A stretch of DNA of 41,527 nt, taken from NCBI RefSeq assembly GCF_015355625.1, contig NZ_JACLAF010000021.1:1-41527 (forward strand), written 5' to 3'. Source of the DNA: Tamlana sp. I1 (GTDB taxonomy: Bacteria; Bacteroidota; Bacteroidia; Flavobacteriales; Flavobacteriaceae). The translations under genes were made by a program, and so were the position numbers. Of this stretch, positions 1 through 41,527 are shown piece by piece. Position 1 is the stretch's first letter. Every line of letters starts with the position of its first letter. The notes below the pieces were generated by a model, which was not told the DNA's origin, made no database searches, and saw nothing but the letters and a program-made list of their open reading frames with translations.

Positions 1-138
1 CTAAACTATTTTATTAATAGAAGTACAAATGCTTCTGCAGAATCCTTTAATGCCAAAATTAAAGCTTTTAGAACGCAGTTCAGAGGCGTGAGAAACGTAA
101 AATTCTTCCTCTATAGATTAACTACTATTTTTGCTTAA
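1..138 (+). CDS. Transposase C-terminus, ISL3-like (ISAon1 type), cut by the window edge
   Basis: Reading frame 1 is open from the first base to a TAA at 136-138, giving the last 45 residues of a protein. The peptide contains NASAESFNAKIKAFR followed by RGVRNVKFFLYRL, which I recognise as the C-terminal end of DDE transposases of the ISL3 group, in particular the Bacteroidota ISAon1 type. The glutamate in AESFNAK is likely the E of the DDE triad. The rest of the gene lies to the left of the window, so intactness cannot be judged. The transcript would run into the convergent nrdJ gene. The family call comes from motif memory only. Confidence 0.7.
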   Translation, partial: LNYFINRSTNASAESFNAKIKAFRTQFRGVRNVKFFLYRLTTIFA

Positions 139-170
139 TTCTAAAATCCCACAACTTTTGCTCTTGATCC
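139..170. mobile_element. Possible right end of the ISL3-like insertion sequence
   Basis: The bases just after the transposase stop contain CCCACAACTTTTGCTCTTGA (150-169), which resembles, from memory, the short CCACAACTTTTGC-like terminal sequence near the end of ISAon1-type elements. The left end is outside the window, so no inverted-repeat partner or target duplication can be checked. This is a tentative boundary. Confidence 0.3.
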
Positions 171-211
171 TTAACTTCTCCTATCTGAAAATATACCAAA
201 TTCAACAAAAT

Positions 212-242
212 AAAAAAGGAGCCTATAAACAGACTCCCTTTT
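212..242 (-). terminator. Rho-independent terminator of nrdJ
   Basis: On the minus strand GGAGTCT, a six-base loop and AGGCTCC form a seven-pair stem with one G-U pair, followed by TTTTTTATTTTG. It begins 19 bases after the nrdJ stop codon, in the right orientation to end that transcript. Confidence 0.75.
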
Positions 243-261
243 CACTATATTCTTTTATGTT

Positions 262-2817
262 TTATCCACATTTTGAAGATCCGCAATCTTTACAAGTTAA
301 ACAGCCTTCTTGATAAATTAAATTTTCAGATTTACAATTATCACAGGTTTGTCCTTTAGCTTTAGTTCCGTCTTCCACATAACGCTTCAAAGCTCGAACC
401 ACCCCGTTTTTCCAAGTATTAATAGATTCGCTATCCAATTGTAAACTATTAATTAAATCTACAATTTTATCGATAGGCATCCCGTGACGTAAAGTACTAG
501 AAATCAGCTTTGCATAGTTCCAGAATTCTGGATTAAATTTATGCGACAAACCTTCAATAGTCGTTTTATAACCTCTTGTATTGGTGTATTGAAAATCGTA
601 ACGTCTAGCCCCATCTTCATCGCGGTTTTTAATAATAAAACCTTTATTTACCCAACGCGGAATTAAAATACCATCTTCATCATCAGCAAGACCTGTAAAA
701 ACTTCATAAGGCTTATCGTCTATTAAACCTATAAAAGCAATCCATTTCTCTTTACTGTTTTGAAAACGAACCACATCAGCTTCTAAAATTTGCGGACGCT
801 TGGTTGGAAAAACCGTAAATGCATCATCAGCTTTGTCGGTCTTTTTTTCATCATTAGAAATTAAAACTCCAGAACGGGAACCATCTCTATAAACGGTAAC
901 TCCTTTACAGCCAACTTCCCAAGCTTTTAAATATAAATCGCCAACTAAATCTTCACTAACATCGTTTGGAAGGTTAATAGTTACACTTATGGAATGATCG
1001 ACCCATTTTTGAATGGCGCCTTGCATGCTCACTTTACTCAACCAATCTACATCATTAGAAGTCGCTCCATAATATGGTGATTTTTTAATGAGTTCGTTAA
1101 TTTCATCCTGCGAATAATTCTTAGTCGTATCAACGCCATTAACTTCCATCCATTGTTTAAAACGGTGGTGAAAAACTACATATTCTTCCCAAGAATCTCC
1201 TACCTCATCAACAAAATCGACACGTACTTCTTTATCATTCGGGTTTACTTTTCTTCTACGTTTGTAAACCGGCATAAATACAGGCTCTATTCCAGAAGTG
1301 GTTTGCGTCATTAAACTTGTTGTTCCTGTTGGCGCTATGGTTAACAAAGCAATATTTCGTCTGCCATATTCCAACATTTCATAATACAACTGGCTGTCTG
1401 CTTCTTTTAAACGTTGAATAAACGGATTATTTTTTTCGCGTTCGGCATCAAAAATACCAAAAGCACCACGCTCTTTCGCCAAGTGAACCGATGCACGGTA
1501 TGCTTCAATAGCAATGGTTTTATGTACTTCTAAAGAAAAGGCATTCCCTGCTTCGCTTCCGTATTGAATACCTAAGGCAGCCAACATATCTCCTTCAGCA
1601 GTTATACCAACACCAGTTCTACGGCCTTCTTCAGCTTTATGTTTTATATTTAGCCATAAGTTACGTTCGGTTCTTTTCACCTCATCGTTCTCTGGATCTT
1701 CATCAATTTTTAAAATAATATTATCGATTTTTTTAAGTTCTAAATCAATTATATCATCCATAATACGTTGCGCGGCAGCAACATGCTTTTTAAACAACTC
1801 GAAGTTAAATTTAGCTTTATCGGTAAACGGATTTTCTACATAAGAAAACAAGTTGATGGCTAATAAACGGCAAGAATCGTATGGACAAAGAGGGATTTCA
1901 CCACATGGGTTTGTAGATACGGTTTTATACCCTAAATCGGCGTAGCAATCTGGCACAGACTCGTTAATAATAGTGTCCCAAAATAATATGCCTGGCTCTG
2001 CAGATTTCCAAGCGTTATGCACTATTTTTTTCCATAAAGCATTTGCATCAATAGCTTTTGAAAATTTCGGATTAGCACTAAAAATTGGATATTTCTGAGT
2101 ATATTCTTTTCCGCTTTTAACGGCTTTCATGAATTCATCGTCAATTCTTACTGAAACATTAGCACCAGTAACTTTACCTTGCTCTAATTTAGCATTGATA
2201 AAATCTTCCGAATCTGGATGATTAATAGAAACCGACAACATAAGTGCACCACGTCTACCATCTTGCGCCACTTCTCTAGTTGAATTTGAATAACGCTCCA
2301 TAAATGGCACAATTCCCGTAGAAGTTAATGCTGAGTTTTTTACTGCTGAACCTTTAGGACGTATATGCGATAAATCGTGACCAACACCTCCACGACGTTT
2401 CATAAGTTGTACTTGCTCCTGATCAATTTTCATGATGCCTCCGTAAGAATCAGAATCACCATCATTTCCAATCACAAAACAGTTTGACAAAGAAGCAATT
2501 TGAAAAGGATTACCAATTCCAGCCATAGGACTTCCTTGTGGCACGATGTATTTGAAGTTTTTAATTAAATCGAAAACATCCTCTTCCGTTAATGGATTTG
2601 GGTATTTAGATTCAACGCTTGCTATTTCTCTAGCAATACGTTTATGCATATCATTAGGAGTTAACTCGTAGATATTTCCGTCTGAATCTTTAAGAGCGTA
2701 TTTATTTAACCAAACACGAGCAGCTAAATCGTCGTTGTTAAAATATTTTAAAGCAGCTTGAAATGCTTCGTCTTGAGTGTAAGTCTTTGTTGGTGTTTCT
2801 GTTAGTTTTCCGTTCAT
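262..2817 (-). CDS. nrdJ: Adenosylcobalamin-dependent (class II) ribonucleoside-diphosphate reductase
   Basis: This cytoplasmic enzyme reduces ribonucleotides to deoxyribonucleotides with a cobalamin-generated radical. The 851-residue protein has the catalytic-barrel signatures: the first redox cysteine in SLSNCF (C113), the radical-bearing cysteine and base in NPCGEIPL (C305, E307), and the phosphate-binding APTGTTS near 495. After the barrel, around residues 700-800, comes a TSCPD-type region. The C-terminus carries CDNC, CLTC, and a final SSKCG, matching a zinc-ribbon and shuttle-cysteine tail of long class II enzymes. The ATG start follows a good -7 box by about 57 bases. No B12 synthesis or import gene is visible here, so cofactor supply must come from elsewhere. 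The family call is firm. Confidence 0.95.
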   Translation of the reverse strand: MNGKLTETPTKTYTQDEAFQAALKYFNNDDLAARVWLNKYALKDSDGNIYELTPNDMHKRIAREIASVESKYPNPLTEEDVFDLIKNFKYIVPQGSPMAGIGNPFQIASLSNCFVIGNDGDSDSYGGIMKIDQEQVQLMKRRGGVGHDLSHIRPKGSAVKNSALTSTGIVPFMERYSNSTREVAQDGRRGALMLSVSINHPDSEDFINAKLEQGKVTGANVSVRIDDEFMKAVKSGKEYTQKYPIFSANPKFSKAIDANALWKKIVHNAWKSAEPGILFWDTIINESVPDCYADLGYKTVSTNPCGEIPLCPYDSCRLLAINLFSYVENPFTDKAKFNFELFKKHVAAAQRIMDDIIDLELKKIDNIILKIDEDPENDEVKRTERNLWLNIKHKAEEGRRTGVGITAEGDMLAALGIQYGSEAGNAFSLEVHKTIAIEAYRASVHLAKERGAFGIFDAEREKNNPFIQRLKEADSQLYYEMLEYGRRNIALLTIAPTGTTSLMTQTTSGIEPVFMPVYKRRRKVNPNDKEVRVDFVDEVGDSWEEYVVFHHRFKQWMEVNGVDTTKNYSQDEINELIKKSPYYGATSNDVDWLSKVSMQGAIQKWVDHSISVTINLPNDVSEDLVGDLYLKAWEVGCKGVTVYRDGSRSGVLISNDEKKTDKADDAFTVFPTKRPQILEADVVRFQNSKEKWIAFIGLIDDKPYEVFTGLADDEDGILIPRWVNKGFIIKNRDEDGARRYDFQYTNTRGYKTTIEGLSHKFNPEFWNYAKLISSTLRHGMPIDKIVDLINSLQLDSESINTWKNGVVRALKRYVEDGTKAKGQTCDNCKSENLIYQEGCLTCKDCGSSKCG

Positions 2818-2873
2818 GGATAAATTGAAATTTTAGCAGGATTAAATAATATATTGTGATGCAAAACAAAGCA

Positions 2874-2901
2874 CAAATATACAATTTAAAACATCACCAA
2901 A
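2874..2901 (-). promoter_or_regulatory. Predicted promoter of nrdJ
   Basis: The minus strand reads TATATTTG at 2881-2874, a perfect TAnnTTTG -7 element of Bacteroidota housekeeping sigma. TTTG at 2901-2898 lies 16 bases upstream as a possible -33 element, slightly closer than usual. No cobalamin riboswitch is evident in the short leader. Confidence 0.55.
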
Positions 2902-3007
2902 ACTAAAAAGTTTACAAACAAAAACAGTTAACTTATTAAAAAACAGGATGTTAAAAATTTATCAACATAAAAAAGTTAACAAATTATTTAAATAAAAAAA
3001 AGAAGAT

Positions 3008-3970
3008 TTAAAAGTCGAAAGCTACACCTACACCTAGAAACTGCTTCCATTGCACCTTGGCACCAGCCTCATCATACTCACCTTCAACGTCTGAGGGTTC
3101 TCTTGTTTTGATATCATCATCATAACGCAGATAGGTGCCAAAATTTGCGCGCACAAAACTATTTACTTTGAAGTCAAAATCCAATCGCCAATCCACATCA
3201 ACATTTCCGAAATTATTAATATAATCTGTATACAGACTTATTTCATTTTTCGCATTGATGTTTTCGGCCAATTTCATTTCGTATTTATTAGTTAATAAAA
3301 TCCCGAACTCTTTTCGAACATGTTGTCCTGGTACTAGTAAATTTCCTTGATCATCATAAACTGCCGGCGTAACACCAAAAGCCCCTGCATTGGCTAACAT
3401 TTCATCTAAAACAAAGGTGGCTTTTAGAGTTAATGGCGAAAAGTATACGGATAGATTTTTTTTGTTTTGACCATATTCCATACCTCCACCAAAAAACAAA
3501 TAACCAGGCGCCATAAATTTTGAGATCGGATCACTATCTGTATCCGAATCCTTATAACCGTTTGTTAATTGGGTTCTAAAAGTAAAACGCGCCATATAAA
3601 ACCAATTAGACAATTCATCTGGCTTGTAACCTAAATTTGAATTCACCTCAAATATGTCGTCTGTTTTCCTTACTTTTTTTGATTGCTGCTTATTTATACC
3701 GTAGCGAAGATGCGCATTATTATCCCATACAAAATATTTATCGGTATAATTAGCCAAAGATTTTATATCAGTAAGACCTGAAATTGAATTGGTTCCCCCT
3801 TCACTCCAGTTTACAAAAACAGCTTCATTAAGATCAAACGATATTTTATTTTTCTGCGTCCAAACTGGCCCTACATAATCATCTTTATCTTCTTCAATAT
3901 ATAACCAATCTGGTTGCGCTGATAATATATTAATTCCTAATAAAGCTACTAGCAAAACAATGATTCTCAT
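3008..3970 (-). CDS. DUF3078 domain protein, probable outer-membrane-associated
   Basis: The 320-residue product begins with a signal peptide (MRIIVLLVALLGINILSAQ) and then FDLNEAVFVNWSEGGTNSIS, the characteristic opening of DUF3078 proteins in Bacteroidota. The body alternates aromatic and charged residues in beta-strand-like stretches (for example FFGGGMEYGQNKKNLSVYFS) and ends in aromatic FDF, suggesting a beta-barrel or outer-membrane-associated fold. The function of the family is not known to me. It lies between purM and nrdJ on the same strand but with 77- and 190-base gaps, so co-transcription with purM is possible and with nrdJ unlikely. Confidence 0.8.
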   Translation of the reverse strand: MRIIVLLVALLGINILSAQPDWLYIEEDKDDYVGPVWTQKNKISFDLNEAVFVNWSEGGTNSISGLTDIKSLANYTDKYFVWDNNAHLRYGINKQQSKKVRKTDDIFEVNSNLGYKPDELSNWFYMARFTFRTQLTNGYKDSDTDSDPISKFMAPGYLFFGGGMEYGQNKKNLSVYFSPLTLKATFVLDEMLANAGAFGVTPAVYDDQGNLLVPGQHVRKEFGILLTNKYEMKLAENINAKNEISLYTDYINNFGNVDVDWRLDFDFKVNSFVRANFGTYLRYDDDIKTREPSDVEGEYDEAGAKVQWKQFLGVGVAFDF

Positions 3971-4047
3971 GGAACGGTAAAAAAATTAATTTAACAAACT
4001 GTCTACTTATCAACAACTATTCCATTTCGATAAAAACAACGAAATAA

Positions 4048-5226
4048 TTAATAAGTAAACTCTCCGAACTCCGATTTTATGGTCAGCTTTTTAGTTTCTG
4101 AAGCTTCTACTCTACCAATAACTTTAGCATCCACATTAAACGATTTTGAAATAGCGATAATATCCTCGGCGATTTCAGGAGTTACATACAATTCCATTCT
4201 ATGTCCGCAGTTAAAAACCTGATACATTTCTTTCCAATCGGTTTTAGATTGTTCTTGTATAAGTTTGAACAACGGTGGAATTGGGAACATATTATCTTTA
4301 ACAATATGAAATTCATCAACAAAATGAAGAATTTTAGTTTGCGCACCACCAGAGCAATGCACCATACCGTGAATGGTTTCACTATTATATTCAGAAAGTA
4401 TTTTTTTAATAATAGGCGCATACGTACGTGTTGGCGACAATACCAACTTACCCGCGTCTATTGGAGCATTTTCAACAGAATCGGTTAATTTAACTGCTCC
4501 AGAATACACTAAATCATCTGGTACTGAAGCATCAAAACTTTCAGGATATTTTTCGGCTAAATATTTATGAAATACATCGTGACGCGCAGAGGTTAAGCCA
4601 TTACTACCCATACCGCCATTGTATTCCTTCTCGTAAGTGGCTTGGCCAAAACTTTCTAAACCAACAATAACATCGCCAGCTTTTATGTTTGCATTATCAA
4701 TAACATCACTGCGTTTCATTCGTGCAGTTACAGTAGAATCGACAATAATTGTTCTCACTAAATCGCCAACATCGGCAGTTTCACCACCAGTTGAATGAAT
4801 GGTTACACCAAAAGATTTTAAATCTTCAAGCAATTCTTCAGTTCCGTTAATAATTGCTGAAAGCACTTCACCAGGAATTAAATTTTTATTCCTTCCAATG
4901 GTTGAAGACAACATAATATGATCGGTCGCACCAATACACAATAAATCATCAATATTCATGATTAATGCATCTTGAGCAATGCCTTTCCAAACCGAAATAT
5001 CACCAGTTTCTTTCCAATACATATAGGCTAAAGACGATTTTGTCCCTGCCCCATCGGCATGCATGACTAAACAATAATCGTCGTCATTTGTTAAGTAATC
5101 TGGAACTACTTTACAAAATGCTTTTGGAAATAATCCTTTGTCTATGTTTTTAATAGCATTGTGCACATCTTCTTTTGATGCAGAAACACCACGTTGCGCG
5201 TATCGTTTTGAAACTTCTTGACTCAT
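4048..5226 (-). CDS. purM: Phosphoribosylformylglycinamidine cyclo-ligase (AIR synthetase)
   Basis: PurM catalyses the ATP-dependent closure of FGAM to aminoimidazole ribonucleotide in purine synthesis. Visible signatures are YAQRGVS near the N-terminus, HADGAGTKSSLAY (ATP and metal binding), the MNIDDLLCIGA strand, and STGGETADVGDLV in the N-terminal domain, then GLESFGQATYE and the VHCSGGAQTKIL segment in the C-terminal domain. At 392 residues it is longer than the roughly 345-residue enterobacterial enzyme, as I recall for Bacteroidota orthologues. It lies just downstream of glnN, but a terminator and its own -7 box separate the two. Confidence 0.93.
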   Translation of the reverse strand: MSQEVSKRYAQRGVSASKEDVHNAIKNIDKGLFPKAFCKVVPDYLTNDDDYCLVMHADGAGTKSSLAYMYWKETGDISVWKGIAQDALIMNIDDLLCIGATDHIMLSSTIGRNKNLIPGEVLSAIINGTEELLEDLKSFGVTIHSTGGETADVGDLVRTIIVDSTVTARMKRSDVIDNANIKAGDVIVGLESFGQATYEKEYNGGMGSNGLTSARHDVFHKYLAEKYPESFDASVPDDLVYSGAVKLTDSVENAPIDAGKLVLSPTRTYAPIIKKILSEYNSETIHGMVHCSGGAQTKILHFVDEFHIVKDNMFPIPPLFKLIQEQSKTDWKEMYQVFNCGHRMELYVTPEIAEDIIAISKSFNVDAKVIGRVEASETKKLTIKSEFGEFTY

Positions 5227-5243
5227 AATATGAAATTGTGTTG

Positions 5244-5251
5244 CAAATTTA
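5244..5251 (-). promoter_or_regulatory. -7 promoter element of purM
   Basis: The minus strand reads TAAATTTG, a perfect TAnnTTTG, 17 bases before the purM ATG. No TTG is visible at the usual -33 distance, so only the -7 box supports it. Confidence 0.5.
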
Positions 5252-5261
5252 CTTCTTTGAA

Positions 5262-5293
5262 TTAAAAAATCCCGCTTTTTTGAAGCAGGATTT
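5262..5293 (-). terminator. Rho-independent terminator of glnN
   Basis: On the minus strand AAATCCTGCTT and AAGCGGGATTT pair over 11 positions with one wobble around a five-base loop, followed by a T run. It starts 16 bases after the glnN stop codon and lies directly upstream of the purM -7 box. Confidence 0.8.
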
Positions 5294-5308
5294 TAGAAGT
5301 TTTACATA

Positions 5309-7495
5309 CTATCTTGTAAATAATAGTTCTCGATATTTAGTTAACGGCCAAATTTCATCATCAACCAAAAGTTCCAACTTGTCGCAATGGTAACGAATAT
5401 CGTCGAATAGCGGCATGACTTTATAACTATAAGCTTTTGCTTTTTCTTCTAAAACTTCCAGCTTATTCGCACTTCTACGCTCGTCGATCATTTTTGTAAC
5501 ATTTGAGTTGATACCTTCAATATGACCTGAAATTTCTTCGATTAAGCTTATTTGCTCTTTAGAAACTGATAAAAATTTCTTTTCGAATATTTCTTTTAAT
5601 CCTCTAACATTTTCAATTAGAATATTTTGATATTTAACAGCCGTAGGCACAATATGATTTCTAGCAATATCTGCCAACACACGACTTTCTATTTGAATGT
5701 GTAAAATATAAGCTTCAACTTCTATTTCGTAACGCGCTTTAGTTTCAATTTCGCTCATTACATTCATTTCTTTAAACAAGGCTATACTTTCTTTAGAAAG
5801 CAGCGCTTGCAAAGCTTCGGGTGTGGTTTTATTATTACTTAATCCACGTTTTTTAGCTTCAGCCTCCCAAGCTTCACCATAACTATTCCCTTCAAATAAA
5901 ATATTTTTAGTCGATTTTATATATTCTCTTAAAACATTGAAAACTGCTTCATCCTTCTTTAAATCTTTTTTATCAATTAAGGCATCAACTTCCTTCTTAA
6001 AATCTTTTAACTGTTTTGCTACGATGGTATTTAAAACCGTCATAGGGTTTCCGCAATTCGCCATAGAACCTACGGCTCTAAACTCAAATTTATTTCCTGT
6101 AAAAGCAAAAGGCGATGTTCTGTTTCTGTCGGTATTATCTAATAAAACATCTGGAATTTTACCAACCACATTCAGTTTTAATTCTGTTTTTTCTTGGGGT
6201 GATAATTTCCCTTTGGTCACTCCTTCAAGTTCCTCTAATACTTTGGTTAATTGCTCACCTATAAATACCGAAATAATAGCAGGAGGCGCTTCATTTGCTC
6301 CTAACCTATGATCGTTACTTGCAGATGCGATTGCTGCTCGTAATAAAGCTTCGTGTTTATGAACCGCTTTAATGGTATTAATAAAAAAGGTTAAAAATTG
6401 CAGACTGCTCATTGGCGTTTTTCCTGGCGCTAATAAATTCACGCCTGTATCTGTAGAAAGTGACCAGTTGTTATGTTTTCCCGAACCATTTACGCCTGCA
6501 AACGGCTTTTCGTGAAGTAAAACTTTAAAATTGTGTCGCGATGCTACACGCCCCATAATATCCATTAACAAGGAATTATGATCGACAGCCAAATTAACTT
6601 CTTCATAAATTGGTGCGACTTCAAATTGGTTTGGCGCCACTTCATTGTGCCTTGTTTTTACAGGAATACCTAACAACATACATTCGGTTTCCAATTCTCG
6701 CATAAAGTTTAAAGCTCGGTTTGGAATCGATCCAAAATAATGATCGTCTAATTGTTGGCCTTTTGCTGATGAATGCCCTAATAACGTACGCCCTGTAAGC
6801 ATGATATCTGGACGACTAGAAGCCAGCATTTTATCTACTAAAAAATACTCTTGTTCCCAACCTAAGGAAGAAGTTACTTTTTTTACATTTTTATCAAAAT
6901 ATTTACAAACCGCAGTTGCTGCATCATCAACAGCATTCAACGCTCTTAAAAGCGGTGTTTTATAATCTAAAGCCTCCCCTGTATAAGCCACAAATATGGT
7001 TGGAATACATAAGGTTGTTCCATAAATAAATGCAGGCGAGGTTGGATCCCATGCCGTATATCCTCTAGCTTCAAAAGTATTTCTAATACCTCCACTAGGA
7101 AAACTTGAAGCATCAGGTTCTTGTTGCACTAACTGCGAACCTCCAAACTTCTCAATAGCCAATCCTTCTTCAATCGTTTCAAAAAAGGCATCGTGTTTTT
7201 CAGCAGTTGCTCCGGTTAATGGCTGAAACCAGTGTGTGTAGTGTGTAACACCTTTAGATAACGCCCAATCTTTCATGGATGAGGCAACTTGATCGGCAAT
7301 ATTTCGATCTATTTTTTTTCCAAATTGTACAGCATTCAAAACCCCTACAAAAGCATCTTTTGTGAGGTATTGGCGCATGGTTTTTAAATTGAATACGTTT
7401 TTACCAAATAATTCCGACCTACGTTCTAACTCTTCAATTTTAATCGGTTTATATGCTAGAGATTCTTTTATCGCATGAAATCTTAATGTTGCCAT
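5309..7495 (-). CDS. glnN: Glutamine synthetase type III
   Basis: This enzyme joins ammonia to glutamate with ATP; type III enzymes are large dodecamers common in Bacteroidota and cyanobacteria. The 728-residue length fits GSIII and not GSI (about 470) or GSII (about 350). Signatures are the GSIII N-terminus (RFHAIKESLAYKP), KTRHNEVAPNQFEVAPIYEE, the substrate loop HEKPFAGVNGSGKHNNWS, and NDHRLGANEAPPAIISVFIG, plus a long helical C-terminal region. It is divergent from a type II glutamine synthetase 262 bases away, so the two probably share a regulatory region. Confidence 0.95.
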   Translation of the reverse strand: MATLRFHAIKESLAYKPIKIEELERRSELFGKNVFNLKTMRQYLTKDAFVGVLNAVQFGKKIDRNIADQVASSMKDWALSKGVTHYTHWFQPLTGATAEKHDAFFETIEEGLAIEKFGGSQLVQQEPDASSFPSGGIRNTFEARGYTAWDPTSPAFIYGTTLCIPTIFVAYTGEALDYKTPLLRALNAVDDAATAVCKYFDKNVKKVTSSLGWEQEYFLVDKMLASSRPDIMLTGRTLLGHSSAKGQQLDDHYFGSIPNRALNFMRELETECMLLGIPVKTRHNEVAPNQFEVAPIYEEVNLAVDHNSLLMDIMGRVASRHNFKVLLHEKPFAGVNGSGKHNNWSLSTDTGVNLLAPGKTPMSSLQFLTFFINTIKAVHKHEALLRAAIASASNDHRLGANEAPPAIISVFIGEQLTKVLEELEGVTKGKLSPQEKTELKLNVVGKIPDVLLDNTDRNRTSPFAFTGNKFEFRAVGSMANCGNPMTVLNTIVAKQLKDFKKEVDALIDKKDLKKDEAVFNVLREYIKSTKNILFEGNSYGEAWEAEAKKRGLSNNKTTPEALQALLSKESIALFKEMNVMSEIETKARYEIEVEAYILHIQIESRVLADIARNHIVPTAVKYQNILIENVRGLKEIFEKKFLSVSKEQISLIEEISGHIEGINSNVTKMIDERRSANKLEVLEEKAKAYSYKVMPLFDDIRYHCDKLELLVDDEIWPLTKYRELLFTR

Positions 7496-7524
7496 TCTTT
7501 AAACAATTTAAATGAAATATAAAA

Positions 7525-7532
7525 CAAAAATA
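7525..7532 (-). promoter_or_regulatory. -7 promoter element of glnN
   Basis: The minus strand reads TATTTTTG, matching TAnnTTTG, 29 bases before the glnN start codon. No convincing -33 TTG was found. Confidence 0.45.
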
Positions 7533-7636
7533 CTTCGCATTTATTAATTTATCGTTGCATCCTGAAAATTTATTGTTAACATTTTTTCAGTATTTACATA
7601 AATATTTCCGCTTTTTTCTAAATATCCCTTAAAAAA

Positions 7637-7685
7637 ATAGGGGATAAATAAAAATATGTTCCCACTTTGTTAAAAGCACCCCTAT
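7637..7685. promoter_or_regulatory. Inverted repeat between the two glutamine synthetase promoters
   Basis: ATAGGGG at 7637-7643 is the exact inverse of CCCCTAT at 7679-7685. The right half ends 25 bases before the glnII -7 box, so a regulator binding both arms could act on that promoter and perhaps on both genes. The G/C runs stand out in a very AT-rich spacer. The regulatory role is inference. Confidence 0.3.
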
Positions 7686-7710
7686 AATTTTAAGTACGTA
7701 TATAAAAATA

Positions 7711-7718
7711 TATATTTG
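7711..7718 (+). promoter_or_regulatory. -7 promoter element of the type II glutamine synthetase gene
   Basis: TATATTTG is a perfect TAnnTTTG and lies 39 bases before the ATG at 7758. The leader is almost entirely A and T. Confidence 0.5.
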
Positions 7719-7757
7719 TGATATTAATATAAATATTTCAATTATTATATAACTATT

Positions 7758-8780
7758 ATGGCAAAAATTAAATTAGAATACATTTGGTTAGATGGTTACT
7801 TCCCAACTCAAAATTTAAGAAGTAAAACCAAGGTAGAAGAGCATGAAAACTTCCAAGGTACATTAGAAGAATTAGGAAACTGGTCTTTTGATGGATCTTC
7901 AACAAAACAAGCTGAAGGTGGATCGTCTGACTGTTTATTAGTACCAGTTGCTATTTACCCTGATCCTGATAGAATCAACGGATATTTAGTAATGACTGAA
8001 GTTATGAATGCTGATGGAACTCCTCACGTATCTAACGGAAGAGCTACGATTGATGATGAAGATGACGATTTCTGGTTTGGTTTTGAGCAAGAATACTTTA
8101 TCATGGATACTGCAACACAATTACCATTAGGATTCCCTGTTGGTGGTTACCCTGCACCACAAGGTATGTACTACTGCTCTGTTGGTGGTAAAAACACACA
8201 CGGTAGAGATTTAGTAGAGGAGCATGCTGATTTATGTATTGATGCTGGATTAAACTTTGAAGGAATTAACCAAGAGGTTGCTTCTGGACAATGGGAATTC
8301 CAATTATTCGCTAAAGGTGCTAAGAAAGCTGGAGACGAAATTTGGATTGCTAGATATTTACTAGACCGTTTAACTGAAAAGTATGGTTACTATATTGAGT
8401 ACCACCCAAAACCACTAGGTAAAGATATGGATTGGAATGGTTCTGGTATGCACGCTAACTTCTCTAACAGCGTATTAAGAACTTGTGGAGATAAAGAAAC
8501 TTACGCAAAAATTTGTGAAGCTTTCCGTCCTGTAGTAAAAGAACATATTGCTGTTTACGGTGAGTTTAACGACCAACGTTTAACTGGATTACACGAAACT
8601 GCTGCTATTACAGATTTCTCTTGGGGAGTTTCAGATAGAGGTGCTTCAATCCGTATTCCATTAATCGCTGTAGAAAAAGGATACAAAGGATGGTTAGAAG
8701 ATAGAAGACCAGCTTCAAACGGAGATCCATACAAAATTGCTGCAAGAATTATTAAAACAGTTAAATCTGCTAAAGTTTAA
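7758..8780 (+). CDS. Glutamine synthetase type II (eukaryotic-like)
   Basis: The 340-residue protein has the compact architecture of GSII: an N-terminal beta-grasp region with WSFDGSST, then the catalytic domain with FGFEQEYF, GINQEVASGQWEFQ, DWNGSGMHANFS and the C-terminal DFSWGVSDRGASIRIP. It makes glutamine from glutamate, ammonia and ATP in the cytoplasm. GSII is typical of eukaryotes and is found in some bacteria including flavobacteria. Its many frequent codons and clean reading frame suggest high expression, though no count was made. It is transcribed away from glnN and ends in a strong terminator shared with the convergent exchanger gene. Confidence 0.94.
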   Translation: MAKIKLEYIWLDGYFPTQNLRSKTKVEEHENFQGTLEELGNWSFDGSSTKQAEGGSSDCLLVPVAIYPDPDRINGYLVMTEVMNADGTPHVSNGRATIDDEDDDFWFGFEQEYFIMDTATQLPLGFPVGGYPAPQGMYYCSVGGKNTHGRDLVEEHADLCIDAGLNFEGINQEVASGQWEFQLFAKGAKKAGDEIWIARYLLDRLTEKYGYYIEYHPKPLGKDMDWNGSGMHANFSNSVLRTCGDKETYAKICEAFRPVVKEHIAVYGEFNDQRLTGLHETAAITDFSWGVSDRGASIRIPLIAVEKGYKGWLEDRRPASNGDPYKIAARIIKTVKSAKV

Positions 8781-8808
8781 TAATTAAACATATCATTTTG
8801 TTCATAAT

Positions 8809-8838
8809 AAAAGGCTAACATTTACATGTTAGCCTTTT
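8809..8838. terminator. Bidirectional terminator between two convergent genes
   Basis: AAAAGGCTAACAT and ATGTTAGCCTTTT form a perfect 13-pair stem around a TTAC loop. With A runs on the left and T runs on the right it can end both the rightward glutamine synthetase transcript and the leftward exchanger transcript. Confidence 0.9.
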
Positions 8839-8867
8839 ATTATTTATTACACTTTGGTTTTATATGC

Positions 8868-9809
8868 TTATTTGGTAAAGATTAAAAACATAAATACCCC
8901 ATAGGCGGCTACTAATGCAAAACCCTTAAGTCGTGTTATTTTTAATCGTGATGGTAAAAACACAAGCGGCACCAATACGGCTGCAAAACCTAACATCCAA
9001 AAAATATCGGTAGAAAGGATTTCTGGAGCAGTTACAGGAATAGGTTTAATGATAGCCGTTAATCCCAAAACTGAACCGATATTAAAAATATTTGAGCCTA
9101 TTAAATTTCCTAAAGAGATTGCTTTTTCTTGTTTTACAGCTGCAATTACCGATGCTGCCATTTCTGGAACACTTGTCCCAATAGCAATTAAAGACACCCC
9201 TATTACAGCTTCACTAACTCCCATTGATACGGCTATTTCTTTAGAGCCTTCAACCAACCATTCGCTACCAAAATAAAGTGCCGATGCCCCTATAAGTAAC
9301 CAAATGAAAATTTTAAAATTAGAGACAACCGCTAACGAGTCATCTACTTCATCAACTTCAATTTCTTTTTTAGTACTTTTTACAAGCACAACTAAAAATA
9401 AAATAAGTCCCCCAAATAAAACAATACCTTCTAAAGCTGATAACTGATAATCATTCTTTAAAAAATAAAATAACAGCATGGAAAACAGCATCATTACAGG
9501 CCAATTGAGCTTGTAAAAAGATTTGTCAACATCAATAACCGTTACCAAAGACGTAATTCCTAGCACCAAACCAATATTAGCAATATTAGAACCTATTACA
9601 TTATTAATAGCTATTGCAGGAGATCCTGAAAGCGCTGCTTGTAAGCTAACTAATAATTCTGGCGCTGACGTTGCGAAGGACACTACCGTCATACCAATAA
9701 CCATTTTAGAAATATTAAATTTAAAAGATAAGGCTACAGAAGATCGTACCAAAAATTCGCCTCCAACAACTAACAAAATAAAACCAAGGGCAACCCAAAG
9801 TATACTCAT
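8868..9809 (-). CDS. Calcium/sodium antiporter, YrbG-type (CaCA superfamily)
   Basis: The 313-residue inner-membrane protein consists of about ten hydrophobic segments in two homologous halves. Each half carries an alpha repeat: SFATSAPELLVSLQAALSG with NNVIGSNIANIGLVLG near residues 44-85, and AIGTSVPEMAASVIAA with GNLIGSNIFNIGSVLG near 208-250. The acidic residues in SAPE and SVPE are the ion ligands of Na+/Ca2+ exchangers. A short acidic cytoplasmic loop (EIEVDEVDDS) separates the halves. It stands alone between a terminator and a repeat-rich spacer. Ion specificity cannot be read from sequence. Confidence 0.9.
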   Translation of the reverse strand: MSILWVALGFILLVVGGEFLVRSSVALSFKFNISKMVIGMTVVSFATSAPELLVSLQAALSGSPAIAINNVIGSNIANIGLVLGITSLVTVIDVDKSFYKLNWPVMMLFSMLLFYFLKNDYQLSALEGIVLFGGLILFLVVLVKSTKKEIEVDEVDDSLAVVSNFKIFIWLLIGASALYFGSEWLVEGSKEIAVSMGVSEAVIGVSLIAIGTSVPEMAASVIAAVKQEKAISLGNLIGSNIFNIGSVLGLTAIIKPIPVTAPEILSTDIFWMLGFAAVLVPLVFLPSRLKITRLKGFALVAAYGVFMFLIFTK

Positions 9810-9838
9810 AAAACTAATTTTTAATGCTAAGATATAAG

Positions 9839-9873
9839 AAAGTTAAAAGTTAGAAGTTAAAAGTTGGAAGTTT
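9839..9873. repeat. Dispersed AAGTTAAAAGTTGG-type repeat, copy 1
   Basis: A run of A[A/G]TTAAAAGTT[A/G]GAAGTT-like units lies just upstream of the exchanger gene. Its reverse complement closely matches the sequence at 32106-32140, including the shared core ACTTCCAACTTTTAACTT. Such AACTTTTAAC-rich pieces recur in flavobacterial spacers; no function is known to me. Confidence 0.6.
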
Positions 9874-10263
9874 TCTGAAAACTACCGAATTATTAGCTAT
9901 TTATTCTTCTTAAATAAGCTGTATTTAGGAAGAAGCAAATTTTTCTAAAACAATCTTCAAAAAAGACGAAATAGCTAAAAACGTCCCCTTTTATACTAAA
10001 AATCACCTTGAATTTTGAAAAACCATTCAAAAACAGCCTTGAATTGTTACAATTCATATCATTACACCTATAAATTATTTCAATTTAAAACATTTTTCAA
10101 GACACACTATTAACAATTATAACTTATTCTGTTTTTAAAGCTATAATTCCATATGCAATTTCATCAATTTATCTCTAAAAATTTGGAACACATATTCCAA
10201 AATACATATCTTAAAAAAACATTGATGTAAAAACGTATTATTAACCTTTTAAAACCAAAAAAT
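9874..10263. other. Spacer with no supported gene
   Basis: About 390 very AT-rich bases precede the microprotein region. I see only small palindromes, for example GAATTGTTACAATTC near 10041-10055. No tRNA-like fold or credible ORF longer than about 20 codons was found. Confidence 0.5.
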
Positions 10264-10323
10264 TATGCTCACACTTGTTAAACTTGCAGTTGATTTTATT
10301 TTAAGAATTATCGCTACCATTTA
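10264..10323 (+). CDS. Possible 19-residue hydrophobic peptide
   Basis: ATG at 10264 opens a 19-codon frame, MLTLVKLAVDFILRIIATI, ending in TAA. The composition (mostly L, I, V with two K/R) would suit a membrane-inserted peptide. It lies 57 bases before a 50-residue microprotein gene on the same strand. Chance occurrence is quite possible at this length; nothing else supports translation. Confidence 0.25.
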
Positions 10324-10368
10324 AACTTTAAAAACAAAATACAAAACTTAGTCTAGAATAAGTTTTAG

Positions 10369-10376
10369 TATTTTTG
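10369..10376 (+). promoter_or_regulatory. -7 promoter element of the microprotein gene
   Basis: TATTTTTG fits TAnnTTTG and ends only four bases before the ATG at 10381. Transcription from it would start at or within a few bases of the start codon, so the mRNA would be nearly leaderless. Confidence 0.4.
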
Positions 10377-10380
10377 TTAA

Positions 10381-10533
10381 ATGAAAAAGCAAGTTTTCAA
10401 GATTTTAGCAAAGATTAATAAAGCGGTTTTGCCCAGCTACTCAAAAAAACAATTGGATTTAGCGAAAGCAAGCAAATTACAACTAGCCATTATTGGATGG
10501 CGTTGGTTTGTTACCAAAAACGCTTTAGATTAA
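10381..10533 (+). CDS. Conserved flavobacterial microprotein, 50 residues, function unknown
   Basis: The frame encodes 50 residues starting MKKQVFKILAKINKAVLPS, rich in lysine and leucine, followed by SYSKKQLDLAKASKLQLAI and a C-terminal IIGWRWFVTKNALD. I recall very similar short proteins across flavobacteria, sometimes labelled SsrA-binding protein by transitive error; it has no SmpB features and the true smpB lies at 27484. It looks like a basic amphipathic protein without a signal peptide. It converges on the large lectin gene, with 26 bases between the stop codons and no clear terminator. Confidence 0.7.
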   Translation: MKKQVFKILAKINKAVLPSYSKKQLDLAKASKLQLAIIGWRWFVTKNALD

Positions 10534-10559
10534 TTAAAAGGTTTCGTAAAAAACAGCCT

Positions 10560-13500
10560 TTATCTAACTAAACTAAAATGCCCTTTAAAAACCTTTGTAG
10601 ATCCCATTCCATCTACTAATTCTGCAACAAACCAATAGTCTGAATTTGGCAATAATTGGCCATTAAAAGAACCATCCCAAAAGCCATTTTTAGCGCTTAA
10701 AAACTTTATTAATTTCCCGTATCGGTTATAAATAGTTACTTTAGAAGCACTAGCATAATCATCACTTAAGCCATTAACACCCCAAGTATCATTAATTCCA
10801 TCTCCATTTGGCGTAAAATATTTTGGAAAACCAAGGATAAAAATATCTAGTTGTGCGATTCCGCATTGGTATTTATCTTTCACAAATATGGTATGTGTTC
10901 CTGCCGCAACGTGATTAAAATATGGTTGATCATGATAAGGTCCATTAATATCATCTAAAGCAAATTCGTAATCTCCAATTCCTAAATTGTTATTACTATT
11001 ATTTATTTCAATACTATTATTATCGCTTAATTCTACAATAGTGACATCATCCAGACTAATATCTGCGATTTCAGATTCTAAAACTTGATATGCTATAGGA
11101 AGCGATTCATTACCTAAATTAGTTGTTGCCGTTGCTGTGTAAACCCCTCCAGAATTAACCGTTGCAGTAGGTTGTGTGCTCACAACAGTACCATTCTCAT
11201 CTTCCCAAACATAAGTGTATGTCCCATTAGCATTGTAAATAAAAAGTGTAATGGGAGTATTATCCGAGCAATAGGTTGCACTTTGGTCTATTTCAAATTC
11301 TGGAAAATCGTGAACCGTTAATAATAAATGTGGTCCTAAGCCAAAACAATCTCCATTATCACCACTTTCAACACGCACATATAATTGTTGGGAATAGGCG
11401 GTTTCATTAACATATTGACTCGTGTTTAAGATTTCATTTTCTTCCAATTCGGCATCATTCAAAGTTCTATAATAATGAACAACCAAATTTTGACCGGCAG
11501 GAAATTGAGCAATAAAATCGGGCGACATCGCATTTAAATCGAATTCATGAAAACCATCGTTAACACCATCATCGTCGGAAGTAGAAGACTCCAATAAAAA
11601 GCCAGGAGGAAAAGATGTTGTAGAAACCTCTAGGTTTACAGTACATATTCTAAAACAACCATAAACACTCTCAACCCGAGCATATACCGTGTTCGCTATC
11701 AAATTATTAAAAGCCGAATTGTTAACTGGATGTATATTTTGGTTTGCATCGGAAACCGTTAAATGATAGGATACAACTACATTGTCGCTATTATTATTGG
11801 TAACAGCATCATTAGCTTCATTTAAATTAAAATCGGTATAACCATCTGAAACACCATCTTCATCACAATTTTTATATACTATATTATTTTCAATCACAGG
11901 TAATGGATTTACTCGAATATTAAATGAAGTATCTGTAAAACAAGTGGCATTTATATTATTTACAACACGAACATAAATTATTTGTTCGTTCTGAACCGTA
12001 TTTACAAAAGCATTTTCAGGAGTTGAAATGGGCGTGGCATACATCGCATCTGTGTAATATTGAAAAGTAAAATCTGCTGCCGGTTTTCCGTTTAAAATAG
12101 TTGATTCATTCTGCGTTAAATTGAAAGTTGAAAAACCATTAGTATCATCACCATCTAAACTGTCATCGCAAACATCAATTAAAGGTATATCTGAAGCAAT
12201 TGGAGGTACAACCGTTTCATCCACAGTAACATTTACAAGAAAACGATTGACACTTTCACAACTATTAACCGTTTGTGAAGCATAATAATCGCCTGAAATT
12301 AATTGTTCGGAAGGATCTATCGGCATGGTATCAACATCAGAAAGATACCAAAGTACATGGCTTCCAGAAACTATTAAATCTGAAACCTTCGCTTTTTCAA
12401 TATCACAAAAACGCTGATTTGCATTGCCTGTAGGCGCTACTGTTTTTTGAACTGTTAAAGTTACAGGCGTTCGGTTTGAAGACACACAGCCATTAAAAAC
12501 AGATTCTACATAATATGTGGTAGTAGTATTTAAAACAGGCGTGGTAAATGCCCATCCTGTATATAAAGACACACCTCCTGATGGCACATCATACCAATTT
12601 ATATCCCCTTGTGATGTTGTAGCCGATAAGGTTCCAGAGCCAGATTCGCAAACCAAATCATCAGTAACCGAAAGTATTTCTGGCAATGGCTTTACCGTAG
12701 CAACAACAGGAGTTCTGGGGCCTTCAAGGCATCCGTTTATTGAAGCTAAAGCATAATATGTGGTGCTGGTATTTAATATAGGGGTTGTGAAAGTTAAACC
12801 ACTATCTAATGGAGTGCCACCGGTTTGAGCATCAAACCATAAAACATCTGCACTTTGTGATGCTGTAGCTTCTAAAATAACAGAACCACTCTCACAAACT
12901 GAACCTGGGGTACTACTCGTAATTGTTGTTGTATAAATGGTTGTGCTCGTCGAAATATTTAACGTAGGATCACCTGGCATACCACCGTATTCTACAATAT
13001 AACCTTTTGGGTGGTAAACTCCTGGCGGATCCCCTTCTGCTCTTAAATCATTCCAAGCCCCTCTAATACCTATCGAAGGATCTGTAATATGCGCATAATC
13101 TTCTCCTCCATTTACATTATTGGGCTCATTATAATTCCAATTGGCATAATTAGGGGTTGAGCCATTAACAACACCATTCCAAAAAACTGTTCCTGGATTT
13201 GGCCCTGTAACCCATTTCCAAACACCCTCTGTTTCTACGTCTGTACCTCCAATCCAACCTGCCCCAGAAGCTTGTTCTCCTGCGATTTGAGATTCTTCCG
13301 CCGATTCTAAAGTCGCTAAATACCCTTGCAGTCCAAAATAGTTTCTGTTTTCTGCTGCAATTTTTGCTTCATCCCAAGTAATTCCGTAATCAGCTACATA
13401 TTCATAATAGTGTCCTGTTTGTGGGAGATAATTAGCATCGCCTATGGTAATTGAAAAACCTTTATCTGTTGGTTGATTGCTTGTGCTTTCAAAAACAACA

Positions 13501-13859
13501 TCTTTTATTGCCGCAATAAAGTCAGAATAAAGTACTGCTGCCCCAGAAAAACCTTGTAAAGTTAATTTTCCTTCAATGGCACTCCAAGACGTATTTATAG
13601 CAGGATGACTCCCTGTTAGTAACAACACATCTTCACCTTGAATATAACCTGTAGATATTTGAACAAAAAGCGCGTCTATTTCAGTATCGTCAGGATCAAT
13701 AATATCAAAATCTGTAACAATTTTTATTTGACTCTTTGGACAATACGCTTGGTTACCTGTAGCTGTTAATTCTGGGGCTACATTTTGAGTCTGACCAAAG
13801 ACAGAAATAAATAGACATAAAATAGTAACAGGAATACAAAATTTTAATTTAAAATACAT
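10560..13859 (-). CDS. Secreted C-type-lectin, Ig-like protein with T9SS type B sorting domain
   Basis: The 1099-residue protein begins with a signal peptide (to about residue 22, ending FGQTQN). A cadherin-like segment to about 145 is followed by a C-type lectin fold at about 150-295, with WDEAKIAAENR, GYLATLESAEE, the sugar and calcium motif EPN in NYNEPNNVNGGEDYAH, and WNDL. Two Ig-like repeats with VCESGS and TTYY motifs cover roughly 315-470, and further repeats include DDGVNDGFHEFDLN-type acidic segments. The last 89 residues, from FPKYFTPNGDGINDTW, are the gliding-motility-associated C-terminal domain used as type IX secretion signal B. The protein is therefore predicted to be on the surface or secreted and may bind glycans; the ligand is unknown. 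Confidence 0.9.
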   Translation of the reverse strand: MYFKLKFCIPVTILCLFISVFGQTQNVAPELTATGNQAYCPKSQIKIVTDFDIIDPDDTEIDALFVQISTGYIQGEDVLLLTGSHPAINTSWSAIEGKLTLQGFSGAAVLYSDFIAAIKDVVFESTSNQPTDKGFSITIGDANYLPQTGHYYEYVADYGITWDEAKIAAENRNYFGLQGYLATLESAEESQIAGEQASGAGWIGGTDVETEGVWKWVTGPNPGTVFWNGVVNGSTPNYANWNYNEPNNVNGGEDYAHITDPSIGIRGAWNDLRAEGDPPGVYHPKGYIVEYGGMPGDPTLNISTSTTIYTTTITSSTPGSVCESGSVILEATASQSADVLWFDAQTGGTPLDSGLTFTTPILNTSTTYYALASINGCLEGPRTPVVATVKPLPEILSVTDDLVCESGSGTLSATTSQGDINWYDVPSGGVSLYTGWAFTTPVLNTTTTYYVESVFNGCVSSNRTPVTLTVQKTVAPTGNANQRFCDIEKAKVSDLIVSGSHVLWYLSDVDTMPIDPSEQLISGDYYASQTVNSCESVNRFLVNVTVDETVVPPIASDIPLIDVCDDSLDGDDTNGFSTFNLTQNESTILNGKPAADFTFQYYTDAMYATPISTPENAFVNTVQNEQIIYVRVVNNINATCFTDTSFNIRVNPLPVIENNIVYKNCDEDGVSDGYTDFNLNEANDAVTNNNSDNVVVSYHLTVSDANQNIHPVNNSAFNNLIANTVYARVESVYGCFRICTVNLEVSTTSFPPGFLLESSTSDDDGVNDGFHEFDLNAMSPDFIAQFPAGQNLVVHYYRTLNDAELEENEILNTSQYVNETAYSQQLYVRVESGDNGDCFGLGPHLLLTVHDFPEFEIDQSATYCSDNTPITLFIYNANGTYTYVWEDENGTVVSTQPTATVNSGGVYTATATTNLGNESLPIAYQVLESEIADISLDDVTIVELSDNNSIEINNSNNNLGIGDYEFALDDINGPYHDQPYFNHVAAGTHTIFVKDKYQCGIAQLDIFILGFPKYFTPNGDGINDTWGVNGLSDDYASASKVTIYNRYGKLIKFLSAKNGFWDGSFNGQLLPNSDYWFVAELVDGMGSTKVFKGHFSLVR

Positions 13860-13952
13860 TTAGAAAAAATTACAATTCTATAAATAAACTGAAATTTTCC
13901 CGTAAAACTAAATCCCTTTACATATTTAAGACGAAATACAAATTTTCAATCG

Positions 13953-14726
13953 TTAAATGGTTTTAGCTTCTTCCCAAAACACGTCCATTTCGGCTAAAGT
14001 CATCTCTTTTAATGGCTTATTTAAACTTTTCGCTTTTTCTTCAAGATATTGAAAACGTTTTGTGAATTTTTTATTGGTACGTTCTAAGGCATTTTCTGGG
14101 TTAATTTTTAAAAACCGTGCATAATTAATCATTGAAAACAAGACATCTCCAAATTCACTTTCCATAGCATCTTGATTTTCTGATGCAACTTCAGCTTTGA
14201 ATTCGTTGATTTCTTCTTCAACTTTTTCCCAAACCTGGTTAGGTTTTTCCCAGTCGAAACCTACGCCCGCTACCTTTTCTTGAATTCGATTAGCTTTCAC
14301 TAGAGCTGGCAAACTTTTAGGAACCCCCTCTAAAACACTGTTTTTTCCTTCTTTAAGCTTTAAGTTTTCCCAGTTACGTTTAACATCTTCTTCATTCTCC
14401 ACTTTTACATCAGAATAAATATGAGGGTGCCTATGAATGAGTTTTTCACAAATGTTATTACAAACATCGGCGATATCAAAATCTTTGGTTTCGCTTCCTA
14501 TTTTAGAATAAAACACGATATGTAAAAGCACATCGCCCAATTCTTTTTTAACTTCTTCCAAATCGTTATCTAAAATCGCATCACCAAGCTCGTAAGTTTC
14601 TTCAATGGTTAAATAACGTAGGGTTTCCATGGTTTGCTTTTTATCCCAAGGGCATTGTTCGCGCAATTCATCCATGATGGTTAATAAGCGATCGAAAGCT
14701 TTAAGTTGATTTTCTCTAGAATTCAT
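13953..14726 (-). CDS. mazG: Nucleoside triphosphate pyrophosphohydrolase MazG
   Basis: MazG hydrolyses (d)NTPs to monophosphates and pyrophosphate, for pool cleaning or ppGpp control. The 257-residue protein shows the two-domain layout: the N-terminal domain has CPWDKKQTMETLRY, EETYELGDAI and EEVKKELGDVLLHIVFY, which supply the EExxE/ExxD magnesium ligands, and the C-terminal domain has EINEFKAE and ESEFGDVLFSMINYAR. The length equals the standard full-length enzyme. It follows the YheT-like gene by 62 bases on the same strand and may be co-transcribed with it. Confidence 0.93.
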   Translation of the reverse strand: MNSRENQLKAFDRLLTIMDELREQCPWDKKQTMETLRYLTIEETYELGDAILDNDLEEVKKELGDVLLHIVFYSKIGSETKDFDIADVCNNICEKLIHRHPHIYSDVKVENEEDVKRNWENLKLKEGKNSVLEGVPKSLPALVKANRIQEKVAGVGFDWEKPNQVWEKVEEEINEFKAEVASENQDAMESEFGDVLFSMINYARFLKINPENALERTNKKFTKRFQYLEEKAKSLNKPLKEMTLAEMDVFWEEAKTI

Positions 14727-14788
14727 TTTTGAAGTTTTTGTAAAAATACAATTTTGAAGTTTTGAAGCAGAACTATTAGTTTCAAATA

Positions 14789-15796
14789 TTATATTGATAA
14801 GTTTCCCTCTTTCGAAAAGCCGTTCTCAGGCAAAAATTCTTCAATGGAATTCACAAACTCCAAAGCCCTACTTTCATTATAAGAGATATTCTTTTTTGAA
14901 ATAAAGCCCACATGACCACCATATTTTGGCATTTCTAAATACAAATACGGATTGTTTTTTGCTTCTTTCACAGGGTAACATTCATGAGACAGAAACGAAT
15001 CGTTTAACGCATTTATAATAAGTGTTGGTGTTTTAATTTTAGGAAGAAATTGCAAACTACTAGCTTGCTCATAATAATCTAATCCGTTTTTAAAACCATG
15101 GGCGTTTGAGGTGTATACATCATCAAAATCGAATAGGGTTTTTATGCTTTCAATCTGCTCTAAACTTAAGTCTTCTTGGAAGCGTTTTTGTTTATTTTTT
15201 AAGGCTTTTGAAAGGTGTTTTAAAAACCTATCGTGATATAATTTATTCTTTATGGTATGCAATTCTTTAGCAGAGCCATACAAATAACATGGCGCTGAAA
15301 CTGCAATAGCTGCTTTAATTTCTTGAGGAATCTGCTCACGTTCACCCAAATATTTAAGAATCATATTCGCCCCTAAACTGATGCCCTTTAAATAGATGTC
15401 GGTATACTTTTTTTCATTTAAAACATGTGTGATGACATCTTCCAAATCTTCAGTCGCTCCCGAATGATAGCTTCTAAATTTTAAATTGGTTTCACCGCTA
15501 CAACCTCTAAAATTAACGCAAACGGCATCGATGCCATTTTCATTAAAAAGTTTTGCGGCCCCAGTCATATAAGGTCGTTGTCCATTACCTTCCAATCCGT
15601 GAAGTAAAATAATAAGTCGATTTGATTGTTGTTTGGAATGACTCCAATCTAAATCCAAAAAATCACCATCACTAAGCGTAATCCGTTCACGTTCTTGTTC
15701 CAATGACACACGACGCACTAACCCAGAGTATACTGTAGAAACAAATCCGTTTTTGAATAAAAAGAAGGGTTTATATGTGGAATTTAATACTGGCAT
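14789..15796 (-). CDS. YheT-like alpha/beta hydrolase
   Basis: The 335-residue protein carries an alpha/beta-hydrolase core: oxyanion segment LLHGLEGNGQ (66-73), NFRGCSGE, nucleophile elbow KGISLGAN with serine 140, an aspartate in NALNDSFL, and a histidine in YGGHVGF near the C-terminus. The order and the LHGLEG/GCSGE motifs match the YheT family of putative esterases, whose physiological substrate is not established. The ATG start is directly preceded by a heptamer repeat array, so its 5' leader or promoter is built of repeats. No signal peptide is obvious. Confidence 0.85.
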   Translation of the reverse strand: MPVLNSTYKPFFLFKNGFVSTVYSGLVRRVSLEQERERITLSDGDFLDLDWSHSKQQSNRLIILLHGLEGNGQRPYMTGAAKLFNENGIDAVCVNFRGCSGETNLKFRSYHSGATEDLEDVITHVLNEKKYTDIYLKGISLGANMILKYLGEREQIPQEIKAAIAVSAPCYLYGSAKELHTIKNKLYHDRFLKHLSKALKNKQKRFQEDLSLEQIESIKTLFDFDDVYTSNAHGFKNGLDYYEQASSLQFLPKIKTPTLIINALNDSFLSHECYPVKEAKNNPYLYLEMPKYGGHVGFISKKNISYNESRALEFVNSIEEFLPENGFSKEGNLSI

Positions 15797-15880
15797 TTGG
15801 TTATTGGTTATTGGTTATTGGTTGTTGGTTGTTGGTTGTTGGTTGTTGGTTGTTGGTTGTTGGTTGTTGGTTGTTGGTTT
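15797..15880. repeat. Tandem heptamer array, 12 units
   Basis: The plus strand reads three TTGGTTA units, eight TTGGTTG units and one TTGGTTT, 84 bases without interruption. The first unit abuts the ATG of the leftward YheT-like gene, so on the coding strand the leader is a run of AACCAA[C/T] units. Such perfect short tandem repeats expand and contract by slippage. The frame upstream of the ATG is free of stops through the whole array, but no in-frame ATG lies upstream. Confidence 0.95.
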
Positions 15881-16078
15881 GAAAAAATATAAATAGAATT
15901 TATATTTTTTATAACCTTCATTTAGCTTTGTAGCTCTGTAACTTTGTAACTCAAATATCGGCTAATTTAAAGATTCCTCCTTACGTCGGAATGACAGCAC
16001 ATTTGCAATCAACTTTTAACTGTTGACTATAAAACTATCTATCTTTGAAGCTTTGAAGCTTTTTAACATTATACCCTT
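15881..16078. other. Spacer with low-complexity and repeat fragments
   Basis: Between the heptamer array and ade lie short near-repeats of CTTTGTAACTC type (15926-15952) and CTTTGAAG (16034-16049), both common in flavobacterial spacers. The piece at 15971-15998 (AGATTCCTCC then CGGAATGACAGCA) resembles the right end of the palindromic element at 31252-31332. No coding sequence is supported. Confidence 0.5.
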
Positions 16079-17704
16079 TTAACCTTCTACTTCTAAATCC
16101 GTAAACTTAAAATGTGTTCCATCAAAAAGGCCTTTATCGCTTAGTTTTAACGACGGAATTACCAATAAAGCCATAAACGACAGCGTCATATACGGTGCAT
16201 TTAAAGTGCTTCCTAATTGTTTAGCCATTTTGTCGAGTTCGGCATAAGCTTTACCAACGGTTTCACCATCTTGATCGCTTATAATCCCAGCCACTGGGAG
16301 CGGTAGTATTTTAGAATCTGAACTTGAAACAGCGCAAACACCGCCTTTATTTTCGATAATTAAATTTACTACTTTACAAATGGCTTCATCGCTAACCCCA
16401 ACTGCTACAATATTATGCGAATCATGCCCCACTGAAGCAGCAATTGCTCCTTCCTTCAAGTTGAAATTCTTAATAAACGCTAAAGCTGGTTTCTGATTTT
16501 GATAACGGTTTACCACCGTCATTTTTAAAATATCATTTTCAGTATTTGAAACTAAGTTACCGTTTTCTATGGTCGCTTTTTCTATAAGTTCGTTGGTGAT
16601 TAACTGACCTTCCAAAGCTTCAATAACACGGATTTCTTTAGCTGAAGATGCTATTTTAAAATCAGATTCAACTTTAAAATCACAGTTGAAATTATTTAAA
16701 TTTTCAAATGCTACGGGTTTGATCAACGACTCCTCATTATTAAAAACTAAATCGCCGTTGATGTAGGTTTGCAAGGTTTTAAAATTCTTTAAATCTTCAA
16801 CCACAATGCAATCGGCAGCATCACCCACATTAAGTAAACCAACGTTTAAATTATAATGTTTGACTGGGTTTATACAAGCCATTTTCAAGACTTTAAAAAC
16901 ATCTACGCCTTTTTGAATGGCGCGTACACATAGCTGATTGATATGACCTAAAAGTAAATCGTCGGGATGTTTATCATCACTACAAAACATCATCTTTTCG
17001 AAATGTTCTGAAGCCAAACCAATTAAAGCTTCAAAATTTTTTGCAGCACTCCCCTCTCGAATTAGAATTTTCATGCCTTTTTGAAGCTTTTCTAAAGCCT
17101 CATCATAAGAAAAACATTCATGATCGGTAGAAATTCCAGCGTCTATATATTTGCTAAGGTTTTCTCCTCGCAAACCAGGAGCATGGCCATCAACTGGTTT
17201 ATTAAAATGTTTTGCCCAGGCAATTTTTTTAAGCACTTCTTCATCATCGAAAATCACCCCAGGGTAATTCATCATTTCAGCTAAATACTTTATATCGTCA
17301 CGCTCTAAAAGTTTTTTGATGTCTTCAGAATCAATTTCAGCGCCCGCCGATTCAAAACTCGTAGCAGGCACACAAGATGGTGCACCAAAATTAAATTTAA
17401 ATGGTACTTTCTTACCGTTTTCAATCATGAATTCCACACCCCTAACCCCTAAAACATTAGCGATTTCATGTGGGTCTGAAACCGTAGCCACGGTACCATG
17501 TTTTACAGCAATTCTAGCAAATTCGCTAGGCACTAACATGGAGCTTTCAATGTGGATATGCGCATCGACAAAACCAGGCAAAATATAATGTTCTACATCA
17601 TGATTTTTTTTAACAATAGAAACTATTTTTCCGTTATTTATCGTGATTTCACCTTTAAAAATGCGTTCTTGATGAATATCTACTATTTGTCCTTGTATTT
17701 TCAA
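16079..17704 (-). CDS. ade: Adenine deaminase
   Basis: Ade converts adenine to hypoxanthine and ammonia in purine salvage. The 541-residue amidohydrolase shows the metal-site [30 protein letters not shown], the KPVDGHAPG and [10 protein letters not shown] segments, [11 protein letters not shown], and the C-terminal [12 protein letters not shown]. The start codon is TTG (17704-17702 on the minus strand): no ATG occurs before residue 56, which would remove the metal ligands. It begins six bases after the tilS stop codon, so translational coupling with tilS is likely. Confidence 0.93.
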
Positions 17705-17710
17705 AATAAC

Positions 17711-19024
17711 TTAGTTTTTAATTTCTATTTTTAAAATATTTTTGGTCTGTTTACTCACTTTAAAACGATTGTCGGCACGCTTATTAAGCACCCAAACAAT
17801 ATCGTTTCCAGAACATAACAACCAAGTATTTTCTTTATCTAACAACGAAAACTTCTCGTCTTTAAAATATTTACTCAACTTCTTTTTCCCAGTCATGCCT
17901 AGAGGATAAAAAACATCGCCAAGCTCCTTTTTACGTAGCGTTAACGGAAATTGCAGTAAATCTTCATCTACATAAATAATATTTGAAGCAGTTTCAGAAA
18001 TGGCATCAACTTCTTCAAAAACAATAATTCCTAAAGGCGCTTTTACTAATTTTTCTTCTTCTGAAATTAAAATCGATTCATCAATATTGGTATCAATTTC
18101 ACTCAGTAATAAATGTTCGCGATTTTTAATTAAACGGTAAGTTTTCGACCGTACTTGTTTACCTGTTTCAGCATCTAATAAATTTAAAACGTCCTGCCAT
18201 TCTGTAAATCCGAACTCCTTAAAAACCTCATACAAATAGGCTTTTGGCTGAGCTACTTTTTTAAATTCTGATATTTTAAAAGTCATTACATCATCATTTA
18301 CAGCTTCAATCGAATCATTTAAAAAACCATCTATGCGATCGTTAACTATAGCAGAAGCATCTTGTAAATTCTCTAGGGTATTTCCAAAACTTTGCAACAA
18401 ACTCGGATTGATTTCCTTAAGAATAGGAATCACTTCATGGCGCAGTTTATTTCGTAAATATTTTACTGAAGCATTGCTGCTATCGTCACGCCAAGAAATA
18501 TTATTTTCTTTTGCAAAAGCAGCAATATCATCACTTGAAAACGGCAATAACGGACGCACAAATTTTTCGTTAACCACAGGGATTCCGGTTAAACCTTCCA
18601 ATCCTGTGCCACGCGTAAAATTGATTAAAAAAGTTTCTAAATTATCATCGGCATGGTGGGCGGTTAGAATATAATCGAATTCCAGTTGTGCTGCTAATTC
18701 CTCGAACCAATTGTAACGCAGTTCGCGAGCTGCCATTTGGATGGAACATTTATGGTCTTTGGCGTATTTTTCGGTATCGAAATTCTGAACAAAAACTTCC
18801 AGTTCTAAAGCTTCCGCCAGGCTCACCACGAAATCTTCATCGGCATCACTTTCTTTGCCTCTTAAATTAAAATTACAATGCGCTAAAGCTGCATTTAGCT
18901 TTAATTTGGCGCATAAATGGGTTAAAACAACACTATCGATACCGCCAGAAATGGCGATTAGAAGTTTGGCTTCATTTAAAAAACTAAAGCGCTTTTCAAT
19001 ATGATTTTTTAGTGAATTTAGCAT
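17711..19024 (-). CDS. tilS: tRNA(Ile)-lysidine synthase
   Basis: TilS adds lysine to cytidine 34 of the AUA-reading tRNA-Ile, changing both its decoding and its charging. The 437-residue protein has the N-type ATP pyrophosphatase P-loop LLIAISGGIDSVVLTH at about 21-36, LTAHHADDNLETFLINFTRGTGLEGLTGIP, and a C-terminal TilS domain with LRKKELGDVFYPLGMTGKKK, the usual tRNA-acceptor-binding module. It heads a two-gene unit with ade. Confidence 0.94.
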   Translation of the reverse strand: MLNSLKNHIEKRFSFLNEAKLLIAISGGIDSVVLTHLCAKLKLNAALAHCNFNLRGKESDADEDFVVSLAEALELEVFVQNFDTEKYAKDHKCSIQMAARELRYNWFEELAAQLEFDYILTAHHADDNLETFLINFTRGTGLEGLTGIPVVNEKFVRPLLPFSSDDIAAFAKENNISWRDDSSNASVKYLRNKLRHEVIPILKEINPSLLQSFGNTLENLQDASAIVNDRIDGFLNDSIEAVNDDVMTFKISEFKKVAQPKAYLYEVFKEFGFTEWQDVLNLLDAETGKQVRSKTYRLIKNREHLLLSEIDTNIDESILISEEEKLVKAPLGIIVFEEVDAISETASNIIYVDEDLLQFPLTLRKKELGDVFYPLGMTGKKKLSKYFKDEKFSLLDKENTWLLCSGNDIVWVLNKRADNRFKVSKQTKNILKIEIKN

Positions 19025-19085
19025 GCTTTCAAAGATACAATTTTACACGACATGCAAGTGCTTCACAACATCAACACAGATAAAT

Positions 19086-19685
19086 TTAAGATTTTTCTTT
19101 AGGCTGATACATCACGATAATCTGAACTAGAATGGCTAAGAAAACCAATATGTAAATCTCAATTTGAGTATATAATTCAACGGTATTAAGTGCGCGTTTA
19201 CTAATAGACATTTGTCTGCTCCCTTCATTTAACTGAATTTTAGACAAGGCATCAAGGTTAGCCTTCAAACTTTCAATATCACTAATAACATTTGAGTCAT
19301 CATTAAAATGTGACTTTAAAAACTGATTTTCAGAAGCTTTAACCTTTCTAATATTGGACTTTAAATCATTAAACACTTTTCCTTCTTCCGTAGTTAATTT
19401 TGTTTGCTCAAACCTGCGAACTAAAGTTTCTAAATTAGTGTTGACTTTTAAATTTTCAGCCTTAAAAAAAGTAGAATCTGCTAATAACACCGCTAACTCC
19501 TTTTGTTGAACAGATTTTAGCATTTCAAAAATTAAATCATTAGCAATCAATCGATCCTCATAAATGGTTACTACAGAATCGCGAACTCTAACAAAATTAT
19601 GTTTGTCGATTAAATTTGTAGCGATGATTAAAACAAAAATCATTAAAATTCCGAGAATCCATTTTAACTTATTGTAAAAAGCCAT
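19086..19685 (-). CDS. Membrane-anchored four-helix-bundle sensor-like protein (4HB_MCP type)
   Basis: The start is placed at the ATG at 19685 rather than the in-frame TTG at 19718, because that TTG lies inside a perfect -7 promoter box. The 199-residue product has an N-terminal membrane helix (about residues 8-25), a long extracytoplasmic helical region rich in E, K, L and N, and a second membrane helix near the C-terminus (IYILVFLAILVQIIVMY) followed by a short charged tail. This is the layout of a 4HB_MCP chemoreceptor sensor domain, but no HAMP, kinase or methyl-accepting domain follows. It may be a small-molecule sensor acting with a partner; function unknown. Confidence 0.65.
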   Translation of the reverse strand: MAFYNKLKWILGILMIFVLIIATNLIDKHNFVRVRDSVVTIYEDRLIANDLIFEMLKSVQQKELAVLLADSTFFKAENLKVNTNLETLVRRFEQTKLTTEEGKVFNDLKSNIRKVKASENQFLKSHFNDDSNVISDIESLKANLDALSKIQLNEGSRQMSISKRALNTVELYTQIEIYILVFLAILVQIIVMYQPKEKS

Positions 19686-19715
19686 ATTTACCGATTTAGG
19701 GATTAAAACTGAAAA

Positions 19716-19723
19716 CAAAGTTA
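19716..19723 (-). promoter_or_regulatory. -7 promoter element of the 4HB_MCP-like gene
   Basis: The minus strand reads TAACTTTG, a perfect TAnnTTTG, 30 bases before the ATG at 19685. This placement argues against the longer TTG-initiated version of the protein. Confidence 0.5.
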
Positions 19724-19796
19724 TAAATTTTCTATCAGTGAATAAATTTGCTCACATTTAAACTTAACCCCTTATTAAACAAAACGTTAGGTAATA

Positions 19797-19828
19797 TTTG
19801 CAGAAAACAACCTGAAGTCATACCTTTG
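19797..19828 (+). promoter_or_regulatory. Promoter of higBA
   Basis: TTTG at 19797-19800 and TACCTTTG at 19821-19828 are 20 bases apart, a textbook -33/-7 pair for the Bacteroidota primary sigma factor. It lies 24 bases before the higB ATG. Confidence 0.7.
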
Positions 19829-19829
19829 A

Positions 19830-19840
19830 CGTTAGTAACG
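19830..19840. promoter_or_regulatory. Probable HigA operator
   Basis: CGTTAGTAACG is a perfect five-base inverted repeat about one central base, starting one base after the -7 box and covering the expected transcription start. A related sequence, CGTTAGGTAAT, lies at 19785-19795 across the -33 side. HigA-family antitoxins commonly repress their own operon by binding such palindromes; assignment here is inference. Confidence 0.45.
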
Positions 19841-19852
19841 CAAAAGGTTATT

Positions 19853-20134
19853 ATGATAATATCGTTTGGCACGAGAGAAACAGAAAAAATTTGGAACGGT
19901 ATCCGAGTCAAAAAAATACCGCTTGAAATACAAAATGTTGGACGCAGGAAGTTAAGAATGCTAAACAACTCGCAAGATATTGCAGATTTAAGAATTCCTC
20001 CTTCAAACCGATTGGAAAAACTAACAGGAAAACTAAACGATTTTTATAGCATTAGAATTAATAAACAATGGCGGATAATATTTCAATGGGATCATGGAAA
20101 CGCAAGAGCAGTTGATATAATTGACTATCATTAA
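19853..20134 (+). CDS. higB: HigB-type (RelE superfamily) toxin
   Basis: HigB toxins are ribosome-dependent mRNA endoribonucleases. The ATG at 19853 gives a 93-residue protein beginning MIISFGTRETEKIWNG, the usual opening of the family; the longer frame upstream would cross the promoter. The C-terminal half holds LRIPPSNRLEKLTG, DFYSIRINKQWRIIFQW and VDIIDYH, the conserved RelE-fold core with basic catalytic residues. The toxin-first order, with higA 12 bases downstream, is standard for higBA. Confidence 0.92.
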   Translation: MIISFGTRETEKIWNGIRVKKIPLEIQNVGRRKLRMLNNSQDIADLRIPPSNRLEKLTGKLNDFYSIRINKQWRIIFQWDHGNARAVDIIDYH

Positions 20135-20146
20135 AAAACAAAAGAA

Positions 20147-20449
20147 ATGGAAAAATTAGCAAATGTACACCCTGGAGAGGTATTAAATTTTGAGTTTCTA
20201 GTGCCGCTTGAAATTTCGGCGTATCGTCTTTCAAAAGATTTAAAAATACCGCAAACTAGAATTTCAGAAATACTAAAAGGTAGACGAAGAATAACAGCAG
20301 ATACAGCGCTTCGTTTGAGCAAATATTTCGGAAATTCTGCTAAATTTTGGCTTGGTCTTCAAGATGATTATGACATTGAAGAGCAACGAAACGAAAAAAA
20401 AGCAGAATTGGACGAAATCAAAAAACACGAAAATAAAAATGTGGCCTAA
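20147..20449 (+). CDS. higA: HigA-type antitoxin, XRE family regulator
   Basis: The 100-residue protein starts MEKLANVHPGEVLNFEFLVP, the HigA N-terminus. Its helix-turn-helix covers about residues 25-65 (ISAYRLSKDLKIPQTRISEILKGRRRITADTALRLSKYFG), followed by SAKFWLGLQDDYDIE and a charged C-terminal tail. HigA neutralises HigB and represses the operon. It is co-transcribed with higB and converges on pabB with about 30 bases between stops; no terminator is apparent. Confidence 0.93.
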   Translation: MEKLANVHPGEVLNFEFLVPLEISAYRLSKDLKIPQTRISEILKGRRRITADTALRLSKYFGNSAKFWLGLQDDYDIEEQRNEKKAELDEIKKHENKNVA

Positions 20450-20479
20450 TAATAGAATTAAGTAATAACTACAAAAAAA

Positions 20480-21778
20480 TTAATTCCTTTTTTCCAACAC
20501 TGTACGCATGGCTTTTGCCTTCACTAAACATTCTTCATATTCTTGAAGCGGGTTACTTTTCGCTGTAATGGCGCCGCCTACAGAATAGGACACATAGCGT
20601 TTAGTTTGATTGTATAAAATACTACGAATAACCACATTAAAGTCGAAATCGCCTGTTGGAGAAAAATAACCAATTGCCCCAGAATATACGCCACGTTTGG
20701 TTTCTTCCAATTTTTCAATGATTTTCATGGCCGAAATTTTTGGAGCGCCCGTCATGCTTCCCATTGGAAATGTACTTTTAATAATATCTACAGGATGTGT
20801 TGTAGATTCCACTTTTGAAGTGACTGTTGAAATCATTTGATGCACCTGGTCAAACGTATAAATTTTGCACAATTCCTCAACTTGTACACTGCCTTTTATC
20901 GCGGTTTTAGATAAATCGTTACGCACCAAATCGACAATCATAATATTCTCGCTGCGTTCTTTTTTATCTTCCGATAAATCGATTTTTAACTGCGCGTCTT
21001 TTTCTTCATTTTTAGAACGCTTTGCAGTGCCTTTTATCGGTTGCGAAATAATGTGTGTGCCTTCCTTTTTTAAATAGCGTTCGGGCGATGCGCACAATAC
21101 GTATTTATCGGTCATTTTTATAAATGAAGCGAAGGGTGGTTTTGAAATCGCATTCAATCTCCTATAGGTTTCTAAAGGATTGATTGCCGTGTTTTCGGCG
21201 TAAAATTCCTGACAAAAATTGGCTTCGTAAATATCACCTCGATGAATAAAATCGAGCATGGTATTTACTTTTTCAAAATAATCGTCTTTATGAATGCGAA
21301 GCTTTATTTTAACGTCTTCCGTAAGGTTTTCGATTGATTTTTCTTCGGAAGTATGTATCGCTTTTAAATCGGCTTCAAGCTCGTCATCAACACAATTTAA
21401 ATATTGAATTTCAACCTGATTATCTTTAAAAAAGAAGAGTTTTTTGGGCTGAAAAAAATACAAATCTGGAAACCCTAAGCCATCATAATTTTTAGATTTT
21501 AAAGCTTCTACATCGTTTTTTAAATCGTAGGTTAAATAACCAAAAATCCAATCGTTAGCACGGGATTGGTAGTCCTTTAATTTTTCAAAGCTATCCTGAA
21601 AATCGGTTTGAATGCTTGTAAAGGCATCCACAGCCAAAACGGCATCGTAATTTGAATAATTCTGAGCATAATTGCTAGAATCCAACCAAACTACATCATC
21701 AAATTGCTGACTCCAAATCAGCGCTTTTTCCTTAAACTGCTGATTATTTTCTAGATTATGAATTTGTTTTGTTCTCAA
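20480..21778 (-). CDS. pabB: Aminodeoxychorismate synthase component I
   Basis: PabB aminates chorismate to 4-amino-4-deoxychorismate for folate synthesis. The 432-residue protein ends in the chorismate-binding fold. QPIKGTAKRS contains the lysine that distinguishes PabB from anthranilate synthase, where PIAGT is usual. Also present are ENIMIVDLVRNDLS, FPMGSMTGAPK and YSVGGAITAKSNP. The start codon appears to be TTG (21778-21776): no suitable ATG precedes conserved sequence, and the only nearby upstream ATG is followed at once by a stop. It is divergent from the aldose-epimerase-like gene, 79 bases apart. Confidence 0.9.
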   Translation of the reverse strand: MRTKQIHNLENNQQFKEKALIWSQQFDDVVWLDSSNYAQNYSNYDAVLAVDAFTSIQTDFQDSFEKLKDYQSRANDWIFGYLTYDLKNDVEALKSKNYDGLGFPDLYFFQPKKLFFFKDNQVEIQYLNCVDDELEADLKAIHTSEEKSIENLTEDVKIKLRIHKDDYFEKVNTMLDFIHRGDIYEANFCQEFYAENTAINPLETYRRLNAISKPPFASFIKMTDKYVLCASPERYLKKEGTHIISQPIKGTAKRSKNEEKDAQLKIDLSEDKKERSENIMIVDLVRNDLSKTAIKGSVQVEELCKIYTFDQVHQMISTVTSKVESTTHPVDIIKSTFPMGSMTGAPKISAMKIIEKLEETKRGVYSGAIGYFSPTGDFDFNVVIRSILYNQTKRYVSYSVGGAITAKSNPLQEYEECLVKAKAMRTVLEKRN

Positions 21779-21857
21779 CCTTACATTTTATGCTGTAAAG
21801 TTAGTTAGAATACTTAAAAAATTGCAAGTTTTGTATCTTAGATTAAATTTTCATTTC

Positions 21858-22745
21858 ATGTTTACATTAGAAAACGACTTACTTAAAATTGCAGTTAAGC
21901 AAACGGGCGCCGAATTATGCCAAATAACATCAACAAAACAGAAAACCGAATTTATGTGGGACGCCAACCCTGAAATCTGGGGCAGTTTTGCACCAAACTT
22001 ATTTCCCATAATTGGTGCTTTAAAAAACGACACTTACCATTTTGAAAACCAAGCATACAGCTTGCCCAAACACGGTTTAGTTAGAAATAATCCTGATGTA
22101 GAACTGCACGAACAAACCACAAACAGCTTAACTTTTAAGTTAATTTATAACGAAAGATCCTTAAAAATTTATCCGTTTAAGTTTGAGTTTTATATCACTT
22201 ATACACTAGAAAATTCAACGCTAACAGTGAAGCATACGGTAAAAAACAGTGATTCTAAAACCATGTATTTTTCTGTTGGTGGTCACCCAGCCTTCAAATG
22301 TCCTGTTTATTCTGATGAAAATTACGAAGATTATATTTTAGAATTCGAAAAGCCAGAAACCTCGAAAACCCATCTAATTAACATGAAAAACGGTATGATT
22401 TCATCTGAAACAGAAACCGTTTTCAACAACAATAACACTTTAGCGCTAACTCACGAGTTATTTGATAAAGACGCGTTAATTTTCAAAGATTTAAAATCTA
22501 AAAAAGTCACGCTTAAAAGCAAAAATCACGGCAATATTCTATCGGTTTCATATATCGATTTCCCATATTTAGGCATTTGGGCGAAACCAACAGGCGATTA
22601 TGTTTGTATTGAGCCTTGGTTAGGCATTGCAGACCATGAAAACACCAACCAGGATTTTAAAACCAAGGAAGGTATTTTACAATTAGAGCCTAACAAGACC
22701 TTTTCGGCGTGTTATTCTATTGAAATACACCAGAGTCGTTTATAG
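21858..22745 (+). CDS. Aldose 1-epimerase family protein (GalM/LacX-like)
   Basis: With the ATG at 21858 the protein has 295 residues. It shows family motifs: NLFPIIGALKND, LPKHGLVRN with a catalytic-type histidine, VGGHPAFKCP with the second histidine, and CIEPWLGIAD with the general-base glutamate near the C-terminus. These fit mutarotases of the LacX/YeaD branch acting on free or phosphorylated hexoses, but the sugar is not inferable. The upstream in-frame extension lacks a credible start and would overlap the divergent promoter region. Confidence 0.88.
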   Translation: MFTLENDLLKIAVKQTGAELCQITSTKQKTEFMWDANPEIWGSFAPNLFPIIGALKNDTYHFENQAYSLPKHGLVRNNPDVELHEQTTNSLTFKLIYNERSLKIYPFKFEFYITYTLENSTLTVKHTVKNSDSKTMYFSVGGHPAFKCPVYSDENYEDYILEFEKPETSKTHLINMKNGMISSETETVFNNNNTLALTHELFDKDALIFKDLKSKKVTLKSKNHGNILSVSYIDFPYLGIWAKPTGDYVCIEPWLGIADHENTNQDFKTKEGILQLEPNKTFSACYSIEIHQSRL

Positions 22746-22763
22746 TAAATAGAATAATAAGCG

Positions 22764-22771
22764 TAACTTTG
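22764..22771 (+). promoter_or_regulatory. -7 promoter element of the DEAD-box helicase gene
   Basis: TAACTTTG, a perfect TAnnTTTG, lies 74 bases before the ATG, giving an unusually long leader for this window, about 70 bases. Confidence 0.5.
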
Positions 22772-22815
22772 CCTGCAAAATAGCAGTATTTAGACTGCTA
22801 AAATACCAAGGCAGG
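22772..22815 (+). promoter_or_regulatory. Nested hairpins in the helicase leader
   Basis: TAGCAGT (22781-22787) and ACTGCTA (22794-22800) form a perfect seven-pair stem with a six-base loop. CCTGC (22772-22776) and GCAGG (22811-22815) enclose it as a five-pair outer stem, although transcription may start within CCTGC. The structure could be a target for autoregulation by the helicase or a cold-responsive element; neither is shown. Confidence 0.5.
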
Positions 22816-22845
22816 ACCTTACTATTATTCAAGAAACTACATTTT

Positions 22846-24201
22846 ATGGCAAATTTTCAAGATTTAAATTTAAACACACCTTTATATAATGCCTTAGATG
22901 ATTTAGGTTTTACAACCCCTACACCTATTCAAGAGCAAGCTTTTAACGTGGTGAGCTCGGGAAAAGATGTGGTTGGTATTGCACAAACAGGAACAGGAAA
23001 AACCTTTGCATACATGCTACCTATTCTAAAAAACTTACCGTTTTCTAAGCAAGAAAATCCTAGAGTTTTGGTTTTAGTCCCTACGCGTGAATTGGTTGTA
23101 CAGGTGGTTGATGAAATTGAAAAACTATCCAAATACATAAATAATCGTGTTCTTGGTGTTTACGGGGGCACAAATATTAACACGCAAAAACAAGCTATTG
23201 CACAGGGTCTTGATATTTTAGTGGCAACTCCAGGCCGTTTATACGATTTGGCTTTAAGCCGTGTGTTACAACTTAAATCCATTCAGAAATTAGTGATTGA
23301 TGAAGTTGATGTCATGTTAGATTTAGGATTTAGACACCAATTAATTAATATTTTTGATATCCTTCCGGAACGCCGACAAAACATCATGTTTTCGGCAACG
23401 ATGACTCAGGATGTGGATTTATTAATTAATGATTTCTTTAAAACTCCAGAACGTGTTTCTATTGCTGTTTCTGGTACACCGCTAGAAAACATACATCAAG
23501 TGCGTTATAATGTGCCTAACTTTTACACGAAGGTGAATTTGTTAGCTCATTTACTACAAGATACCGAACAGTATAACAAAGTGCTCATTTTTGTGGCTTT
23601 TAAACGTATGGCAGATCGTTTGTTTGAGCAATTGGACGAGTTTTTCAAAGAGGAATTATGCGTGATTCACTCTAACAAAACACAAAATTACCGTTTACGA
23701 AGCATCGAACAGTTTAGAGAAGGTCACAACCGTATTTTAATTGCTACCGATGTAATGGCACGCGGATTGGATATTGATAATGTTTCGCATGTTATTAATT
23801 TTGACACCCCAGAATATCCTGAAAACTATATGCACCGTATTGGTAGAACGGGACGTGCTGAACGTTTGGGTGAAGCCTTAGTTTTTTCAACTGAAAAAGA
23901 AAAGGATGCGATTGAAGGGATTGAAAGCTTAATGAAAATGCAAATTCCTGTATTGGAAATCCCTGAGGAAGTTCAAATTTCAACAGAACTTATTGAAGAA
24001 GAACGACCGCAAATAAAAGAGCGTAACAACCCTACAAAACGTAAAGACGAGGATGCCCCAGGACCTGCTTTCCATGAAAAATCGGAGAAAAACTCTAAAG
24101 AAAACTTAGGAGGTTCTTATAAGTTTAAAATTGCTGCAAAATATAAAAAGCCAAAAACTAGAGGCGATAAAAATTATAATAAGCGGAATAAAAAGAAGTA
24201 A
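22846..24201 (+). CDS. DEAD-box family ATP-dependent RNA helicase with DEVD motif II
   Basis: The 451-residue protein has the full superfamily 2 motif set: TPIQEQAF (Q motif, 26-33), AQTGTGKT (46-53), PTRELV (79-84), ATPGR (127-131), SAT (183-185), RGLDI and HRIGRTGR. Motif II reads DEVD (152-155) instead of DEAD, in VIDEVDVMLDLGF; the acidic residues for ATP hydrolysis are kept. A lysine-rich tail of about 70 residues follows the helicase core and probably binds RNA. It resembles RhlE-type helicases acting in ribosome assembly or RNA turnover. Its leader is structured. Confidence 0.92.
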   Translation: MANFQDLNLNTPLYNALDDLGFTTPTPIQEQAFNVVSSGKDVVGIAQTGTGKTFAYMLPILKNLPFSKQENPRVLVLVPTRELVVQVVDEIEKLSKYINNRVLGVYGGTNINTQKQAIAQGLDILVATPGRLYDLALSRVLQLKSIQKLVIDEVDVMLDLGFRHQLINIFDILPERRQNIMFSATMTQDVDLLINDFFKTPERVSIAVSGTPLENIHQVRYNVPNFYTKVNLLAHLLQDTEQYNKVLIFVAFKRMADRLFEQLDEFFKEELCVIHSNKTQNYRLRSIEQFREGHNRILIATDVMARGLDIDNVSHVINFDTPEYPENYMHRIGRTGRAERLGEALVFSTEKEKDAIEGIESLMKMQIPVLEIPEEVQISTELIEEERPQIKERNNPTKRKDEDAPGPAFHEKSEKNSKENLGGSYKFKIAAKYKKPKTRGDKNYNKRNKKK

Positions 24202-24248
24202 TAGAATATTTAGTAGGCAATACTAGTTATTGTAATTACAAAAAAAAC

Positions 24249-24284
24249 AGATCCTTCAGGTTTTAAAAACACTATTGTTCGGAA
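24249..24284 (+). repeat. Left copy of a 36-bp inverted repeat
   Basis: This sequence, starting AGATCCTTCAGGTTTT and ending GTTCGGAA, matches the reverse complement of 25305-25340 at 31 of 36 positions by my alignment. It ends exactly where the cassette-like unit begins (GTTGTAGCAC at 24285). Confidence 0.75.
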
Positions 24285-24313
24285 GTTGTAGCACATTTTG
24301 ACCCGTCCTGAAT

Positions 24314-24676
24314 ATGAAAAAAATAAAATTGACACGTGAAAGTGTTGCAATGGGAGATGACGTTGATGCTCCTCATTTTTTGGAAATTGAAATAGGCCCA
24401 ACTTGGACAATCATAGAAATTCTAAAAAACATTATTAAAATTAATTATCTACCAAAAATAAGTGGAGGAAAAGCTACTTGGAGTGTTGCTATTAATTAAC
24501 CAATAGCTGTTTTAACTCAAACGGATTTAAATAAGCCATTATTAATTTGTCTTCCTGATTATCCATATTACGGAACAAAAGGTTTTGTAAAATTTGACCA
24601 TATTCACTTCAATTATCATTCTCAGAAAAAAGCTAGTGAAGTATTTGAAGTTTTATCAAAGTTTAAGTTAAAGTAA
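24314..24676 (+). pseudogene. Small unknown ORF interrupted by one in-frame TAA
   Basis: From ATG 24314 the frame runs 61 codons to TAA at 24497-24499, then continues open in the same frame for 59 more codons to TAA at 24674-24676. The upstream part ends SGGKATWSVAIN and the downstream part begins PIAVLTQTDLNKPLL, which reads as one continuous protein of about 120 residues with a single AAA-to-TAA-like change. The next gene starts four bases after the distal stop, supporting the longer frame as the original gene. The N-terminal MKKIKLTRESVAMGDDVDAPH looks like a conserved family opening, but I cannot name the family. No signal peptide or membrane segment. Confidence 0.6.
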
Positions 24677-24680
24677 AAAC

Positions 24681-25028
24681 ATGATTAATTTAAAGTATGT
24701 AATAATAATTCTGTTCCCATTATTTTCTTTTGGACAAGATATATTGGATTCAAATTCAGATAAGAACAATTCCATTTCTGTTTACGTATATAGTAAATCA
24801 AAAATCCTCCTTAATGGAAATAAAACCAGTATTCCTAAACTTGACAAATATCTTCGGAACAATCGAGTAAATCAAGCCAAAATCGGAACTTTAAAACCGA
24901 CTCCTCAGAAGGTATTTCCAATATTTGAGAAAGTTGTGAATTTGATGAAGAAATACAATATCAAAACGGAATGGTATAGTGACTCTGATTTTCAGAAACC
25001 ATTTTTTGATGAAGAAAAAAAGAATTAA
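24681..25028 (+). CDS. Small secreted protein, faintly ExbD-periplasmic-domain-like
   Basis: The 115-residue product has an N-terminal signal-type helix (YVIIILFPLFSFGQ), then a short polar domain: SISVYVYSKSKILLNG, an amphipathic helix SIPKLDKYLRNN, AKIGTLKPTPQKVFPIFEKV, VNLMKKYNIKTEWYS. The strand-helix-strand-helix order resembles the periplasmic domain of ExbD/TolR, but the ExbD transmembrane aspartate is absent and no exbB is nearby. It follows the broken ORF by four bases within the cassette-like unit. The fold suggestion is weak; function unknown. Confidence 0.6.
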   Translation: MINLKYVIIILFPLFSFGQDILDSNSDKNNSISVYVYSKSKILLNGNKTSIPKLDKYLRNNRVNQAKIGTLKPTPQKVFPIFEKVVNLMKKYNIKTEWYSDSDFQKPFFDEEKKN

Positions 25029-25032
25029 TAAC

Positions 25033-25167
25033 GTGCTACAACACAGTGTATAATTAATGGCTAGGCCGAGCTTACTTACGAATATTCCTACGAATTATTC
25101 TATTCGGTTTTTATTTGTTAACTTCCATTCTTAATAACGCCACTAATTATATACGAAACCGTTGAAA
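25033..25167. repeat. attC-like imperfect palindrome
   Basis: Outer boxes CTACAAC (25036-25042) and GTTGAAA (25161-25167) flank arms GTGTATAATTAATGGC (25046-25061) and GCCACTAATTATATAC (25139-25154), which are complementary at 14 of 16 positions. An inner CGAATA/TATTCG pair lies near 25079-25106. Total span, paired outer boxes, and placement just after a gene resemble integron attC sites. Confidence 0.5.
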
Positions 25168-25304
25168 GCTCTTATGTTTTTAACCCTCCTAATTTCGATG
25201 AAATCGAAATTTTCCTCCCTTCAAAACGAAAGGAGGAGCAAGTTTTATTAATGTTTTCTAAAACAAACTAAATCTAATTAATCTATTTTAATTAAAATTT
25301 TGTG
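25165..25304. other. Spacer with small palindromes
   Basis: This gene-free stretch holds AATTTCGAT/ATCGAAATT, a perfect nine-base inverted repeat with a three-base loop (25192-25212), and a near-inverted CCTCCCTT/AAAGGAGG pair around 25214-25237. Such pyrimidine-rich hairpins recur in flavobacterial spacers. No ORF is supported. Confidence 0.5.
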
Positions 25305-25340
25305 TTCCGAACACTTATGTTTTAAAAACCTGAAGGGTCT
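25305..25340 (-). repeat. Right copy of the 36-bp inverted repeat
   Basis: It begins TTCCGAACAC and ends CCTGAAGGGTCT, inverted relative to 24249-24284, with five mismatches in 36 positions. Together the two copies bracket a segment of about 1.1 kb that holds the cassette-like unit. Confidence 0.75.
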
Positions 25341-25423
25341 AGGAACACTGCCAGTATAAATAACTAAACATTTTTAATTACTGGTTTTACTGAATAAGTA
25401 TTCAAAACTAAATATCATAAAAC

Positions 25424-25464
25424 AAAAACGGCTACTTAAACACATGTTTAAATAGCCGTTTTTT
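25424..25464. terminator. Terminator of lpdA
   Basis: AAAACGGCTA (25425-25434) and TAGCCGTTTT (25453-25462) pair perfectly, extended by TTAAA/TTTAA inside one mismatch. T runs flank both sides, so it can stop the leftward lpdA transcript, 16 bases past its stop codon, and rightward transcription from the island. Confidence 0.85.
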
Positions 25465-25480
25465 ATGAATTATTTTTATA

Positions 25481-26881
25481 TTAAATATGTAAAGCACGAT
25501 CTTCAGTAGCCGCTAAAGCCGCTTCTTTAATCGCTTCAGTAAACGTAGGGTGCGCATGAGACATACGAGAGATGTCTTCCGCTGAAGCGCGATATTCCAT
25601 AGCAACAACAGCTTCAGCAATCATATCGGCAGCACGAGCTCCAATCATGTGTACGCCTAAAATTTCATCTGTTGTTTTATCTGCTAAGATTTTCACAAAA
25701 CCGTCTAAATCCATACTCGCTCTACTTCTACCTAAAGCACGCATTGGAAAAGATCCTGTTTTGTAGGCCACTCCAGCTTCCTTTAATTGCTCTTCAGTCT
25801 TACCAACTGTAGCAACTTCTGGCCATGTGTAAACCACACCTGGAATTAAGTTATAATCGATGTGAGGTTTTTGTCCTGCTAAAGTTTCGGCAACAAAAAC
25901 GCCTTCTTCTTCAGCTTTATGCGCTAGCATCGCTCCTTTAACAACATCACCAATAGCATAGATATTAGAAGCACTTGTTTGTAAGTGATCATTTACTTCA
26001 ACACGACCTCTATCGTCTAATTTCACACCAGCAGCTTCAGCGTTAAGTCCGTCTGTATAAGGACGACGACCTACAGAAACTAAACAGTAATCTCCTTTAA
26101 TTTCAACTTCTTCGCCTTTTTTATTATCTGCTTTAATCACAACCTCGTTTCCTACAGTTTCAACAGATTTTACTTTATGAGACAAGTTCATAGTAAACTT
26201 CGCCTTTTTAAGTACTTTATTAAGTTCTTTAGATAAACCAGCATCCATAGTTGGGATAATACGGTCCATATACTCAACCACAGTAACCTCGGCACCTAAA
26301 CGCTTGTAAACTTGACCTAATTCTAAGCCAATAACACCACCACCAATTACAACTAAATGTTTAGGGATTTCCTTTAATTTTAAAGCTTCAGTAGAGGTAA
26401 TAACACGTTCTTTATCTAATTTGATAAACGGTAAACTAGAAGGCTTACTTCCTGTTGCAATAATTGTGTTTTTAGCTTTAATTTCGGTCGTTTCTTCACC
26501 TGCAATAGTAATATGAGTGGCATCTTTAAAACTTCCCAAACCTTGATAAACATCGATGTTGTTTTTCTTCATTAAGAAATCGATACCCCCTGTAGTTTGG
26601 TCGACAACCGCTTGTTTACGAGCGATCATTTTTTCCAAATTCACTTTAATGTCACCTGGAATTTCAATACCATGCTCTTCAAAATGTTTAACAGCATCTT
26701 CGTAGTGGTGTGAAGAATCTAAAAGCGCTTTACTTGGGATACATCCCACGTTTAAACAGGTACCGCCTAGTGTTGAATATTTTTCTATAATGGCAGTTTT
26801 CATGCCTAATTGTGCGCAACGAATAGCTGCAACATATCCTCCAGGACCCGAGCCAATAACGGCTACATCGTATGAATTCAT
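25481..26881 (-). CDS. lpdA: Dihydrolipoyl dehydrogenase
   Basis: This FAD flavoprotein reoxidises dihydrolipoamide in 2-oxoacid dehydrogenase complexes or the glycine cleavage system. From the ATG at 26881 it has 466 residues: the FAD site VIGSGPGGYVAAIRCAQLG, redox disulfide GGTCLNVGCIPSK, NAD site VVIGGGVIGLELGQVYKRLGA, YAIGDVV, and the C-terminal HAHPTFTEA with the catalytic His-Glu pair. A longer in-frame version would start upstream of the -7 box and is rejected. No E1 or E2 subunit gene adjoins it, so it likely serves several complexes. Confidence 0.95.
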   Translation of the reverse strand: MNSYDVAVIGSGPGGYVAAIRCAQLGMKTAIIEKYSTLGGTCLNVGCIPSKALLDSSHHYEDAVKHFEEHGIEIPGDIKVNLEKMIARKQAVVDQTTGGIDFLMKKNNIDVYQGLGSFKDATHITIAGEETTEIKAKNTIIATGSKPSSLPFIKLDKERVITSTEALKLKEIPKHLVVIGGGVIGLELGQVYKRLGAEVTVVEYMDRIIPTMDAGLSKELNKVLKKAKFTMNLSHKVKSVETVGNEVVIKADNKKGEEVEIKGDYCLVSVGRRPYTDGLNAEAAGVKLDDRGRVEVNDHLQTSASNIYAIGDVVKGAMLAHKAEEEGVFVAETLAGQKPHIDYNLIPGVVYTWPEVATVGKTEEQLKEAGVAYKTGSFPMRALGRSRASMDLDGFVKILADKTTDEILGVHMIGARAADMIAEAVVAMEYRASAEDISRMSHAHPTFTEAIKEAALAATEDRALHI

Positions 26882-26920
26882 AATATTATTTTGAAATTTG
26901 CTTAAATTAATGTCAGAATC

Positions 26921-26950
26921 CAAAAATACGAATGTTTTAGGCTTCAACAA
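26921..26950 (-). promoter_or_regulatory. Promoter of lpdA
   Basis: The minus strand has TATTTTTG at 26928-26921 and TTG at 26950-26948, 19 bases apart. This is a complete Bacteroidota-type promoter, 39 bases before the lpdA ATG. The rest of the 306-base spacer to the dodecin gene shows only AT-rich sequence and a possible TACCTTTT box near 27149-27156 for dodecin. Confidence 0.65.
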
Positions 26951-27187
26951 TAAAAAAAACGGCTTTCTGTCTTGAATTTATAATTTCTAAATTAATGCCC
27001 TTATTTTTCCTAAAATCATAAAAATCGTTGTAAAAACAGCAATTTCATTAGAAAACTACCTCATGAAGTATGTGCTAAAATTTAACATTACTTCTGAAGT
27101 ATCGTTAATGTAAACCAGAACTTCCTTTAGTTATCATCAACTTTTTCGTACCTTTTATAGATTAATGTTTAACTAATTTATTTTATC

Positions 27188-27397
27188 ATGGACGATCATA
27201 TTTATAAAATTATCGAAATTGTAGGCACATCGAACACCTCTAGTGATGATGCGGTTTCTAATGCTTTAGCTAAAGCATCAAAAAGTATTAAAAACTTAAG
27301 ATGGTTTGAGGTTACCAATACACGAGGTAATATTAAAGACGGGAAAGTAGACCGTTGGCAAGTCACCATTAAACTTGGTTTTACGATGAAGGAATAA
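27188..27397 (+). CDS. Dodecin family flavin-binding protein
   Basis: Dodecins are tiny dodecameric proteins that store or buffer riboflavin and FMN. The 69-residue protein has the expected length and motifs: YKIIEIVGTS, SSDDAVSNALAKASKSIKNLRWFEV with the flavin-stacking tryptophan, and the C-terminal WQVTIKLGF with the conserved glutamine. It stands alone, divergent from lpdA, itself a flavoprotein gene, which may be coincidence. Confidence 0.92.
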   Translation: MDDHIYKIIEIVGTSNTSSDDAVSNALAKASKSIKNLRWFEVTNTRGNIKDGKVDRWQVTIKLGFTMKE

Positions 27398-27469
27398 TGC
27401 TTTTCAATAAATCTTAAAAATTTATTTCATGAAAATGAGCAATATTTCAAGCACAAAACAAAAATTGAT

Positions 27470-27477
27470 TAGTTTTG
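27470..27477 (+). promoter_or_regulatory. -7 promoter element of smpB
   Basis: TAGTTTTG fits TAnnTTTG and ends six bases before the ATG at 27484. The in-frame TTG at 27475 is part of this box, so it is unlikely to be the start codon. A near-leaderless mRNA is predicted. Confidence 0.5.
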
Positions 27478-27483
27478 TGGCTC

Positions 27484-27942
27484 ATGCAGAAAAAGATAAA
27501 CATACAGAATAAAAAAGCACGGTTTCAATATGAAATTTTAGACAAGTACACGGCTGGCATTGTGCTAACGGGTACCGAAATAAAATCGATTAGAAACAGT
27601 CGCGCCTCTATAGCCGAAAGTTTTTGTGAATTTAATGACAAAGGCGAACTTTTTGTTATTAATATGACTATTGAAGAATACATTTATGGTACCTACTACA
27701 ACCATAAACCAAAGGCCGAGCGTAAACTTTTATTAAACAAGAAGGAACTAAAAAAACTGAATAAGGAAGTTCAAAACACCGGACTTACTATTATTCCGTT
27801 ACGTATGTTTATTAACGATAATGGTTATGCCAAACTTGATATTGCGCTTGCAAAAGGTAAAAAACTGTATGATAAACGCGAAACGATTAAAGATCGTGAC
27901 AATAAACGAAATCTAGATCGCGTTAAAAAAATCTATAAGTAA
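27484..27942 (+). CDS. smpB: SsrA-binding protein SmpB
   Basis: SmpB binds tmRNA and brings it to stalled ribosomes for trans-translation. From the ATG at 27484 the protein has 152 residues. It shows IQNKKARFQYEILDKYTAGIVLTGTEIKSIRNSRASIAES (split here across the OB fold), HKPKAERKLLLNKKE, TIIPLRMFIN, and the basic C-terminal tail KKLYDKRETIKDRDNKRNLDR. The size is normal. It ends directly in a hairpin terminator whose stem includes the stop codon. Confidence 0.95.
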   Translation: MQKKINIQNKKARFQYEILDKYTAGIVLTGTEIKSIRNSRASIAESFCEFNDKGELFVINMTIEEYIYGTYYNHKPKAERKLLLNKKELKKLNKEVQNTGLTIIPLRMFINDNGYAKLDIALAKGKKLYDKRETIKDRDNKRNLDRVKKIYK

Positions 27943-27968
27943 GGTTTCAATTTTAACCTTATTTTTGT
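27940..27968 (+). terminator. smpB terminator overlapping the next promoter
   Basis: TAAGGTT (27940-27946, starting at the smpB stop codon) pairs perfectly with AACCTTA (27955-27961) across an eight-base loop, followed by TTTTTG. The last TA and T run also read TATTTTTG (27960-27967), a TAnnTTTG -7 box for the next gene, so terminator and promoter share bases. Confidence 0.65.
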
Positions 27969-27999
27969 TTATTGTGCATAAATCCCAATTCGAATCGAT

Positions 28000-28557
28000 A
28001 TGTTAAAAGGACTTACCGCATTACTTATTTTTGCTATTAGCTTTAGTTTACAAGCCCAAGACACACTTAAAGTTGAAGCCCCTGTAAAAAAGGTTGGTTT
28101 TACGGTAGATAGCACCGCGGTTTTAACTTTAAACAGCACAATAAAAACCTTATATACTGTCCTCTCAGCTAAAAAGGACACGCTACGTAACTGGAAACAA
28201 TTTAAAGCTTTATTTAAAAAAGATGCCAAATTAATTCCAACAGGAAAAGATAAAATGGGCGTTTATCAAGTGAAATATTTATCGCCAGATGACTATATGA
28301 AAAAAACCAACGAATGGTTTAAGTCTAACGGCTATATTATAAAAGAAGTACACAGAAAAACAAATGTTTTTGGAAACATCGCACAAGTTTTTAGCACTTT
28401 TGAAGCTTATCATAAAAAAAGCGATAATAAGCCTTTTTTAAGAGGTATTAATAGTATTCAGTTATTATACGATGAAGAACGCTGGTGGATTATTAATGTG
28501 TTCTGGACTCAGGAATCGCATAACAATTTAATTCCTAAAGCTTATCTTCCTAATTAA
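28000..28557 (+). CDS. Secreted protein, possibly NTF2-like, function unknown
   Basis: The 185-residue product has a signal peptide (MLKGLTALLIFAISFSLQAQ). The mature part includes TLYTVLSAKKDTLRNWKQFKALFKKDAKLI near residues 48-77 and ends with GINSIQLLYDEERWWIINVFWTQES. This order, an N-terminal helix pair about a shortfall of charge followed by strands and a late W-W strand, is what SnoaL/NTF2-like proteins look like, but the match is only by impression. It converges on pcm with six bases between stop codons. Confidence 0.6.
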   Translation: MLKGLTALLIFAISFSLQAQDTLKVEAPVKKVGFTVDSTAVLTLNSTIKTLYTVLSAKKDTLRNWKQFKALFKKDAKLIPTGKDKMGVYQVKYLSPDDYMKKTNEWFKSNGYIIKEVHRKTNVFGNIAQVFSTFEAYHKKSDNKPFLRGINSIQLLYDEERWWIINVFWTQESHNNLIPKAYLPN

Positions 28558-28563
28558 AATTTA

Positions 28564-29205
28564 CTAGTTTTTATCCTCTAATAAGGGCACAAATCTAAAT
28601 TCGCCAAATTCTTCTTGTTCGAATTCTTTTGGTCCTTTTCTGGTAAACATCGTCATAACCTGTACATCATCACCAACTGGAATCACTAATCTAGCCCCAA
28701 CTTTTAATTGTTTCAATAAAGGTTTTGGTACAAAAGGGGCGCCAGCGGTTACAATAATGCCATCAAAAGGCGCTTCTTCTTGAAGGCCTTTATAACCATC
28801 GCCAAAAATAAGTTTCTTAGCACGATACCCTAATTTTGGTAAAAATCGACTCGTAATTTTAAACAATTCATTTTGGCGCTCAATACTATAAACACGAGCG
28901 CCTAATTCGCATAAAACCGCGGTTTGGTAGCCACTACCCGTGCCTATTTCTAATATTTTATCGCCACGTTTTATTTGTAATAATTCCGACTGAAAAGCCA
29001 CAGTGTAAGGTTGTGAAATGGTTTGATCGGCAGCTATAGGAAACGCCTTATCTTGATAAGCATGGTCTAAAAAACTAGAGTCCATAAACAAATGCCTAGG
29101 AATATTACCAATCGCCTTAAGTACCGATTCGTCTTTTATTCCTTTATCAATTAACACATTAACAAGTTGTTTTCGTAATCCTTTATGCTTTAAAGTATCT
29201 ATCAA
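28564..29205 (-). CDS. pcm: Protein-L-isoaspartate O-methyltransferase
   Basis: Pcm methylates abnormal isoaspartyl residues with AdoMet to start their repair. The 213-residue protein has IPRHLFMDSSFLDHAYQD, PIAADQTISQPYTVAFQSELL, motif I KILEIGTGSGYQTAVLCELGA and IIVTAGAPFVPKPLLKQL. The start is TTG (29205-29203); the next methionine is residue 41, inside conserved sequence. Length and motif order are standard. Confidence 0.94.
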   Translation of the reverse strand: MIDTLKHKGLRKQLVNVLIDKGIKDESVLKAIGNIPRHLFMDSSFLDHAYQDKAFPIAADQTISQPYTVAFQSELLQIKRGDKILEIGTGSGYQTAVLCELGARVYSIERQNELFKITSRFLPKLGYRAKKLIFGDGYKGLQEEAPFDGIIVTAGAPFVPKPLLKQLKVGARLVIPVGDDVQVMTMFTRKGPKEFEQEEFGEFRFVPLLEDKN

Positions 29206-29335
29206 AATGGTGGTGGTTTAGCTCGATAAAATTAGGTAACATTTTTAAAACGGAACAAATAAAACACGATTTATTTTTCAATTTATTAAACCAAAAAATT
29301 AGCATGAAATACTCAACTTGATGTCTTAAATATCT

Positions 29336-29343
29336 TATTTTTG
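29336..29343 (+). promoter_or_regulatory. -7 promoter element of the Gfo/Idh/MocA gene
   Basis: TATTTTTG lies 17 bases before the ATG at 29361. A TTG at 29318-29320 is 15 bases upstream, shorter than usual for a -33 element. Confidence 0.45.
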
Positions 29344-29360
29344 TTGAAAACCTAAAAATT

Positions 29361-30320
29361 ATGCTAAAAGCTGGAGTACTAGGTGCGGGACACTTAGGGA
29401 AAATTCATTTAAGACTTCTAAATCAATCTGAAAAATTTACCCTTGTTGGTTTTTATGATGCCGATGAAGAAAATGGTAAAAAGGTTGAAGCAGAATTTGG
29501 CTATAAATTTTTCAGCACCATTGAATCTCTTATAGATGCGGTTGATGTTGTTGATATTGTAACACCAACACTTTCACATTACGATTGCGCCAAACAAGCC
29601 ATTGCAAAAGGCAAACATATATTTATTGAAAAACCAATTACCAATACGGTTGAAGAAGCCGAGCATATTCGTGAACTATTAGCCGAAAACAATTTACGTG
29701 GCCAAGTGGGTCATGTCGAGCGCTTTAACCCTGCGTTTATTGCCATAAAAGATGATATTAAGTCGCCCATGTTTATTGAAACACACCGTTTGGCAGAATT
29801 TAATCCCAGAGGTACCGATGTGCCTGTGGTTTTAGATTTAATGATTCATGATATCGACATTATATTAAGTATTGTAAAATCGAAAGTAAAACACGTTTCT
29901 GCTAGTGGCGTTGCCGTTATTAGCGAAACCCCAGATATTGCAAACGCACGTTTAGAATTTGAAAATGGCTGTGTTGCCAACTTAACAGCGAGTCGTATTT
30001 CACTTAAAAAAATGCGTAAAGCACGTTTCTTTCAAAAGGACGCTTACATTTCAGTTGATTTTTTAACTAAAAAATGTGAGGTTGTAAAAATGAAAGATGC
30101 TCCAGAAAACCCTGGCGATTTCGATATGATACTTCAAAATGCAGAAGGCGTTAAAAAGCAAATTTATTTTGATAATCCGGAGGTGCCAGACAACAATTCT
30201 ATTTTAGATGAATTGGAAACTTTTGCCGATGCTGTAAACAACAACCAAACACCTATCGTTTCTTTACACGACGGTACCGAAGCATTACGTGTAGCCACTC
30301 AAATTATAAATTGTTTCTAG
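29361..30320 (+). CDS. Gfo/Idh/MocA family oxidoreductase
   Basis: The 319-residue NAD(P)-dependent enzyme has the Rossmann start GVLGAGHLGKIHLRLL, the family motif EKPITNTVEEA (EKP), VGHVERFNPAF and LDLMIHDIDIILS in the substrate domain. Such enzymes act on sugars and related alcohols, and some make biliverdin-like or UDP-sugar products; the substrate here is unknown. Its stop codon is directly followed by the ATG of a 3-hydroxyacyl-CoA dehydrogenase gene, so the two form one transcript and may be translationally coupled. Confidence 0.88.
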   Translation: MLKAGVLGAGHLGKIHLRLLNQSEKFTLVGFYDADEENGKKVEAEFGYKFFSTIESLIDAVDVVDIVTPTLSHYDCAKQAIAKGKHIFIEKPITNTVEEAEHIRELLAENNLRGQVGHVERFNPAFIAIKDDIKSPMFIETHRLAEFNPRGTDVPVVLDLMIHDIDIILSIVKSKVKHVSASGVAVISETPDIANARLEFENGCVANLTASRISLKKMRKARFFQKDAYISVDFLTKKCEVVKMKDAPENPGDFDMILQNAEGVKKQIYFDNPEVPDNNSILDELETFADAVNNNQTPIVSLHDGTEALRVATQIINCF

Positions 30321-31211
30321 ATGAAAAACGTTGCAGTTATAGGCGCAGGAACTATGGGCAACGGCATCGCTCATACTTTTGCGCAAAGCGGATTTAATGT
30401 TCAGTTGATTGATGTTAGCGAGCATGCTTTAAAAAAAGGCATCCAAACCATTGCAACAAATCTAGATCGCATGGTGGCTAAAGAAAAAATTACTGAAGCT
30501 GATAAAACAACCACTTTAAACCATATTGAATCGTTTACCGATTTAAAAAAAGGCGTTGCCAAAGCCGATTTAATTGTTGAAGCGGCTACTGAAAATTTAG
30601 AACTCAAACTCAAAATTTTCAAAGAAATCGACCAATTTAGTTTGGAAAGCGCCATTTTAGCAACCAACACCTCATCCATTTCTATTACCCAAATTGCGGC
30701 GGTTACTGCAAAACCCGAACGTGTTATTGGCATGCATTTTATGAATCCCGTGCCCATCATGAAATTGGTAGAAATTATCCGTGGTTACAACACAAGTGAT
30801 GACGTTACCAAAACCATCATGGCGCTTTCTAAAACCTTAGGAAAAGAACCTGTTGAAGTGAACGATTATCCGGGGTTTGTTGCCAACCGTATTTTAATGC
30901 CCATGCTAAACGAATCCATTGAAACCTTATACAACGGCGTTGCTGGCGTACATGAAATCGATACAGTAATGAAACTCGGCATGGCACACCCGATGGGACC
31001 TTTGCAATTAGCCGATTTTATAGGTTTAGACGTTTGTTTATCTATTTTAAATGTGATGTATGACGGCTTTAAAAACCCGAAATACGCTCCCTGCCCCCTA
31101 TTAGTAAATATGGTTCGTGCGGGAAAATTAGGCGTTAAGTCTGGCGAAGGCTTTTACGATTACTCGGAAAACAAAAAAGCGGAGAAAATTTCAAAACAGT
31201 TTTTGAAATGA
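30321..31211 (+). CDS. 3-hydroxybutyryl-CoA (3-hydroxyacyl-CoA) dehydrogenase
   Basis: The 296-residue enzyme oxidises (S)-3-hydroxyacyl-CoA with NAD+. It contains VIGAGTMGNGIAHTFAQSG, EAATENLELKLKIF, NTSSISITQIA, GMHFMNPVPIMKLVEII with the catalytic His-Glu pair, and PGFVANRILMPMLNE. The length fits the short single-function type rather than the fused beta-oxidation protein. No thiolase or crotonase gene is adjacent, so its pathway (butyrate-type metabolism or beta-oxidation) is open. Confidence 0.92.
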   Translation: MKNVAVIGAGTMGNGIAHTFAQSGFNVQLIDVSEHALKKGIQTIATNLDRMVAKEKITEADKTTTLNHIESFTDLKKGVAKADLIVEAATENLELKLKIFKEIDQFSLESAILATNTSSISITQIAAVTAKPERVIGMHFMNPVPIMKLVEIIRGYNTSDDVTKTIMALSKTLGKEPVEVNDYPGFVANRILMPMLNESIETLYNGVAGVHEIDTVMKLGMAHPMGPLQLADFIGLDVCLSILNVMYDGFKNPKYAPCPLLVNMVRAGKLGVKSGEGFYDYSENKKAEKISKQFLK

Positions 31212-31251
31212 TCTGAACCACATTATAAAAAATAACACATTTTAAGTTGTT

Positions 31252-31332
31252 TGTCATTTCGAAGAAAAGCAGAACGAAAGGCGAGAAATCTCGCCAGATA
31301 GAGATTCTTCCTCATGCTTCGTATAAATGACA
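31252..31332. repeat. 81-base palindromic element with TGTCATTT ends
   Basis: The element begins TGTCATTTCGAAG and ends CTTCGTATAAATGACA, near-inverted ends. Inside, GGCGAG/CTCGCC forms a perfect six-pair stem and AATCTC/GAGATT another. This looks like a small non-autonomous or REP-type element of a family I recall from Bacteroidota spacers; a fragment of the same type is at 15971-15998. Confidence 0.65.
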
Positions 31333-31386
31333 GCATTACCATAAAGACTTGTCGGTTTTTTATCTTCAAGAAAAACATTAATTATT

Positions 31387-32055
31387 ATGAGCATTTCAGA
31401 AAACCTGAAAAACATAAAATCCATCTTACCAAATCATGTTACACTTGTAGCGGTTTCTAAAACCAAACCTGTAAGCGATATAATGGAAGCTTACAACGCT
31501 GGGCAGCGCATTTTCGGTGAAAATAAAATCCAAGAAATGGCCGAAAAACACGAGCTTATGCCAAAAGAAATCCAATGGCATATGATTGGGCACGTGCAGC
31601 GCAATAAGGTGAAATATATGGCCGAATTTGTGTCCTTAATTCACGGGGTTGACAATTTTAAACTCCTTCAAGAAATTAACAAGCAAGCCAAAAAACACGA
31701 TAGAATAATTGATTGTTTGCTTCAGATAAAAATAGCTTCAGAAGATTCTAAATTTGGAATGACACAAAGTGAAGCAGAAGCCATTTTACAATCGGAAGAC
31801 TTTTCAGAATTAAAAAACATACGTGTAACTGGCGTTATGGGCATGGCCACTTTTACGGAAGATGAAAACCAAGTAAAAGCTGAATTCAGCACCTTAAAAT
31901 CGGTGTTTGAATCTCTAAAAAACATAGAAAACGAAAATTGTAAACTGCAAACCATTTCCATGGGGATGAGTGGCGATTATCAATTGGCTATCGATTCTGG
32001 TAGCACCATGGTTCGTGTTGGAAGTAGTATATTTGGAGAAAGGAATTATAATTGA
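31387..32055 (+). CDS. PLP homeostasis protein (YggS/PROSC family)
   Basis: The 222-residue protein binds pyridoxal phosphate and balances vitamin B6 and amino-acid pools. It has LVAVSKTKPVSDI with the Schiff-base lysine, IFGENKIQEM, WHMIGHVQRNKVKY, GVMGMATFTED and the phosphate site SMGMSGDYQLAIDSGSTMVRVGS. The size is normal. It stands between a palindromic repeat and the exonuclease fusion gene on the same strand. Confidence 0.93.
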   Translation: MSISENLKNIKSILPNHVTLVAVSKTKPVSDIMEAYNAGQRIFGENKIQEMAEKHELMPKEIQWHMIGHVQRNKVKYMAEFVSLIHGVDNFKLLQEINKQAKKHDRIIDCLLQIKIASEDSKFGMTQSEAEAILQSEDFSELKNIRVTGVMGMATFTEDENQVKAEFSTLKSVFESLKNIENENCKLQTISMGMSGDYQLAIDSGSTMVRVGSSIFGERNYN

Positions 32056-32105
32056 TTATTTATTATTGATAATTAAGCTTACAGCCTAAAGCATGCAGCA
32101 CATTC

Positions 32106-32140
32106 AACTTTTAACTTCCAACTTTTAACTTTTAACTTTT
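32106..32140. repeat. Dispersed AACTTTTAAC-type repeat, copy 2
   Basis: The run AACTTTTAACTTCCAACTT followed by TTAACTTTTAACTTTTA is the inverse orientation of the copy at 9839-9873. It ends directly at the TTG start of the exonuclease fusion gene, so it forms that gene's immediate leader. Confidence 0.6.
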
Positions 32141-32145
32141 ATTTT

Positions 32146-33510
32146 TTGTACGCAATATTAGACATAGAAACAACGGGAGGTAAATTTAATGAAGAAGGCA
32201 TTACCGAAATAGCCATCTATAAATACGACGGTCATGAAGTGGTCGATCAATTTATAAGCTTGATTAATCCTGAACGTGAAATTCAACCCTTTGTGGTGAA
32301 TCTTACGGGAATAAACAGTAACATGCTACGCAATGCACCTAAATTTTACGAAGTTGCCAAACGTATTGTAGAAATTACAGAGGATTGTATTCTAGTAGCT
32401 CACAATGCCCAATTCGATTACCGCATTTTGTGTACCGAATTTAGACGCTTAGGTTATGAGTACGAACGAAAAAGTTTATGCACGGTAGAACTTGCCAAAG
32501 ATTTAATTCCAGGCCAAGCCTCTTACAGTTTAGGTAAATTAGTGCGAGCACTTGGTATTCCGGTTACCGACCGCCATCGCGCTTCGGGTGATGCTTTAGC
32601 GACTGTAAAGTTATTCCAATTATTATTAGATAAAGATAGCAGCAAAAGCATTATTAAAAAGGCTGTACGACTTAGTCCGAAACTTAAACTAAACCAAAAA
32701 CACATCGATATTATTGCCGAAATGCCTTCGGTTACAGGCGTATACTACATGCATAAACAAGATGGCGAAATAATATATATTGGTAAAAGCAGTAATATAA
32801 AAAAACGCATTAATCAGCATTTTACGGGAACCAATTCAAAATCTAAAAAAATTCAAGCTAAAGTTACTTCTGTAACTTACGAGGCTACGGGCAGCGAATT
32901 GGTGGCTTTGTTAAAAGAAAGTGAAGAAGTTAAACGCCTAAAACCTATTTTTAATAGAGCTTTACGTCGTACCATATTCACACATGCCTTATACACTTCT
33001 ATTGATGAAAATGGTTATATCAATTTAAAAATTGAAAAAGCCGACGGCCGTAAAAAAGCCATTACCACATTTAGCAATCTAGAAAGTGGTAAGAGTTTTA
33101 TGGTTCGTGCGGTTGAAGAATTTCAGCTCTGCCAGAAACTCACCGGTATATATAAAACCAAATCAAGTTGTTTTAATTACGACTTAAAAACCTGCCACGG
33201 GGCCTGTATTCAAAAGGAATCAGCAGCATTATATAACGAACGTGTTCAAGCCTTAATCGCGAAATATAGCTACACCAATAAAAATATGGTAATTGTAGAT
33301 CGTGGGCGCCAAATAGACGAGCGCAGTGCCATCCTTATTGAAAACGGCGTATTTAAAGGCATCGGATACTTCAATTTGAATTACCAAATAAACAACCTCG
33401 AGGTTTTAGAATCCATCATCACCCCCATGCAGAATAATCGTGATACGCAGCACATCATTCAAAGTTATCTGCGTAAAAACAAACGATTAAAAATTATTGT
33501 TTTTGATTAA
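32146..33510 (+). CDS. DnaQ-like exonuclease fused to a GIY-YIG (UvrC/Cho-like) nuclease
   Basis: The 454-residue protein starts at TTG. Residues 1-165 form a DEDDh 3'-5' exonuclease: LDIETTGG (D6, E8), HNAQFDYRIL (D91) and HRASGDA (H144, D149). A GIY-YIG domain follows at about 196-280 with GVYYMHKQDGEIIYIGKS, RINQHF and the metal-binding glutamate in SELVALLKESEE. A UvrC-like cysteine cluster, CFNYDLKTCHGACIQ, lies further on. This architecture is known from other bacteria and suggests a repair nuclease incising and trimming damaged DNA; activity is inferred. No ATG lies upstream before a stop or would preserve the first catalytic residues. Confidence 0.9.
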   Translation: MYAILDIETTGGKFNEEGITEIAIYKYDGHEVVDQFISLINPEREIQPFVVNLTGINSNMLRNAPKFYEVAKRIVEITEDCILVAHNAQFDYRILCTEFRRLGYEYERKSLCTVELAKDLIPGQASYSLGKLVRALGIPVTDRHRASGDALATVKLFQLLLDKDSSKSIIKKAVRLSPKLKLNQKHIDIIAEMPSVTGVYYMHKQDGEIIYIGKSSNIKKRINQHFTGTNSKSKKIQAKVTSVTYEATGSELVALLKESEEVKRLKPIFNRALRRTIFTHALYTSIDENGYINLKIEKADGRKKAITTFSNLESGKSFMVRAVEEFQLCQKLTGIYKTKSSCFNYDLKTCHGACIQKESAALYNERVQALIAKYSYTNKNMVIVDRGRQIDERSAILIENGVFKGIGYFNLNYQINNLEVLESIITPMQNNRDTQHIIQSYLRKNKRLKIIVFD

Positions 33511-33531
33511 AAGCCAACTACTAACCAAACC

Positions 33532-35493
33532 ATGATTAAAAAACTATTCATTCTTTTTTTATTAACAAGCTTACAAACCTATTCTCAAGAACCTTACAAT
33601 TCCGAATCTTTTAAAGTTACTTTAGATGATCTTAAAGCCAGTACGTTTCTTAAAGACTCTACTGCCAATGCGCTTGTTATTTACGAATACGGAAACAGCT
33701 ATGTAGACAAATTAGACTATAAACTGAAAACCGAAAAAAAATTTAAGATTAAAATTTTAAATCAAGAGGGTTTTAGTAATGCTAATGTCCTCATCCATTT
33801 ATATAACAAAAATAATCGTGCAGAAGAAGTAGACAACATCTTAGCAACTACCTATAACCAAGTAAATGGAAAAGTAGAGACTACTAAATTAAAAGAAGAA
33901 CATATTTATAGAGAAGAATATGATAAAAACCATACACTAGTCAAATTTACACTGCCTAATATTAAAGCGGGTTCTGTAATTACTTATGGTTACACGATTA
34001 CTTCGCCGTATATGTTTAAATACCACGGTTGGGACTTTCAAAGCGAGATTCCAAAATTATATAGCGAATACAACACAAGCATTCCTGCATATTGGAAATA
34101 CCATATAAAACTTGTAGGTGGCAAAAATCTAGCAGTAAACGATGCCGATTTAAAAAGAAATTGCTTAGAAGTAGGTCGTGGTGGTTATGCCGACTGTGCC
34201 ATAGGCAAATATGTTATGAAAGACGTTCCTGCCTTTATAGAAGAAGATTACACAACAACAAAACAAAACTACTTAGCACGTTTAGAATACGAGTTAGAAA
34301 CATTTCAAGATGCAGAAGGCGTTAAAACACATTATACCAAAACTTGGGAAGATGTCGATAAAGAATTAAGAACAGATAAAGACATTGGCCGACAATTAAG
34401 AAAATCTGTAGATTTAGAGGATTTTTTATCTAACGAAACTATAACCGAAACAGATGCTTTAAAAAAAACCAAAGCCATTTATAATTATGTACAATCCAAT
34501 TATACATGGAATGAAGAATATAATATTTTCAACGAAGTAGCCATAAAAGAACTTATTGAAAACAAATCAGGCAATGTATCTTCCATAAATATTCTACTTC
34601 ATAACTTACTAAAGGAAGCAGGGATTGATGTTTATCCCGTATTGCTTTCAACAAGAAACAACGGATTTCCAACCTATTTGTACCCTGTCCTTTCAGAGTA
34701 TAATTATTTAATCGTTCAGGCCACCATAAACGACCAAAACTATTTGCTAGATGCAACAGATCCATATCTAAATTTTGGACAATTGCCCTTTAGATGTTTA
34801 AATACTCAAGGACGCTTATTCGATTTTAAAAATGAAAGTAAATGGATAGACCTTACCCCTAATACAGCAACTAGTTCCTATTATATTTTAGAATTAAATT
34901 TCGATGAAAGTAACAACCTCAGTGGTAAAATTAATTCTAAAAAAACAGGATATCACGCCTTAAATTCTAAAAAAGACTATTTTAAAAATAAAGATGCCTA
35001 CCTAAAAGCATTAGAAAACAGCATGGTAGAATGTGAAATTTCAGATTTTCAAACTCATACAGAAAACATCAACCATCCAGATTTCCAAGAATCCTATTAT
35101 GTGAACCAGGAAATTGAAAACGTAGGAAACAAAATCTATTTAAACCCTCTTTTAATTCATTTTTTTAAAGAAAACCCTTTTAAGCTTCAAGAGAGAACCT
35201 ACCCTATCGATTTTGGTTATAAAGACACTTACTTATACAACGTTACTCTTAAAGTAGCAGACAGCTACAGTATTACTGAAGTCCCTAAAACCGTAGCTTT
35301 ACAGCTTCCAAACAGTACAGGAAACATCATTTTTTCTGCCAAAAAATATAATAACATTATAAACATGACACTTAAAATCAGCTTTAAAGAAGCGGTTTAT
35401 CATCCCAATTTTTATCCCTATTTAAAAGAATTTATGGATAAAATTATCGATATTCAAAACAATTCAATCATCATACTCTCAAAAAACACCTAA
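33532..35493 (+). CDS. DUF3857 protein with a degenerate transglutaminase-like domain
   Basis: The 653-residue product has a signal peptide (to about residue 19), a DUF3857 beta-rich domain (about 45-240) and a transglutaminase-fold segment (about 310-415). At the position of the catalytic cysteine the sequence reads SGNVSSINILL (Val349 in place of Cys), and the usual histidine position reads EYNYLIV (Asn391), while the aspartate in LLDATDP is kept. So it is probably not a protease or crosslinking enzyme but a binding module; related flavobacterial proteins with this change exist in my memory. It follows the exonuclease gene by 21 bases. Confidence 0.8.
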   Translation: MIKKLFILFLLTSLQTYSQEPYNSESFKVTLDDLKASTFLKDSTANALVIYEYGNSYVDKLDYKLKTEKKFKIKILNQEGFSNANVLIHLYNKNNRAEEVDNILATTYNQVNGKVETTKLKEEHIYREEYDKNHTLVKFTLPNIKAGSVITYGYTITSPYMFKYHGWDFQSEIPKLYSEYNTSIPAYWKYHIKLVGGKNLAVNDADLKRNCLEVGRGGYADCAIGKYVMKDVPAFIEEDYTTTKQNYLARLEYELETFQDAEGVKTHYTKTWEDVDKELRTDKDIGRQLRKSVDLEDFLSNETITETDALKKTKAIYNYVQSNYTWNEEYNIFNEVAIKELIENKSGNVSSINILLHNLLKEAGIDVYPVLLSTRNNGFPTYLYPVLSEYNYLIVQATINDQNYLLDATDPYLNFGQLPFRCLNTQGRLFDFKNESKWIDLTPNTATSSYYILELNFDESNNLSGKINSKKTGYHALNSKKDYFKNKDAYLKALENSMVECEISDFQTHTENINHPDFQESYYVNQEIENVGNKIYLNPLLIHFFKENPFKLQERTYPIDFGYKDTYLYNVTLKVADSYSITEVPKTVALQLPNSTGNIIFSAKKYNNIINMTLKISFKEAVYHPNFYPYLKEFMDKIIDIQNNSIIILSKNT

Positions 35494-35501
35494 TCATTTC
35501 T

Positions 35502-35509
35502 TATTTTTG
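35502..35509 (+). promoter_or_regulatory. -7 promoter element of the ion-channel gene
   Basis: TATTTTTG ends five bases before the ATG at 35515, again predicting a near-leaderless transcript. It overlaps no coding sequence; the preceding gene ends at 35493. Confidence 0.45.
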
Positions 35510-35514
35510 ATGTT

Positions 35515-36354
35515 ATGACGACGCCTAAAAAAAACTGGAAAAACAAGCTTTTTGTTATTATCTACGGTACAAATACGCCTGCAGGAAAACTGTTTGATGT
35601 CATTTTACTCTATACCATAATCGCTAGTATTTTGCTAGTTATGTTAGAGAGCGTAAAAAGCATCGACGAGCATTATCATACCTTTTTAAATATATCGGAG
35701 TGGATTATCACCATTCTCTTTACCGTCGAGTACATCCTTCGTGTAGCGACAGCCAAAAGGCCTTGGCAATATATTTTTAGTTTTTACGGACTCATCGATT
35801 TACTGTCTACCATTCCAAAATACATCTCGTTATTCTTGGGAGGAATTCATGCCCTAGCGGCTTTACGTGCCCTAAGATTACTTCGAATTTTCAGAATTTT
35901 AAAACTCGGCAGGTATTTAGGAGCTTCTAATAACCTATTAAATGCCTTAAAAGCCAGTCGTGCAAAAATCTCAGTCTTCTTGTTTGCCGTACTCATAATT
36001 GCCGTTATTCTAGGCACTATTATGTACATGGTTGAAGGCGAAGAAAATGGTTTTTCTAACATTCCTAAAAGTGTGTATTGGTGTATCGTAACCCTTACCA
36101 CAGTAGGTTTTGGCGATATTGCACCGCAAACCCCACTAGGGCAATTTATAGCGGCCATGATTATGATTTTAGGTTATGGCATTATAGCTGTTCCAACAGG
36201 TATCGTATCTGTAGAATACAGTAACCAAGCATCGGGCTCCAAAAAAAGCGACGAAAAGACGCCAGAAATCCCTCAAAAAATTTGTCCAAACTGTTTGGCT
36301 GAAAACCATCTAGAAAGTGCAAAATTCTGCTATCAATGTAGCGAGAAACTTTAG
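35515..36354 (+). CDS. Voltage-gated-type potassium channel with C-terminal zinc ribbon
   Basis: The 279-residue protein has six hydrophobic segments. S4 (about 118-134) reads RALRLLRIFRILKLGRYL with regularly spaced arginines; the pore loop has the selectivity filter TLTTVGFGD (193-201) with IAPQTPLGQ after it; S6 contains GYGIIAVPTGIVS with the hinge glycine. The cytoplasmic tail ends in CPNC and CYQC, 14 residues apart, an apparent zinc ribbon of the kind that often replaces a ligand-binding tail. It conducts K+ by the filter sequence. Confidence 0.9.
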   Translation: MTTPKKNWKNKLFVIIYGTNTPAGKLFDVILLYTIIASILLVMLESVKSIDEHYHTFLNISEWIITILFTVEYILRVATAKRPWQYIFSFYGLIDLLSTIPKYISLFLGGIHALAALRALRLLRIFRILKLGRYLGASNNLLNALKASRAKISVFLFAVLIIAVILGTIMYMVEGEENGFSNIPKSVYWCIVTLTTVGFGDIAPQTPLGQFIAAMIMILGYGIIAVPTGIVSVEYSNQASGSKKSDEKTPEIPQKICPNCLAENHLESAKFCYQCSEKL

Positions 36355-36763
36355 TGTCCTTAGTGCGTTACCCCGCTCTGGCGGGGTCAGGCTTTCCGCT
36401 GCAATCTTTTTAAAAAAATATTTTAACATCATTATTTTCCACACCCAAGCCTCATTTTTTTTTGCATTTATAATTCATCTAACCAAGTTTAAAAAGGATT
36501 TCCACTTCAATCCTTAACGCGGGCCATCTGCCATGTTTAGGGCTTTCTTAAAATTAGTTTTAGTTTGTAAGATTCAGTACAATTAACTTACAAGGTTTCA
36601 ATAAACCCCAGACAACATATTCTGTAATCAGCTTTAGTACTAAAATTAAATTTCTAGACATCAATTTAAATCAAAAATAGAAGTTCCCCAGTCACACTAG
36701 CCTGTCGAAGTCCTTTTTAAGTAAATTTTCATACCCTACATCACAAATTATCTCGAAACCTTT
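36355..36763. other. Repeat-bearing spacer upstream of miaA
   Basis: The spacer has no supported gene. CCCCGC/GCGGGG (36371-36386) is a six-pair hairpin with a four-base loop. GGCTTTCCGCTGCAATCTTTT (36390-36410) and GGATTTCCACTTCAATCCTT (36496-36515) are diverged direct repeats of a type common in flavobacterial spacers. An AACCTTTG box just before the miaA GTG resembles a weak -7 element. Confidence 0.55.
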
Positions 36764-37738
36764 GTGCAATCCCTTTTTCAATATAACTTTACAAAATATT
36801 TAAACGCAAACGTCATCAATTCAAAAGCCAAATATTTAATTGCAGTTGTTGGACCTACGGCCATAGGAAAAACGGCGTTAAGCATTAAGCTCGCGCAACA
36901 TTTTCAAACCGAAATCATTTCGGCCGATTCACGTCAGTTTTTCAAAGAAATGAGTATCGGAACCGCGGCTCCTACCCCAGACGAACTTGCCGCAGCACCG
37001 CATCATTTTATTCAACATAAATCCATTCAAGAAAACTACAATGTTGGTGCTTTCGAAAAAGAGGCTTTAGGTTGTCTAGATGATTTATTTCAAAAACACG
37101 ATGTCGTGATTATGGTTGGAGGTTCAGGCTTATATGTCGATGCCGTTACTAAAGGCTTGGATTATTTTCCCGAAGTCGACCCCAGTATCCGAGAAAACCT
37201 CAATAAAACACTTGAAAAAGAAGGCTTAGAAGTTTTACAAAACAAACTCAAGGACTTAGATTTAAAAAGCTACAATACCATCGCGATTGACAATCCGCAC
37301 CGTGTGATTAGAGCCTTAGAAATTTGTATTGGAACCAGTAAACCATATGCATCATTTTTAAATAAAGACAAAGAAAAAAGACACTTCAAAACCATAACTG
37401 TTGGCTTAACTGCCGATCGTGAGATTATCTACGACCGTATCAATAAACGTGTGGATATTATGATGGAACAAGGCTTACTAGAAGAAGTGAAAAGTTTGCA
37501 AGAACACCAAAACTTAAACGCTCTAAACACGGTAGGTTACAAGGAAGTATTCAATTATCTAAATGGAGAATGGACTTTAGATTTTGCAGTTTCAGAAATC
37601 AAAAAAAATTCACGCCGTTTTGCAAAACGCCAATTGACTTGGTTTAAACGAAATGAAGAAACTTTGTGGTTTGATTATTTGGATGATACCAATGTTGTTA
37701 TCAACAACATAATTAAAAAGATGAATGACTTACAATAA
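36764..37738 (+). CDS. miaA: tRNA dimethylallyltransferase
   Basis: MiaA adds a dimethylallyl group to A37 of tRNAs reading UNN codons. The protein shows the P-loop VVGPTAIGKTAL, the tRNA-binding ISADSRQFFKEMSIGTAAPTPDEL, GGSGLYVDAV, DNPHRVIRALE and NTVGYKEVFNYLNGEW near the C-terminus. The start is uncertain: GTG at 36764 gives 324 residues, about 22 more than the usual flavobacterial N-terminus (M then YLIAVVGP), and no in-frame ATG exists between the upstream stop at 36742 and the P-loop. Confidence 0.92.
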   Translation: MQSLFQYNFTKYLNANVINSKAKYLIAVVGPTAIGKTALSIKLAQHFQTEIISADSRQFFKEMSIGTAAPTPDELAAAPHHFIQHKSIQENYNVGAFEKEALGCLDDLFQKHDVVIMVGGSGLYVDAVTKGLDYFPEVDPSIRENLNKTLEKEGLEVLQNKLKDLDLKSYNTIAIDNPHRVIRALEICIGTSKPYASFLNKDKEKRHFKTITVGLTADREIIYDRINKRVDIMMEQGLLEEVKSLQEHQNLNALNTVGYKEVFNYLNGEWTLDFAVSEIKKNSRRFAKRQLTWFKRNEETLWFDYLDDTNVVINNIIKKMNDLQ

Positions 37739-37885
37739 TATATTCTTCAAAAGAAATTATAATGAAATCTAACATTTATTTGATTGTTACAATAAATTAT
37801 ATAATCTTGTATTTCATTTCTTTCTTCTTAAAGAATAAACATGCCAACATAAAAAACTATACATTACCAAACCAATTAAATTACC

Positions 37886-38590
37886 ATGCCAATCAAATTG
37901 AAAAAAGGATTTTCTTTTTTTTATAAAAATGAATTGTGGAAAGTAACCGACATTTATAAAATTAAATGGAATGATGGTTCTGTTAGCAATGAGTACAAAA
38001 TTAAGAATAAGAAAGGCCTCATTAGATATTTAGAAATTGAGCTTTCAAAAAACAAAGCCAATTATTCTTTTTGGGAAAAAATCACAGATAAAAGCGTACT
38101 ATCTTCTAGTCTAAACAACGTAGATGATGATTATATCGCTTTTGAGAAAGCAAAATTTCCAAAGCAAATAAAATATAAAGGTGTAAATTATTCTTTTAAA
38201 GAAAGAAATGATGGCATTTGTCAATATGCTTATGAAAAGGAAACCATTAATTCCATAGATTATTCTAATCAAGATGGTTCAAAATTACTTTCTATTGAAA
38301 TATGGGACGATGAAGTTGAAATATCAACAGGAATCATAATTGAAGAATCCCAAATCTCTCGTATAGAAAAAGGATCTCCAAATTTTGATTCTTCTGCTAT
38401 CATTGATAGTTTAGGTAAATATATTGGTGCCATTATAATTGTAGGCTTTATATTAATTAGCAGTCTATTAAGTAGATGTTCCAATGGTAACTCATGGAGT
38501 GATAACTCATCTAATTATAACGATTCTACAAAAGTTAACCGTTCAAACAATTTTTATAGAGGCAGAAGCTCGGGAGGGTTTGGTAAATAA
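37886..38590 (+). CDS. DUF4178 protein with one membrane helix
   Basis: First gene of the four-gene operon. The 234-residue protein has DUF4178-like content: an N-terminal half with FFYKNELWKVTDIYKI and IKNKKGLIRYLEIE, then IKYKGVNYSFKERNDG, SIDYSNQDGSKLLSIEIWDDEVEISTG, the family's characteristic acidic E-W-D region. A transmembrane helix (about 178-196, IGAIIIVGFILISSLLS) is followed by a serine-, asparagine- and glycine-rich tail of about 38 residues. There is no signal peptide, so the large domain is likely cytoplasmic. Function unknown; it is six bases before the DUF350 gene. Confidence 0.75.
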   Translation: MPIKLKKGFSFFYKNELWKVTDIYKIKWNDGSVSNEYKIKNKKGLIRYLEIELSKNKANYSFWEKITDKSVLSSSLNNVDDDYIAFEKAKFPKQIKYKGVNYSFKERNDGICQYAYEKETINSIDYSNQDGSKLLSIEIWDDEVEISTGIIIEESQISRIEKGSPNFDSSAIIDSLGKYIGAIIIVGFILISSLLSRCSNGNSWSDNSSNYNDSTKVNRSNNFYRGRSSGGFGK

Positions 38591-38596
38591 TTTTTT

Positions 38597-39496
38597 ATGG
38601 AAGAAAACACATTAATCTGGATTGGAAACACCTTTTTTTACATTTTTTTATTTTTTATTTTATTTTTCATTTCGAAACAATTATTCTTAAATAGGTTTAA
38701 AAAAATCGATGTTAATAATGAACTAACCACAAAAGACAATGTTGCTTTTTCAATTTTAACTACAGGTTATTACGCAGGTATTCTTATTATTTTTTTGGGT
38801 GTAATTCAGGGTGATTCATACGGATACCTTATAGATACTTTTCTAGTCATTATTTATGGTATTATTGGAAATCTTTTGCTTTTGGTATCCTCTGTAATTA
38901 ACGAAAAAATTGTTTTTACAAAGAAGTTTAGTTTATTTAAAGAAATTGTCCGTGATGAAAACAGAGGTGCGGGAGCTATAGAGTTTGCTAACTTTATAGG
39001 TTCTTCTTTAATAATTTATGGAGCTATAACAGGAAAGAGTACCAATTTTTTCCCTGAACTAAGCAACATTGGTTTATTCATATCTGGATTGATAAGTTTA
39101 ATTGTATTTTGGAGCATTGGCCAATTTATTTTACTTGTTTTTTTTAAAATATACCCTTCCTTTTCTAAATACGAAATTTTTAAACAGATTGAAAAAGATA
39201 ATAATGCAGTAGGCGTGGTATATGCCAGTATTTTTATTTCAATTGCTTTTTTATATGCCCAAGCTATCAAAGGTGATATCATCTCCTGGCTTTTAACGAT
39301 TGAAAATATCGTATACTATTTAGGTCTCGGATTTATTCTTCTCCCAATTTCTAGATGGGTTGTTGATAAAATTATATTGCCAAAAAGTGATTTAACACAT
39401 GAAATTGTTCATCAAGAAATCCCTAACCAAGGGGCGGCATTCATTGAAGCCTTCGCCTATATAGGAAGTGCTGTTTTAATTAGTTTTTGTATCTAA
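38597..39496 (+). CDS. Tandem DUF350 integral membrane protein
   Basis: The 299-residue protein is almost wholly hydrophobic, with about eight membrane segments. An internal duplication is visible: NRGAGAIEFANFIGSSLIIYG (123-142) matches NQGAAFIEAFAYIGSAVLIS (277-296), and two DUF350 units of four helices each fit the length. DUF350 has no established activity. It overlaps the next gene by one base (TAATG), the tightest coupling in the window, so it is surely co-expressed with the aminopropyltransferase-like gene. Confidence 0.85.
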   Translation: MEENTLIWIGNTFFYIFLFFILFFISKQLFLNRFKKIDVNNELTTKDNVAFSILTTGYYAGILIIFLGVIQGDSYGYLIDTFLVIIYGIIGNLLLLVSSVINEKIVFTKKFSLFKEIVRDENRGAGAIEFANFIGSSLIIYGAITGKSTNFFPELSNIGLFISGLISLIVFWSIGQFILLVFFKIYPSFSKYEIFKQIEKDNNAVGVVYASIFISIAFLYAQAIKGDIISWLLTIENIVYYLGLGFILLPISRWVVDKIILPKSDLTHEIVHQEIPNQGAAFIEAFAYIGSAVLISFCI

Positions 39497-41052
39497 TGCA
39501 TTCGTCCGTCATAAAACAGAAAATTTTATTTTTAGCACTTTTTGCCACAGGTCTTTCTGGTATTGTAGCCGAATATTCGTTTGCTACTTTATCTACATAT
39601 TTTGTTGGAGACTCTGTAAAGCAATGGTCTATCGTCATTTCATTGATGTTATTTAGTATGGGCCTAGGAAGTAGAATTACAAAATCTTTTGATGGGAATA
39701 TTTTCAAATTATTCATCATTACTGAATTCATTTTATCCTTTATTGTATCTTTTTCAGCTGTAACTACCTACTATTTAGCGTCTCAAATTGACTATATTGG
39801 TATTTACATCTATAGCATGGCTATCGTAACAGGCACCCTTATTGGTATGGAGCTTCCTTTAGCGATGCGTCTAAATGATGAATTCCAATCACTTAAACTA
39901 AATGTAGCAAACATCCTTGAGAAAGACTATTATGGAAGTCTAATTGGAGGTTTGTTTTTTGTCTTTATAGGGCTCCCGTATTTAGGATTAACATACACCC
40001 CTTTTATTCTTGGTTTCATTAATTTGTCTGTCGCCATAGTGCTACTTATTTTCTTCAAGAATAAATTAAATTCAAGAGAACAAATATACTTTTACTTTTT
40101 CATGACCGTTTTGTCTCTTTCCTTAATTTTAGGTTGTTTGTTTTCTCAAAAAGTTATTTTACACGGAGAACAAACAAAATATAAAGACAAAATCATTTTT
40201 CAAGAACAATCCATATACCAAAAAATAATTGTTACTAAATGGAAAGATAACTACTGGCTTTACTTGAATGACAACCTTCAATTTTCAACCTTTGATGAAC
40301 CATTATACCATGAAGTTCTTGTTCATCCAGTTATGCAAATATTGCAGAAACCGAGAAATATTCTAATACTTGGTGGTGGTGATGGTTGTGCTGCTAGAGA
40401 ATTATTAAAATACAATAATGTTCAGAAAATCACCTTGGTTGACTTAGACAAGAAACTCACAGACTTATTTATTCAAGAAGAGGAACTAACTGAAATAAAC
40501 AAACAGTCTTTAACTAATCCTAAGGTAAACATTATTAATAAGGACGGGTTTACCTTTATAAGTGATACCGATAAATTTTACGACCTAATTATTATTGATT
40601 TACCCGACCCTAGAAACATAGAACTCTCACGATTATACTCGAAAGAATTTTATGAATTATGTCGTATAAGATTAACTCAAAATGGAGGATTAATCACACA
40701 AGCAGGCAGCCCTTATTATACGCCTAATGCGTTTGAATGCATAAACAAAACACTAAAAAGTGCAGGATTCAGTTCTTTAAAACTGCATAACCAAGTACTT
40801 TCAATGGGTGAATGGGGCTGGGTTTTAGGTACTAAAAAAAATCTATCACATAGTGAAATGACCAAGCTGTTATCTAAATTTAACGAAGATAAAATTGAGA
40901 CTAAATGGCTAAATAATGAAAGTATGGAGTTAATCACCAAGTTTGGCAAAGATTTTTATAACAAAAATCAGACGGACTCCATAATGATAAACCAAATTAG
41001 TAATCCAGTACTTTACCATTATTATAATGAAGGAAACTGGGATACCTATTAA
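39496..41052 (+). CDS. Membrane-bound spermidine synthase-like aminopropyltransferase
   Basis: From the ATG at 39496 the protein has 518 residues: about seven membrane helices in residues 8-216, then a spermidine-synthase domain. The latter has YLNDNLQFSTFDEPLYHEVL (YHE 271-273), the AdoMet-type loop ILGGGDGCAARELL (293-297 GGGDG), LVDLDKK, and the catalytic-region IIIDLPDPRNIELSRLYSKEFY. It would transfer an aminopropyl group from decarboxylated AdoMet to an amine or another acceptor. Fusion to a membrane domain is a known variant. The acceptor is not evident from sequence. Confidence 0.9.
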   Translation: MHSSVIKQKILFLALFATGLSGIVAEYSFATLSTYFVGDSVKQWSIVISLMLFSMGLGSRITKSFDGNIFKLFIITEFILSFIVSFSAVTTYYLASQIDYIGIYIYSMAIVTGTLIGMELPLAMRLNDEFQSLKLNVANILEKDYYGSLIGGLFFVFIGLPYLGLTYTPFILGFINLSVAIVLLIFFKNKLNSREQIYFYFFMTVLSLSLILGCLFSQKVILHGEQTKYKDKIIFQEQSIYQKIIVTKWKDNYWLYLNDNLQFSTFDEPLYHEVLVHPVMQILQKPRNILILGGGDGCAARELLKYNNVQKITLVDLDKKLTDLFIQEEELTEINKQSLTNPKVNIINKDGFTFISDTDKFYDLIIIDLPDPRNIELSRLYSKEFYELCRIRLTQNGGLITQAGSPYYTPNAFECINKTLKSAGFSSLKLHNQVLSMGEWGWVLGTKKNLSHSEMTKLLSKFNEDKIETKWLNNESMELITKFGKDFYNKNQTDSIMINQISNPVLYHYYNEGNWDTY

Positions 41053-41061
41053 ACAATAATT

Positions 41062-41358
41062 ATGGAGGTAAATTATATTGAAACCAAACCAAACATGTTT
41101 CATTTCGAGGAATGGACACCAATAACTAATCCCCTTATTTTAAAAGAGAGTTTTGAGCATAAACTTAAACTTTCAGGATTTAATATTGTTAACTTTACCG
41201 AACATCATTTTCCTAAAAAAGGTTATACCTGCATATGGCTTCTAGCAGAAAGTCATCTGGCCATTCATACATTCCCAGAATGCAATAAAAGTTATGTGCA
41301 ATTAAGCAGTTGTAATCTCGAAAAAAGAAATGAGTTTGAACGTTTGCTTTCAATTTAA
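41062..41358 (+). CDS. Short AdoMet decarboxylase-like proenzyme (SpeD-like)
   Basis: SpeD makes decarboxylated AdoMet, the aminopropyl donor for the preceding enzyme. The 98-residue protein matches the bacterial 1B type: LLAESHLAIHTFPE with the self-cleavage serine S64 (future pyruvoyl), H69, and SSCN with the catalytic-type cysteine C84. Spacing between these three equals that of the Thermotoga enzyme as I recall it (S63, H68, C83). It is shorter than usual (about 115-130), ending soon after the cysteine. It is nine bases downstream of the aminopropyltransferase gene. Whether it acts on AdoMet or another amino acid is untested. Confidence 0.88.
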   Translation: MEVNYIETKPNMFHFEEWTPITNPLILKESFEHKLKLSGFNIVNFTEHHFPKKGYTCIWLLAESHLAIHTFPECNKSYVQLSSCNLEKRNEFERLLSI

Positions 41359-41404
41359 ATAGGCGCATTCAGAATTTAGCTTAATTACATAATAATCAAA
41401 TATA

Positions 41405-41450
41405 AAAACCAAAAATTGATTAAATATCAGTCTTGGTTTTTTGTTTTTTT
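41405..41450 (+). terminator. Terminator of the polyamine-type operon
   Basis: AAAACCAA (41405-41412) pairs with TTGGTTTT (41433-41440), with TGAT/ATCA pairing inside, followed by TTGTTTTTTT. It lies 46 bases after the speD-like stop codon and marks the operon end. Confidence 0.8.
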
Positions 41451-41527
41451 ATTAAAATCTTGATGCATTAGAGTTTTTAGGTGCTAATTGAACATAGGTA
41501 TCCCTGTGAAGTCTTTAAAACAACTAA

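Follow-up and report, generated by a model that had tools for sequence, protein, structure and literature searches.

A gene cluster in which AdoMetDC lies with an MFS-SpdSyn fusion and DUF350 was reportedly described by Li 2019 in Biochem J, and the idea of an acceptor other than putrescine is said to have been raised there. That study is cited in PMC11237479, and the available text of the latter paper describes PspA-CesT/Tir group 2 operons that encode a spermidine-synthase-like 7TM protein, DUF350, DUF4178 and a lipoprotein (Ravi 2024, PMC11237479); the gene grouping is thus already in print, as an earlier note on the present DNA had allowed. In E. coli, YjfC and YgiC carry the RefSeq name peptide-spermidine ligase and are encoded beside YjfM and YgiB, both of which end in GG. 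Hypusine on eIF5A is formed in the cytoplasm by deoxyhypusine synthase, which takes an aminobutyl group from spermidine. This modification is mentioned in the available text of PMC9992855.

The locus described here lies in a window of 41,527 nucleotides (i.e., the whole stretch of DNA analysed) from the marine bacterium Tamlana sp. I1. On the reading that we prefer, to which we assign a probability of about 0.38, its operon would be a trimmed member of the known SpeD/membrane-SpeE/DUF350/DUF4178 operon family and would aminopropylate an operon-encoded C-terminal lysine on the outer face of the inner membrane.

Operon layout and genomic context

The four co-directional genes (Table 1) are separated by 6, -1 and 9 bases, and the ORF coordinates agree with the arrangement first noted. 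The ATG of membrane SpeE is at 39496; an upstream TTG at 39487 is the start in the mechanical ORF list. The terminator earlier placed at the operon end is plausible because folding of the DNA there gives a hairpin with a T-run after it (z -4.18 relative to shuffled sequences), but a simple terminator scan that considered only loops of 3-8 bases listed none after SpeD.

Table 1. Positions of operon features in the window
Feature	Position	Strand	Basis
DUF4178 protein, 234 aa	37886..38590	+	Pfam; comparison with relatives' DUF4178
End of the DUF4178 protein (RSSGGFGK and stop), proposed to be an acceptor or docking tail	38564..38590	+	Genome-wide pattern search; relatives' tails
DUF350 protein, 299 aa, two DUF350 repeats	38597..39496	+	Pfam
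Membrane SpeE, 518 aa	39496..41052	+	Pfam, NCBIfam, motifs
Membrane SpeE, seven-helix domain	about 39523-40161	+	
Membrane SpeE, aminopropyltransferase domain	about 40162-41049	+	
Short SpeD, 98 aa, without the C-terminal third of class 1b AdoMet decarboxylases	41062..41358	+	Pfam, NCBIfam, alignments
Terminator-like hairpin and T-run	41404..41450 (approximate limits)	+	Fold of 41355-41460

A K+ channel gene at 35515-36354 was considered as an operon member and rejected; it is probably an unrelated neighbour, since miaA intervenes and no channel lies there in L036, L037 and L124, which are the three closest relatives. A K+ channel lies inside the operon in 12 of the 22 class I relatives. A phage or defence role for the window operon was set aside on results from PHROG, which gave no match for three of the four operon proteins (SpeD alone matched phage SpeD families), and from PADLOC, in which a weak mad2 match was to the methyltransferase-like fold of SpeE.

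Among 299 Flavobacteriaceae genomes, SpeD was present in 16 and a membrane SpeE over its cut-off in 14, and SpeD adjoined the membrane SpeE in all 14. Of the two SpeD genomes without membrane SpeE, one (L021) reached a contig end; in the other (L035) the SpeD match was interrupted by an internal stop and there was no operon. A scan of genome contigs with one protein gave two loci only. The SpeD/membrane SpeE pair is dedicated, and the grouping of donor genes with membrane genes extends well beyond this locus. No PspA family gene was found in the Tamlana genome, no PF03738 match (GSP_synth-type ligase) was found there either, and CesT/Tir was not found among the ORFs listed from 29361 on in the window. 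With no PspA gene found, the link to membrane stress that had been suggested is weaker here than in relatives.

Donor enzyme and membrane aminopropyltransferase

The short SpeD matched Pfam AdoMet_dc at 51.4 bits (cut-off 25) and NCBIfam TIGR03330 at 46.5, which is below the equivalog cut-off of 75.65 and short of full length, the C-terminal third being absent from the alignment with class 1b enzymes. It retained the counterparts of T. maritima S63, H68 and C83, i.e., the self-cleavage serine, catalytic histidine and cysteine already pointed out in the earlier note. SpeD of Croceibacter phage P2559S, a member of the same subfamily, was 45% identical over 89% of the query, and the available text of PMC9992855 reports that an E. 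coli strain deleted for speD regained spermidine when given this phage SpeD. Judged by this homologue, the window protein is very probably an AdoMet decarboxylase, which would, as had been supposed, make dcAdoMet, and would do so in the cytoplasm. That it should instead be a neofunctionalised arginine or ornithine decarboxylase, supplying a diamine and not dcAdoMet, is highly improbable: although such shifts are widespread (PMC10407285, available text) and the window SpeD lacks the proline aligned with T. maritima P51 (the text of PMC10407285 leaves unclear whether this is its diagnostic proline), the phage homologue is a proven AdoMet decarboxylase (PMC9992855), albeit one that keeps this proline, and the adjoining aminopropyltransferase needs dcAdoMet.

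Membrane SpeE matched Pfam Spermine_synth (130.1 bits) and, as a whole protein, NCBIfam PRK03612 (NF002956; 551.1 bits against a cut-off of 472), a family named polyamine aminopropyltransferase; the match to TIGR00417 spermidine synthase (153.3 bits) was below the cut-off of 249.55. The motifs recorded earlier as GGGDG and YHE were recovered as GGGDG and DExxYHE, the catalytic Asp, Tyr and His were kept, and Foldseek searches with the SpeE part returned known aminopropyltransferases only. DxTDPxG and P[ST]Y[YP]xG, which we take to be the acceptor-side (putrescine-side) motifs of spermidine synthase and which are seen in E. coli SpeE, each occurred in 0/48 membrane SpeE sequences, whose corresponding motifs were D[LF]PDP (48/48) and [PL][ST]xG[EDNQ]WG (47/48). 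By sequence comparison, then, the acceptor-side motifs are replaced across the membrane-SpeE family.

These motifs bear on the alternative that the operon performs ordinary spermidine synthesis from putrescine in the cytoplasm, with the membrane domain as an anchor or exporter. Such a role would suit the retained catalytic residues and the NCBIfam family name, and the operon SpeD and SpeE are the sole SpeD and SpeE of a genome in which no carboxynorspermidine decarboxylase match was found, but it fits poorly with the absence of putrescine-side motifs from 48/48 membrane SpeE sequences, the TIGR00417 score and the presence of any SpeD in only 16 of 299 family genomes. Membrane SpeE proteins of this kind reportedly gave no spermidine and no complementation in the hands of Li 2019. 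Bulk spermidine synthesis is also not the obvious role because the genome has an independent candidate homospermidine route in its one PF01916 gene. Ordinary synthesis is thus improbable, and the earlier exclusion of bulk spermidine production agrees with both the PF01916 gene and the rebuilt acceptor side of SpeE.

In all 48 homologues (a set that leaves out L099), lysine and arginine were more numerous in the N-terminus and loops 2, 4 and 6 than in loops 1, 3 and 5 together with the first post-helix residues, with means of 9.06 for the internal loops versus 1.06. This charge distribution predicts an internal N-terminus, seven helices and an external catalytic domain, and from it we infer that catalysis would occur on the outer face of the inner membrane. 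An active site so placed would require export of dcAdoMet, for which we know of no precedent. The helix domain would be the obvious candidate for the route; its acidic residues E26, E119 and D144 were found in 48/48 homologues and E77 in 47. MFS kinship of this domain was considered and was not established here, since PF07690 matched only 1/32 members. Structure prediction, which was given only the window, L036, L037 and L132 sequences, yielded no usable fold for the helix domain or for DUF350 because mean pLDDT was 58.3 for membrane SpeE and 58.0, i.e., low confidence, for the DUF350 protein.

The lysine-ended tail and the candidate acceptor

In the first protein of the operon, a DUF4178 domain at residues 13-151 (Pfam, 48.8 bits, cut-off 25) is followed by a hydrophobic stretch at about residues 174-196, as located by inspection, and by the end ...RGRSSGGFGK. 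Span and tail are both absent from relatives' DUF4178 proteins (160-209 aa) and both present in L036, L037 and L124; fusion of the tail to DUF4178 arose as two separate cases, the window type and L105. A GGFGK-stop pattern occurred once genome-wide, at the window DUF4178 gene, and the operon lipoprotein of 19 relatives ends in the same tail. The earlier note mentions neither the span and lysine-ended tail nor the predicted outward SpeE domain. The DUF350 protein (Pfam, 141.2 bits in 2 stretches) is encoded by the only DUF350 gene of the genome.

Across membrane-SpeE loci without a GSP_synth-type ligase, which are far from independent phylogenetically, the tail protein ended in K in 45/45 (27 GK, 17 HK and 1 VK; 14 of these tails were picked by eye among small ORFs), while in the loci with such a ligase it ended in Gly-Gly in 4/4. 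These 45 loci include L099; the viral contigs L132 and L133 were outside the tail search. As background, 76 of 583 mechanical ORFs of the same loci ended in K, with 5 GK, 0 HK and 1 GG. All 6 further loci, fetched once the prediction had been written down, have a tail ending in K, each picked by eye. The predicted position of the tail gene beside DUF350/SpeE failed in two Burkholderia loci, where the tail adjoins SpeD and DUF4178, and in L115 the tail gene lies about 1.5 kb upstream. Among 12 loci that have DUF350 but lack SpeE, none has an ORF ending in GK, HK or GG; a neighbouring membrane protein of 339-348 aa, from one orthologous family, ended in K in 12/12, so that terminal lysine could track DUF350 and not SpeE.

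Under the preferred reading, membrane SpeE would move the aminopropyl group of dcAdoMet onto an amine other than putrescine, the best candidate being the C-terminal lysine of a flexible operon-encoded tail, carried here on DUF4178 by way of a membrane span. The side chain so formed would be -(CH2)4-NH-(CH2)3-NH2, i.e., a spermidine skeleton on lysine, which would functionally match the action of peptide-spermidine ligases on Gly-Gly tails of sister systems; DUF350, or the K+ channel in relatives, may be the membrane effector of the modified tail. This reading is also favoured by the amine oxidase of relatives, since 14 of 15 carry a signal of RR type (Tat-like), which would place a later step outside. 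Aminopropylation at the membrane, as proposed in the earlier note, gains from the dedicated SpeD/SpeE pair and the rebuilt acceptor side, but it had already been published (PMC11237479, available text).

It is a serious possibility, although short of even odds, that the acceptor of membrane SpeE is a small molecule or a lipid head group at the membrane (e.g., ethanolamine or a diamine) and that the lysine-ended protein serves in sensing or regulation by binding either the product or DUF350. The rebuilt acceptor pocket is consistent with this, and the conserved acidic residues within the helix domain would suit a cationic ligand. SpeE is adjoined in 15 loci by an exported flavin amine oxidase, and enzymes of this type usually act on free amines. 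The available text of PMC11237479 likewise proposes either that polyamines are sensed or that other substrates are aminopropylated. A small acceptor would nevertheless leave unexplained the terminal lysine of unrelated tail proteins and the restriction of Gly-Gly to loci with a ligase.

Comparison with known systems

Neither the gene grouping nor the idea of non-polyamine membrane aminopropylation is new (Ravi 2024, PMC11237479, available text; reportedly also Li 2019). New here, on sequence evidence, are the predicted outward topology (48/48), the family-wide replacement of acceptor motifs and the K/Gly-Gly tail rule. In searches confined to open-access papers, Li 2019 not among them, nothing turned up on a lysine-ended tail or an outward-facing aminopropyltransferase. 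The acceptor of the thousands of membrane SpeE proteins has been a standing question since the grouping was first described and, if the terminal-lysine rule and outward orientation hold, would become a simple test of one peptide and one topology. If true, the proposal would mean that polyamine-type modification of proteins exists in a second form and that dcAdoMet is connected with channels and the physiology of the envelope, and it would account for the persistence of SpeD in bacteria that make homospermidine and not spermidine. A broader picture, in which a bacterial hypusine-like modification occurs outside the inner membrane, tethered spermidine gates DUF350 or a K+ channel, and systems with Gly-Gly and a ligase reach the same product by other chemistry, strikes us as somewhat unlikely.

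The window operon has the gene grouping reported by Li 2019, who reportedly also considered an acceptor other than putrescine; the present analysis adds the predicted orientation, the lysine tail, the fusion to DUF4178 and a short SpeD of phage type. Compared with PspA-CesT/Tir group 2 operons as described in the available text of PMC11237479, the window likewise has membrane SpeE, DUF350 and DUF4178 together, and its relatives carry lipoprotein, PspA and CesT/Tir genes (8 loci each). The window differs in that it lacks the PspA and CesT/Tir dyad (PspA genome-wide, CesT/Tir among ORFs from 29361) and an operon lipoprotein gene, the lipoprotein's GGFGK tail being on DUF4178, and in the presence of SpeD in the operon and of K+ channels in 12/22 relatives. 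E. coli YjfC/YgiC with YjfM/YgiB resemble the present system in having DUF350 (yjfL) and PspA (yjfJ) neighbours on the E. coli side and a neighbouring protein whose C-terminus is flexible and conserved, whereas the chemistry is that of a ligase there and of proposed aminopropyl transfer here, in a genome without GSP_synth. Finally, hypusine on eIF5A and the modification proposed here would both attach to a lysine of a protein an aminoalkyl group that derives from a polyamine, but hypusine is formed by an unrelated enzyme, with an aminobutyl group and in the cytoplasm.

Layout and occurrence of the operon

The window operon encodes a DUF350 protein of two repeats and a SpeD of 98 residues, and 3' of it folding indicated a hairpin with a T-run; the simple terminator scan listed no terminator behind the operon. 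The host is a flavobacterium, and the closest named locus is that of Polaribacter vadi (SpeE 75% identical). Searches of the host genome found one gene each for SpeD, SpeE and DUF350, those of the operon, with no match to NspC, PspA or a GSP_synth-type peptide-spermidine ligase. A single deoxyhypusine-synthase-like gene was present and could be a source of homospermidine.

Positions of features in the window and in two comparison loci
Feature	Sequence	Position	Strand	Intergenic gaps
Four-gene operon DUF4178 / DUF350 / membrane SpeE / SpeD	window	37886-41358	+	6, -1, 9
Kv-like channel with zinc-ribbon-like C-terminus	window	35515-36354
Short SpeD and methyltransferase-like gene	L134, Croceibacter phage P2559S	2674-4315
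Short SpeD and methyltransferase-like gene	L135, Borrelia turcica lp27	2937-4618

Among 299 genomes of the family, SpeD was found in 16, neither of the two others of the host genus among them (0/2), and membrane SpeE above the cut-off in 14. SpeD adjoined membrane SpeE in all 14, which excludes the refuting case named in the earlier note, a lack of co-occurrence in other genomes. Across the phylum, membrane SpeE exceeded the cut-off in 29 of 395 genomes, and the surroundings of these and of several plasmid matches gave 48 loci for comparison, to which L099 was added. The SpeE tree contained a class I clade, to which the window belongs, with DUF4178, a lipoprotein and DUF350 or a K+ channel; a class II clade with a small one-helix protein, short DUF350 and a flavin amine oxidase; and class III, four loci with GSP_synth ligase, whose join (support 97/76) carries a long-branch warning. 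Four class I operons (L030, L031, L033, L034) have a rhomboid-family protease gene immediately or almost immediately behind SpeD, and on two Alteromonas mediterranea plasmids (L129, L144) the operon includes a TelA-type toxic anion resistance gene.

Short SpeD and membrane SpeE

In alignments, the C-terminal third that canonical class 1b enzymes have was missing from the window SpeD; the three processing and catalytic residues were kept. It matched the phage SpeD family phrog_27309 over its full length (E 1.9e-30) and was 45% identical to SpeD of Croceibacter phage P2559S, which gave spermidine back to an E. coli speD deletion (PMC9992855). The ten bacterial short SpeDs formed one clade (support 99/98) inside a group (97/94) whose other members come from phages and Borrelia plasmids, a position suggesting that SpeD of this operon type may be phage-derived; the tree is midpoint-rooted, which leaves the direction unproven. 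In three class II SpeDs (L098, L100, L113), Ser is aligned with the catalytic Cys83.

In phage P2559S, B. turcica lp27 and Pseudomonas phage ZRG1, short SpeD of the same subfamily lies beside a ParB / N6_N4_Mtase-type DNA methyltransferase-like protein, those of the first two being 47% identical over the C-terminal part. The same neighbour was noted in 66 of the 80 IMG/VR loci listed of 123 found (L157-L236), within about 60 bases in 64 of these, and the pairing spanned 17 of 22 clusters at 70% identity. No SpeE-like gene was seen in the fetched stretches. Possibly the neighbour is a DNA-modifying enzyme that uses decarboxylated AdoMet, the product of SpeD, giving aminopropylated phage DNA.

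Family-averaged hydropathy of membrane SpeE indicated seven hydrophobic segments, with which the helices of a weak AlphaFold model coincide. In all 48 homologues the N-terminus together with loops 2, 4 and 6 made up the positively charged side (K/R average of internal loops, 9.06 vs 1.06; even loops about twice as long), and from this bias and the seven helices the catalytic domain is predicted to lie outside the cytoplasm. Within the helix domain E26, E119 and D144 were present in every homologue and E77 in almost all. All 48 sequences kept DExxYHE and the two aspartates of D[LF]PDP, and 47/48 had a GGGxG-type motif. The gate loop and the P[ST]Y[YP]xG segment known from ordinary spermidine synthases occurred in 0/48. 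On these motifs, membrane SpeE is read as a working aminopropyltransferase with a different acceptor. Li reportedly held the same view in 2019, without an orientation. It is also published in PMC11237479, where the account of this point gives no orientation.

Lysine-ended tails

In relatives, a lipoprotein gene lies between DUF4178 and DUF350, and its product has a strongly conserved end, ...RSRSGGFGK, with GK terminal in 19/19. The window lacks this gene; its DUF4178 protein (234 residues vs 160-209 in relatives) instead bears a hydrophobic stretch and ...RGRSSGGFGK, the single occurrence of GGFGK-stop in the host genome. The DUF4178 proteins of L036, L037 and L124 are built likewise, and that of L105 represents a second, separate fusion. 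In the other membrane-SpeE loci a flexible, lysine-ended tail belongs to a small protein anchored in the membrane, whose gene in most cases immediately precedes DUF350 or SpeE.

All 45 membrane-SpeE loci without ligase had a lysine-ended tail (27 GK, 17 HK, 1 VK; 31 from sequence clusters, 14 picked by eye), and all four ligase loci a GG-ended one. Background ORFs ended in K in 76 of 583 cases, with 5 GK, 0 HK and 1 GG. The lysine end was predicted in writing before six further loci were fetched, of which four did not closely duplicate any locus already compared, and all six ended in K; the predicted DUF350/SpeE neighbourhood failed in two Burkholderia loci, where the tail gene adjoins SpeD and DUF4178.

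In 12 of 32 genomes with DUF350 and no membrane SpeE, examined as controls, no ORF near DUF350 ended in GK, HK or GG. An adjacent membrane protein of 339-348 residues ended in K in 12/12, one orthologous family that counts as a single observation, but the terminal lysine might thus go with DUF350. In Flavobacteriaceae (L145-L156), a stand-alone DUF350 of 171-173 residues adjoins a one-helix protein of 339-348 residues with a C-terminus conserved in 12/12, usually as ...LTSK; most loci have a further partner of roughly 324 residues.

Proposed acceptor and comparison with known systems

The side chain of lysine, like putrescine, presents an aminobutyl amine, which becomes the spermidine skeleton when an aminopropyl group is added. 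Neighbours of the E. coli peptide-spermidine ligases YjfC/YgiC end in GG, so lysine with SpeE and Gly-Gly with ligase would both lead to a spermidine-capped protein end. The lipoprotein tails lie outside, the small tail proteins have a basic N-terminus ahead of the helix, and 14 of 15 class II amine oxidases bear an RR-type export signal, which places a later step outside as well; these locations support a spermidine-capped end.

DUF350, short or long, clusters with SpeE in 36 analysed loci, L099 included. Of the 22 class I loci, 12 have a K+ channel inside the operon (five Ion_trans with a zinc-ribbon-like end, seven TrkA_N type), and in four of these the channel stands in for DUF350 (L022, L023, L026, L125). 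Polyamines block K+ channels, and we would guess that a tethered polyamine acts on the channel or on DUF350. The Kv-like channel of the window lies two genes upstream of the operon, with miaA between; related channels are inside the operon in five relatives, and the nearest relatives show no synteny here.

New here are the streamlined layout, the predicted outward active site and the conserved terminal-lysine rule, which turns the question of the SpeE acceptor into a testable one; the operon type itself was already known, and the published hypothesis is confirmed in outline.
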